A stretch of 64,000 bases of DNA from Erigeron canadensis (lineage: Eukaryota; Streptophyta; Magnoliopsida; Asterales; Asteraceae). The notes below the pieces were generated by a model. That model saw only the letters and a list, made by a program, of their open reading frames with translations, had not been told where the DNA came from and did no database searches. Shown in pieces: positions 1 to 64,000 of this stretch. Position numbers and translations under genes: made by a program. The DNA is taken from positions 1,426,001-1,490,000 of the forward strand of contig NC_057764.1 in the NCBI RefSeq assembly GCF_010389155.1, in the 5' to 3' direction. Each line of letters starts with the position of its first letter. Positions within the stretch are counted from its first letter, which is position 1.

Positions 1-1033
1 TCTTTTTCTTCTTCTTTTCTGGTTCTTTCTCTCAAATACATACACACAGAAAATTCTTAATCTTTGATTGTATCCGATTGAATAGTTTGGGTGAACCGCC
101 AAATTTATTCAATCTGAAAGCGATCACGTGCCTTCAAAGATTGTTTATATCCGGTTATCTATTTGTTATCTCGAATTTCCCCAACACACCTAAACTCCTT
201 GTTTATTTCCATCCCCCTTTGTCAAGCACCTCAATCTTATATTTATAGTTTTGTTTTCTAAGCTCGCAAGATTGGGACTCCTTTCTTGCCAACCTATTTT
301 TTACAAAACAAGAGGCCGCGGCCTCTTTTCTTGGCTGAGCTCACGAACACAAGGATGGGCCAAAGCCCAATCCCTTCTCCTTTCTATTTTTTTGGGCCGC
401 TAATCACTCAAACAATGGGCTAGGCCCACTTGCTTCTTTCCTTTCTTTCTCGGCTGGCAGGACCACGATATACCACCACCACTTAATATTTCCGAATTGA
501 AATTGGTGTTGATGTTGTATTAGTATTCCATGTACACGACTCAAGTGTAATATGTGACACATTTTTCGTCTTTCGGCTTCAATCTTCATTCTCTTTATAA
601 TCAACCTTTAATTAGCTCATTCTTTGTCAAATTCCATCTCATAGACCTGTAATCAAATAATTCACCTATTAAGTATAAAAGTCTATAAAAATGACAATAA
701 TAGAAACATACAATATATAAAAGATATGATATCGCGTAAAATAAATATATATAAAATAGGCGATATCAGAGTAATATTCAAGTACATAAATTTATGCAAG
801 TCTAATCATATGTATCATTGATTAAACAGTGAATACATAGTCGATATTACAACTTGTCTTACAAAAAAATACAAGAAACTACAATTGTTAAGTTTTTAGA
901 CTAACTAGAAAAACTTAAACAATTTTACAATACGATTGAGTGAGACACACTTTATGGTGACAGACACAAAGTGTTGTGTGGAAGTTGTGTTCCTTTATAT
1001 AGAGGAGAAATTAGGGCAACACAGCCTTGTCTT
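1..1033. other. non-coding flank left of the large copia element
   Basis: No reading frame here looks like a protein I recognise. The stretch is AT-rich with pyrimidine tracts at the start and a short GC-rich palindrome (GAGGCCGCGGCCTC) near 311-324. It ends at the target site of the retrotransposon. The pre-insertion sequence would join 1038 to 12862. Confidence 0.6.
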
Positions 1034-1038
1034 GATAG

Positions 1039-1346
1039 TGTTAGAAATCCAAAAATAGTGATAAATTATAATTTAAGTTAGTGGACTTTGTGATTGTTAA
1101 GACATGGTGAAATGATTTCTAAGATTGAGTGGCTAGGAGTGTCAATTAGCTTAATTGTAGATTTAGACTATAAATACCCTCAACTCCTTAGAAATCATAA
1201 GCCTTTTGATCCATTTTTACATACAACTTATTCCAGATCGTCTCTCTCTCTCTCCAGAAAATCACACACACTAAACACACCAAGAACACACACACTTGAA
1301 CCGCCATTGTTGAGATCGAATCAAGAACAGAAATCGTGTTATTACA
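1039..1346 (+). repeat. 5' LTR (308 bp)
   Basis: Starts TGTTAG and ends GTTATTACA, directly after TSD GATAG. A TATA-like TATAAATACC lies at about 1170. It contains a 47 bp stretch around a TC-repeat that is missing from the 3' LTR. Confidence 0.95.
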
Positions 1347-1348
1347 TT

Positions 1349-1360
1349 TGGTATCAGAGC
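1349..1360 (+). other. primer binding site, initiator tRNA-Met type
   Basis: TGGTATCAGAGC begins two bases after the 5' LTR. This is the usual plant Ty1/copia minus-strand primer site, complementary to the 3' end of initiator tRNA-Met. Confidence 0.93.
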
Positions 1361-1795
1361 ATAAAATCACTTTGATATCGATCCATAACTGATTTTGATC
1401 TCAATTTTCATCCAATTTCATATTAAAAACCGTTTCTCATACCGTCACTGTTTCATCATTTTTCACCAGAAAAATCACATAAAATCATCGTTTTTTGTTC
1501 ACCATTAGATTCCTGATAGTTTTAAACATAATTCTGTCAAGTTTCAAGTTCCAATTCGATCTAGAACTCGAAATTGAATTTTGAGTTTTTGGCGCTCAAA
1601 TTTCGGGATTTGATTCTATTGTGTTTTTAGCTGAATTTTGTTCAAGGATTTGTTGCGGATGTAATTACAAACGTTTTGCAAGTGGTTTCAGGTTCTAATT
1701 CCAAGTAAATAGAAAGATATTGAAGCTTTAAAAGTCATCAATGGAGTTGGTTCATACTGGTTTGATGAAGAAGACGATATCAGAACGATTCTCAC

Positions 1796-2590
1796 TAGGA
1801 CGATCCTCTACAGATCGTCTCAGTGCTTGAATTTTCATTCATTCATACTTTCTGTGTTGTGGCTTGTAGGACGATCCTCACAAGATCGTTCTAGCAAGTG
1901 TTGAGTGTTGGAAAGTGTTGGTTGTGGCTAACTAATCCTTTTTGGATTGGTTTTGGTCAAAATCAAAGTTAATACTTTGAAAATTATTGGCAGAAAACTA
2001 AGACGATCTTGCCAAGATCGTCTCAGTTACTTGACTCTAGGACGATCTTGATCAAGATCGTCTCAGTGTCTGTTGTAAGTTGGTGTGGTTTGATTGATAC
2101 TTTGAAGCTGTTGTGATTGGGAATCACACACTTCCTGGGTAACTGATCATTCTTGATTGGTTTTGCTCAAATTCATTCCTACCAATTCATAACTAAACTC
2201 TGTCCAAATTTTCTTAAAATACTTAAAAAATTTCTCAGGCTTACAAGACGATCTTATACAAGACCGTTTCATTTTATTCTTCAAATTTCCAAGACGATCT
2301 TCCTCAAGATCGTTTCATTTTCATTTCTTTCAGTTTCAAATTTCAACTTTCAATCACTTTCATTCAGTTTCAGTTTCCAATTCCAAAAGACAAAATCATC
2401 ATTCAATTTCACTTTTCATTCCATACTTAATCAAATTTCATCCAAGGTTCTTCAAGACGATCTTTCTTGAATCGTCTCATTCTTTTAAAAACCTAAGACG
2501 ATTTGTTTCAACTCATCTTACTTCTTTCTTCTTCTAGGACGATCTTCCAAAATGATCTTATCCTAGGACGATCTTCTCCAAGATCGTTTC
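1796..2590 (+). repeat. array of ten imperfect hairpins in the retrotransposon leader
   Basis: About ten copies of one inverted-repeat unit, half-site (A/G)GACGATCTT and its complement AAGATCGT(C/T)TC, lie at about 1798-1821, 1869-1892, 2001-2024, 2041-2062, 2245-2270, 2291-2316, 2453-2478, 2494-2520, 2535-2560 and 2564-2590. The copy at 2041-2062 is a perfect 22 bp palindrome. The copy at 2001-2023 has 11 bp arms around one base. Loops vary while both arms are largely kept. The array sits between the PBS and the gag start, so it would be in the 5' leader of the genomic RNA. Possible roles are packaging, dimerisation, translation control or DNA-level protein binding; none is shown. Confidence 0.9.
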
Positions 2591-2648
2591 AAATTTTGAT
2601 ATTTTCAACTTTCATTCTAATTCAAGTTCCAAATCAAATCTCTTTCAA

Positions 2649-5600
2649 ATGGCTTCTCGTGAAGCGTTGGCATTAGGTTCTGACACAAGACCTCCAGTTC
2701 TCTAACGTGGTTCTTATGGACTATGGAAAAAAAGATTTATGGATTATGTGGAATGTCAACCGAATGGTCACCTTCTTAAAGATTCCATACTTAATGGACT
2801 TGCAGTTCATCGCCATCCTACCACTGGTGCAATACTCACTCTTGATCTTTTGAATGTTGAACAAAAAGATCGAACAGCTGCAGATAACAGAGCTAGATCA
2901 TGCTTATACAAAGCACTGCCAGATGAAATCTATGGTTCTGTTGATTCTTATGACACAGCCAAGGAGATATGGGATGAGGTGGCAAGACAAATGGAAGGAT
3001 CTGACCTAACTTCAACAATTAGATTGACAAATGTGTTGACTGAGTTTGACAACTTCAGCAAATTGCCAAATGAATCTCTAGAGGCTGTCTACTGTAGATT
3101 CTGCAATGTCATAAATGAACTTAGGAAGAACAATGTCAAGAAATCAGAGATTGAGTTAAACATCAAATTCATCAAAGCTCTTGGTCCTGAGTGGGAAGAT
3201 TATGGAACTCAGATTAAGCAACATCAAAATCTGGCCAAGTTCTCCATCCATAATCTTCATGAATCCTTCAAACTCAATGAACATCAAGTCCTAAACAAAG
3301 CTTCATCAAACAAAATGCCAGAAGTTGTATCTTCTGATCCTTTGGCATTAATTGTTGAAAAGAAGGTTTCTGAAGCTCTTAAAAGGCAAATGGTAGTTGT
3401 CTCTTCGTCTGATGAGGAGGGAGATGATATGTTGGCTCCAAGAGATGGTGTTTCAGACGAATTATATCAAGCTCTTGCCGCATTTACCAAGCACTTCAAG
3501 AAAAAGTACTACAAAGCGAGGCCAACAAACAACAATCTCTGCACTTTTTCCACAAGTGCATTTCCCAAGAAGGAACACTATCATTCAAAGAATAATGGTC
3601 AAGGTGAATCAAGTGGATCCAAGCATGTGGAAAAGAAAGTTGAAGGTTATGACAAACAAGTTGTTGAGAAGGGTAAAGTTTCTGACAAAAAGTGCTACAA
3701 TTGTGGAAATCCTGGTCATTTTGCAATTGATTGCAAGCAACCTCGTAAGTGGAACTATGAGTACTACAAGCAGAAGATGTTATTGGCAAAGCAAGTGGAA
3801 GCCGGTCATGCATTGCTTGCTGAAGATGACAAATGGCTATTGCTCTCGGATGATGAATATGAAGATCTCTCTGCAAATGTGTGCTTCATGGCGAGGTTGG
3901 CCAAGGACAAAGCTTTTGAGGCTGAAAGCACTGATGATGAGCGCCCGGATGATGAGGTAAATCTACACTCTGCTTTTTCAATAGTTAAAGATAAAGAGTT
4001 GTTTGATTTAGCTTTATCAAATTTGACAACTCATATCACGTCTTTAACCAACAAAAATAAGAAGTTGAAAAATAGTATTTCATTTTCTAAAAGTGAATTT
4101 TCAAAACTCTTTGAAGAATATTCAAAATTACTTTTTGATTATGATACTATTAAACAAGATTTTCAAACTTACAAAGATCAAATGTTGGTTAAAGAATGTG
4201 AGTTGAATGCCTCTCCTGATTCTAAGTTATAACATAAATGTCACAATCTTGAAAAGACCATTCATGATCTTGAAAAAGCCAATCAAGATCTTGAAATTCA
4301 AAAGACCAATGAGTGGCTTCGAGCAAATGCTAGACAAATGGATGTTGATATTCTTAATAAAAAGCTTCAAGAATCCAAACCAAACAATGTTGACCTAGAA
4401 AGAAAGATTTCTGATTTAAATCATACTTGTTTTTTGAAAGGTGTTGAGATTGAAAATCTTAAAAACCAAATTGAGGAATTCAAAAAGAATATACTTTTCT
4501 ATCAAGAGAAGTTATATAAAGTTGAACAAAACCCTTTTTTGGATTTTACTGCCTATTTTAACAAGTCGAAAATTGACAAATCGGAACTTCTTCATGGGTT
4601 GGGATTTGAGAATATCACACCATTACAAAAGGCAAAAGACCAAATTGAACCTTTGTATGATGAAAAATTTCTTCGCCTTGGTATGGTACAACAATTTATT
4701 CGTCCACTGGATGACGAATTTGAGACTGATGATGTTGAGAAAATACCTCAAACTGAATTTTTGGTTAACTATGATGTTATAAATGCTTCCTGTAATTTTA
4801 AAGAATTTTCAATTTTCAAATTAGAAGAAATAGCATCAAATTTTCAAAACCAAGAGTCAATTAGTATTTTACCTAAACCTACTAAAATGTATGTTCCATC
4901 CACATTTTTGGAAAAACAAATAGAAGGTTTACAACAAAAGGTGAATTCTCAACAACAAGTCATTGATCATCTCAAGTCTCAAAATCAAAGTTCAGAGAAT
5001 GAATTAATTGATGTAGACACCAAGAAAGTTTGTGTGAATGTTTCTACTCAAACTTATCTAAGTGCTGAAGTAAACCATTCCACTCAGACTATTTGTGTTT
5101 CATCTACTGATTCCTCCACCCAAACCTTGACTGATTCTCTTGAGTGTTCATGTCAAACTGCTGTTACTATAGCTGATAATTATGTGCAATCTAATTTATC
5201 TAATGACGAACTTGCACATAGTTTAGTTTTGATATGGTACTACTATAGGTTTTTCACTTGTGATTCTTTTGAAGAGTTAGTTGTTCACCCTAAGCTTAGT
5301 TCTAGTATAGGTGTTGATACTTCTACTCTAATTTCTTGTGAAACCAAAGATGTGTCAGTTCAAGTTGATCTAATTCCTGAGACTACCCATAGTGTAAAGT
5401 TGGATACCAAGATTCCTGATTTTTCAAAAATCTCTCCGGTTGAACCTTTCACAAAAGATGATTTTGATAAATTCATGGAGGGAGAATATGCTTTTGATTC
5501 TGAAACTGAGAAAAAGATTGAATCTACCAAAATCAAAGTTGAATCAAAAGAGGAATCTCCAAAATTGTTTTCCAAATATCCAACTTCACATTATTCTAAG

Positions 5601-6441
5601 AAACAAGTTATTCCAAAACTTGTCAAGACTGAACCAAAGACTGTAAAAAAAAAAACCAAGAATCAATAAGTTAAAAACAAAGTGTCCTACCTCTGAAAAG
5701 CATGTCAAAACCAAACAAGTTGAAACCATTCCCAAAATCAAATACAACAAAGAGAAACTTCTAGAAATCAATTCAAATGTTTCTTCATCTAACTCTCAAT
5801 CTAGTTCATTACCTAAAGTATCTAAATCTAGCTCAGTTTTGCTAACTAGGGATGCTTCAAATGGTGCAACTAGGTATAGGGATAGATATGACTGGTTTTC
5901 TCATGATAAACCTAAGAAACAAGAAGTTTCCACACCTTCAAAAGAGTCTAAAAAGATAAAAGTGCTTCAAAACACTCGTTCTAATCTTCTTAGTGTCAAT
6001 CCAACAGGTGGAAAGAGCTTGATTAGTAAGTCTAAATGGGTAGCTAAGTCTTTAGTACCTAAGATCACTAAAGTTGATAAAAGGAAGAAAAGGCAAAGGA
6101 GAAAAGCAGGTAGAAAGAAGAAGCTTGTTTCTGATGTGTCAAACAATTTATCTTTTAAATCCTCTTTGAAAAACAATGTTAATGGTGCCAAGGCTAAGCC
6201 TTGTAATGTTGTAAACAATGTTAATTCTCGTGTGTATGGTTTGAATGGTGGTAGACATGTTACTTTTGATTCATATGTTAATATTCGTTGGTTTAATCCA
6301 AATGTGCTTGTTGATAATGTGCTTGTTAATGCCTATATTGATACTAAAGAATGTTTGTATGCATATCCTAAGTTATATACCCTGCCTGTTTTAACTAACC
6401 ACAAAGGACCCGTCTTCAAGTGGGTACCTAAAGTCGGTTAA
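2649..6441 (+). pseudogene. gag: gag with long coiled C-terminal extension, broken
   Basis: Retrotransposon capsid/nucleocapsid reading frame. The ATG at 2649 is chosen because it precedes the first gag-like residues; the frame meets a stop at 2703-2705 and resumes from 2739. A UBN2/copia-type Gag domain covers about 2710-3310 (GLWKKRFMDYVE, AKEIWDEV). A CX2CX4HX4C zinc knuckle lies at 3693-3734. After it comes a very long extension rich in Lys, Glu, Asn and Ser, with heptad-like coiled stretches around 3990-4560. The same frame is stopped at 4230-4232, then runs to 5667. A frameshift at an A-run (about 5645-5655) moves the coding sense to another frame, which reaches 6439 and ends with a WVPK motif typical of the Gag-protease junction in plant copia elements. 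The extension carries an STQT ladder at 5043-5159. Confidence 0.88.
5043..5159 (+). other. STQT motif ladder in the Gag extension (possible LC8 binding)
   Basis: In frame with gag, three exact STQT motifs have their TQT at 5046-5054, 5082-5090 and 5118-5126, spaced exactly 12 residues apart. A fourth, weaker SCQT follows at 5148-5159 and a distant SVQVD near 5355. TQT is the core motif bound by dynein light chain 8 (LC8/DYNLL), and multivalent LC8 ligands often carry several TQTs about 10-13 residues apart. Sirevirus Gag proteins have been reported to interact with LC8-family proteins. That this ladder binds LC8 is inference. Confidence 0.7.
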
Positions 6442-6451
6442 TTCTATTTGA

Positions 6452-9400
6452 TTGCAGGAAATAACCATCTGTGTTTGGATACTCGATTCCGAGTGTTCAA
6501 AACACATGACTGGCAATAAAACAATGCTCAAGAACTTTATCGAACGATTAATGGGAACTGTTCGATTTGGTAACAACAATTTCGCTCCTATCTTAGGCTA
6601 TGGTGATATTGAACGCAATGGAATTATCATTAAGAAAGTTCACTATGTTGAAGGATTAAGTCATAACTTGTTCAGTGTTGGACAATTCTGTGACAACAAT
6701 CTTCAAGTTCTTTTTCGACAATCTCTTTGCAAAGTTCAAACTCTAGATGGAGTTGACATTTTGTGTGGCGACCGTGATGATAACCTTTTTACCGTTAATC
6801 TCGATGATAATCAACCAACTGATAATATTTGTCTCATTTCGAAAGCTACATCAAAGAATTCTTAATTGTGGCATAGAAGGCTTTCTCACCTAAACTTTCC
6901 TACTATCAATACTTTGGTCAACAAGCATCTTGTTGAAGGCTTGCCAGACTATAAGTATGAAAGTGAGCATGTGTGTCCTTCTTCTGCTATTGGGAGGATT
7001 AAACGAGCTTCTCATAAACCCAAGAAATCTCCAAATTCATTAGCACCTCTTCATTTGCTTCACATGGATCTTTGTGGACCGATGAAAGTACAAAGCCAAA
7101 ATGGGAAGAAATACATCTTGGTTATTGTTGATGATTATTCAAGATATACTTGGGTCAAGTTTCTTGCCTCCAAAGATGAAACAACTCAAACTTTGATCGA
7201 TTTCATCACTTCTACTCAAGTAAATCTTCAACTTCCAGTCTGTTACATCCGCTCGGATAACGGAACTGATTTCAAAAATGCCGTGTTTGATGAATTTTGT
7301 AAATCCAAAGGCATTGCTCATCAATTCTCTACGGTTCGTACCCCACAACAAAACGGAGTCGTTGAAAGGAGAAATCGAACGCTAGTGGAAGCTGCAAGAA
7401 CAATGCTTGCTTATTCTAAGTTGCCTTCCAACATGTGGGCTGAAGCAGTTGACACTGCTTGTCACACTCAGAATCGGTCCATTATTAATCAGCGTTTTGA
7501 TAAGACTCCTTATGAGGTTGTTAACAAACGGAAACCCAACATCAACTATTTCCATATCTTTGGGTGTGTTTGTTATACTCTGAATGATCGGGAAAATCTT
7601 GGAAAGTTTGAGAAGAAAGGTGATGAAGGTTACTTTGTTGGTTATTCCAAGACATCGATTGCCTACCGAATCTACAATCGCCGAACAAATACGATTCAAG
7701 AAACAATGAATGTTTGGTTTGATGAGATGTCAGGCATGATCTTTGAGCAAGAAAGTTTGCTACCAACAAGTAATGATCCAAGTACTTCAAGTACTTCATC
7801 AAGAACTTCTACTTTAGCATCTAAATTCAAGAAGTTTCCAGCTCCAACAAGTGATGAGTTAGATATTCTTTTTGAAGAATTCTATAATTCTAAACCGATT
7901 CATGATGAAGAACCTCAAATCATCGTGGAACCAGTTTCAAACAATGATCCAGTTCCTGACAACCATCATGAATCATCATCAAGTTCTTCTGAGCAAAATG
8001 CTACTTCTTCAAGTAGTAGTTCTTCATCCTCTTCTAATGATTCTTCTTCTCAATCCTCTCCTGATAATTCTTTTCCAGTGAATGTTCAAGAACAACCTAC
8101 ACAATTTACCCAGACTACCAATCCGATAAACACTCCAAATGTATATGTGCCTCTTGATTTCGATCATCCATCCTACGAGGAAGCTGTTCTACAAAGCTAT
8201 GATTCCATCTATCAGCAAAACTCTAGTTTTAATGATGATGTTGATGTCAATCAACAAGATCCTCTTCCTCATGATCGCAAATGGTCATGTATGAGAAAAG
8301 ATCATCCTACAGATCAAATCATTGGAGATCCACAAGCCGGAGTAACTACTCGTACTTCAGTAAATGAGTGTCTTGTTGCACTTTCTCTTAGCAACATTGA
8401 ACCCAAAACTGTTTCTGAAGCTCTTCGAGATCCAGAATCGATTAAAGCTATGCAAGACGAACTCGCTCAGTTTGAAAGACTGAAAGTATGGAGATTAGTT
8501 CCAAATCCAAGAAAAGATGAACCTATTGGCACAAAATGGATTTTCAAGAACAAGAAGGATGAGAATGGAGTGGTAGTAGGAACAAAGCTCGACTAGTTGC
8601 AAAGGGTTATTGCCAACAACCTGGTGTTGATTTCGACGAAATTTTTGCTCCCGTTGCTAGAATGGAAGCCATTCGGATTTTCTTAGCTTATGTTGCATTC
8701 AGAAACTTCACTGTATTTCAAATGGATGTGAAGACAGCTTTCTAGAATGGTGATCTCAAAGAAGAAGTTTACGTTGAACAACCAGAAGGTTTTGTTGATC
8801 TCAAAAGACCAAACCATGTCTACAGGTTAGACAAGGCTCTCTACGGTCTTAAGCAAGCACCCCGAGCATGGTATGACTCCTTATCTACTTTCTTGATTAG
8901 AGGTGGCTTTACCAAAGGCACAATTGACCCTACCCTATTCATTCGTAAACAAGGTAAGCATGTTCTTCTTGTCCAAATATATGTTGATGACATTATCTTT
9001 GGGTCAACCAGTCAAACATTTTGCCGAAACTTTTCATCTCTAATGGTTAATCATTTTGAAATGAGCATGATTGGGGAAATGAACTACTTTTTGGGTCTTC
9101 AAATCAAACAACTACCAAATGGTATTTTCATATCACAAGGTAAGTATGTTCATGACAAGTTGAAAAAGTTTGATATGACTACTTGTTCTTCGATTTCAAC
9201 TCCAATGGTTGCTCGTACAAGTATTAATGCTGATAAAAATGGAAAACCATTTGACCAAAAGAGATATAGAAGTATGATTGGTTCATTGTTGTATCTTACA
9301 TCATCTCGCCCAGATATAATGTTTGCAACACGTATGTGTGCTAGGTATCAAGCTGCTCCAACTGATTTACATTTTTAAGCTGTGAAACGAATATTTCGTT

Positions 9401-9806
9401 ATCTGAAGGGTACACCCAATTTAGGTCTCTGGTATCCAAGGGATACTGGATTCAATTTAACTGCCTATTCAGATGCAGATCATGCAGGTTGTAAGCTTGA
9501 TCGCAAGAGCACTTCCGGTACTTTACAATTTTTGGGTGATAAAATTGTGAGTTGGTCTTCCAAGAAACAAAACTGTGTGTCACTATCAACAGCCGAAGCT
9601 GAATATGTGGCTGTGGCTAGTTGTTGTGCTCAAGTGTTATGGATGAAGACTCAGCTAACTGATTATGGTCTGAAATATGATCATATTCTCATCTATTGTG
9701 ACTCTCAAAGTGCCATTGCTATTGCAGTCAACTCAGTAAACCACTGGATGAGAAAAGGTTTAACTATCTTATCTCTAAGCTTGGCATGTTAAATCTTGAA
9801 CCTTAA
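6452..9806 (+). pseudogene. pol: pol (protease, integrase, RT, RNase H), broken
   Basis: Copia-type pol in domain order. Protease from about 6470: the active-site triad reads Asp-Ser-Glu at 6485-6493 where Asp-Ser-Gly/Thr-Gly is expected, so it is probably dead. Integrase from 6866: the zinc motif is WHRRLSHLN with CPSS where CPSC is expected (Ser codon at 6983-6985); the catalytic Asp at 7067-7069, SDNGTDF and NGVVERRNRT are present. RT follows, with YVDD intact at 8980-8991. RNase H shows SDADHAG, STAEAEY and CDSQSAI. Lesions: stop 6863-6865, a 1-base frameshift near 8578, stop TAG 8743-8745, stop 9376-9378. Near 9741 the sequence jumps from the RNase H CDSQSAI block to the usual pol C-terminus (GMLNLEP, stop 9804-9806) in another frame, losing a conserved His-containing stretch. 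Confidence 0.93.
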
Positions 9807-12584
9807 CTTATTTTGTTCTTGATACATTCTTGAAAAACAAAATACAAAACTTGAAAAGACAAAAATCAAATATAAAAATATAAAATTTTGGAAAAAATAA
9901 CAAAAAGATTTTTTTTTCTTTTATATCTTAGTGGCTTACATATACTCAGTATGTAACCCATGCTTTAACGATTTATTTATTTCAAAATGGCTTATACATA
10001 CTCTGTGTATAACCCGTTCTTAAAAATTTTATTTATTTTCAAAAGAATTATTTTTCTTTTCAAATATTTTGTTACTCTCAATTGTTGATATGAGAAGCGA
10101 AGGATTGAACGCCGTTGTGTACTCCCTAGTTGTCTCATCTTGAACAATTGATTGAGTTAAATTTGTGCTTAAATGTTTTATTTGCATCCAACTTGTTGAT
10201 GTAAGATGCGAATGATTGAACGCCTTTGTTTACTCCCTAGTAGTCTTACTATGAACATTGTTGTTGACGCAAAACTTTGTGTTTCTTAAAATTTTGTTCA
10301 GTTTTAGACTCTCAAATTTTTTTGTATATATCACAACAAAGATTTTACTCTAGTTGACTTCACAAAAACCAATTTTTGCTCTACCTTTCTATGGAAATTT
10401 TTTAAAGGGGAGTTTGTGATTTCAAATAGTTCAAAACTTCAAATGTGTTTTCAAATCATTTTCTTATACACATTTGATGATTTTCAAAAGATTTTCTCCA
10501 AAGGAAGTTCGGTGTTTAGTTTGCACATGAGCGACTAGTTTTTCTCAAAATTTACTCCATGGACTTCATCATCACTGATGAGTTCTAACCCCGGAGTATT
10601 CACTTCTTTCATTAGATAGTGAGGGTATTTTGAGTAATGATGATTTCGTGCAACTAGGATGGAGGGAGTAAAGTCAAAAAGTGAGAGGTTACGGTGATAT
10701 GTTGCGAGAAAAGGGTTAAAAGAATTGATACCCTTCTCTAAAATTCTCAAATCGCCGGGTAAAACACATTTCTATCGGATGTTATTTGTTGATATCTCGA
10801 TATTGAAGAAGCCTTCATGGACCCAGTGAAGCGATGCACATCTTTACCCAACCACTCAAGTGTTTCTTAACAAATGCTTGTTTTATTTCTCACGGAGATT
10901 TTCTCATTTCTATTAACTCTTCATTTGGAAGATGTTGATATTGAAAAAGGGTGACACTCTGCTCCAGTCCCCGACTTCATTTGTTCACTTCGTGTCTAGA
11001 GCTATCTTGATTAATCATTAATTTGATCCTTATTCATTATCTTAAGACACATTTGAGTCATATCTTTGTGATATTATTGCATATCTATGTGATATAGCCG
11101 GAACATTTGTAGTGATATCTTAATTGATATTCCACAATGATCAAATGGAAATCCTACCAATGCTAACATATTTTCCAACATTGAACGTAGGTCTCATAAT
11201 TACATTTATGTGATTATTGAGTGAACGAGAAGTCTATCAGTGACCTCGGATGTTTCCTAAAAAGTCTTTAAGGATAATAGATTGTGGTTATTGAACGCCT
11301 TAGGTGACACTGACCATGATCTCTATTCTTTGAACCAATCTCGTAGTTGACAAGGTACAAGACCGAACTATATTAGAAAATTGCTTTATGCATAATTCAA
11401 TGATACATAGGAAATCCAAAAATGTCATACAATTCTTTCGGTCATTTCATTAATCCTTTTGGTTTTTGAACATGTTAACGGATCATCCTTATCCGGTTTT
11501 TCCATTTCTCATCTCAAAAACACAAAAACCACCAATATCATACTATAACATTTGTATCAACAACTTCAACCTTACATTTTAGTTACCCTTAGGATTCTTT
11601 GGGTTAGGACTATTGAATTGGGTTGATGTGCTGTTGTTTGATACTTCTCCATGCAATTCTAGTTTTAAATTGTGATATTTTCTTTTCGCATTCGATCAAT
11701 CAATGTTTGCATAATGACATTGGTTCCCAACTTTGTCATTATGAGGGGGAGAAAAAGATTATGATTGATTGAGAAAGAAAATCTTTGAGCTTGATTTGTG
11801 CAAACATGGAGTTAGTAAAAAGGTTGTAGTGAGTGTATGGAGGTTACGGATAAAAGATAAGAGAGAATATTTTATGGGATTGATGGGAAAACTTGCAATT
11901 AATGGAATTATTGAGTTCTTGACTTGGAAAAAGGATAATTACAAAGATAAGGATATGATGTTCAAAGATGCTCCAAAATGCTTACACTCATGAATTGAAG
12001 GGGAGCATGATTAATTCAAGTTTTGTTCAAAAAAGTTTACTCTCCAAAGTGCTTAAGTCAAAATGACAAAGATCAAAGCTACAAAGGTTGAAAGATTGAT
12101 TGGAAGATTCAAGACAAAGAAGTAAAACTTCGAAAGAGTCTTCATCAACACATTTCATTCAAGATCTTCAAAGTCATATAATAATACTTGATCAAGAAGC
12201 TTCAATGCATATATCAAGGGGGAGAGTTTAAGTTTTTGATACTTCATTCCATGGAAACAAAATTTCATTCAACAATCGAAGATTGAAGAACCAAAGCCAA
12301 ATTTATACCTTCCGCACTTCAAAAGACAACTCTGATTCATGGTTCAACAATTTTCAAAGATTCTAGACTCATTCATTTTATGTTTTGTTCAAAAAGAACA
12401 TTGAGAATTTCATCATGTTTTAACTACAAGAAGTCCAAGACCAAGATTGATTCAAGTTCTCCAGAGACAATGAGAAAGCTTTGAAGACTTGATTCATCAC
12501 ACCAATTGTCTTCACCACCGGGCTCATCAACTTTATTCCTACAAGACAAGATAACACGTACTTCATTCATTACAATATATCACT
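9807..12584 (+). other. long non-coding 3' region of the copia element
   Basis: No convincing protein, including no envelope-like ORF. Two diverged direct repeats are seen: about 9931-9970 with 9987-10020 (sharing TGGCTTA and ACATACTC), and about 10072-10180 with 10185-10275 (sharing GATTGAACGCC and TACTCCCTAG). PPT-like AGGGG(G)AG motifs occur near 11750, 12000 and 12220, ahead of the real polypurine tract. Multiple PPT-like motifs are a feature described for Sireviruses. Confidence 0.7.
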
Positions 12585-12595
12585 AAGGGGGAGAA
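12585..12595 (+). other. polypurine tract
   Basis: AAGGGGGAGAA immediately precedes the 3' LTR and is the expected plus-strand primer site. Confidence 0.9.
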
Positions 12596-12856
12596 TGTTA
12601 GAAATCCAAAAATAGTGATAAATTATAATTTAAGTTATTGGACTTTGTGATTGTTAAGACATGATGAAATGATTTCTAAGATTGAGGGGCTAGGAGTGTC
12701 AATTAGCTTAATTGTAGATTTAGACTATAAATACCCTCAACTCCTTAGAAATCATAAGCCTCTCCAGAAAATCACACACACTAAACACACCAAGAACACA
12801 CACACTTGAACCGCCATTGTTGAGATCGAATCAAGAACAAAAATCGTGTTATTACA
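12596..12856 (+). repeat. 3' LTR (261 bp, 47 bp shorter than the 5' LTR)
   Basis: Begins TGTTAG, ends ATTACA, followed by TSD GATAG at 12857-12861. It differs from the 5' LTR by four substitutions and lacks the 47 bp between the GAAATCATAAGCC block and the TCTCCAGAAAA block. Confidence 0.95.
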
Positions 12857-12861
12857 GATAG

Positions 12862-13540
12862 TGATGGATGGTGGTTGTCGACATTATATTGGTTCGTTGT
12901 ACTTGCGCAGAGAAGCCTTTGTCTTCTTTACCAAAAACGTATGAAAGAGAAATAGTCAAACTGTTTGATTACCAAAGATGGTTTGAGACAGTTGGTACAA
13001 CCACCATGTGACTCTTATCTTCTAGTTCTTTGAATTTCTTCCCGCTATGACTTTACAATTTTGAAAGAACCATCCGCTGATGAAGAGTAATTGGACTCGC
13101 TGATGACACACATCAACGACCAAGACTTATCAGCGATCCTAGACTCAACACTTTGTTATTCCTTTAATAATGTCCGGCTAGTAGGCTGAATATTTGTTTG
13201 AATCAATGTGATCATGTAGACGTTTATTGTTTTACTTATTTTGTTAGAATCTGTTGGAGTGTGTTTTACTGTTTATCGTAGATCATGTTTTACTAGTTCT
13301 TCATATTATTATTGGTTTTATATTCGAATATATTAGTTGACAACCGTCATTTGAGCGTCTTTTCAGAAGTACTTTTTCCGGTCATTTTTAGTTCGTTTGT
13401 TTAAGTGCGTTGTTAGACTTTAAGACTTTATCGATGGATTAAGTGGATTTATGTTTCATTCGGGCCTTATGAGCACTTAGACTTTAGAAAAATTGCACGT
13501 GGACTCGAGAACAGGAAGAAATATTAGTTGTCTTGTGGAA
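12862..13540. other. non-coding stretch between retroelements
   Basis: Right flank of the copia insertion. I see no ORF, RNA gene or terminal repeat that I can name. Part of it may belong to the gypsy LTR that follows, whose left edge I could not place. Confidence 0.4.
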
Positions 13541-14034
13541 ATGCCAAATTAAGTAAAATACTTAAAATTAAATCAACTAAAGATTTAATAAACAAATATG
13601 GTCATATTTATATCTGTTGAAAATCTATTGAAAAATTACATTTAAATATGTCAACAAAAATTAATTTACGAGTCGCGAGTATTCGTGAATTGTCGGGTCA
13701 AACTATGTTATTAAAAAGTCAAAAAAATAGGCTTAGGAGCATAATGACCTAACAAAACCTTAAAAACTTCTTCCATTCCCCCTCATTTCACACACACTCC
13801 ACCCTCACACTTCCTCCCTCCCCTATTTTTCTCTCTAGCCGCCCGATACCTCCCTCCTCCCTCTCTATTCGGATTTCACCATACAACCACCGTTCGGCCG
13901 CCACTAAACCACCATAAACCGCCGCCAACAACCATCAATCTTCTCCATTTCTTCAACTTCTTGTAGTTTTGGTTAAGGTTTGTTGGATATTCGTATGTAA
14001 ATCGGTTGTTCTTCATCAAAGTCATAATTTTTTT

Positions 14035-14074
<40 letters not shown>

Positions 14075-14267
14075 CGGCTATATTCATATATATGTATATA
14101 GATCCGTTTTCTTTTTCTTACTTATACACATAGATCTGAAAAACGTCATCCTTGATTATATAGATTGGTTTTGTATATTTATATATGTATATAAATCCGG
14201 GATTTATACAAAAATATATATATAATTCGGTTTTCTTCTTTTTCCTCCTCTCAAAAACCGTAACGTG

Positions 14268-14298
<31 letters not shown>

Positions 14299-16314
14299 TC
14301 TGTTGTGTTGTATACATATATGTAAAAGATCCGAAATCCTTGGCAAATAGATATTCTTTTCGGTTTTGATGTGAATATGGCTATATATCCGAAATCTTTA
14401 TAGATCCGAAAAGGATAAACCGAAAACCCTTGAAGTTCAAAAAGTATGAACCGAAAACCTCTTGAATCCGAAAACTTTGGTCCGAAATCCATCTTCTTGG
14501 TAAGATTTGGGATTGTAATGTGTTTTTTATTCTTGTTGAGATCCGAAAATATGTATATAAATTCGAATTAAAATAAATTCGTGATTGAAAGTTGTATTAG
14601 ATTGATTTTCGGTTAGATCTAGTTAGATCCGAGTTGTTTTAGTGATTTTTGGTCTTGAAATCGGTTATGGCTCATAAATCTACCCGAAATCTTGATTTTT
14701 GTTTGGTCAAACCACCGGTCAACGCCGGTCAAACCGGCAAGAAAATGCTTTTGATTTAAAAATTTGATTTGGGTTGTATGTTGGTGTTTAGATCTAGTTT
14801 TGGTTTGGTCAAATTTGGTCAACGATGGCTTATTGATAAGGATTAGAGTTTGGGTATTATTTTGCGTATTATGTTGGTATTTTTAGTCAAAATTAAAGTT
14901 TTTAAAATAAAGTTAAATTATATATTTTAATTAAATTGATCCCTGTTTAAAGTTAACTTTCAATTTTTATAAATGATAAAATTAATATGGATATATATAT
15001 ATATAGATATAAAGACTAAATTAATTAGTTATGTATACAAGTATTAAATTGATATAAACATATGTATATATACATACAAAGATTTATTTGATATAGACTT
15101 ATGACTATATATATATATATATATATATCCAAGGACTTTATAAATACAATACAAATCATATGACTTATCAAACTTAACATATTTTGTAAAGAGACTTTGT
15201 AAAGACAATGTACAAATTATATGACCTTCCAGACTTAATATATTTTATAATGACGTTGATACGAAGACTTGACGGGATATAAACAATAAAACATGACATT
15301 ATTAAACAAATTATTTATTTGGACAACTTAAGACATTGGACAAGACATAATGGCATTTCCTAAGACACTAGTATAAGACATGGACTTGTGCAATTAAGTA
15401 AGTACTTACTGGATGACTTGTGCATAATATAGGGCTTTTGGACAGATAGTGAGCATGTTTCAGGTGTATCTGACTGTTCGTGTTCTTGACATTGATCTAA
15501 AATACTTATACTTGTGCTGCTTTCAGGTGAGTTTTGTAGCCCCTCTTTTTACAAGTTTTGGGGTGGAAAGTATACTTACTTTATTTTTAAACGATTTTGT
15601 CGATTTCTGTTTTATGTTCAATATTGAGCCTGTACGTATAGAGTTACTTATGCCATTTGATGTGCTTTGATCTTGTTTGTATGTGTGTGATTATGTGTTT
15701 GTGTGATGTGCTTTGGACGTGCTTATTGTATGAGTTGAGACTTGGACTTAAGACTTGAGACTTGGACTAAGGCAGGTACCGTAAGACCGGACTTTGAGAC
15801 TTTGAGACTTTGGGTCTCGTGACTTTGAGACTTGTGACTTTGAGACTTGTGACATTGAGACTTGTGACGTGAGACTATTGACTGGCTATGGCATAACTCT
15901 GCTCATTATATTTTGAACAAATACTTATTTTGATTTAAATAATCGACAAAGGACTTATTTCTTTGACTAGACTTTTTGACATAAAACCTACGAACTCACC
16001 AACCTTTGTGTTGACACGTTTTAGTATACTTTTCAGGTACTCGGGTTAATCAGGGATAAAGACTGTCATGCTAGGCTTGGACTTCGGAGATTAGTGCTCC
16101 TTCATTTATTGTCAGACTTTAAGGCTAAATGCCTTGGATTATTTCTTTATAGACTTGGTTGTAATAAACTATTCTAGCACTATTATGACTTTGAACTCAT
16201 GTTTCGGGAATATATTCATTATATTCTATTTCATTTAGTAGTATCTATGTAATTCCATGTCGAGCTGTACTTTTCATGACACCTCATATTTCCGCCCAAC
16301 GGTGGGGTGTTACA
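13541..16314 (+). mobile_element. Ty3/gypsy LTR (probably solo or partial)
   Basis: The right end GGGGTGTTACA at 16304-16314 matches the reverse complement of the left end of the minus-strand gypsy LTR at 49396. The two share blocks such as ACCTACGAACTCACCAAC and CTTTTCAGGT, so they are related LTRs. The left edge is uncertain; the coordinate given is a working limit and no TSD could be matched. AT dinucleotide runs lie at about 14038-14072, 14270-14300 and 15106-15128. No internal gypsy coding region adjoins it. Confidence 0.6.
15728..15880 (+). repeat. short tandem repeat of GACTTGAGACTTG-like units in the LTR
   Basis: Repeated units built on GACTT(T)GAGACTTG, 11-13 bp each, many times in a row. 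A local minisatellite inside the gypsy LTR. Confidence 0.8.
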
Positions 16315-16316
16315 TT

Positions 16317-17985
16317 AATTCTGATGGTTGTCTATGATCATACACTAAGACTAATATGCTAGGACAGAAAACAACTAGTCGGTCTATAACTAGGAGTAAA
16401 AAGTGATTCACTTGTAACCGAAAGATCCAGAACCATAATAATTAGAATGAATAGAACATGATGCTTAACAATGTCAGACGCGATCCTTTGACTTGGAAAC
16501 GAGCACTGTGGTCATCGGAGAGAATTATTATCTGGTCATGGCTTAAGAGTCGGGTAACTTAAAGATGAACTAGTAACACAAACTTTAGGTCAATAATACT
16601 TAAACAATGATTCTAACAAGAATTTGTTTATAGGTTAGTGTGAGTCTAACGACAGCACTAGTAATTAGGTGAAGTGAATCTAACGAAAATCTGAGATGTC
16701 ATTAAGTTTCCAACAGACTAGCAAATAGGTAGAATAGTATTTGGTCGTACCATGATATCGGAGATGCCAAACAAGTATTTTAATTTAATTACTGCTATTT
16801 GCTTTTTCAAACTCTTTTCAGACTAAGCCTCTCGCTGAATAAATGGTTGCAACTTTTATCTACTTTTTAGTATTTTAATTAGTTTAAATAGGAAATCATG
16901 ACAACTCCACAACCGCTAGAATTACAAATACTACTAGATTAGGTAAAGCAACGTGTTCCTGCGAACGATCCTGTCCTTATCACTAAACTATACTACATCC
17001 GATCGGGTCTCCTGTCCGTTAAGATGTGTGTGTTTTTCATATTAACTTGTACAACATTTTATAAATTTAAACACTAAAACAAAAAACCGCATCAAGTGTT
17101 TTGGCGCCATTTCCGGGGACACGATGCATTCTTAGTTTAGTAATGTAATTCGAACCTGCTTTGTGTTTCGGCATGAAGTAGTTACTTTTCAGTATTTAGT
17201 TTAAGTCAATATGGGTTAGAAGTCAAATTAGGTTTAGTTAATTTAGCTAGTATTTTCATTTTCTTTAAAATCAAAAATCCAAAAAAAATTTTATTTCTTC
17301 GTTTCTAGTTGTTAAGATTAGATTGTTTGCATTTAGATTCATTTAGATTTATTTTGCTATCAAAGTTACTAATCGTTTTCGTGTTTTAGTGTTCATTTTT
17401 GTTCTTATTTTCTTTTTCTTTTTTAGTTTTCGTTTAGTTTGTTTCAGTTAAGATAGGTACAATGCATTGGAAAGGATTTGAGGAATCTGACTGGGGATGG
17501 AGGAAGACATAAAAAGGGCGAACAATGAGAAATTTTCCGAGCAACTGAAGCCAGCGCCGCTGGAGGATCACCAGCGCTGCTGGGAAGGTATGTGTGACCA
17601 TCTGAAACTTGAAAGACTCAATCCAGAGGAGATGAGGCTGGAAGTTGTAAGTGAAATCTCAACATGTCAAGGAGCAAAAGTGGAAAATGTAGTCGTTACG
17701 GTGAAGGAAATAAGCTTTGAAGCTACCTTCATAGTTCTAGATCTTCCATGTTACCACAAAATTCCACTAATTTTGGGAAGACCATTCTTACACTTGACAA
17801 GGGCAACTATGGACTTCGACAAAGGTGAAATTATACTAAGACAAGGATCCAAATGCGTGTTGCTAAAAGCTAGAATTATACATACTACTAAATTAGGTAA
17901 AACAACGCGTCCCTGCAAACAATCATATTCTTATCAGTAAACTATACTACATCTGATCGGGTCCCCTGTCCGTTAAAACAAAAAC
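16317..17985 (+). mobile_element. degenerate Ty3/gypsy fragment, Athila/Tat-like
   Basis: A PBS-like TTTGGCGCCATTTCCGGGGA lies at 17100-17119, close to the tRNA-Asp-type PBS of Athila/Tat elements. Upstream, 16910-17018 resembles the LTR end of such elements (CGTGTTCCTGCG, CTATACTACATC). A second diverged copy of the same ~100 bp, about 17868-17975, follows the protease remnant, so the two copies flank it as direct repeats. No integrase or RT remains. 16317-16900 shows nothing I can name. Confidence 0.55.
17497..17940 (+). pseudogene. gypsy retropepsin-domain remnant
   Basis: 147-codon open frame, too short for an intact Gag-Pol. Residues from about 50 to 125 match the aspartic-protease region of Athila/Tat-type gypsy elements, with the C-terminal strand ILGRPFL followed by ATMDFDKGEI. 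The first ~40 residues look like linker between Gag and protease. The N-terminal catalytic Asp motif is not visible, so the domain is incomplete. The frame runs into the ~100 bp direct repeat, showing a rearranged end. Confidence 0.6.
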
Positions 17986-18800
17986 CGCACCAGTTTCGCA
18001 TTTTCCCCACCCCACACCAGCTCTCCACCTTTTTCTCTTCTCTTTCTTTTCCACTCACCATACGATTAATAACTTGACTTTCTTCAACCTAATACAAATC
18101 CTAAAATTTTTACATTACCTGTAAACACAAATGGCTTTTTCTACCTAATAAAAATCCTAAAATTTCTACATTATCGGTAGACACACATAGTGATATTTTG
18201 TAGATTATAATGTCCTTTAGAAAGACACTTCATCTATTTGTAAGAAAACAAGTTTGTGCAATTGACAATCTTTCTTAAACCCTCCACTGCCACTATTATA
18301 CAAGAAAATTCTTTGGTCCCCCATCAAGTTCATGCAAGAAAATTTTGGATAATTTAAAGCAACTACAATTGCTTCTTACATTGTTTCTAATTACCATCAT
18401 TTTGATTTTTTAAGTATACCCATTTTTAACCTCTTTAACCTCCATTCACCACCAGCCAGTAAAGATATATAGATCTATATATCTATATCTCTTATCTATA
18501 TATCTATATCTTGATATGTAGATCTACGTATCTGCTATATTTTTGATATATATCTCCATATCGAATATGAAAGAAATAAAAGGTTTTTTTTTTCAAATTT
18601 GAAGGTAAATATGTATGTATATATAAAGTGTAGGTATCTATAATTATATATGAAGAAGAAGAATTCAATGAATCTCTATGATTAATTGTTAATGGTATTT
18701 ATAAGGCAACATGGGAAGAACGACTTTTGAATGGTTGGATTTTAGGAAGTTTGATGGTGAATTGGTGGTGATAGGTGTTTGTAGATTTTGTCTGATACAA
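17986..18800. other. AT-rich non-coding stretch
   Basis: No gene seen. TATATCTATATC-type simple sequence lies around 18463-18545. The left limit of the Helitron that ends at 19832 may fall in here. Confidence 0.5.
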
Positions 18801-19832
18801 TATATTCATATATATATATATATTTATATACATAATAAAACAATAGTTATATATCCTGACTTTTTAAAGCCATCCACCTCAAATTAAAATTATCTCTAAA
18901 CATGCCACATAGGATTTATCCTACGTGGCACCTCCATATTTTTTTCACACTAATAGATTTTCATTAAATAATATAATATAAGTATACATATATTTTAAAT
19001 ATGGCATATAGAAAAAGCATATATATATATATAATTTATATTTATATAAATCAAACATATATAAAAAATCACGATTAACCTTGCATGATATTTTTTAACT
19101 TTTTTATTTTAATTATAAACACTTCATAATTCATGACTCATAATCCATGATATTTTATTACCTTTTCTAATATTATTAGGTTATACACGACCAAACAATT
19201 TTGTTGTTTCTCCTTCGTTTTCTTGGCCGAAACCTTAACCAAAATTGGTTATTCTAGCCACAAAAAATGTCTATTTTATAATGATAATAGTAGTTATTTT
19301 GAGTTTTACGAATAAATTTCTTGATTGTTGGAGATAAAATACTTTATTTCCTAATTGTGTTTAGGATTATTTTTTCCCGTCACTACATAAGGTTTTTTCT
19401 CCATCTTTTGAGCATAACTGAAAGCAAAAACTATAATGATTTTCTCTTATTTATCTTATTAGTTTTTACTTATTCGTATTGTATTTATGTGTATTTTATA
19501 TGACTAAATTTTTGTCATGCTTAGTTTTTTTACTTTGTATATATTGTTTCGTTTGATGAATATATAGATTGCTACATTATCGATTTACGTTTGATTTGTT
19601 GATGATATCAAAATATCTTAGGTTAAATGTTGGTGTGTAATCACTATAATAGGTTTAGTGACTGTGATACCGACATATCAGAAAAGACAAAAGATGACCA
19701 GAGTAATCTAGGAATTAACCATTAACCATAACATAATCAATTTCAACATAATAAGCCTATAGAATAGCTACTTATTAATGCATAAAATAACTTTTTTAAC
19801 TAGTCGCGCATCGCGCGGGGTAAAATATCTAG
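18801..19832 (+). mobile_element. Helitron 3' end (5' limit uncertain)
   Basis: CTAG at 19829-19832 is preceded by the GC hairpin GTCGCGCATCGCGCGGGG (about 19803-19820) and followed by T. A 3' hairpin, a short AT spacer and CTRR inserted before T is the standard Helitron 3' terminus. The body is AT-rich and non-coding, so it would be non-autonomous. I could not fix the 5' TC end; about 18800 is a guess. Confidence 0.65.
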
Positions 19833-20105
19833 TATATAATTGCATTTTGGCCTGCGGTAATGTAATTGGGATTTTCAAAAAAAAATTTCTATGAAAGCAA
19901 GAGATGGAAAGTTTTGTTCTAAATTCTGCCTTATTCCATGAGATCTAGAAGCACTTCTGCCAAAAAAACCGGTTTCGCTTCAAACTACTAGTAATTAAGA
20001 CTAAAAGTAAGGAAGTCCTTTTCTTGACTTGGCCTGCGTTCATTATACCTACCCTCTTTTTAGAGAACTTTATTTCAATCTCAACAAAGAAATGAAAGCA
20101 TAACT

Positions 20106-20174
<69 letters not shown>

Positions 20175-20711
20175 CTTGTTTTGTTTGCATCATTTAGGGC
20201 TTTTTTTGTTCAAAAAGGAAAAAGAAGAGATAAAGCATAAAAGAAAAGAGGAAGGCAGGTATGGGTTTAAAAGACTAATTAAAGTGCTCTTACGTGAGGG
20301 GCACATGATATGTTTTAATGGAATTAAATAGACGGAATGAGTTATAGGGATGAAACTTGCAACAAAATTATGTAGTTTGGACCAATTTAACGAAAATTTT
20401 TGAAAAGGGATGTAAACCACAAAAACGGGTAAATCACATAGACGAATCTTGCAATTAAATCTTTTCAGAAATTGATGACCCTGCCTAAGAGTCAAATCGC
20501 AACAATCATCCGTGTGAAAAATGAAAAACGTCCCTAACGCCCACAAGAGAATTAAAGATTCTGTTTTTTTTTCTTAAATATAAGTTGTTACATTAATGCA
20601 AATTAATCACAAATAAAGATCACAATTAACATGTTGAGTGTACTCTTCATTAACCCACAATCTATATAACATATCTGTATTTGAAGATTATATAGATGTA
20701 ATTAAGTTGAG
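19833..20711. other. non-coding stretch downstream of SEO copy 1, with a long (AT)n run
   Basis: An uninterrupted AT dinucleotide run of about 31 repeats spans roughly 20109-20170. The minus-strand open frame at 20190-20546 has no recognisable domain and I treat it as chance. The stretch ends at the stop codon of the SEO gene and contains its 3' UTR. Confidence 0.6.
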
Positions 20712-23700
20712 TTAATCAGTGCAGCATCGGTACAAGAAAAGCCTCTCCATAGACCGTCCACATTCAGCGCAAACCACTCTGCCGGGCATATTCGCAGTGG
20801 TTTCTGGTAATATTAAACGGTTGCAATGATGTGGTGGCCAGTTTGCCTCAAGATGTTCATTTAGAATAGGTAGAAAACCTCTCTTTGTTAACTCATCCTC
20901 CCACTCTTTGTAAATAGTCAAACTTGTTAGCAAAAGATGTTCATTTAGAGCCGGTAGAAAACCTTTATTGCGTGCCTCATCCTCCCAGTCTTTGTAGTTA
21001 TTCAAGCTTCTTAAAACTGTGTCGCCATTAGCCCTTCGCATCCAGTCGTTTGAGCCCCGACATATCACGGCCCACCCCTGATCATTACTGTCATATGTAA
21101 GCATCACAATGATCTCTCTTAAGATCGGGTCTTCATCGATTGACTTCCCTTGTTGCAGCTTTGAATGCAACATGCTCTCAACGCGCACCCAAAAATACCG
21201 TATGAGGGTCAAGTCGGGCAACACGTAACTTAGGTTCTCGGATCGGATTATCTCGTTGTTTTTTCGCACTTTTTCCCTTGGGTTGCTTTTCCCAACATAC
21301 AACATCTCGAGTTGGATCGCAGCTGTACGTGCAACCACTCGTGCAGTGTTCGTGAAATTCCGTATCCATTCAATGTCCTCACCTCCATACAAACAAATAA
21401 AACTTCCTTTAGCAACCTGCAAGACCCAAAAGGCCGGTTAAGAAAACATTTAACAATAAATATAAGTGGAAGTGGATTTAAGCTATAAACATTCATGTAG
21501 TATGTATACCCAATCGAAAATCATTGGCTCGATTGAATCTGCAAGCAATTCGATCCTCCATGTTTCTTCCTTCCAAAGGTCTTCTTCCCTCAGGCTAGTA
21601 AATGGGAAAGCCAGGCTCCCCCAAATCCACATCATGTGTAGCGCGTTGGTGTTGACGATCCTTCCTTGAAGGTCCATCACAACAAGCAACGGTTTTTGGT
21701 TAAAGTGCCACACCTCCTTAATGTACTTGATCACTGCAGGTTCAAGTAATGAGGGGTGAAACACTGAATACCATGGCATCATGTTTCTTAACTCCTCAAA
21801 TTTGATTTGTCTTTCCTCGTTCCATGGTGCTGTCTTATGATTGGGCACCACTGGGAGCCATACAACCTCGTACTGGCTCTCAGACCTTGTCGGGTTTAGC
21901 TTTGCCTCACTGTACATTTGGTCCAGAACAATTATCTCTTCTGGGGGAAGGTCAAGGTCGGAAATGAGTAGCAAAACAATCTTGTTCCTTAGTATTTCTA
22001 CACTAACCTAGTTGTACACAAATATTCAATTTGAATGTTAGTCAATAATCACATTATATCTAATACAGTATATAATATATATATATATAACGAAATGATG
22101 CATACGAACACCTACTCGATTCTTTGTAGTACGTTCGTACAATGGTAGCTGATCATCCTTCAAGTAGATCAAATGCTTGAGATGCCTCGTGTTATCAATA
22201 TGTGGAGTGTCCATGATGCGAAGGATCCTTTGGTATGCTTCGGTCTGCCTATTCTCCTCTAGTTTGCAATTTCAAAAAATTTTATGAATTATATGGATTA
22301 GTCGATAAATCTACATCAGATAAGTAATCACATCTAACATTTTTTATCTTACCAATTTGTGGATAGCAAACTACTAACTGATATCTGAGGAGATCCTGGT
22401 AGTTACTGATCTTATGGGCCAAACTTGATAGTTCCCATCCGTCTGTGGTCTTAATGATATGCCTATTTAAAAAAATGTTTAATCAGTTGTACTAATCCAT
22501 TAGGCCTATCACAATAGGCTCATCGACACCCCGTCGATGAGGCCTCTATTGTGAGCGTGTCGTCGATGACCCTTGTCGTCAGTTTGTGTCAATGGGTCGA
22601 AGGGGTTGGACGAGGAGGAGGAGCGTGTGGTTTCAAAAAAAGTTTGTATTTTTTTTCAACGGCTAGTTAAGAAAATCTAGAAAAATAAACCTCCACTATA
22701 TAAATCAACTTCTATTCAATCATTCTCATGCATCTCATTCACTTCATCTCACTCAAAAAAATTGATACAAAACAACACACACTCTATACATTTCACTAAA
22801 TATGTCGAGTTCCGACGAAGTTCAGTTTCATACATTCGTAAAGATACAATAGATCCCGATACGTTAAACACTTTTGTTGCTTTTCTAGAAGATGAAGAAG
22901 CTAAGAGCTCGTCAATGGCAAACATACCAAGACCACCAAGAAGAAACGTACCCACAAACTATGTGGAAGTCGCGACACATTTATTTAATGATTACTTTGC
23001 CCCGGTACCCATTTAACCCTTTGATTATTTTCGAAGGCATTTTCGAATGCCCAAAGAAATGTTTATTCATACAGTGAAATATATACATTCCTTTAACGCA
23101 GTACAACCATTACCAAAACACTTTGCTTACTTCCACAACGCTCTAACCAACATTGCGGGTCGCCCGATTTTAAATATTTTTCAAAAATGTACTTCCGTTG
23201 TACGCCAGTTGGCTTAAGCTGCTACCGCCGACCAGTTAGATGAATATCTCGAAATGGGTACCCAAACGGCATACGAGTCATTGAACTACTTCTGCAAATG
23301 TGTTATTGAATTATATCACTCAGAGTTTTTAAGAATACCGACACAAGAAGATGTTGACAGATTGACCGCTAAACACGAGGTGGTGCATCGTTTTCCGGGT
23401 ATGCTTGGAAGCATTGATTGTATGCATTGGGCTTGGGGAAACTGCCCAACCGCATGGCAAGGCCAATACACTCGTGGAGACAAAGGACATATGAGGATTA
23501 TGCTTGAAGGGGTTTCTTGATATGATTTGTGGATTCGGCATGCTTATGTTGGACCCTCCGGTTCGAACAACGACATCAATGTCCTCAATGAATCTAACTT
23601 GTTCGACCTTCAGCAAGATAATACTCCCGGGTGAATTTCACCGCTAATGGCCAAGAGTTTACAAATTGGGTGCTATCTAGCTGACGGTATCTATCCAAAA

Positions 23701-25273
23701 TGGACTACACTTGTGAAGTATTTCAAGTGTCCCATGGACCCCAAGACCAGTAAATTCTAACGCTTCCAAGAATCTGCAAGAAAACACATAGAGCGTGCAT
23801 TTGGGGTACTTTAAGGCCGCTGGAAAATTCTTCAACAAAGTGCTCGTTCATTAAGTGTTGACAAAATTAAACGCATCATGTACTGTTGTGTGCTTTTGCA
23901 CAACATGATCGTTGAATATAACGAGCATGCAATCAGTCCTTTCGATTTGGAGCTAACTCCCGATACAAGGCTAGACCGTACTTGGGACCAACGGGTTGAC
24001 CTTCACTTACGTATGACAGCGGAGTTACGTGATAGGGTGACACAACCGTCTAAGAGGCGCCCTAGTCGAACACATTTGGAAGTTACAGGAAAACCAACGT
24101 GAACGTTGAATTGTCTTTTTTGTTTAGAATTGTCTTTTTTTTATTAATAAATGTAATGTGTTATTTTTCTTAATGAATGTAATGTGTTGTTTTTTTTAAA
24201 TAAATGTAATGTTTTGTTTATCTAAATAAATGTAGTGTTTTGGTTTTTTTTAGATAAATGTTGATTTATTATTTATTTTTTAGGTAAATATAAAATAAAA
24301 TAAAATAAATAAAAGTTGTGGAAGAGGTGTTATTGTTAGTGAGTGTGGGAGAGATGGATGTGGATAGAGAAAAACTGATGTGGCAGTGTGGAAGAGGTAT
24401 GGATGAAGGTCTTATTGGGATACGCCTTGAGAATGCATGAAGAAACATTAAGATAAATTGCTAGTGTACCTTTGTCCCTTTCCAATGAGCTTAATGAGTA
24501 TAGATGCACAAGCCACAATGCTTCGGATGATCCAATAAACTGCAGCTGGAATATGAGTTGTGGCTATCACTAGTTCTGGAGTCTCGGGGCTAATATACTG
24601 CTCCGGTAGCATCTTAATTTCTACAATGCAACGAGTCAGGTCAAGCATATCCTTGATGAGGTTTCTGACAGCTTCAAACTGTTCACCACGCTCCAGCATA
24701 TCAGGCAACTGCTTGAGGCGGGTCACTGATTGGGCGAGTGGGTTGGAAATGTAAAGCTGAGCCACCAAACAAAACTCCGCATAGTTCACTGCAAAAGCTG
24801 ATAGAGTAATAACAGCTTTTGCATCCCATGCGTAGTTTGAAAGCATGTTAAAAATCTCCATGGTGGTTGTGTGTGCATCACCACCTGCAATACACTTGCT
24901 AGAAATCTGCGATTTAATTAATTTAGATATTTAATTTTCATTAATTTAACCAATGGTCTCAAAAATATAACTGTTACACCAATCGATTGAACTAAACATT
25001 TACCTCACAGGAAACCTTATTGATTGTGAGCGCCATAACTTCAAGAATCTCAGTGATTTCGTTAGAGACAAAACGGCGCTCAACCATTGAACTCAGTTCC
25101 GCTTGATTGGTCGTACGCACGATGTTCTCAATGATTTCAAGAAATGGTTTGACGTTGAAATAGGTGCCGTCAGGAGCATGGGTGGCGAGTATGTATTTCA
25201 ACATGGCATTGTCATCAGATAACAACAACGTATGCAGGTCGTCTATCGCCTGACCGTTTCTTGAGGCAGCCAT
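20712..25273 (-). CDS. sieve element occlusion (SEO) protein, copy 1
   Basis: Structural phloem protein that forms P-protein filaments in sieve elements and helps plug them after wounding. Model on the minus strand: exons 25273-25004, 24906-24470, 22462-22353, 22258-22116, 22007-21510, 21416-20712. All introns are GT-AG, phases agree, total 720 residues, the usual SEO length. The N-terminal SEO_N region begins MAASRNGQ and has DDNAMLKYILATHAPDG. The central thioredoxin-like region contains LIYLKDDQLPLYE, DLDLPPEE and MPWYSVFHPSLLEPA. The SEO_C region has YGGEDIEWIRNFT and ends in a Cys-rich tail, CAECGRSMERLFLYRCCTD. The start ATG at 25273 matches copy 2. Oddities: intron 2 is about 2.0 kb because of a Harbinger insertion, and an in-frame 28-residue tandem duplication lies near the C-terminus. 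No stop or frameshift was found. Confidence 0.9.
20851..21018 (-). repeat. 84 bp in-frame tandem duplication in the last exon of SEO copy 1
   Basis: Units at about 20851-20934 and 20935-21018 encode the related segments YKDWEDEARNKGFLPALNEH and YKEWEDELTKRGFLPILNEH. SEO copy 2 has the segment once. 84 bp is 28 codons, so the frame is kept. The two units have diverged slightly. Confidence 0.88.
22503..24426 (+). mobile_element. PIF/Harbinger DNA transposon in SEO intron 2
   Basis: Terminal inverted repeats start GGCCTATCACAATAGG on the left and, on the opposite strand, GGCGTATCCCAATAAG on the right. TTA lies at 22500-22502 and TTG at 24427-24429, consistent with a slightly mutated 3 bp TTA target duplication. 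Copy 2 of the SEO gene has only a 94 bp intron here, with similar intron ends on both sides, which confirms the insertion. It contains a dead transposase gene on the plus strand, opposite to SEO. Confidence 0.88.
22802..24102 (+). pseudogene. Harbinger-type DDE transposase/nuclease, broken
   Basis: Translation from the ATG at 22802 (MSSSDE) shifts frame near 22830 and then follows one frame to 24102. In-frame stops fall near 23014, 23215, 23518, 23631, 23758 and 23812. The N-terminal part carries FRRHFRMPKEMF. The catalytic-core blocks are GSIDCMHW near 23410 (first Asp), YVGPSGSNNDINVLN near 23547 (second Asp) and HIERAFGVL near 23790 (Glu). These match the DDE_Tnp_4 domain of plant PIF/Harbinger transposases. 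The separate Myb-like partner gene is absent, so the copy is non-autonomous. Confidence 0.88.
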
Positions 25274-27076
25274 CAAATGAAGTGGTTAAAGTTTTTCCAA
25301 CAATTAATGGGATTTTTTCTATTTGATGAAACAAGAAAACAATGTAAATTTTACATCTGATATAACCTACATTTTTTAAATAAGCTGGCAATGAATCTTG
25401 TACCTTTCTTGTAGATCGATTTTGTTTATACATTTTTCGCCTTTTTCATATTCTGTCAAAAATTATTGCTCACTTACAACTCCATATGAATATTATTAAA
25501 GAATCAACATATTTAAATACTTTTCCTCATTCGAAAAGTGAAAAAAAAAAAAAACATACCTTTCCTAATTAAACATATATTACTTTAACAAAACATGAAC
25601 ATATGTTCAAAAATAATAAATGAAATAGAAAGTTTCCGTGTTTGATTCATCATATTCTATACAACATATTTAAGTATACTTTTCCTAATTTATTTTTTAC
25701 GGAGAAGATATAGAACGTGTCTCGTGCTTGATTCAGAAGATTCTATAGAACAAGTTAGACTATCTCTGATGCAATAAAATGAGATTCCAACACTTCGTTG
25801 AAATCAAGATCCATTTGTTTAGTCATTTGGTTGTTGCTTCTTTGTTTTTGGTTTTGGATTTTAAATGTTCCTACTTTGTATTTTTATGTTTCTTGGATTT
25901 TAAATATTTGTTGATTTTATTTGAATTTAAATGTTGATGCTTGTTTTTATAGACAAAACATCTTTTTTAGTTACTCTTTATATGCTCCACACAAAATTGT
26001 TTCTGCCAATATCAACCCAAACCCATACAAACACTGCAGTACTGCACCAGATGCACCTCAAACTCTAAAAGGTCCAGTAAGTCTTGGGCTGGCTATACAA
26101 ACACTGCAGTACTGCACCAACACTTCACTAATCAAACAATTGCCATGAAAGACAAGACTTGAAACCTACTAATTCATCCAAATCACAGAGCAGGTTATAT
26201 GGTGCAATATATGCATTTAAAAGGTCATAGAAACAACTAAATTTGTCATTACAAAAGAGTTAAAACGACAAATAGTCTGAGTTTGTTTAAAAGTTCAATA
26301 TGATACATTATCCCTTGTTCAAATACATTAAGTAAACTCCCAGGCAGTTTCATTGTTAGCTAATAATCCAATTAAAAAAATGTAACACTTTTACCTTATC
26401 TAGCACTTCAAGCTTATGTATCCATAGAATGCATAAAAATATTTGCAATTACATGAAATAAAAACTTACGCTGGTGCTAAATCAACACGAGTGAACATAC
26501 CCATCAAAGTTCTTCCCCCAATCATTCAATACACTACTTAGTCTCCTCTACCACCATCCCATTCCTAGACTTCTTATCATCTCCAGACCAAATGGCAACA
26601 TTACTCGCCACATTTTCTTCGACCACCGCCACCTCCACTCTTTCCAAAACAACAACTTTATCAACTGAATCGACATCTTCCACACCCTGATCAACAGAGA
26701 CCCACTTTCTTTCTCCACAACCCCGTTGTTTAAACCATCCTTACCACTCAAATCATCATCAACAGCATGCACCAACATATCTTCTTCTTCTCCTCCTTTC
26801 TCAACTCTTCCACTGTCATAATTTCCGTATCTATCTCTATATATCTAAATAATGCATTAAACATGAATCCCTTCTATGCTCAAACTAAAACGTTTATCTT
26901 TTCCTGATTCAACTTCATCTCTTTCAAGAGATATCTTGATTTATGGTGGACATTTTATCAGCATGATTGCTATTAAGCTGTTATTAAGAAGCAAAAATAG
27001 AAAATTAACCCAAGTTTGAGAGATAATTAAGCAGTACTAAAGTTAGCTCACTCATCCATCAATTCTGTATGCCTAC
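25274..27076. other. upstream region of SEO copy 1 and unresolved sequence
   Basis: The part next to 25273 should hold the SEO copy 1 promoter; I see no distinctive element. A 22-23 bp direct repeat, ACAAACACTGCAGTACTGCA followed by CCA, occurs near 26029 and 26098. On the minus strand about 26820-26535 has codon-like, acidic sequence (for example VVLERVEVAVVEENVAS in one frame) that could be the remnant of a coding exon, but I recognise no family and it needs a frameshift to stay open. Confidence 0.4.
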
Positions 27077-28318
27077 TGAAAACTTACCAGATTTAACCCA
27101 TTATTCAAGAAGTTATCGACTGAACTAAGGGGAGGGACAACTTCAAACAAGAATAGATATAATTGAAAAAAAATTTGTCTTCTTGTTATACATATAACTG
27201 AAGCATAGGCAACACCATTGCAAAAACATGATAAAAAGTTACAAACTATCATATTAAAGCTAAGATTGGACTCTTGGGTCACTTAGATGTATATATTAAT
27301 CACAGCACATTTTCCGGATTTCATATCAGAAGATAATCCATTTTTACCACTCAAGAGTTTTGCCAAAACGTTTTCAAGCAAACACCTATATGGCCATCTA
27401 TGTATTCAAATTTTCTGCATATATCCTTCACTATATATATATATATACATATATATACATACATATCATAAGCGTTATTATAGAGGTGTTTCTATGCTCA
27501 TATCAGATTAAGAATCAACCCTTTTTGTCTTTGAAATCAGAGAATAGTGTATCATTTTTCTAAATTTTTTTGTTCAAAAACAAAAGCATGGACATAAGAA
27601 AAATACAAAAAACAATGTATAGCAGTTCCTAGATTAAAAGTATCTATAGGATATGACTAAAAGGATCGCAAGGTACAACCTTTGAGGTCCAAAAAGTGAA
27701 ACTTACCAGATTTGATCCATTATACAAGAAGTTGTCAACCAGCAACCTGAACCAAGGGACAACTTCAAACAGAAATATATATATAACTGAAATTTGTTGA
27801 TTATACTTCAAACTATACCAGCTGACCAAATTTTGTTTTGTCTAGTTGTTATATATAAAAATGAAGCATAGACAACACCATTGCAAAAACATAAGAACTG
27901 GCTACATACTAAAGCTAAGATAGGACTTTTGGGTCACTTAGGTGCATATATTAATCTCAGCCCATTTTCCGATCAGAAGATAACCCATTTTTACCCCTCA
28001 AGACTTTTGCCAAAACATTTTTCAAGCAAACACCCATATGGCAATATATGTATTCGTGTTTTCTTCATATATATCTATACATATTCTTACATATTATCAC
28101 ACAGGTGTTTCTATGCTCACATCAGATTTACAATCAACCCCTTTTTATGTTTTTGAATTCAGAAAATAGTGTATCGTTTTTCTAAACATTTTCATTCAAA
28201 AAAATAAGCATGGACATAAGGAAAAATACAAAAAACCATGTATAGCAGTTCCTGAATTAAAAGTATCTGTAGGATACAACGGAAAGGATCACGAGGTACA
28301 ATCTTTGAGGTCCAAAAA
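27077..28318. repeat. direct tandem duplication, unit about 620 bp
   Basis: Two diverged copies in the same orientation, about 27077-27695 and 27696-28318. Shared anchors include AACTTACCAGATTT at 27081 and 27700, GGCAACACCATTGCAAAAACA / GACAACACCATTGCAAAAACA, TTTTGCCAAAAC, and the ending TTTGAGGTCCAAAAA. The offset is about 619 bp. The unit is non-coding. It may be a tandem duplicate of an unknown repeat. Confidence 0.82.
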
Positions 28319-28420
28319 TGGTGCTAGAGCTGTTGTTCGTGTAGTGTTTTTTGGGACTATTTCTTCCTTCATTGACATCTCATAATCCGGATGACTCCAA
28401 CAAAGCTGCATCCCGTTTTT

Positions 28421-28715
28421 TGTTGAATGTTAAGTCATTAATCCATGTTTAGGGGTCCTTGTGTAATTAGTTTATATATTTAGAGTTGTGGAAGTAAAGT
28501 GTATTAGTTAAGGGGCCTGGTATGTCAAAAATTAAGTGAATAACCGAATGATGGTAGTTATTTTCGGTTATAGGTAGTTATTTATGGAAACTTGTGACTC
28601 TTCGGAAAAGTCACAATGGTTTGTGTGTGTGTCTATAGATACAACAATACAAGTGTTTGTGTATTGTAAAAACCAACATAACTCATACATACGAAGTGTG
28701 AATTTGTTCACTTGA
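28421..28715. mobile_element. possible solo LTR of a small copia element
   Basis: Starts TGTTGAATGTTAAG, has a TATA-like CTATAGATAC, and ends near TTCACTTGACA, so it looks like a short copia LTR. No matched target duplication and no PBS follow. Weak call. Confidence 0.3.
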
Positions 28716-29646
28716 CATGTTTGATTCAAGCCAGAGATGAACAGAATGGGCCAACATTTGTCAAATTATGTCGTCACCAAACATATAGTCACTAATTCTT
28801 GATTCTAACATGCTAATTCTATTCTAATTATTATTAAAAGCAACTAAAAGTACCCATTAATATATATATAACAAAAACTCACCTGGTTAGTTTTCTTTTA
28901 TATATTCAACTATTCAAGTTTTCTATCAAACACCTGGCATACACAAAAGAACACATATAAATAAAGTGGTGTATAAATTCGAACTTTATTAAGCATCAAA
29001 GCTTCAAGAAAAAGATTACCTCAACAAACAACTTCAGTTTTATTCTTTTTCTCAAACATGTTGTCTTTCCTGCTCTATCTCCTTCTGTCTGTGTTCCCTT
29101 TCCGTTTGTCACAAAGTTCCTGCTCTTTCAATTTGTCTAAAGTACTTGGATGCAATCTTTGCAACCATCAACATCCCACATCAACATAAGTTAATCTGCA
29201 ATTTTTACTGACATGAAAATAACAGATTAATGAATGAAAAATAAAGAGATTTGGTGGGAGAGAGAAGGCTCTTGTAATAGGATAGAAAATTTTAATTTTA
29301 AATAGCCCACCCATTACAAGCTTACATTTAATGCTTGTACCTTTTCAGCAGATTGTGACCCCTATAAACCCTAAACAGGGATGTATTAATGTACCTCCCT
29401 CATACCTTTACATGAATCTTTAAACAGGGATCCTTTGTTTTATGCAAAGTGTTTCAAAGAGGTGTGAGATGTGCATGTCCAACAAATATGGCTTACCATT
29501 CCTTATGATGCAAATGCTCGCTATCAGTGCTTCTATAGGATACCTTCCAGCAAAGCTTACTCAACAATTCTTTAGGTAACATTATTGTCTTCGATTAGCT
29601 GATACAACTAAGAATTTTTATGTGATCCATATACTTCAAAACCCTA
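28716..29646. other. non-coding stretch
   Basis: AT-rich, with no gene, RNA or terminal repeat that I can support. Confidence 0.5.
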
Positions 29647-31052
29647 TCCTTACATATAATATAACTAACAAATTGGGTTGGGACCTAATCCACCTCTTTG
29701 AGTCTAATCCTCTATCTTTATTAACTCTTTAATTTTTTTAATATTAATCTAAATTAATTTATACTTTTTGCTTTTCCATCACCAATTACACTTTAACCCA
29801 ATCTAAAGCAATTAATTTACACATTTTTGTTCTCCATCACCAATTTACACTTTAACCTAATTTAAAATAATTAACTTACACTTTTTTGATTTTCCATCAC
29901 CAATTTACACTTTAACCTAATTTATATTTAATTATACTTATATATATATATATATATATATTATACTTTTAGAATATAAGAAACTGTAAATTTTTTATTT
30001 AACTAAAGTTGAAAAAAAGGGGGTAAACTGAAATCAATATTCATATGGAGTTAATTTTCGTATGTTTCTTCGTTGGGCGGATAATTTTTGGAGTATTTTG
30101 ACCGATGGAGTGGCTCTTCAGCTAGCAAATTTTCAAGTTGATTTCGGTATATGTATTTAATATATTTGAAAATCCAACTTTTTAGCTTTGATTAATATAT
30201 TTTGAGACTACCCGTGTACTTAAAAATAATTAATTATACTTTTTGGTTTTCCATCACCAATTTACACTTAAAAATAATTAGTTTACACTTTTTTGATTTT
30301 TCATCACCAATTTACAATTTCACTCAATTTAAAGTTACTTAATTTATACTTTTCGGTTTTATTATTAATCTATAATATAATTCACGTACGAAAAACAAAA
30401 AAAAAGCAACGATCAACTACAAAAGTGTTTTTCTTTTTATATATTTTGCACATAATTAATCATTATTATTATTTTTTAACATTGAATTCTTATGTTATTG
30501 TTATTATTATTTCTTTTAATTTAGTTTGTTGTCCATTATAGGTTCATTATGACTTTTTCTTCAACAACAAAAAATATGACCAAATTAGTTCATTTTAAAA
30601 ATCTTAAGCCAACACATATTAACCATTATTTACGACTCCGTGTTGTGCATGTATGAACTGTTTCGGAATGAAATAACCCGAAGAAAATCAAAACATTCGA
30701 GATAGTCTTTGTTGATGAATTGGTATGTCTTTTTCAAATTATATAGTTTACACTTTTAGAATATTAAAAACTGTAAATTTTTTATTTAACTAAAGTTGGG
30801 AAAAAAAAAGGGTAGACTGAAATCAATATTTATATATAGTTAATTTTCGTATGTTTCTTTTTATTTACATGGCTCGATCAATGGTGAATAGGCGGGAAAT
30901 TTTAGGAGTATTTTGACCGGTGGAGTGGCTATTCAACTAGCAAATTTCCAAGTTGATTTCGGTATATGTATTTAATATATTTGAAGTCCATTTTTTAGTT
31001 TTGATTAATATATTTTGAGACTACCCGTCCATTGGACGGGCCTAAACACTAG
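29647..31052 (+). mobile_element. non-autonomous Helitron with a duplicated internal block
   Basis: The 3' end is CTAG at 31049-31052, followed by T and preceded by the perfect hairpin CCCGTCCATTGGACGGG. A candidate 5' end is TCCTTACATATAATAT after A at 29646. Two related blocks, about 29998-30215 and 30786-31026, share GTTAATTTTCGTATGTTTCT, GAGTGGCT and CAAGTTGATTTCGGTATATG, and both lead into GAGACTACCCGT. This suggests an internal duplication or two nested copies, with the first block lacking the terminal hairpin. Short satellites built on TTTACACTTTAACC lie around 29785-29930. Confidence 0.7.
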
Positions 31053-31068
31053 TATTAATATTATAAAA

Positions 31069-31963
31069 GGGGTGAGTTATTTTGAGAACTCCTAAAAAAA
31101 AAAGAACTTAAGAACCATTCTGGACCACACATTCTTTTCCTTTTTCTCTCTCTTTAATTAAATAATAAAATTCACTTAAATCATTCAAAATGTTCTAACT
31201 CACAAACCGTAAATCATTAGACAAAACAAAAAGCATGGGTAGTCTTAAAATTTCGTCCTCTTTCATTAGAGATCCAATTCGATATACTTTTTAAGACTTT
31301 TTAATTTTCGTTTTCTTTTTTGTAGTTACACATAACTTACACATGTGTAGGTTGAACTTACACATGTGTTGAACAAAAATTATGATTCGGAACGGGCTTT
31401 GCCTTTAAGGATATTCATAAACCAAAGCTAGTGGGGGTGATAGGTCATAGAGGGTGATAGGTCATAGGGTGATAGGTCATAGAAGGTGATAGGTCATAGG
31501 GGGTGACCAGTGAGGGGTGATCTACCTAACGGGCTCCGCCCTTAGCCGCTATTCCTCCGCCATGGACTGACGGGCTCCGTCCTTGGCTACCATGGCTTTG
31601 CCATGGATTGACGGGCTCCGCCCTTGACCTTCATTGTTGTGTACATATGTTCATTTACTAATTTACATGTGTAAACAATGATCTTACACATGTGTAGGAT
31701 GAACGCGATGGGAAAAAAAACGAAAATTAAAAAACCGTCAAAATTATATCGAATTGGATCTCTAATGAAAGAGGACGAAATTTTAAGACTACCCATGTTT
31801 TTTGTTCGTCTAACGATTTACGGTTTGTGAGATAAAACATTTTAAATGATTTGAGTGAATTTTCTTATTTAATGGAAGAGAGAGAAAATATAAAAAAAAA
31901 TGAGTGGTCCATAATTGTTCTCGCGTTTTTTTTTATTTGTGAGTTCTCAAATAACTCTCCCTC
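31069..31963. mobile_element. long-TIR Mutator-type non-autonomous element (895 bp)
   Basis: TSD TATTATAAAA (10 bp) at 31059-31068 and 31964-31973. The TIRs start GGGGTGAGTTATTTTGAGAA and, on the other strand, GAGGGAGAGTTATTTGAGAA. They extend about 270 bp with high similarity, sharing TCTTAAAATTTCGTCCTC and TCATTAGAGATCCAATTCGA. A TSD near 9-10 bp plus long TIRs points to Mutator. The unique middle holds a GGTGATAGGTCATAG minisatellite (about 31434-31500) and repeated ACGGGCTCCGCCCTT blocks. Both arms carry ACACATGTGTA palindromes. No coding sequence. Confidence 0.85.
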
Positions 31964-31973
31964 TATTATAAAA

Positions 31974-32607
31974 ATGGCAAATGAGACACAATATTTGTTA
32001 TTTATTTCATTTTTAAATAAATAAATATTTTCCACCTTTCTAATACTAAGGTTGTCAATAGGTCGGGTTCTGGTTTAATGAAACTAATTGGGTTAGTTAA
32101 ATCGGTTTTATAAAAAACTATAAGTCGGTCAATACCTAATCTAAATAGATACTAAACCAATTCAATTCACTCAACAGAAGCTTTCGGGTTATAGGATTGG
32201 GGCGCATAAATCCAAAATGTTGCAAGCTACGGAGTAAAACTCATAGTTCAATATATCAACTAAAATGAGCATATACAGTAATCATCTCAGAGTAACTAAC
32301 TAACTATTAGTTTAATATATTAAATAAACCCTGACTTTTTAAATTTTAAATGAGCATAAACATTTAAAATCCAAAACCAAGAACAAACAAGCTAGAAACA
32401 AACCAACAACCAAATCTAAAGAAATGGATCGTGATTTCATTAATGTTAATGAAAAACCTACAGTCAAGAATCAATCCACGACATCACGTACAAAACATTT
32501 AAAGTAAAGATACTAACAAAGTAAGTTGAATATGCGAACTAGTCATGAAAACTTAAGGATGAAGACTTGTATCAAAACATGCTAACACTACAAATGTAGA
32601 ACAAGTG
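31974..32607. other. non-coding stretch
   Basis: AT-rich with no feature that I can support. It ends at the target site of the inverted-repeat element. Confidence 0.5.
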
Positions 32608-32615
32608 CTATCTTG

Positions 32616-33594
32616 AAAAAAATTTTGAAACAGTGTTTTTGTAAGAGTGTTTTGTCAAACAAGTTTTCGCAAAAAAAAAATTATAGAAGCGGGTAAACCG
32701 ACTTTTGAAAAGGCGGGTTCAATAAAGTTGGTTCGAAACCGGGTTTTCAAAAGCCGGGTTCAAAAAAGGCACTTTGAAACCGGCTTTTCAAAAGCCGGGT
32801 TCAGAGTTGTCAGGTTGAACAGTAGAGCATCTTTGACTGGTACAGTGCGATGTGACTAGCCGGTTTCGAAATTTGTATATATATATATTTCCTTGCAAAC
32901 CATATATGTGTATGTATAAGAGGTGAAGAAGAACAACTCAATAAATTAAAAAAAAAATGGCAGGTTAAACATCTTCTGGTAGTGGTGCATACCCAAATAT
33001 CACTAAGGCTGGAGCATGGAACTCCATTGAGTCTCACATGCCTGCCGATTTCAAGGTTCAAAAGGGCGTGGAAGGCATAATTGATGGTTTAAAACAAACA
33101 AAGTCGGCTTTTGAGGCGGAACTTGCAGAACGTAACACGGTGATCAATCCGAATAAAATAGACCGGAGGTATTTGATGTATATGCAGTCGAAGGTTGAAT
33201 GGATGAACATAACCATTAACAATTTTTTTAAAATTTATTGAGTTGTTCTTCTTCACCTCGTATACATACACATATATGGTTTGCAGAGGAAATATATATA
33301 TATACAAATTTCGAAACCGGCTTTTAGAAAACCGGTTTCAGGCTTTAGTCACATCGCACTGTACCAGTCAAAGATGCTCTACTGTTCAGCCTGACAACTC
33401 TGAACCCGGCTTTTGAAAAGCCGGTTTCAAAGTGCCTTTTTTGAACCCAGCTTTTGGAAAGCTGGTTTCGAACCAACTTTATTGAACCTGGCTTTTCAAA
33501 AGCCGGTTTACCCGCTTCTACAATTATTTTTTTTGACGAAAACTTGTTTGACAAAACACCCTCCCAAAAACACTGTTTCAAAAAAAATTTCGTC
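32616..33594. mobile_element. inverted-repeat (fold-back) transposon with a small central ORF
   Basis: TSD CTATCTTG (8 bp) at 32608-32615 and 33595-33602. Arms of about 330-355 bp (32616-32944 and 33238-33594) are inverted copies, sharing TTTTGAAACAGTGTTTTTG and CTTTGACTGGTACAGTG. Within each arm, 15-20 bp palindromes of the type CCGGCTTTTCAAAAGCCGG are repeated about four times. The ~290 bp between the arms is almost filled by one reading frame. An 8 bp TSD fits hAT or some Mutator-type elements; the termini (AAAAAAATTTT and GACGAAATTTT) do not decide it. Confidence 0.85.
32957..33241 (+). pseudogene. small ORF between the arms of the inverted-repeat element
   Basis: 94 codons from ATG 32957 to TGA 33239-33241, with one in-frame stop TAA at codon 4 (32966-32968). 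The rest is open and starts again at M 33038. Visible sequence: GSGAYPNITKAGAWNSIESH near the start, then a Lys/Glu-rich, probably helical stretch (GIIDGLKQTKSAFEAELAE) and MQSKVEWMNITINNFF at the end. No signal peptide or membrane segment. I do not recognise the family. Codon-like composition and its fit between the TIRs suggest either a captured host fragment or the element's own protein. The frame ends right at the right arm. Confidence 0.5.
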
Positions 33595-33602
33595 CTATCT
33601 TG

Positions 33603-34377
33603 CCAAAACACATATATGATACAACTTGATGTATAAACATTTAATCACATGTACAACCTCTTTATCACAAATGTAACCACTTAAACATCATAAAAGCTAT
33701 TTAAATTTAATCTACAACAAAACATATGACTCCAAACATATATCAGAACCCATTTCATTTGATCAGAACATGTTCATGAACAAAGACAACTTGGAAAAAC
33801 ACCGTAGTCATGAGCCAAAACGATAGCATATAACAAGTGACGGGGCAACATAGTAGCAAACGATGGTCATGATCACCCCATAGTGTCTACAAAAATCAAT
33901 ATATCTAGTACCAAATGTATGTATAGCAGTTTAATCAAAGTAAATTGGCTCCCAAAAAAACATCTATGAGTTCAGCCACTAGATTTAAAATCCTGATTAC
34001 CCCACTACTATAATTACCACATTAATGTTCAAACTAAGCAGCCAAACACTCCAATGACCAGCAAAAAAAATTGAAAAAACACTGATGGTTTTCATTTTTT
34101 CAATAAATTTGATAGAAAACAATCCGTCTAGAATGTTCAAAATCTCAACCCTAAAAAAATGACAAAAATCCCTATAATAAAATAGACCAAATGTACACTT
34201 TCTTTTTATTGAATTTTACAGATGAAAGTAATACCCTAGACGAATATTTTACTCAAAATCACCGATTGAAATATTAGTTAATGGAGATTGAATCGATAGT
34301 TTGTTTTGAAAATGGAAAGGTTTATTATCAAAAAAAAAAAAAAAAAAAGAAAGGAAGTAAGTGTGTATAATACTGTA
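33603..34377. other. non-coding stretch
   Basis: AT-rich, with an A-run near 34330-34349. No gene seen. Confidence 0.5.
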
Positions 34378-35200
34378 CTAGCTTAAGGACCCGGGTGACT
34401 ACCCGGGTAGTATTATGATAACTAATTGTAATAACAACAGTCGGGATGTAATGCTAAACGTGAAAACACGAATGCACCAGAAGTTTAGAAATATCATATG
34501 ATTTTATCATACACATACATGTAGGGATGGCAAAAATATTTGTACCTGGTAGGGAATCCGATATCCGAATCCGATTTGACCGAGGAATCCCTTATTTGAC
34601 CGGGTATGGGGACGGGTATGAGGATGTAATTTTTATTCCCTAAAAGGGATTGGGGGGGGGGGGGATGAGAAACGACACCGTAAAGAACTTGACATTTTAA
34701 CAACCATTTAATGTTCGACCTTTTAAGAAACATATGTATGAAGAATAAGAGAATAGATTTTCAGATCTTAATACATAATACATGCATTATATTTCATGTT
34801 TCATTTTCAAGATAATTGACCAATAAATGATATATTTGAAATTAAATATATATGGATCAAGTGAAAAGTTTGTTATGTGTATTAGTTTATGGGTGAGAAT
34901 CAAGAACCGATCAATTGGATACATTCAAGATTCTTGTTTATTTTCTTTTTTCAATAATATACAGAAAATGCCAATTTAACATCTTGAGATGGACGTACAT
35001 GTTTTTTATAATTTAATTAATTGATAATAATTGATATTATTAATAAATAATCATTGTTTACGTCATAAATAATTTTTTAAAATTAAATTTAATGAATGAA
35101 AGGGGTTAAATTGTGCCAACTAAGCTATTTTTTAGCAAAATTTTAGGAATGGACTTCAACTTTATATATAGAAAAAACTTTATATATAGCAAAGATATGA
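34378..35200 (-). mobile_element. non-autonomous Helitron, minus strand (823 bp)
   Basis: On the minus strand the 3' end is hairpin ACCCGGGTAGTCACCCGGGT, then CCTTAAG, then CTAG (34381-34378) followed by T. The 5' end is TCATATCTTTGCTATATATA at 35200, preceded by A (35201 is T on plus). Insertion between A and T and the TC...CTRR ends with a 3' hairpin are the Helitron rules. A G-run of about 11 lies at 34651-34664. No coding capacity. Confidence 0.75.
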
Positions 35201-35769
35201 TTGGTGGTTAACTCAAAAAAGTCGTGATTTTCTAAAGCCTTTGGAGTCCTCTTTCAGTGCCACCTCGCATCACACCACTCAACTCCGCTCAGGACTCCTG
35301 TCTATTAAAAAAAGCTTCTTGGAACTTCTTCGCCACGTAATCAATTCTTTTAGATTTTTTTTATTAACAAGACACCACATTCTACCCCATTTTCTTCTTG
35401 CACTCCTGTCGATTTTTTTATTATAAGCAAGGGCCTAAGTGACTTGATCCAAGTCATGGCGACTCGGAAAAGTCCAGTTTAGTTACAGGTTCAAAAATAG
35501 CCTTTGAGGGCGGATGGTTTTGCGTTTCGAGGTAGTTCCAACCGTTTGAAGCTAGTAGAAGTCATGTAAGGGGGTGTTTGGCGTTTTGAGGTTGTTCCAA
35601 ACACGATTATTTACGTTTGTAAACCTAATAAACAAATAATCACTTCAAAACATATTCCTAAACACCCTCTAAGTGTGTAATAAGTTGATGGGTTCAGCTT
35701 TTTTGATAGAGGATGATGAGATGTGACTAACTAAGGGTTGTGTAACAAAAGTATATTATATATGAGATA

Positions 35770-35816
<47 letters not shown>

Positions 35817-35904
35817 CTTAGATGAAGCTTGTTTGTTGTGGTTTAAGTGATTAAATGGTAATGTTCTGTTCTTGTTTACATGTTGGAGATCGGTGCTAAG
35901 GAAA
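35201..35904. other. non-coding stretch with a long poly-T
   Basis: A run of about 42 T lies at 35773-35814, bounded by AAGC and AGCTTA. No gene seen. Confidence 0.6.
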
Positions 35905-36170
35905 AGGGAATGAGAAAAATATAGAGAAATATAGATCAAATTGGAGGTTGTGTTATGGAAAGTTATTTCAAATTATAAGTTTAAATTTAACAAAAGGGGG
36001 GAAGAAAAAAATATAGAGAAACATAGATAAAATTGGAGGTTGTGTTATGAAAAGTTATTTCAAAAGTATAAGTTTAAATTTAACGAAAGGAGAATGAAAA
36101 AAATATAGAGAAATATAGATAAAATTAGAGGTTGTGTTATGGAAAGTTATAAGCTTAAAGTTGTATTTGT
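35905..36170. repeat. tandem repeat, unit about 92 bp, nearly 3 copies
   Basis: Units start near 35906, 35997 and 36088 and share AATATAGAGAAATATAGAT and GGTTGTGTTATGGAAAGTTA. The third copy is truncated. Confidence 0.85.
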
Positions 36171-36251
36171 TATGAAAAATGAATATTTGCTTTACAAGTA
36201 TTATGAAAGGTGTATGCATGTGAATTTGATACATAAAGACATGTTAGTATA

Positions 36252-37106
36252 GGGGTGGGTTATTTTAAGACCACTCCTTATTTTAGAACCATCAGGACCA
36301 TGTGAAAATTGTAACTTAAACATCATCATCATCATCATTAGCCACCACCATGATCATATCCGATCATCACCATGATCATCCGACGACGGCGACCACCACC
36401 ACCGCGACTTACACATGTGTAAGTTCCCGAATAGTCCGATTTTTCCTCCAAAAGTTCTTTCACAAAATAATCCATCTTTTTCTGGGCTGAGGAAGATTTA
36501 CGAACGCGTAAAACAAAAAAATACGCTGATGGGGGACGGGCACATTCTTCATAGGACCCTCCTATTTCTTCCTTCTCCGAGCTCACATTATGGGCTTAAC
36601 TTAGTATTTTTATTAAATCATCGTGGTTCTAGTATGAATCTGGGGTTTTAATCAATTCATGGGGTCTTAACAAGATAATTCCTATCAATTCAATCAATAT
36701 CAATATACTAATAACAAAACAGATAAAATAAAAATATTTTTATATTATATACAAAAAAACAAACAAACAATAGTCAATTTTTGGATGAAAGTAAAAATAT
36801 TACTTCGAAAGTAGCTGCTTCAGCTTTAGCATTAATTTCTCTGATTTCTTAGACTCAACTTAGTATTTTTATTAAATCATCGTGGTTTTAGTATGAATAT
36901 GAGGTTTTAGTCGATTCATGGGGTCTTAACAAGATAATTGATAACTTACACATGTGTAAGTCGCGGTGGCGGTGGTCTCCGTCGCCGGAAGATCATGGTG
37001 GTGGTCGGAGATTATTATGGTGGTGATCGAAGATGGTGAAAAATGAATGATTGAAATTTGGTCCTAATGTTCTTAAAATAAGGAGTGATCCTAAAATAAC
37101 TTCCCC
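36252..37106. mobile_element. long-TIR Mutator-type non-autonomous element (855 bp)
   Basis: TSD TGTTAGTATA (10 bp) at 36242-36251 and 37107-37116. The left TIR starts GGGGTGGGTTATTTTAAGAC; the right, read inward, starts GGGGAAGTTATTTTAGGATC. Similarity runs for about 170 bp, including CACTCCTTATTTTA and a GATCAT/CACCAC-rich block. Each arm ends in the same perfect 18 bp palindrome ACTTACACATGTGTAAGT (36409-36426 and about 36944-36961). Terminal sequence and palindrome resemble the element at 31069-31963, so they are probably one family. The short ORFs inside are chance frames in CAC/GTG repeats. Confidence 0.85.
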
Positions 37107-37118
37107 TGTTAGTATAAA

Positions 37119-37490
37119 TCTATACTATCTATATAAACAAACTATCCCCAAAAAAATTTAATACTCTACCTTTAAAATCTTTAATTTACCCTTTTAATCT
37201 ATAATACTATCTAACACTTTATCCCTAAAATTCCAAAAATATCCTTAAAAATAACAACCTTCCCTTCCCTGAAGTTGTCCACATAGTATACCAAAAAAAT
37301 ACACATGCGTTAAATTTAATAATCAATCAGCATAAAAAACGTTCACTCTAAAACAACAACGGTGGTTTGCACTTTCAGCCGGACTAAGAGACACTTGAGT
37401 TGAATCATACATTCCAGTAATAACACAGTACCGCTACTTCAAACTTTTTTTTTTCCTATGCCCCGTCGCATTGCGTGGGCATAAGGCTAA
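37119..37490 (+). mobile_element. short non-autonomous Helitron (372 bp)
   Basis: 5' end TCTATACTATCTATATAAAC after A (37118). The 3' end has the imperfect hairpin GCCCCGTCGCATTGCGTGGGC followed by ATAAGG and CTAA (37487-37490), then T. Both termini and the A/T insertion site fit. It landed 2 bp to the right of the TSD of the Mutator-type element next door. Confidence 0.8.
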
Positions 37491-39167
37491 TAGATATATA
37501 AATGCTCGTGTGGTCTCGCTACTATTTCTTACAAGTGAAAAAGAGATAAAATTTTGAAATACACATATAACATCGGTAATAAACTTTTACCTTTTTTGTA
37601 TGTCTTTATTTTTGTCAGTGTTTGGTATGGCTTTTAATTTTTTTTGCATGTACCGTTTGCCTTATCAATTTTTCTTTCGGTATGTAGTTGGTTGTTCGAA
37701 GTTATATAAATTGCTACACCACAAATAATACGTAAACTTTTAAGATTAATGTGATCCATATTTCAAACTTTTGATTTAACCTTAAAAAGTCTTTTATTAG
37801 TAATTGTATATTTTGCCATAATATATATTCATCAAATAGGCTACTTATAATAAAAGATCAACAATATAACTGGGATAACCAAGGAACAATATGAAAATAC
37901 AACACATGATATCATAAACCTAACGTATCCAACAGCAGCAGAAGCTAAGGAAGTCGTGAATATTCTCATGCATGCAGACGGGTAATTTATTTCCCACTAT
38001 AGCATTAAATTTTAGGCGTCGATATGGCAAGTTTGGAGTCAGAAGATCGGTCCTTCTTGCGCGTATAACACTCAGCATGTAAACTTCCTAAGCATCTTGT
38101 TGAATGGCTTGTCTCCGGAAAGAAAAGCAACCCTATCAGAGTAGCTCGACCAACGAGAGAAGAACGGAGTAGCGTCATCAAAATGTTGGTTGTATGAATT
38201 ATCTAAGTGGACTATTGTACTGAAAATAATAATTAGACTGAAAATAATAATTAGACCTGAGAATGTGAATATAAAAATTCAACTTGGATATCTACGGTAC
38301 CTTTTTAACGCCACGTCATTGAAGTATGACATTTTTCACTAATTTGGCGAAAGCCTACATTTAAAACACCGATTACCATCGGTACAACTTTTTCTTGCAT
38401 TTAGTCTTTGGGCTTTTACTTGTTTAACTTTAATTCTCTTTGTTCTTACTTTTATAAAAAAAATTTCAAATACGGTACCCGAATATATTTTATACTTTAG
38501 TTCCCTTATAATAATGTAATTATGAAATATTATTTATGTATAGCAAAAAATTCTAGATATATTTCCCTACACAGGATAAACATGTTAAGTTTTTTAAAAA
38601 CGAGCATAGTGCCTGCACATTGCAGCGACTAGAAAGTGATGATAATATAAAAGGGAGGCGGTGGTGGAGAGCGAGGTAGACGTTGGAGAAGGAGAGCAGC
38701 GGCGGAAGAGGGTGATAGAAAGTCGATGAGAGTGTAATGATTAGAGAGAATGGAGAAAGGATGGTATATAAGGGTATTATGTTTGAGTAGGGGTATTTTG
38801 GAAAGAAAAAAAATGTTGAATTTAAGAAATTCAATACTCTTTATAAGGGAGTATAAATAGTTATTTTTTTAAAATTGAAGTTAAATATATGAAAAGACAA
38901 TGTCGTTAAGCCTAAATTTACTGTTTAAAAAGGATAAAATATACTACTGGTTGTAAAAGTTGGAATTGAGGGTCGTGTTGTTAAACACTCACATTGGGCG
39001 AAAACCCTACACCTTCTAACTTTTTAATATTTTTTCAAATTAACATGTGATCTATGTTTTTATGTAAAATATATTAAAAAACTCATTTTTTTGTTTGAAA
39101 AATGATGATATCATTATTATTATTTGGAAATGGTTTTTATTGTATATGATTCATATGATATGATAAT
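37491..39167. other. non-coding stretch
   Basis: No gene that I can support. A hairpin-like GTGCCTGCACATTGCAGCGACTAG near 38609-38632 resembles a Helitron end but is not followed by T. Confidence 0.45.
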
Positions 39168-39263
39168 TGGTTGGTGACCCATTGGTAAGGTCTTAGATCT
39201 TGACAAACAGGGTTCGATGCCCGCTTTTTATATTTACAAGGTTCGAATCCTACTTAAATATAT
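39168..39263 (+). mobile_element. possible SINE or tRNA-derived fragment
   Basis: A-box-like TTGGTAAGGTCTTAG is followed about 30 bp later by B-box-like GGTTCGATGCC. A second GGTTCGAATCC follows. This is the polymerase III promoter layout of plant tRNA-derived SINEs. No clear 3' tail or TSD. Confidence 0.35.
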
Positions 39264-40047
39264 ACATATAAGTAAGGGTGTTTGCGATTGGTTAAACCGT
39301 AAACTAAACCATTTAAAAAACAGAAAAAAAAACAAACCGTCTTTAAATTTGGTTTTTAATGGAAACGAATTATATATTTTGTATTTGGTTTGCCTATGGG
39401 TATATAATAGTGAATTTGGTTAACCCATAAAATAGAATAACTTATATCATTCTTATGTATTTTTAAAAATATTTAACACTTAGTTTTTTTAATATGGATT
39501 CTTATTAATAACTTCTTATATTTGACATCTTTTTATTTATTATATTCTATGATTGACAAACAATGAAAACTTAAAAGATTGAAGATTGAAAATTGAAAAC
39601 TTTTTAATAATAAGAATTGATGACAAACAAAAATTATTTATTTCAATATTTTCTAAGACTAGTTTCTTTTATAAAAATTATGTTATTTATTCATTTTGTA
39701 CTTCAAGCCAAAATTTACTACTTTAATAAATAATTAAAATTATGAACCAATTTTGATTGAATACAATTAAGACAAATATGGTGAATTTGTATTTTCTATA
39801 TTTAGTTTTTTCGGTTTCAAATAAAACTGAACTGAACTGAATTCTAATTTGGTTTATGATATGTTTTTTTTTTTTTAAATTAGGTTTTGGTTTGAGAAAA
39901 TAAAAAACAAAAATATTGAAAAACATGAACCAAATTACCAAATACATCAGACCGAACCAATCAACACAAGTGGGTAAAAAGCAAAAACTTCAATTAAAGA
40001 AAAAGCATAAATACATCAATAGTGACTTAAAGAAAAAATCTGCAATT
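39264..40047. other. AT-rich non-coding stretch
   Basis: No gene seen. Lysine-rich chance frames only. Confidence 0.5.
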
Positions 40048-40119
40048 GCCCCCATGCAGGACTACAGACCTCCGTTTACAAGATTGACAGCTGGCGCTCT
40101 ACGACTGAGCTATAGGGGC
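40048..40119 (-). pseudogene. tRNA-Thr(UGU)-like pseudogene
   Basis: On the minus strand the 7 bp acceptor stem GCCCCTA/TGGGGGC pairs with G-U allowed, and the D-arm is normal (GCTC...GAGC). CTTGTAA gives anticodon TGT. Extra bases around CTGTCAA disrupt the anticodon stem, and the T-loop TTCGA is missing (TGTAGTCCTGCA). Length is 72. Probably a nuclear tRNA-Thr relic, not functional. Confidence 0.65.
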
Positions 40120-40901
40120 TTCACGGTCTTAAAAATTATTGGTCCCAAAGTTATTAAAACAAACTGCTAATCATAGATATGAACACCATTTATGTATGTG
40201 TATGTATTTGTTACTTGTTACGCCATTGCATTTACCTCCGGCAGCCATGGGTCATGGATCGGAAAGGCAAATTGAATAAATACTTCAATTCCTATCAACA
40301 TGCATCGACCGACAAGGTAAGTATATTCTGTTGATATGTCAATAATTTGTGTATTTTAATTTGTCAAATATGTGACTAAATTTGTTTGAATAATTCTCAA
40401 AATACGCTTTCTTCCATTCAACTCAACAGAATCAGGTCCGTTTCCGATGTAATAAATCTCATATTTAAACAACTGAATAAAACTCATTCGACCGAAAACA
40501 AAACAACCCAATTAATAGCATAAACATCAAAACCACTTGAACCAAAACCATCCCATTTAACCAGCCAACTGGCGAATCCGCCAACCCATAGCTTGAGTGA
40601 AGTCTGTGTTTTAATTTCTAACCTGAAACTTTAGTGGGTCAGGTTAGGATCAGATTTCCAACCCGACTATATTTTAAGTGAAGGATTTACATGTTCCAAA
40701 ATTGATAACAATGCCTAATAATTCAAATCACAACAATCATTTATTCAACTATAAGTTGTTACAATGCAAGTTAATCACAAATACAATTAAGCAGCAGATG
40801 ACTAAATTACAATTAATAAGTTGACTGTACTCACAAATTCACAATCTATATAACATTATCTGTATTTGAAGATTTTAAGATACAAGGTTATATAAGTTGA
40901 G
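40120..40901. other. region downstream of SEO copy 2
   Basis: Non-coding. From about 40740 to the stop codon it is similar to the sequence downstream of SEO copy 1 (shared TAAGTTGTTAC, ATCTGTATTTGAAGATT, GTTGAGTTAATCAGTGCAGC), so the duplication included the 3' UTR. Confidence 0.7.
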
Positions 40902-43132
40902 TTAATCAGTGCAGCATCGGTACAAGAAAAACCTCTCCATAGACCGGCCACATTCAGCGCAAACCACTCTGTCGGGCACACTCCCAGTGGTTCCTGGTAA
41001 TATTAAACGGTTGCAGTGATGTGGTGGCCGGTTTGCCTCAAGATGTTCATTTAGAGCAGGTAGAAAACCTCTCTCTTTTGCCTCATCCTCCCACTCTTTG
41101 TAATTAGTCAAACTTGTTAGAACTGTGTCGCCATTAGCCCTTCGCATCCAGTCGTTCGAGCCCCGACATATCACGGCCCAGCCCTGATCATTACCGTCAT
41201 ATGTGAGCATCACATTGATCTCTCTTAAGATCGGGTCTTCATCGAATGACTTCCCATGTTGCAACTTCGAGTGCAACATGCTTTCTAGGCGCACCCAGAA
41301 AAACCATATGAGGGTCAAGTCTAACACGTAACTTAGGTTCTCGGCTCGGATTGTATCGTTGTTTTTTCGCACTTTTTCCCTTGGGTTGCTTTTCCCAACA
41401 TACAACATCTCGAGTGGGATCCCAGCTGTACGTGCAACCGCTCGTGCAGTGTTCGTGAATTTCCGTATCCATTCAATGTCTTCCCCTCCATACAAACAAA
41501 TATACCTTCCTTCAGCAATCTGCAAGAGCCAAAATGTGAATAAAAGATCTACACAATAAATGTAAGTAGGAAGTGGAATTACACTATACACAAACAAGTA
41601 GTATACCCAAGTGAAAATCATTGGCTCGATTGAATCTGCAAGCAATTCGATCCTCCAAGTTTCTTCCTTCCACAGGGCTTCTTCCCTCAGGCTAGTAAAT
41701 GGGAAAGCCAGGCTCCCCCAAATCCACATCATGTGTAGCGCGTTGGTGTTGACGATCCTTCCTTGAGGATCCATCACAACAAGCAACGGTTTTTGGTTAA
41801 AGTGCCACACCTCCTTGATGTACTTGATCACTGCAGGTTCAAGTAACGAGGGGTGAAACACTGAATACCATGGCATCATGTTTCTTAACGCCTCAAATTG
41901 GATTTGGTTTTCCTCGGTCCATGGTGCTGTCCTATGATTGGGCACCACTGGGAGCCACACAACCTCGTACTGGCTCTCAGACCTTGTCGGGTCTTGCTTT
42001 GCCTCCCTGTACATCTGGTCCAGAACTGATAGCTCTTCTGGGGGAAGGTCAAGGTCGGAAATGAGTAGCAACACAATCTTCTTCTTCAGTATTTCTATAC
42101 TAACCTAGTTGTACACAAATATTCAATTTGAATGTTAGTCAATAATCACATATCTAAAACCGCTTTGATGAGATGATGCATATGAACACATACCCGATTC
42201 TTTGTATAACTTTCGTACAATGGTAGCTGATCATCCTTCAAGTAGATCAAATGCTTGAGAGGCCTCATGTTATCAAGATGTGGAGTATCCATGACACGAA
42301 GTATAGTTAGGTATGCTTCAATCTGCTTTTTCTCATCTGGTTATCAGGTTCAAAAGTGAGTTAGCGATTAATTGGTTCGTACATCTACACCAAGTAAGTG
42401 ATACATGTTTAACATATTCTTAATCTTACTAATGTGGTGAATGCAAAGATCCAACTGATGCCTGAGGTGATCCTGGATATTGCTGATCTTATGAGCCAAA
42501 CTTGATAACTCCCAAGCTTCGGTGGTCGTTGTGATATGCCTGGATTATAAAAGACCATTAGATTCATGTGTTGTACTAATGGGAAGATATCCTATATGGG
42601 AATGCATAAAGAAATAAGATAAATTAGTAACATACTCATGTCCCATTCCAATGAGGTTAATGAGTATGGATGCACATGCCACAATGCTTCGGATGATCCA
42701 ATAAACTGCAATTGGAATATGAGCGGTGGCTGTTACTAGTTCAGGAGTGTCAGGGCTAATATACTGCTCCGGGAGCTCTTTAAATCTTACAATGCAGTGA
42801 GTTAGGTCAAGCATGGCCTTGATGAGGTTGGAAACGGCCTCAAAACGTGGTTTGAGAGCTTCACTGCGCTCCAACACGTCAGGCAGTTGCTTGAGGTGGG
42901 CTAGTGATTTAGCGAGTGGGTTTGCAGTGTAAAGCTGAGCCACCAACCAAAACTCGCCATAATTCACTGCAAAAGCTGCTAGAGTGATTACAGCTTTTGC
43001 ATCCCAACTATAGTTAGAAAGGATGTTGAAAATCCCTGTGGTGGTTGCATGTGCATCTGCACCTCCAATACTTTTGCAAGAAATCTGAATGAATTTTAGA
43101 TCTTAGATGTTACAACAATGGAACTATACATA

Positions 43133-43169
<37 letters not shown>

Positions 43170-43547
43170 ATCTGAGCAATTTACCTCACAAGAAACCTTG
43201 TTGATTGTGAGTGCCGTAAATTCAAGCATCGCATTGACTTCATTATAAATTACACTCTCCACTATTGCATCCAATTCCGCTTGACCCTACAAACCACAAA
43301 TTAAATTCTGTATGATTCAAACTGGATTAATAAATTATAAATACTGAAGCAATTAATGTACTTGATGCCTGGCATCGGGATTGGCCCTATTCATGATGTC
43401 CTCGATGATTTGAAGGAGTGGTACGACGTCAAAATAACTGCCATCGGGGGAATGTGTAGCAAGTATATTTTTCATCATGGCATTGTCATCAGAAGACGAG
43501 AACATATGCCGGTCACCTCTCGCATAGCGAGTCCTGGGGGCAGCCAT
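40902..43547 (-). CDS. sieve element occlusion (SEO) protein, copy 2
   Basis: Phloem P-protein subunit, paralogue of the gene at 20712-25273. Exons on the minus strand: 43547-43362, 43286-43185, 43084-42636, 42539-42430, 42336-42194, 42104-41607, 41519-40902; 701 residues, phases consistent, GT-AG throughout. SEO_N region from MAAPRTRYARGD with DDNAMMKNILATHSPDGSYF. Middle region with LIYLKDDQLPLYE, DLDLPPEELSVLDQ and MPWYSVFHPSLLEPA. SEO_C region ends CAECGRSMERFFLYRCCTD. It has one more intron than copy 1 (43287-43361, in the SEO_N region), a normal 96 bp intron where copy 1 has the Harbinger insertion, and only one copy of the YKEWEDEAKERGFLPALNEH segment. The last intron (41520-41606, 87 bp) is a multiple of three with no stop, so retention would add 29 residues. 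A (CA)n run of about 17 lies in intron 2 (43133-43166). Confidence 0.92.
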
Positions 43548-45511
43548 TAAAGGAAATAGTTAAGTTATTAGAACAATGGTATTTTGAGTAGAGTATGATG
43601 AACAATATGAAGATTTCCATATCTGATATAAACACATTTTTGGAATAAAGGGGCAATGAATCTTGTACCTTGCTTGTAAACTTTCATTTAAGCTTCCCTT
43701 TGAATATTTGGAACCAACTTCTTTATCTTTTCCCTTTTTCCTATTCCAAACTTGTACTGAAAAGCTGTGAGTTTGAATATTGGTTTTAAATTATTGCTTA
43801 ACATGTTACTAAGAACAACTTACACCTCAGAACTTTTTGTCACAATCTTAAATATAAATTTAATTGTATGTTTTATTAATTTTTAATGAGTGTGCATGTT
43901 TCTTGCCTGCAGGCTTTTTCTATTAATTTGTTCATTCTCTTTTCCTTGTATGATCTATTTTTCAAATATGCTATTACTAGTTCATGAGTCATTGTTTAAC
44001 TTTAATGTGTTAACAGGCCCACCTTATCTTTTGCATGCCAAGAACCTTCATAGCCAAGAAATGACTGAGGTGAATATTTTTAACCTTTTAGTATGTTTTA
44101 ATGCACCGCAATATCAGTTCGAGGTTGGTGGTTCAAACAATGTTGTAGTCATAATATATGGTTTTTTAGTTAATTGACCGTTTCAATAATGAAAAAAAGA
44201 AGGTTGGTTCATGCTATTTCCTTCTTTTCATAGTTGTAAGTGCTAAAATGATTAATGAGCTATCTCTATATCAGAATTAATAGGTATACAGGAGTTTCTA
44301 AAACGGTAAACAAAGATATATCTTGAGAATTTTTAGTGCATGTGACTAAAGCATTCAATTCGTTGAATTAGATACCCAAACTATCCGGGCAGGAAAGCCC
44401 ACAGAAAACAGAAGATCTGTTTAAAGAACAGAGTTCATGCTAAGGTTAGATTTGGATTGTATGACACTATTAAAAGGAGATCTTGGTTTTAGTTGCTGCT
44501 CTAATTGCTTATATACTGGGTGGAGACTTGCAGTCAACAACGCAAGTCATCATGTTAAGATTTACAATTGCCTTACAAGGCACTATGAGAATGTTAAAAT
44601 AAAAGTCCATGATTGCAACAAAGTATCGCTTAAAATATTACAGTGTAATTTCAAAACTTGATGGATCATACATGCATGTATATCTCATATACCATAATAA
44701 GTTAATTTCAAAGATCCATGTTTACCTAAAAGCTAAAAGTTGTAATATCTTTATTTAATATAGTTGATACTAATTAGTAGTGGAATTTTTCTTTAACAGG
44801 AGCCTAGAAAGTTACAGCAATAGGAAACATTCTTTTGAAATATACTGTTAAGATCGGTTGAAGACTTGCAGTAAACAACACTAGTACTGTATAAATTATC
44901 ATATTAAGGTTTACAATTATCTTAGTCCTTACAAGGCATACTAAATACTATGAGAAACTTTTATTCTAGATCTGAAACTGCTAATAGTTCTCTTTCCATT
45001 AGGAACTAAGTAAAAAAGTTAACTGCTAATCATTCTCTTTCCATTAGGAACTATGTAAAATAGTTAACTGCTAATAGTTTGCATACGTACTACTTGTCTC
45101 CTGTGATTTTACCCCAAAACATCAGCAAAAACAAAAACAACAATCTCGTCAAAGGCAGGGTATATGAGATAAAGGCAAATCATACCTCTACTCGAAGGTG
45201 GAGACTACTTATTAATCCTGAAACATCATATCAGAAACTTAACTTAATAAAATTTATTTATTTATTTTACTATATAACTTACATGGCAAAATGAAAACTA
45301 TGTGTATGTACACCGCATATGACTGAAACATATCAGATTTGACTCATGAAATACAATCTATAAAATATCTGTATTTTAATATGCAGAACAGATATATATA
45401 TATATACACACACATATATAAGCGTAATTAGTTGGTGGATGCAGCCTTGCAGCATGCATTCAGGGTGGAGCCGGGAAATCTTCCAAGCAGCCGGGTTCAC
45501 AGCCAAGTTGA
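43548..45511. other. upstream region of SEO copy 2 and repeats
   Basis: The first part should hold the SEO copy 2 promoter; no clear motif. Diverged repeats: 44521-44590 and 44861-44945 share GACTTGCAGT, AACAAC and TTACAAGGCA. 44975-45075 is a ~55 bp tandem of GTTAACTGCTAAT and CTCTTTCCATTAGGAACTA. No convincing ORF. Confidence 0.5.
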
Positions 45512-46805
45512 TGTTGGGTGTGAAGGCCGTTAGGCCTGTTATTGATTAGAAAGCCCATTAGGGCCCTTTCTTGTTCAACACTCCAGAAACCCTAGCTGTT
45601 CTCCTATAAATAAACCTCTCATTGTAATTGTAATCTTATGGTTCAGAGCATCAATAAATAACCTAGTTGCAGCCGGTGGACTAGGCCCCCCACTGTGGCC
45701 GAACCACGTTAAATTCTTGTGTCGTTTATCCATTTTCTTGTTATTATCTTCTTGTTTAAATTGCTTCCGCTGTGCCATGGCTAAGGGCTTTTCCTTACAA
45801 GTGGTATCAGAGCTAAAGGTTCGATTAAGGGGCTGCTATCTTTGCCGATTAGGGTTTCAGTTTTGTCTCTCTTGTTCGCCGTTTTCTTTCGCATCCGTGC
45901 AGAGCTGCTGTACCATCTGCCACAGCCACTACTAAAGTTTTTTCTACCCTTGTCCACAGCTGTTTGCAGTTTTTCTACTGCTGTACCACCTGCCACAGCC
46001 ACTACTAAAGTTTTTTCTACCCTTGTCCACAGCTGTTTGCAGTTTTTCTACTGCTGTTTGCTGCCGTTGTTTGGCTGTTCAGCTGCCGTTGCTGCTGAAT
46101 CTTTTAATTTAGCTGCTGGAACTGCTGTTGCTGCTGATGTTTGCTATTTTATTTTCTTGTTCGGTCAGATGTGTTCTGGTTCTGGTTTGCAGCTGTTTAG
46201 CTGCTGTTCCGCCATTGTTTTACCAACAGCCACCTGTCCGCCGCCACTGTTGCAGCCATCTCTGCTGCTATCAGCCGCCGCCACTGTTGCAGCCGTCTCT
46301 GCTGCTATCAGCCGCCGCCACTTGGAACTCTATTAGGGTTCCTGTTTTTTGGGGTTATTTGGTGTTATTGATCGATTGGAAGATGATGAAAGCACTGTTT
46401 TCTTGTTCGAGAATGTATTTGGCTACAGTTCTTGGTTACCATCGTGATATTCTTGTTCGTCATTAATTAGAGGTTGAGGTACTGTCTGTTCAGTTTATTC
46501 TTTGAGTTGGATCTCGGTTTATTCTGATTCATGATTAGGGTGTGGTTTTTTGCGGGTGGTTGTTACTAAGTTTGTTGCTGTGATATTACCTTGATCGATT
46601 AGACAAGAAAAGAAGATAAGTACCATTGTTTGAAGTTAGTCCATTGAAACAAGGTATTAGGTTGATTAGGGTTAAGCCTTTGTTCAACCGGGTATATACA
46701 TGTGTTTTGGATTGGATTGGATTTCTGTTGGATGTGGTACCGTTTATGAAGAAAATAGAACTAGATGGTTTGGAGTGCTTTGAGTTATAAGTATTCTTGT
46801 TCCGG
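45512..46805 (+). mobile_element. copia 5' end: LTR, PBS and leader only
   Basis: LTR 45512-45799 starts TGTTGGGTGTGAAGG, has TATA-like CTATAAATAAAC near 45604, and ends CCTTACA. PBS TGGTATCAGAGC is at 45802-45813. The leader is long, rich in CTGCTG and CCGCCA repeats, with a 73 bp perfect-looking tandem duplication (45906-45978 and 45979-46051). No gag or pol follows, and the right limit near 46805 is approximate. The open frames in the leader are low-complexity and I do not call them genes. Confidence 0.75.
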
Positions 46806-47401
46806 GTTGCTAGTGTCGATACGAGTGAAAAAAAGTTAGTCGAGTCATGGAACTAACGCTTGTTTTCTCTACTATTATTGATTGTTGCTTTTCCAAATAG
46901 TTTACGGAACAAAACAAAAGATACAATAACGAATCAAAATAGATCGAATGAACCAATAGCTCATGATACCACATATTGGAAATAATTATGATTCGTATTG
47001 TAAATATAATGAAAATGTGATAATAATAATGTGTACCTGACGATCCAGAGGACCTTGTAAAAGCAATAATGTTTGCCATTGATGTCGGGTTTCCAAAACA
47101 AGATGATTGTTATTAGATAGATATGAGTATGGAGAGAAAACACACATATTTAGGGTTAGAAATTGTTGTAAATGGCTCTCTATTTATAGAGAGAGCATTT
47201 ACATCTTTAGCCCTTGGTGTTTAGTATGTGCAATATAAGTCCCCGTAGTTCCAATCATCTAATGGGAAACCCTATAATATGTCTTTAAGAGTAAATACGT
47301 CCATCGTATATTTACTAGACATAGAGATTTCAGTTATCGTCAATTATCACATCACGAATGATAAACGATCAGTGACGGTCACATTTAACGTGGTTCCAAC
47401 A
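46806..47401 (-). mobile_element. second copia 5' end, opposite strand
   Basis: On the minus strand an LTR runs 47401-46977: starts TGTTGGAACCACG, has TATA-like CTATAAATAGAGAGC near 47185, ends TTTCCA. After 5 bases comes TGGTATCATGAGC (46971-46959), a known PBS variant. The short leader then meets the plus-strand element head to head. The LTR sequence is unrelated to the one at 45512, so this is a different family. Confidence 0.7.
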
Positions 47402-47948
47402 TATGCGTCATCATTGATTGATAAATTGTATATGCATACCTTTAGTAAGTGCTGAACACATTTAACATCAATCTTAATCCTACTAATTGTTGGACTCTGT
47501 AATTGGTTTAAGACTTGGGGGTTCAAATGTAACTTAGTTATTGTGTGGGGAATGGAATTGTAATTAGGAGAATGTTGATTAAGGTTGAAAGAAAGGAAAC
47601 GGGTGTACGGTTTTTTTTCAACACACAAGTAAAGAACACGATGGTTCAAGGAGATACAACGTTTGTGAAGCATCACAATGTTTCAGAAGTAATCGCAAGG
47701 AAGAATTGGTATAAATAGGATGTTTTATTTCAGTTTTATGTAACCCCCATTTGTACAAAAAGAATAATAGTGATTATTGTTTGATATCATGGAACCAATT
47801 CTTGCAAATTCTTGTTAATTTGATCTTGTGGAGTGATTCTACATTCCTGTGATCTCAATACTACTAATGTGGTAATAGTAGAGACGCTTAGATAATTCGA
47901 TTTTTTTGTCCTAAGCAAAAACGTATACACTAATTAAATTGTTTTCAT
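47402..47948. other. non-coding stretch
   Basis: No gene or repeat that I can support. Confidence 0.5.
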
Positions 47949-48848
47949 TATAAAGTAACTTTTCGAAGTATACTATTAATAGAATAAGTGAATACCACTT
48001 GGTCCCTCAATTTTTAAGTTAGTGACGCAGATAAATGCATGAAAGATTGGTATAAATTAGTTGGTGGTACGTAGTTAGGTCATGAGATATTTCAAGTCTG
48101 TGGTAGATAGACCACACATGGTAGATAGATGACACATTGTATGCTTCAAGTCCATCGTAGTCAAGTCACAAAACACGGTAATAACACGATATAAATATTT
48201 TGGTTATCTTTTCGAATGAAAGAGCAACCGGTCTCTTGTAATCATTATATATATCTTACTTCATGATCACTTATATCCATCACTAAATTAATTTAGGTAC
48301 GAATTTAAGTTAAAAGTTTTATTGCAAATCACAACGAATTATTATTCAGTTTAATGAATGTAGTTGCTAGTGGATAATCAAATTAACAAATAAAAGTACG
48401 CAAGTTTGAAAAAAACTAAATAATATTTCATTGTGATTTGCAGTAAAAAGTTACAGTTAAATCTCATACCTGAATCTTATAAATTTAGTGGTGGGTATAA
48501 TAATGATGGAAAAAATATTTTTAATGATTACAAGGTACCTATTGCTTTTTAACATTTAAAAGATAATCAATATGTCTATATCATGTTATTACCTTATTTG
48601 TGATCTAACTATCATAAAGTTGAAGTATAGAATGTGTGATCTATCTATCATATAAGTGAAGTATATAATGTATTATTCATCTACTATAGACTCGAGTATC
48701 TCATGATCCAAATACCACCAACTTTATACCAATCTTTCATGCATTTATCCATATTTATCCATGTCAATAACTAAAAAACTTAAGGACCGAATGGCGAATG
48801 GTGTTCTCTTATTCAATTAATGGGTATAATTTGAGAAGTTACTTTATA
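47949..48848. mobile_element. fold-back element, nearly one 900 bp hairpin
   Basis: The left arm (about 47949-48355) is an inverted, diverged copy of the right arm (about 48419-48848) with only ~64 bp between. Matching blocks include TATAAAGTAACTT at both ends, AAATGCATGAAAGATTGGTAT, GGTAATAACA and GCAAATCACAA. A clear TSD was not found. Non-coding MITE-like element; a transcript would fold into a long imperfect double strand. Confidence 0.8.
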
Positions 48849-49026
48849 TTAGACAATAGTGTTTACATTTGTTGTGCAGAACACACAAAGTCGAATTGCC
48901 TACACAACGTAATCATGTTTCTAATGTTTTAAGTAAAAAGCTCATTATTCTTGAACTGGGATGCAGAACAATCGCTAAAACAATTGGATATCCTAAAGTC
49001 AAACATAAAAGTTTTTTACATTAATA

Positions 49027-49395
49027 ATGAAGTGATTGCTAATTGATAATCAAATTAACAAATAAAAATACGCAAAGTAAAAAAATTGAATAATAATTCA
49101 TTATGATATGCAACAAAAAGTTACTCTTAAATTCATACCTGAATTTTGTAAATTTAGTTGTGGGTATAACTGATGATGAAGAAAAGTGTATATAGTGATT
49201 ACAAGGGACCTATTTCTTTTTAACATTTCAAAAGGTAATCAATCAAAATGTTTATATGATGTTATTACCGTATTTGTGACCTAACTACCGTAGACTTGAA
49301 ATATATAATGTGTGAGATCTATAGACTTGAAGCATTCATTGTGTGATCAATCTATAATAGACTTGAAATATCTCATGACCAACTACCACCAACTA
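49027..49395. mobile_element. partial second copy of the fold-back element
   Basis: Matches the loop and right arm of the element at 47949-48848 in the same orientation (shared GATAATCAAATTAACAAATAAAA, split here as GATAATCAAATTA and ACAAATAAAA; ACTACCACCAACT at its end). It is cut at 49395 by the gypsy LTR, so the LTR inserted into or next to it. Confidence 0.7.
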
Positions 49396-49845
49396 TGTAA
49401 CACCCCAACAAGGCGGAATAATGGGATATCACAAGAAAAGCACAACACGACATGGAAATTAAGTAAAGCCAAACTAAATGCATAAAAGGATTGGACAATC
49501 CGTTCAAATCATTCAATTACAAATACCGGATAAAGAAATAATGCATAAGGAGCACGCCCATCAAACGTTTACAAAATAATGGTTCAAAAGATGGTAAATG
49601 ATTCTAAGCATAACCCATAAACGGGAACTACGAATCACGGATCCGAGAAATAGTCCAAGTCCATCCTAGCATGCAAACAATCAAGCAATCATCCAATACG
49701 TCTCTGGTTTACCTGTTCACCTGAAAAGTGTATTAAAACATGTCAACATAAAGTTGGTGAGTTCGTAGGTTTTTGTAACAAAAATCAAGTGTTAGGATAG
49801 CAACTGTTAACGATATACGAAGATTAATAACGTTCAATAACGTGG

Positions 49846-50190
49846 GCTCAACAACCCATAACGTGGATATAGAGATACCCATAACGTGGATATAAAGATA
49901 CCCATAACGTAGATATAGAGATACCCATAACGTGGATATAGAGATACCCATAACGTGGATTCAACAATCTATAACGTGAGTATAAAGATACCCATAACGT
50001 GGATATAGAGATACCCATAACGTGGATATAGAGATACCCATAACGTAGATTCAACAATCCATAACGTAAGTATAAAGATAACCATAACGTGGATATAGAG
50101 ATAACCATAACGTGGATATAGAAATACCCATAACGTGGATTCAACAATCCATAACGTGAGTATAAAGATACCCATAACGTGGATATGCAT
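49846..50190. repeat. 23 bp minisatellite in the gypsy LTR
   Basis: About 14 units of CCCATAACGTGGATATAGAGATA and variants (written here in parts: CCCATAACGTGG + ATATAGAGATA), including TCAACAATC- and GAGTATAAAG-type units in a higher-order pattern. The open frames here are artefacts of the 23 bp period. Confidence 0.9.
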
Positions 50191-50544
50191 ACACATAATA
50201 AACGTTTCAATACGCTACCACATAACGTTATTCATCACATATAAACTTTCAATAACAAGTATCACAAGCAAGCAAATAGGTAACTAACATCTCGTTTCAT
50301 ATCATAATCAATCGTATCAACCGACAAGCATTTAACAAACGAGTACACTTTCCACCCTAAATAAAGTAAATGTAGGGGCTACGAAACTCGCCTTGGCCTT
50401 AAGCGTTTGTAGAAGGTGACTAAGCGGGTAACTGGGGAGCACAACGGTCACAAACCTATTATATCAACATTAAATCATCACATTATAGCTTACGTTACTT
50501 TACAAGTCATCCTAGACTAAACCAAGACTTTACATAATGGTTTT

Positions 50545-50712
50545 TAACTAGTTCATCTTGGTTCTGATTTTATTCATCTTGGTTCTGATTTTGTTCATCT
50601 TGGTTCTGATTTGTTCATCTTGGTTGTCACTAGTTCATTTTGGGTTATGATTAGTTCATCTTGGTTGTGACTAATTCATCTTGTTTAGTATTAATTCATC
50701 TTGGTTCTAGAC
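50545..50712. repeat. TTCATCTTGGTTCTGATT minisatellite
   Basis: About eight units of 18-21 bp with core TTCATCTTGGTT, degenerate toward the right end. Lies inside the gypsy LTR. Confidence 0.85.
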
Positions 50713-52410
50713 TATAACTAATGGTCGTTAAAAACTAACAGATCTTGGTTCTAATTTGTTCATCTTTGTTCTGAACTGTTGTCAGAATCAGTCCTCAAAA
50801 CTAACGACCGTTAAAACCTACACCAATCCGACCTAACATACACCCAAGCTTCATTTTGACATCAAAATCATTTAGGAAGCACTTAAAAACTCATTTTTCG
50901 GACATAAACAACTTATATTAACATGAATTAAACATAACCCACTTCAAATACTTGAATCAAACATCACAATTTAGTTCCAAAATCATTTTTACCCATTTTG
51001 TAACTCTAAGAAACCCCAACAACCTCAAATTCGACTTAAGGAGCTTCAAGACACGATTTCAAGTGTAAATAACTAATTTTGGACAAAATTAAACATAACA
51101 CATCTCATAAATTCGTTTCATTTCATCCCAACAAACCTCAATTTCGATCTTGACCTAATTACATAACCAAAACCATAGTTTTTGACCCATTTGAGTTTTT
51201 GACCCGAAAATTGTAGAGACCAAGAACATAACAACAAACATAAAAATGATGGATTTGGGATTGGGTTAACTTACCAACAACCCAAGGTTTGCTAAATTTT
51301 GGATTTGAGCTCAAGAGGATGGATGAACACAGTTGACTTTCTAAAGTAAACTTTGACCTAGAACAATTAAACCCTAATTTACACACGAATTCGACTTTGA
51401 GGCTTCAAAACCTGATTTTCAATCCTTGGTAAACACACATAGATTTAAACAAACATATCCCCTAACATAATTTTGATTTAAAACATAATTTTTGAAATCA
51501 ATTGATTTTTAACCTAATTTCAAATAATAAAAACCCTAATTTAGTTTCCAATCGATTCAACCCGGATTTCGACCAAGACTTGTTTGTATTAGTTTAGATA
51601 TATGTTTTCATACATAACCCACTCTTTAGTTTCGATTCATATCATCCAACGAGCTAAAACCCAGTTTTTGACCCATTTTGCCATTCAAATCCCTAACTTC
51701 ACCAAATTCTCAATTTTTAGCGACTAAGATGACCAAAGATGTTTAGATTCGACCAAGAAACATGTTAAGCAATTCATAATGATGATTTGAGCTAAGAAAC
51801 ACTTATCGAAACAACCCGAAGCTTTAAATCCGATTTTGGGGCTCAAAATGAGATGAACACTTGATTCAACCCAAAGTTCTTGAAGTTTAGAGATGGGAAT
51901 TATTATTTAACAAAAATCTTACACCTTTTATGTTAGATGAAGTCTTAGATCTGAAAATTTGAAGAGAAATGATGAGAGTGTGTGTTTTGTGTGTATGTTC
52001 TTGAGATTAGAGAGAGAAAGGAGTGTGTGTGTGTGTGTAAGGATAGGGAAAGGGAAATGAGAGGTGGGATGGGAGTTTGGGTCATGGGTGGTTCATGGGT
52101 CATGGGTCGACCCATGGATCACCCGAATACATTTCCAGTTATCATATAAATCGTTTCCCGTTCTAACCCGATCAATACGTTCACATAGTCTCGTTTAGCA
52201 TAAAAACACGTCTTTAATTCATATTTAAATGAATTAATTATCTAAACTACTAGAAGAATGAGTCATTCAACACGTTTAGGTCAACATTTTAAGAATCAAA
52301 TAATCACGTTAAATTACGTTAAATCACGTTTAATAAAAGTCAAACGGGTCAAATTTTACAAATGTTACATCATTCACCCGTTAAAGGAATTTCGTCCCGA
52401 AATTCTAATT

Positions 52411-52953
52411 TTAACTAGACTCACTGAATAAATGAGGATACTTGGCTTTCATAGAATCTTCTCGTTCTCAAGTAAATTCGGGTCCACGTCTAGCTCGCCA
52501 TCTCACTTTAATGAGAGTATATCGGGTGTTCTTAAGCTTCCTAGTTTCCCAGTCTAGAATTTCTATTGGCTCTTCTACAAATTTCAACGTTTTATCGACA
52601 CGGATTTCTTCAAGAGGCACGTGAAGTGTTGGGTCGGCCAAACACTTCCTAAGGTTACAAATGTGGAAAACATTATGAACTCCACTCAAGTTTTGAGGAA
52701 GTTCTAATCGATAAGCTACAGGGCCAATTCGTTCAAGGATTTTAAATGGGCCAATATATCTCGGGCCCAACTTGCCACGTTTCACAAACCGAACTACGTC
52801 TTTCCACGGGGACACTTTAAACAAAACATAATCACCGACTTCAAATTCAAGAGGTCGTCGTCTAGTTAGACATAATAGATTAATATATTCGGTATCTTTC
52901 GAATACATAATTCCATTTTTTCTAAGAATACAACTTATGTGGTTTAGATCCAA
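52411..52953 (-). pseudogene. gypsy integrase C-terminal remnant, chromovirus-like
   Basis: The minus-strand frame 52953-52468 carries the integrase C-terminal GPY/F-like region: RRRPLEFEVGDYVLFKVSPW, KLGPRYIGPFKILERIGPVA, VFHICNLRKCL, then VRWRARRGPEFT. This style is typical of Ty3/gypsy chromoviruses. The frame stops where a Trp is usual in WERED (TGA at 52468) and continues in frame as YPHLF to TAA at 52411. Homology begins near 52867; the 5' part of the element is missing. The LTR follows directly on the minus strand. Confidence 0.82.
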
Positions 52954-53141
52954 ATATAAAATGTTTTTTAATAGAAGAAAGAGTAACTAACATATGAGAA
53001 ATGTTAGAATTAAAAAAAATTTAGAAATAAAAACTTTTAAAATATATAAATTAGTCTAATCAATCTATCACCCCTTTCTCTCTTTCCTCATATAATGAAA
53101 ATTTATATCTATATATCCATCATCATTCAACATACTTACCA
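52954..53141. other. short non-coding spacer
   Basis: AT-rich, nothing recognised. Confidence 0.5.
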
Positions 53142-53150
53142 TTTAAGATA

Positions 53151-53326
53151 GGGAGGTGATCCCTACACAACACAAATTTACCATACACAACAATATGTGC
53201 ATCAGACAGTTGTACTACAAATTTACCATACACAACAATATGTGCATCAGACAGTTGTACTGTACAACTATTTAATGCACATATTGTTGTGTATGGTAAA
53301 TTTGTGTTGTGTAGGGATCATTTCCC
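53151..53326. mobile_element. small MITE with 9 bp TSD (176 bp)
   Basis: TSD TTTAAGATA at 53142-53150 and 53327-53335. Termini GGGAGGTGATCCCTACACAA and, inverted, GGGAAATGATCCCTACACAA. TIRs are about 55 bp. The left TIR part plus CAGACAGTTGTACT is duplicated inside (period about 52 bp). Mutator-type by TSD length. Confidence 0.85.
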
Positions 53327-53335
53327 TTTAAGATA

Positions 53336-53943
53336 TATCATCTATCAAAAATACATTTAATGAAATATTTTACAGCATTCATCACCAACCTAAAAAAAAA
53401 AACTAAACCCATCCTGTTTTACATTAATAATGTACAATATTCTCCGCCGCCGTTGTCACCGTCGCTACCGCCACCGCTACCACAATCGCCACTACATCAT
53501 ACGCTATCTGGGTTCTAAGGACTTTTTTGATTAGAATTAATGGCTTACTAAGAGAAATGCTTAATCCAATATGAATGTTTAATTTGAACTTAATTAACCA
53601 AGTAAAAATAAAATTTAAACTTAATTAACAAACATCAACTACATATTGTTTAAGCTAAAGAGGACAATGTTATTCATTCAGACACATTAGTCGTTTAAAC
53701 TTTTTTAAAAACACAAACGGGCCGGATGTTGGGCTAAAGCTTAATCTCAAGGCCCAACACAGAAATATCGCCATATAGGCCCAATTGAAGTTCTACTAGT
53801 ATCATATCATCATCTCTTTCATTTTCCCTTTTAATGTCCAAAACCCACAAATAAAAATAAAATAAAACCCTAATTTTATCACTCTTAAACCCTAATTCCA
53901 AAAAAAAAGTTAAAAAAATTAATCACAGCTTTCATATTCAATC
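53336..53943. other. upstream region of the RRP9 gene
   Basis: GGGCC/GGCCCA motifs near 53719-53780 (GGCCCAACA, AGGCCCAAT) and AAACCCTAA elements at about 53863 and 53886 lie within 250 bp of the ATG. Telo-box (AAACCCTAA) plus GGCCCA site II elements are the classic promoter pair of plant ribosome-biogenesis genes, which fits the gene downstream. The promoter role is inference from these motifs. Confidence 0.65.
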
Positions 53944-56900
53944 ATGATGAATCGCAAAAGAATCAAAGGCAAAAACACATCACAAAACAAACGGTTCAAG
54001 TCGGAAAAACCCGACCCGTTTTTCGACGGCGACAAAAAACGCCGGAAAAAGTTCGAAGACGATGAGATTAACAGCAGTGATTCCGACGACGGAGATATGG
54101 TGGCGGCGGCGGCGGACGGTGGAGAAGAGGAAGTGACGGAGGAGACGCCGGCGGAGGCGAGGAAGAGAGTGGCGGAGGTGATGTTGGAGAAAGCGAGATT
54201 GGCGGCGGCGAAGTTGGAAGAAGAAGAAGAAGATGAAGATGAAATTGATGAAAGAGGTGGAAGAGAAAAAGGGGGTGATAGGGATTCTTTAGTTGCTAAA
54301 ATGTTGCAGACGAAACAGTTGGAAGATAGCGGCCGTGTTCGTAAATTAATCGCTTCGAGGTACATATATATATATATACACAAAAAAAAAATAGTTAATG
54401 TCGAGGTTAATGATATATTTTCAGAAATGTTTCGGGATAATGTGTGTAACTGCTTTTAAATATTGTTATCACATGTTATCAGAAATAAGAGGATGATATG
54501 TTATTGTGGGGCTGATTATTGTTGTTTTGGTTTGTATATATAGGGTTCAACCACCGAAAACTAACGAAGGATTTCAAGTGTTAGTGAAACACCGACAGTC
54601 TGTAACGGCTGTGGTGTTGTCAGATGATGACTCTAAAGGATTTTCAGCTTCAAAAGATGGATACATTGTCCAATGGGACGTTGATAGTGGTAAGACAGAA
54701 GCATATGTTTGGCCCAGTGAGGATGTATTGAAATCTCATGGAGCTAAAGATCCACAAGGTCGAGCTAAGAAGCGGAGTAAGCATGTTTTAGCTTTGGCTG
54801 TAAGTTCTGATGGACGATATTTGGCAAGTGGAGGCTTTGATCGACACATTCATCTGTGGGATACTCGTACAAGGGAGCATATTCAGGTACATAGCGTAGT
54901 TGCAAAATTAGTTTTCTTTTTTTGGTCCAGGTCCAAATAGGTTGATCCAGAAATGCTTTTTTGTATGTACTGCTATGATTTGTTAATAGTTGCAATTGTA
55001 GTTAAGATCAGAAGACTGATTCAAAAACCACAATAACAATGATCGTTTGTATAAAAATGACTTTCAACTAGGGACGAGCCAAAATATCCCAAATAACGAT
55101 TGGGGTTGGTATTGGTACCCATTTTCCTGAGTTTTCTGGATCATTACCTATTGGTATTGGTATCGGGAAATTCTCGAAGTCCCGCAAAAGGCCTAACTCT
55201 CAAAGTAGTGATGTTCCCCCAAGGGCCCGTAATATATTTAGCCCACTTTTGTTATCTATGTCCCAATTAAAGTTCAACCCATTATACTTATCATTTAAAA
55301 ATAGTTTTACAGTATCCAATTGTATTAAGTCCACTTTGGTACCATTTGTACGTACTCTACTACTCTTACCATTAATAGTTTTACAGTATCCAATTGTATT
55401 AAGTCCACTTTGGTACCATTTGGACGTACTCTACTACTCTTACCAAGTGACATGTGAATATGTGATTGTATATATATATTTTTTAATTTGAGATAGCTTG
55501 CTATGTCGTAGTTGGTACAGATATAAATATTATGATGAGTTTCATATGAAATGTCAAAACATACTGCTTTTGTTTATTTGTCATATAATGTTATTGTGAC
55601 CTAGATCAGATGATAATTGTGGTGCATCAGGTATACATGTTATGATGAGTTTTAGCGTATACTTTCTGTTCAATCATGTTAAAAGAAACTGTCATTTAAA
55701 AGGGGAAGAAATAGGAAAAAGAAGGAAATAGAGATAGGAATCGGACTAATCGGGTTTTGTTACCGATAGGCGATATCCCGCTCCCCTCCCGATACCGGTG
55801 GGATCGGGATTGGTACTATGTTTGGACCATTTTCGGGATCGGTATCGTCGGGACGTTACCAGTCCCATGCCCATCCCTACTTTTAACCTCTTTGACTCGT
55901 TTACTTTTGGCTGGTTATTTGGATTTGACCTGTTTGAGATAAAACGCAACCCATGTTGATCCTTTCATAATTTAAAATTCAAGAAATCACTGATAAGTCA
56001 AGTTGTTCTGCTCCATAAATTTAGTTTAGTAATTTGACCTAAAAGAGTTGGCTATCTGAGCTGTAGCTTTCCTAAGTGGCTATTTATTTCGTGTAATATG
56101 TTTAATTGTATTTCTTATCACAGCTGTTTGAAAGCCTTAAACAAATCAATCTAAATAGATGGATAGAGGCCGTTCAAAAAAAGGAAAAATACATGGATAG
56201 AGACCGCTATTTGATTATCTGTTTGATAAAACCTTGAGCAGGGTAATTTACATGATGGGTTTTGAAGCTAGGTACGGGGGTCAAAACTGGTAAAAGTATG
56301 CGCCCAGGTTCATCCCCCAGCAGCCTTTTTAGGTACTCCAATAATTAATGTTTTATCGGGAATAAAACAAATACTGATTAGATAATGGTTTCAATTGAAT
56401 TGGTGTGAGGGGACAAATATGGATGTAGTTGTAGTATGCTTTGGTCAGCTTTTAAACTGTACAGCATATATATGAACTATTATAAATAAAGTATTAGTAA
56501 GGGTTTCCCATTTCTGCCTTCAATCGGTTGGAGTTGACACGTGTACTAATCGGACATATGCCATCTTTCTATAGATGTAAGATGGATCATCAACGGATAA
56601 TGATTTCCAAGTCACCAGACATTTTAGCTTTGTGGTCAAGCAACTGCTACTGTTATCATTTCACTTGAACTACTCTTCTCATATGCAGTGGGATCATTTT
56701 GCAGGCTTTTCCAGGCCATAAAGGACCTATCTCCTGCTTGACCTTTAGGGAAGGGACTTCAGAATTGTTTTCTGGTTCATATGATCGAACAGTCAAGATA
56801 TGGAATGCAGAAGACAGATCCTATATAACAACATTATTTGGTCATCAGAGTGATGTATTAACTATCGATTGCTTAAGGAAAGAACGTGTGCTGACTGTTG

Positions 56901-58733
56901 GCCGTGACCGAACCATGCATTTGTGGAAGGTAAACGGTGTATTTATCTTACATGTTTAATATAAATGTGATTTACATCTGTACGCAATTAAAACTATTTG
57001 GAGGGATCGAAACAGGTTCCTGAGGAGTCACAGTTAGTCTTTCGAGCTCCTGCAGCTTCATTGGAATGTTGCTGTTTTATTAATAATGATGAATTTTTAT
57101 CGGGCTCTGATGATGGTAGTATTGAACATTGGAGTGTAATGAGAAAGAAGCCCCTTCATATTGTAAAGAATGCACACCCTTCATTGAACCCAAATAAGCT
57201 TGTTAATGAAGGAGATATTGATGATATGTCAAATTGTATTAAAGGTAATTGAGTCTATTGCTTTTGTTTACTACAGTTTTCTATGTCAGTGGTTATTAAG
57301 GACCTAAATTGTTGTGATACTGATTAAAATCTTTTTGTGTTCCATTTCCCAGATTGCTTACACGATACTCCTGAAAAGTCGGGCTCATTAGCCCATTCTT
57401 GGGTTAGTTCTGTTGCTGTTTGTAGAGGCAGTGATCTTGCAGCATCAGGAGCTGGTAATGGTATGGTTCGTCTTTGGGAAATAGAAAACGATGGCAAAGG
57501 TGTTCGCCCACTTTTTGAGCTGCCATTGGTAAGTTTCCGGATTTTAGTTTTTTGAAAATTGGTGTTGTTATTTTGTTACCGTAATATTTAAGTTAATTGA
57601 TTTTCTACATTTTATATTAATTTTGTACCATCATTAATCCACTTGTATATAGGTTGGATATGTAAATTCTTTGGCATTTGCCAATTCGGGGAAGTTTCTG
57701 GTTGCTGGAGTTGGCAAGGTAAGTCTCAACATTTTTTTTTTCCTGATTTCTCTTAAAGTTTTATGGTTCGTAACCAGATAATCACATAAATGGTGACCTT
57801 TTGCAAATATGCTAATCTTTGAGCTATAAAACCTCACAACACTTGTATATATACATTTCCGATATTCTGCCGAAAAACATCAGTTTGGGTGTCTCAAAAA
57901 GTTTTTTCTTTTCTCAATTCTAGTCCTCTTTTCTAGTGACCTTTCAGCTTAGGACCTAATCTAATCATCAATCTATTGATTAATGTTTGGAGGTGATATG
58001 TGCACAAATATCTGATCCATACACTGAAGATACAAGTATAATAATGCATCATAATATATCATGCACTTTAACCTCTAGTATCTTGCTAGTTGGTTGCTGT
58101 TATTTTAATATATAGATATTGCTTTTGCTGTTCAAAAAAAAATAATGCATCATAATATATCATGTACAATAGGTGATGCATAAAAATTGTTTGTATCGAT
58201 ATATCATTTTGTGCACATATCATCGTCTCCCTTCTAAAAGTCCTTTTTCACTTTCTGCTATAAATAAACCATTGTTCTGGCGCTAATACTAAAATATGTT
58301 AAACTTTTGTTTGAACAAGTTAACTTGGACAACTTGTCTAACAGATCATGAAAACCATCACTTGGCCACTTTTTTCCCAACAAATTTTGGACAACTTATC
58401 TAGTACTCTTGCATCTTTTTTTCCCCTTTTCATTTGGTCAAAACTCAATAAAAACCAAGTACTTGGCTATGTGGTTGTGGTCCAATTCTTTAAGAATGTC
58501 ATGTGTAGTATTGACCAAACTATGATGCTCACCCGCTCAAAATTTGATGTACAAGTAAAACAAAATGCAAATTGGTTGCTTGAAATTGTTGGTCCTTGCC
58601 GACTTCTTTTTCTAGTAAACTAATCTCATCTTGTATATAAACTTCTTTCCCCCAGGAACCTCGTTTAGGTCGATGGGGGTCCCTACCTACTGCTCGGCAT
58701 GGTGTTGCACTTCACCCTTTGCAACTCTCATGA
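53944..58733 (+). CDS. YAO: U3 snoRNP-associated WD40 protein RRP9/U3-55K (YAOZHE type)
   Basis: Nucleolar WD40 protein of the U3 snoRNP, needed for early pre-rRNA cleavage and 18S rRNA production. Exons 53944-54359, 54544-54886, 56705-56929, 57016-57244, 57353-57528, 57653-57718, 58656-58733; all GT-AG, phases agree, 510 residues, close to Arabidopsis YAO. A second ATG at 53947 is equally possible. The N-terminus is basic then strongly acidic ([18 protein letters not shown]), as in RRP9, with likely nuclear/nucleolar signals. WD repeats begin at about residue 155: [102 protein letters not shown]. The C-terminus EPRLGRWGS and [11 protein letters not shown] fits plant members. It converges with the RGLG-like gene. 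Introns 2 (1.8 kb) and 6 (0.9 kb) are long and contain repeats. Confidence 0.93.
55301..55447. repeat. 74 bp tandem duplication in RRP9 intron 2
   Basis: Two nearly identical units, starting near 55301 and 55375, share TTTTACAGTATCCAATTGTA and CGTACTCTACTACTCTTACC. Intronic, so no coding effect is expected. Confidence 0.9.
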
Positions 58734-59301
58734 TCCTTTAGTTCAACAGAACCCAGTGAGTTAAATTATAGACCCAGATCAAGTTACTAGAGACACAAAA
58801 ATGGAACAGGCGAAACGCATTTGCTGAAGATTTGTTGCCAGGACTGGACAACACGGATCTGATCCAACTATGAACCAATCTGGGACCCAGACAATTTTTT
58901 GTTGTGCTGTATTCGTAAAATCAATTTTGGTTAATGTTTTGTTGAATATGAATTCGGTTGGATTCTGGTTTCAAACTGTAAGAATATCTGAGACAGACTC
59001 TAATTATTGGTAACGGCAATTTGAAATAGAGAATTAAAATTTGTACCTTTTTAGCAAACAGAACTATGGCATGATACAAGAACAATGACAATAACCTTTG
59101 AGCTATGTTTCAATATATATCATCTACAGAAATGTATAGACAGATTGCAACTTTTGTTTGAAAACAATAGATACCGCCTTGTTTAAGTTGTTTAGATCGA
59201 TGCTTCAAAAAAATTAACTTCACGCTGGCAACATATGCTGGTCCGGTAGTCCCCAACAATAACGATAAGAATGAGAAAAAGAATTCTTCATGAAGCATAT
59301 A
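58734..59301. other. gap between the convergent RRP9 and RGLG-like genes
   Basis: Holds the 3' UTR of RRP9 and, on the other strand, where the missing half of the RGLG RING finger should be. I searched it by eye on the minus strand for a CPIC-like block and found none. Confidence 0.6.
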
Positions 59302-62300
59302 TTAGCCGTAAATCCCATTGTGTCTATTAAAATTTGGCTGATGCCTACAACCCAAAGCCAATTCCCCCTGTTTACCAAGACACATGGGGCAGACCTAGAA
59401 TAAACAGCAATTATTGTTATATTATGAAAAATCTGATCATGAACCGAAGTCACCTGAGTTTATTGAGTACTTACATTGTCATAAGTGGAACTCATAGACG
59501 GGTTATAGTGAGGAGCGCTAGGAGACGGGTGATAGTGAGGAGCGATAGGAGGGATTGTGTTCATGAACTCTAAATTCATGCCACAAGGTGGGGGAAGGTG
59601 AACGATGTTTGGAGCATAGCCTGTTCGAGTGCTGATAAACAATTTAAAGAAAAGTGAAGACTTTTAGGCTAGGTACATTATTCTTTGTGTATCTTATAAG
59701 ACTAATTCTATTCGAAATGGTTCTTTACCCAAGTAGACCGAGCTTAAGGGTTGCTTTATATTGCAACGGTATTTCCATCAAGGCTGTTAACGCAAATTTT
59801 GTCTGTTTTGTCAACGCATCCACATTCTTTGACATAATGTCTGTAAAATTCACAAACTGGCAGGAAACCAAAAAAAACAGTCACCGAAAAGTTGGACATC
59901 AGGACAAAGATATGGACTGTTTGGCAATTGGCATATATAGGTGGAGCTCGAGGGGCTTTTAGATTCCCAGTTTTTTCCTTCTAAAAGCTACACTCTGATA
60001 AATTTATTTCTTAAACATAAGGTTTTTTAAGCCATTAACTTTAAGCTCCAAGTACCTCATAGAAAGCCTATGCCAAACACACCCATGATTTCTGTTAGTG
60101 ACACATTTGTCTCAAACCTGAAAATTGTCGAAGGCTCGAGAAGGTATATTGTCATCAAATCTCTTCATCATGTTCCATGGACCATCTCCAACCCCTACTA
60201 ATATTATTGATAACGGGTAATTACTGCCATAAAAAACAAGAACAATGATCAGTATCTGCGAGGCTAAGGATCAATGTCATGAATGTGAAACATTACCTTG
60301 CTTTGACAATGGCATCCATGGTTTTTTGTTCCTGTGAACTGAGCTGGCCGTTTTTGGTATCACCACTTCTTGAAACCTAAGGATTTATTTAGCAATAAGC
60401 TTCGTTTTCCAATAGTTAATTGTGACAGAGTTAGATTTTTCTTGACAGTTAATGACATTCGAAAAGCATATTTGACAGATCACCTGGCCATCGGCAATAA
60501 TCAGCAAAATATGGTATTGGCCACCGCTTTCTTCAACAATTTTCATGGCCATTTCTACAACAGGTGCAAAAGAAGTAGGCCCTGCATAAATTTTGATGCA
60601 TTGATCAAGATTCAGATAGTTATTACAAATCATGACGGTTGAAATGATATTATAGCAAATATACAGATTGTGTCGTTTTTCTTTGGCGGCACATTGGTCT
60701 TGTGTAAAGAAGATTATATAATATTACAGGTGGAAAGTGAAAATGTACCAGCAAGTCGAAGTTGAGGAACTATTTCTCTATATCGTCTCAAAACGTCCTC
60801 AAATCCATGGCAATAACTCGAATCCGGATAAAAACTGAATACACTTTGATCATGTGTCGAGGCTATAAAACATGTGCAAGACAAAAAAAGAAAAAAAAGA
60901 CATGAGTCTAAATAAAATCCGGACACTAATAATAACCTATAAAGTTACTTGCTTACAACTAAGAAAATTTTGTATACCATCTCCAAACCCGAAGCAAGGG
61001 ATCAAGTTATCCTCATCAAAACCCGATAGTGTTTTCCCAATGATCGATATTGCTTGTTCATACGGATTTTGTGACACTCCAACGCTATGTAAACATCGCT
61101 TGTTGAATGACCTCTTCCCTAGTTTTTATATAGAAAAGTATCAAAGATTAGGTTGTGAAATCTTTACTTTGAGCGACATAAGTTAGTCACAAAATACGTA
61201 TGTGGCGTCACAAATTTATAACTTGAGTCAGTGATCCAAATGTAAAAGCTATTGACACCATCTTGCGACTCGTCGATCACTACAAGATTTTTGTTGGTAA
61301 TCTATTTTTACCAACCTTTCCACTCGTTACTTTTAGTGAAGTCGATACCAACAATAAGATTCGATGATTCAAGTCCTTCTTGAGTCAGAGCCGAAGCAAC
61401 CTAACGAACAAAAACATAATGTAAAAGATATTATGATTTATACACCAAATAAATTGATCATGTAACATCTATAATCATGTTGGTACATATTTTTTTATTT
61501 GTTTTCTTTAACCATTCTACTAATCCACTTTTGTATATTTTAATAACTAGCCAACAAATATTTAAAATTTATCTTTTTTTAATCATTGCGTGGCTCCAAC
61601 CAATACCGAAAAAAACGTTAAAATTTTGTTATTTCAAGCATATGACATGTCATAGTTCAGCTTGCAATAGACATGAACACAGGTCAAACTTGGCTCGATC
61701 TGAGTAGGCCTGAAACCCGAAATGTCAAAAAATGGGGACCCAATGACCGAACCATATGGGTATCAGTCGGGTCTGGTTCGGATCTCAGGTTTTAGGTTAA
61801 AATCTCATGGCTATCTTGTAAAGTCGTGATACTGATACGAGAATTCTCAAATTCTGTGGTATAAAGTATCTAGAAAATTTAAATAAAAGTCGTTTTGAGT
61901 ACTCAAATTGGATCGAATCGTAAGCTAAATATGACATGATATTTCCAGCTTACCAAGATTTATCATACATTTCGATATTTGAGTTGTGGATGGTTAAAAA
62001 GAGACACTTTAGTTTTATGATCAAGAACTTATTTAATTATTTGTTATATTTTAATACTTTTTCACAATAACCAACGTGTTTATATTATAACGCCAATTTG
62101 AATGAAACGGAACTTGATAATTACCTTTTATTAATTGTTTGACACAATTTATACACCGGTAGCTCTAGTTATTTGGTTGGAATAAAAAAAAAAATAAAAT
62201 ATAAGAAGTTATTTCGATGAGAATTTTCGTAGTACATACTTTCATCTCCTCATTTTAAAAAGTTATTTCGTGCATCTCATTTTTAGTAGCTCCTAAGCTT

Positions 62301-62465
62301 TTGCGCAAACAGATATTGAAACACTACAGGTACCTGTTCAAGCGTCTTGTAGCCATTGCCTATTGTCGAATACTTCCTATCCAACTTCCTTTGAGTCACC
62401 TGAGAGCCGCTACGAGGAATGGGGGCGTTATCCCGTTTTGTTTCTTTTGAACTCTTACAGCCCAT
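59302..62465 (-). CDS. RGLG-like copine-domain protein with truncated RING finger
   Basis: RGLG proteins are plasma-membrane RING E3 ligases with a copine (vWA-like) domain. Exons: 62465-62334, 61400-61316, 61118-60978, 60862-60749, 60581-60484, 60376-60297, 60223-60118, 59856-59729, 59631-59475, 59394-59302; GT-AG, phases consistent, about 377 residues (Arabidopsis RGLGs are about 430-490). N-terminus MGCKSSKET is a myristoylation/palmitoylation signal. Copine domain: [16 protein letters not shown] (the DxT-type metal site), [79 protein letters not shown] Pro/His/Tyr linker follows. The RING starts [19 protein letters not shown], then diverges to a stop at 59302; the second half (last four metal ligands) is absent. 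So it is either a catalytically inactive protein or a young pseudogene. If the last intron is retained the frame ends VSTQ at 59460. Confidence 0.82.
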
Positions 62466-63019
62466 TTTGTGTTACATATGTAAAAGCGTTTTAATAAATT
62501 CGCAACAGCTTTCTTGTAAAGTATGGAATGTTTTATTATGTGCATATATATATATACGGGTATAAGTTGGTTAAATGACCAATGAATTAAATAAACCTGG
62601 TTATGAAGTCATGGAAATGTAAACATCTTTAAAGGTCAAACTCGAAAATTCTGTTTGAGAAAATTCGTGGAAAGAATAGGATGAAAACTAAGAAATGGTA
62701 ACTAGAAATGGTCAACAAAATTTATGAACTTTAATATTCATGTAAACCGTTTAGCTGCGTTGTGTTTGTTTAACATATCATAAAACAAAAAAAATAGATA
62801 ATAAACAAAACAAAAAAAAAACTTTTTATTTCTTTTTCATTTGAGTTGACATTTTGTAATCTTTTACGACACATAATGCTATCTGAAAGAGATAACACTT
62901 TGTATTCGCCTAGTTTCTTAATAATATCTATATCAATATTGTAATAGATTAAGCATTTCTAATAGTCTAGTCCAATAAGATTATGGGTTTCTATCCATGT
63001 CTGAATTTGAATCTGTATG
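62466..63019. other. upstream region of the RGLG-like gene
   Basis: Non-coding, AT-rich, contains an AT repeat near 62544-62558. Promoter position for the minus-strand gene; no specific motif called. Confidence 0.5.
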
Positions 63020-63231
63020 TGTTAAGTGGTTGTCCTAATTTATTGCTTTTTGGTTAGTCTTTAGTTGAGTCCTTATTGTTGACTTGTTATTTAGGGAGTG
63101 ATGAGTAAAATAATGGAGGTCAGTTATATTTTCTTTGATCGAGTCCTTGTAAAGCTATTATAAATAGCTATGTTTTCATTGAATAAAGACTAACAAAAAT
63201 CGAGTAATTCATCTTTGATATTACCATTACA
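63020..63231 (+). repeat. 5' LTR of a third copia element
   Basis: Starts TGTTAAGTGG (start could be 2 bp earlier), has TATA-like CTATTATAAATAGC near 63157, ends CCATTACA. The PBS TGATATCAGAGC at 63234-63245 differs from the usual TGGTATCAGAGC at one base. The 3' LTR is outside the window. Confidence 0.75.
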
Positions 63232-63282
63232 AGTGATATCAGAGCTAAGAGCTAATCTGGATGAGAATTTGAGTGAAACAAA

Positions 63283-64000
63283 ATGGCAGCAGACAATGGA
63301 AACTTTCAAGTTCCAAGTGTTCCAAAGTTCGATGGCGATTACGAACATTGGAGCCTCCTAATGAAGACACTGTTGCGATCGAAAGAATATTGGGTTGTGA
63401 TTGACCCAGGGTATGATGAACCTCGTGAGGGGGTGCAATTCACGGCTGCCCAACAAGCCCAACTAGAGAGCATGCGACTTAAAGATTTGAAAGCACAAAA
63501 TTATCTGTTTCAGTCCATCGACAAACAGATAATTAAAACAATGGCACACAAAAAGACTGCAAAGCAAATCTGGGATGCTATGAAAAACAAGTACCAAGGA
63601 AATGCTCGAGTGAAGAAAGCTCAGTTACAGCGGATACGAAGGGAGTTTGAAACCCTGGAGATGAAAGAAGGTGAGAACGTCACATAATACTTTGGTCGGG
63701 TAATGATGGTGGCGAATGAGATGAGAAACTATGGCGAAGAAATGTCTGATGTCAAGGTGGTGGAGAAGATTCTCAGAACTCTAACTCATAATTTCAATTT
63801 TGTTGTATGTTCGATCGAAGAATCTAATGACATAGACACCATGACGGTGGATGAGCTCCAAAGCTCATTGCTTGTGCATGAACAGAAACTTTCTCGAAAA
63901 ACCGGTGATGATCAAGTGTTAAAAACCGAACTTGAATCATCAGGTGGACGGGGACAAGGGCGAGGAAGAGGATCTCCTAACAGAGGAAGAGGTCGTGGCC
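63283..64000 (+). pseudogene. gag: copia gag, runs off the window, one in-frame stop
   Basis: Capsid protein of a Ty1/copia element unrelated to the large one at 1039. ATG 63283 follows the PBS by ~37 bp, giving MAADNGNFQVPSVPKFDGDY. The DUF4219/UBN2 Gag region shows HWSLLMKTLLRSKEYW, TAKQIWDAMKNKYQGNARV and, past the stop, YFGRVMMVANEMRNYGE and DELQSSLLVHEQKLSR. An in-frame TAA at 63685-63687 breaks it; sense resumes directly in the same frame to the window end, where an Arg/Gly-rich stretch begins. The zinc knuckle would lie beyond the window. Confidence 0.85.

Follow-up and report, generated by a model that had tools for sequence, protein, structure and literature searches.

LC8 is dimeric and holds two chains together by gripping one motif of each. 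That the Gag of Sireviruses interacts with LC8 is already known and has been in print since 2005, reportedly through the work of Havecker, Gao and Voytas. The larger Gag of Sireviruses interacts with the plant LC8 family (PMC2829016), a point that the original prediction for the present locus had given correctly, and Sireviruses are described as interacting with LC8-type proteins (PMC1852403). LC8 was conserved in all 24 eukaryotes surveyed, higher plants included, and flowering plants have LC8 without dynein (PMC2239267). In the literature searched (most subscription papers lie outside its coverage) we found no description of TQT motifs or of a motif ladder in a retrotransposon Gag.

Besides the Gag of Sireviruses, the closest described systems are Nup159, ASCIZ and the Gag of foamy virus. 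Nup159 of yeast has five LC8 sites in a row beside a coiled coil and forms a stiff rod of stacked LC8 (PMC12017986, PMC5963919). The ladder described here is similar in its arrangement, but in Nup159 the sites lie N-terminal of the coil (PMC3995210), whereas the Gag ladder is situated C-terminal of a predicted helix; of the two, Nup159 is the one with demonstrated LC8 binding. ASCIZ also resembles it in that its disordered tail carries numerous TQT-type motifs of differing strength (PMC5963919). In the fly protein, however, the gaps range from 3 to 30 residues (PMC10046861), whereas those of the Gag ladder, with motifs taken as 8 residues long, are all 3–4. Foamy virus is an example of LC8 binding by the Gag of a retroelement. 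A coiled-coil motif is required for this interaction, through which capsids travel to the centrosome (PMC3705263), whereas flowering plants lack dynein.

The element and its Gag

The window, i.e. the whole stretch of 64,000 nt that was analysed, contains an element spanning positions 1034–12861 with matching 5-base GATAG target duplications at both ends (Table 1). It is a Ty1/copia LTR retrotransposon: LTRs, target-site duplication, primer binding site and polypurine tract are present, and the integrase precedes the reverse transcriptase. The primer binding site, TGGTATCAGAGC, is one that we take to be of the initiator-Met tRNA type. The two LTRs (308 versus 261 nt) differ by 47 nt in length and show four mismatches over two aligned blocks of 166 and 97 nt, which overlap by 2 nt.

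Sireviruses are defined by an enlarged Gag in which a CCHC knuckle lies centrally and a coiled coil follows downstream (PMC2829016). The element has an enlarged Gag, a CCHC knuckle found by Pfam and a downstream coil in the form of predicted helices. The LTRs, by contrast, are not long: the Sirevirus LTR measures 1.28 kb on average (PMC2829016), an average and not a strict criterion, against 308 and 261 nt here. Within the 2.8 kb between pol and the 3' LTR (9793–12595) there is no frame of at least 80 aa and so no envelope-like gene is visible in the window copy; such a gene is an optional Sirevirus trait.

The Gag of the window copy is broken twice, by an in-frame stop between core and extension and by a frame change near 5647–5666. 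Its C-terminus, FKWVPKVG, is like those of two related proteins described below (WVPRKP in P0002 and WVPKPT in P0003).

Table 1. Positions in the window of the retrotransposon, its Gag parts and the motif sites
Feature	Position	Strand	Remark
Target-site duplication GATAG, left copy	1034..1038	+	right copy 12857–12861
5' LTR, 308 nt, TG...CA	1039..1346	+	
Primer binding site	1349..1360	+	sequence TGGTATCAGAGC
Gag core frame: Retrotran_gag_2 and one CCHC zinc knuckle	2706..4229	+	Pfam, E 1.8e-12 and 5.5e-7
In-frame stop breaking Gag of the window copy	4230..4232	+	
Gag extension, open frame, 478 aa	4233–5666		carries the STQT ladder
First coil, predicted helices, residues 2–98	4236..4526	+	AlphaFold2, 10-residue block means 48–89
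Second coil, predicted helix, residues 223–255, directly before the ladder	4899..4997	+	block means 61–86 (221–250), 40 (251–260)
Rung 1, VNVSTQTY	5034..5057	+	rule score 4.5
Rung 2, VNHSTQTI	5070..5093	+	rule score 4.5
Rung 3, TDSSTQTL	5106..5129	+	rule score 3.5
Rung 4, LECSCQTA, weak	5139..5162	+	rule score 3.0
Rung 5, ADNYVQSN, weak	5172..5195	+	rule score 2.0; Q codon 5187
Separate sixth site, KDVSVQVD	5346..5369	+	rule score 5.75, highest; Q codon 5361
Remainder of Gag, another frame, end ...FKWVPKVG and stop	5647..6441	+	frame broken upstream
pol pieces Pol_BBD, gag_pre-integrs, rve, SH3_retrovirus, RVT_2	6452..9375	+	
Polypurine tract AAGGGGGAGAA	12585..12595	+	
3' LTR, 261 nt	12596..12856	+	

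Motif ladder and predicted structure

Three STQT motifs (5043–5054, 5079–5090 and 5115–5126) are followed by an SCQT (5148–5159) at spacings of 36, 36 and 33 nt, all in the frame 4233–5666, as the original prediction had stated. While these four sites were correctly recognized, a fifth rung, ADNYVQSN, and a separate sixth site, KDVSVQVD, had been missed. Rungs 1 to 5 are spaced by 12, 12, 11 and 11 residues, which leaves gaps of 4, 4, 3 and 3 residues if the motifs are counted as 8 residues; the sixth site is situated 58 residues beyond rung 5. Outside the ladder, STQT or TTQT is found only at 7181 and 26012 in the six frames of the window. The only glutamines within residues 262–400 of the extension are the six anchor glutamines.

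The sites were scored by simple rules composed from the wording of PMC6607443, which are not LC8Pred, taking a polar residue at -4, a large residue at -3 and Pro, Asp or Glu at +2 as favourable flanks. Hydrophobic residues at +2 are poorly accommodated by LC8 (PMC6607443), and the three STQT rungs of the window copy have Tyr, Ile and Leu there, thus failing the +2 rule. KDVSVQVD fits the flank rules and is the best fit to the published LC8 rules among the six sites. The rule scan of the Gag core frame of the window gave no accepted anchor. In the integrase frame, inside the rve domain, KDETTQTL scores 4.25, which is within the range of the rungs, and given this site TQT by itself is not specific.

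Shuffling was used to assess how readily such an array arises. At least three STQT were obtained in none of 200,000 shuffles of the 478-aa frame; for at least three TQT the figure was 54 of 200,000 with the whole frame and 17 of 200,000 when only the local 81 residues were shuffled. Five consecutive anchors of the class [TVIC]Q[TSV] at a spacing of 11–13 did not appear in any of 100,000 shuffles of the whole frame or of 300,000 shuffles of the local stretch; this wider class was picked after the sequence had been seen, the TQT core was not. Five sites of the extension score at least 3, which was equalled in 44 of 20,000 shuffles.

The 81 residues of the ladder region contain 14% T and 17% S and have an entropy of 3.57 bits (4.01 for the whole frame); this stretch, part of an extension that had been described as low-complexity, is therefore not strongly so. 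We compared it with 120 stretches from the viral collection and on that basis rejected Thr-rich low complexity as the sole cause of the array. At least 490 matches with three TQT are listed for that collection, 429 of which are open in the TQT frame, and among those 429 the median is 49% T and an entropy of 2.06 bits. A recent tandem duplication of the DNA was rejected as well: no array was detected by Tandem Repeats Finder, and the three 36-nt units have dissimilar flanks, with just 8, 8 and 7 matching positions out of 24.

The extension was modelled with AlphaFold2 from a six-row alignment. The model is poor overall (mean pLDDT 43.6), with helices predicted at residues 2–47, 52–98 and 223–255. 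The last of these lies just before the ladder. Directly downstream of this helix the block means of the pLDDT are 22–35 across residues 261–320. A low-confidence helix is drawn at residues 298–318; it covers rungs 4 and 5, whereas a ligand of LC8 should have an extended form there. The ladder is predicted to be largely disordered beside a helix, which would fit an LC8 client and is no proof of one.

Copies of the family and related Gags

Searching the 426-Mb assembly of the host with the extension gave 89 scored copies (the window included) out of 2429 first-look candidates, and all 88 other copies were fetched and examined (L135–L222). The anchor of rung 1 is TQT in 78 of the 88, as is that of rung 2. 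Stops at the Q account for some of the lost anchors, five of them at rung 2. For rung 3 we found TQT (60/88) or TQI (18/88), for rung 4 CQT (52/88) or CQN (27/88), and for rung 5 VQS (65/88) or VQT (14/88), with Asp at +2 in 86/88. The sixth site reads VQV in 80/88 copies, 59/88 having the exact 8-mer KDVSVQVD. Accepted anchors occupy at least five of the six sites in 66 of the 88 copies; 18 copies have four such sites, 3 copies three and 1 copy two. The spacing, in a scan that additionally accepted Asn and Ile after the Q, is 12-12-11-11 in 40/88 copies, while 14 have 12-12-11-12; in the remaining 34 at least one rung is lacking or the spacing differs. As to intact relatives, with which the ladder was to be compared according to the original prediction, the close family keeps TQT: all 31 copies that are stop-free in the fetched stretch have at least two TQT and 16 of them have three.

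The motifs of these copies are often better than those of the window copy. The rule score exceeds that of the window copy at rung 1 in 47/88, at rung 2 in 68/88 and at rung 5 in 77/88 copies, and the median score is 5.5 at rungs 1 and 2 (79 and 80 copies with an accepted anchor). The window form of rung 1, VNVSTQTY, is the commonest single form (21/88), MDASTQTD is present in 16 copies and MDVSTQTD in 10, and Asp stands at +2 of rung 1 in 41/88. Rung 2 is VDHSTQTT in 58/88 and rung 5 ADDYVQSD in 53/88 copies. In MDASTQTD, MDVSTQTD, VDHSTQTT and ADDYVQSD the favoured Asp occupies position -4, position +2 or both. Judged by these sequences, the window copy looks like a weakened version of the family ladder.

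Clusters of SQ and TQ are phosphorylation sites of ATM/ATR-type kinases, and the TQ steps could serve such kinases instead of docking; two SQ and three TQ indeed fall within residues 239–297. Rungs 4 to 6, however, have CQ, VQ and VQ, which are not kinase sites and yet are kept at the same spacing (rungs 4 and 5) or in nearly all copies (80/88, sixth site), so that we regard a kinase target as very improbable. Another alternative is that there is one strong dock, namely KDVSVQVD together with rung 1 in its forms MDASTQTD and MDVSTQTD, and that the other rungs are too weak to contribute. The top rule score of KDVSVQVD, its conserved VQV and the hydrophobic +2 residues at rungs 1–3 of the window copy speak for this. 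We nevertheless think it unlikely, given the high median scores of rungs 1 and 2 in the family and the reports that weak LC8 sites near others bind through multivalency (PMC6607443; PMC12057147).

Protein searches yielded only the relatives P0001–P0005. P0001 is 81% identical and stops short of the ladder; P0002 and P0003 span its place and are without it. The alignment pairs the STQ of rung 1 with STP in P0002, and the Q of rung 2 faces a Q of the same protein. A protein search with residues 222–478 found none at E 0.01, and a search of the PDB sequences with the ladder gave no match.

For the sister family, represented by P0002, 64 copies were scored in the host genome out of 3009 first-look candidates, and 52 were examined (12 loci and 40 fetched copies). 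The following counts cover these 52 copies, the 50 of them in which the coil end could be located or, where the first-rung place is needed, the 43 in which that place could be located as well; because the copies are related to one another, they do not represent independent observations. Within 75 residues past the second coil none of 50 copies has TQT, i.e. there are no TQT repeats at the place of the ladder. The same place has STQ in 21/50 (CSTQS, CSTQF, YSTQS) and STP in 22/50. A Q exactly 12 residues past the first-rung place is present in 37/43 copies, mostly as AVQGE or VLQDD, and an accepted anchor is found at either of the two places in 19/43 and at both in 1. Among the sequences examined the full ladder is confined to one family; a two-place trace with a 12-residue period may be older than the full ladder. 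Twelve of the 52 sister copies have FTQTD ahead of the first coil, often as SSREVQVFTQTD (L261–L274), and it also occurs in P0005; this may be a second candidate LC8 site elsewhere in Gag.

Copia-type reverse transcriptase was also observed in genome records titled as bacteria (L121–L126), most likely through contamination of bacterial assemblies with plant or other eukaryotic DNA. Four of these six copia-like loci were inspected (L121, L122, L124 and L125), and only L122 has a separate long Gag frame; this distant relative comprises 868 residues, ends with HWVPKCL and shows no accepted anchor. Viral contigs searched with the extension, the alignment and the reverse transcriptase piece gave nothing useful.

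Selection, docking and alternatives

The evidence for selection on the ladder is mixed. Family copies are 7.6% apart at the median. Over all 3916 pairs pN/pS is 0.49 for the three STQT versus 0.84 for the ladder between the anchors, and for pairs more than 10% apart the values are 0.39 versus 0.79. It is as low as 0.05 over the six anchor glutamines (six codons), 0.82 and thus like the flanks over all 18 anchor codons, 1.60 over the eight codons of KDVSVQVD and 0.23 in the first coil. Conservation of Q, T and S was computed without stops and gaps. The anchor glutamines agree with the window in 96–100% of copies compared with a mean of 84% for the 24 other glutamines of the frame (p 0.03), whereas the anchor threonines are conserved like other threonines (0.90 versus 0.89, p 0.53) and the anchor serines are not significantly better conserved (p 0.58). 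The protein-level agreement of the STQT codons was discarded as evidence for selection, being circular.

Synonymous divergence in the ladder outside the anchors is 0.09 for all pairs and 0.12 for pairs more than 10% apart, below the 0.16 and 0.28 of residues 1–99; the histories of the parts may therefore differ. Both the ladder and residues 326–371 reach at most about half the synonymous divergence of the coils (residues 1–99 and 223–255). This suggests that the family copies exchanged, or recently shared, the ladder segment and residues 326–371.

The low constraint between the anchors and the small distances between the copies are what one would see if an S/T-rich, fast-changing linker had gained STQT-like words by chance and young relatives had inherited them without any function. 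The unremarkable conservation of the anchor threonines and the lack of TQT here in the sister family agree with that, as do proteins of the viral collection that have three TQT at the same spacing, in hosts that may or may not have LC8. The shuffling results do not, and neither does the fact that all six glutamines of residues 262–400 stand in an LC8-type context and are well conserved. Furthermore, the viral matches consist to one half of threonine (among the matches listed) versus 14% here, and the Q 12 residues past the first-rung place recurs in the sister family. Chance combined with shared descent is on balance unlikely, though it is the alternative to which we give the most weight.

The best explanation in our opinion, and a reasonably probable one, is that the ladder is a candidate multivalent LC8 docking segment of a Sirevirus-type Gag. 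From the motifs, their spacing and their conservation in the family we infer LC8 binding, its stoichiometry and the role of the ladder. In the host genome there are 12 exon matches to PF01221 (dynein light chain), all flagged above the cut-off, though two only in combination with their neighbours, compared with none in the 14 control genomes. The idea of an LC8 docking ladder, as put forward in the original prediction, thus gains from the family anchors, the predicted disorder, the host LC8-family exons and the published interaction of Sirevirus Gag with LC8; the sister family without TQT and the hydrophobic +2 residues of the window copy count against it. So do the weak anchors of rungs 4 and 5, the ordinary conservation of the anchor threonines and serines, the pN/pS values over all anchors and over KDVSVQVD, the low-confidence helix across rungs 4 and 5, the rung-like score of KDETTQTL and the lack of a ladder in L122. 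The parallel in-register zip that went with this idea is not assured, because the rungs are separated by 3–4 residues, outside the 6–9 residues at which ASCIZ yielded homogeneous complexes; heterogeneous binding was tied there to gaps of 3, 30 and 41, but not to those of 6 and 9 (PMC10046861).

In family members with an unbroken Gag, each plant LC8 dimer would clasp the same motif of two Gag chains. Acting together, several weak sites could join Gag chains into dimers or into a short rod studded with LC8. If the rungs bind, cross-linking of Gag is likely; it may help particle assembly or connect Gag with a host complex that contains LC8. Transport by dynein is improbable, as flowering plants are without this motor. 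Since higher plants have LC8 but no dynein and the host has its PF01221 exons, a dimer-clamp role in assembly is likelier than motor transport. More tentatively, and with considerable doubt, one may suppose that the five-rung ladder and the sixth site evolved so that LC8 dimers of the host serve as clamps and build a rod on Gag, and that related families of this genome dock elsewhere (through the degenerate pair 12 residues apart behind the second coil, or through FTQTD ahead of the first), the sites turning over quickly between Gag families while docking is kept. Nothing that we found explains the use of LC8 to a retrotransposon in a dynein-free host, and a regular array kept by a family allows a site-by-site test. 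If docking holds true, the ladder would offer a naturally occurring multivalent client of LC8 whose gaps are uniformly short, for comparison with Nup159 and ASCIZ.

Apart from the element, the window contains a second, very distant copia-type gag fragment at 63484–63918 (19% identity, E 1.6e-7, one stop). A pair of dispersed repeats outside the element occurs in the same order at 20619–22472/40806–42552 and 24428–25064/42597–43245 and is 78–89% identical. In addition, there is a perfect self-complementary run of 68 nt at 20106–20173, which also matches 14036–14100, and a dense local array of similar units, about 78–100% identical, at 49834–50254.
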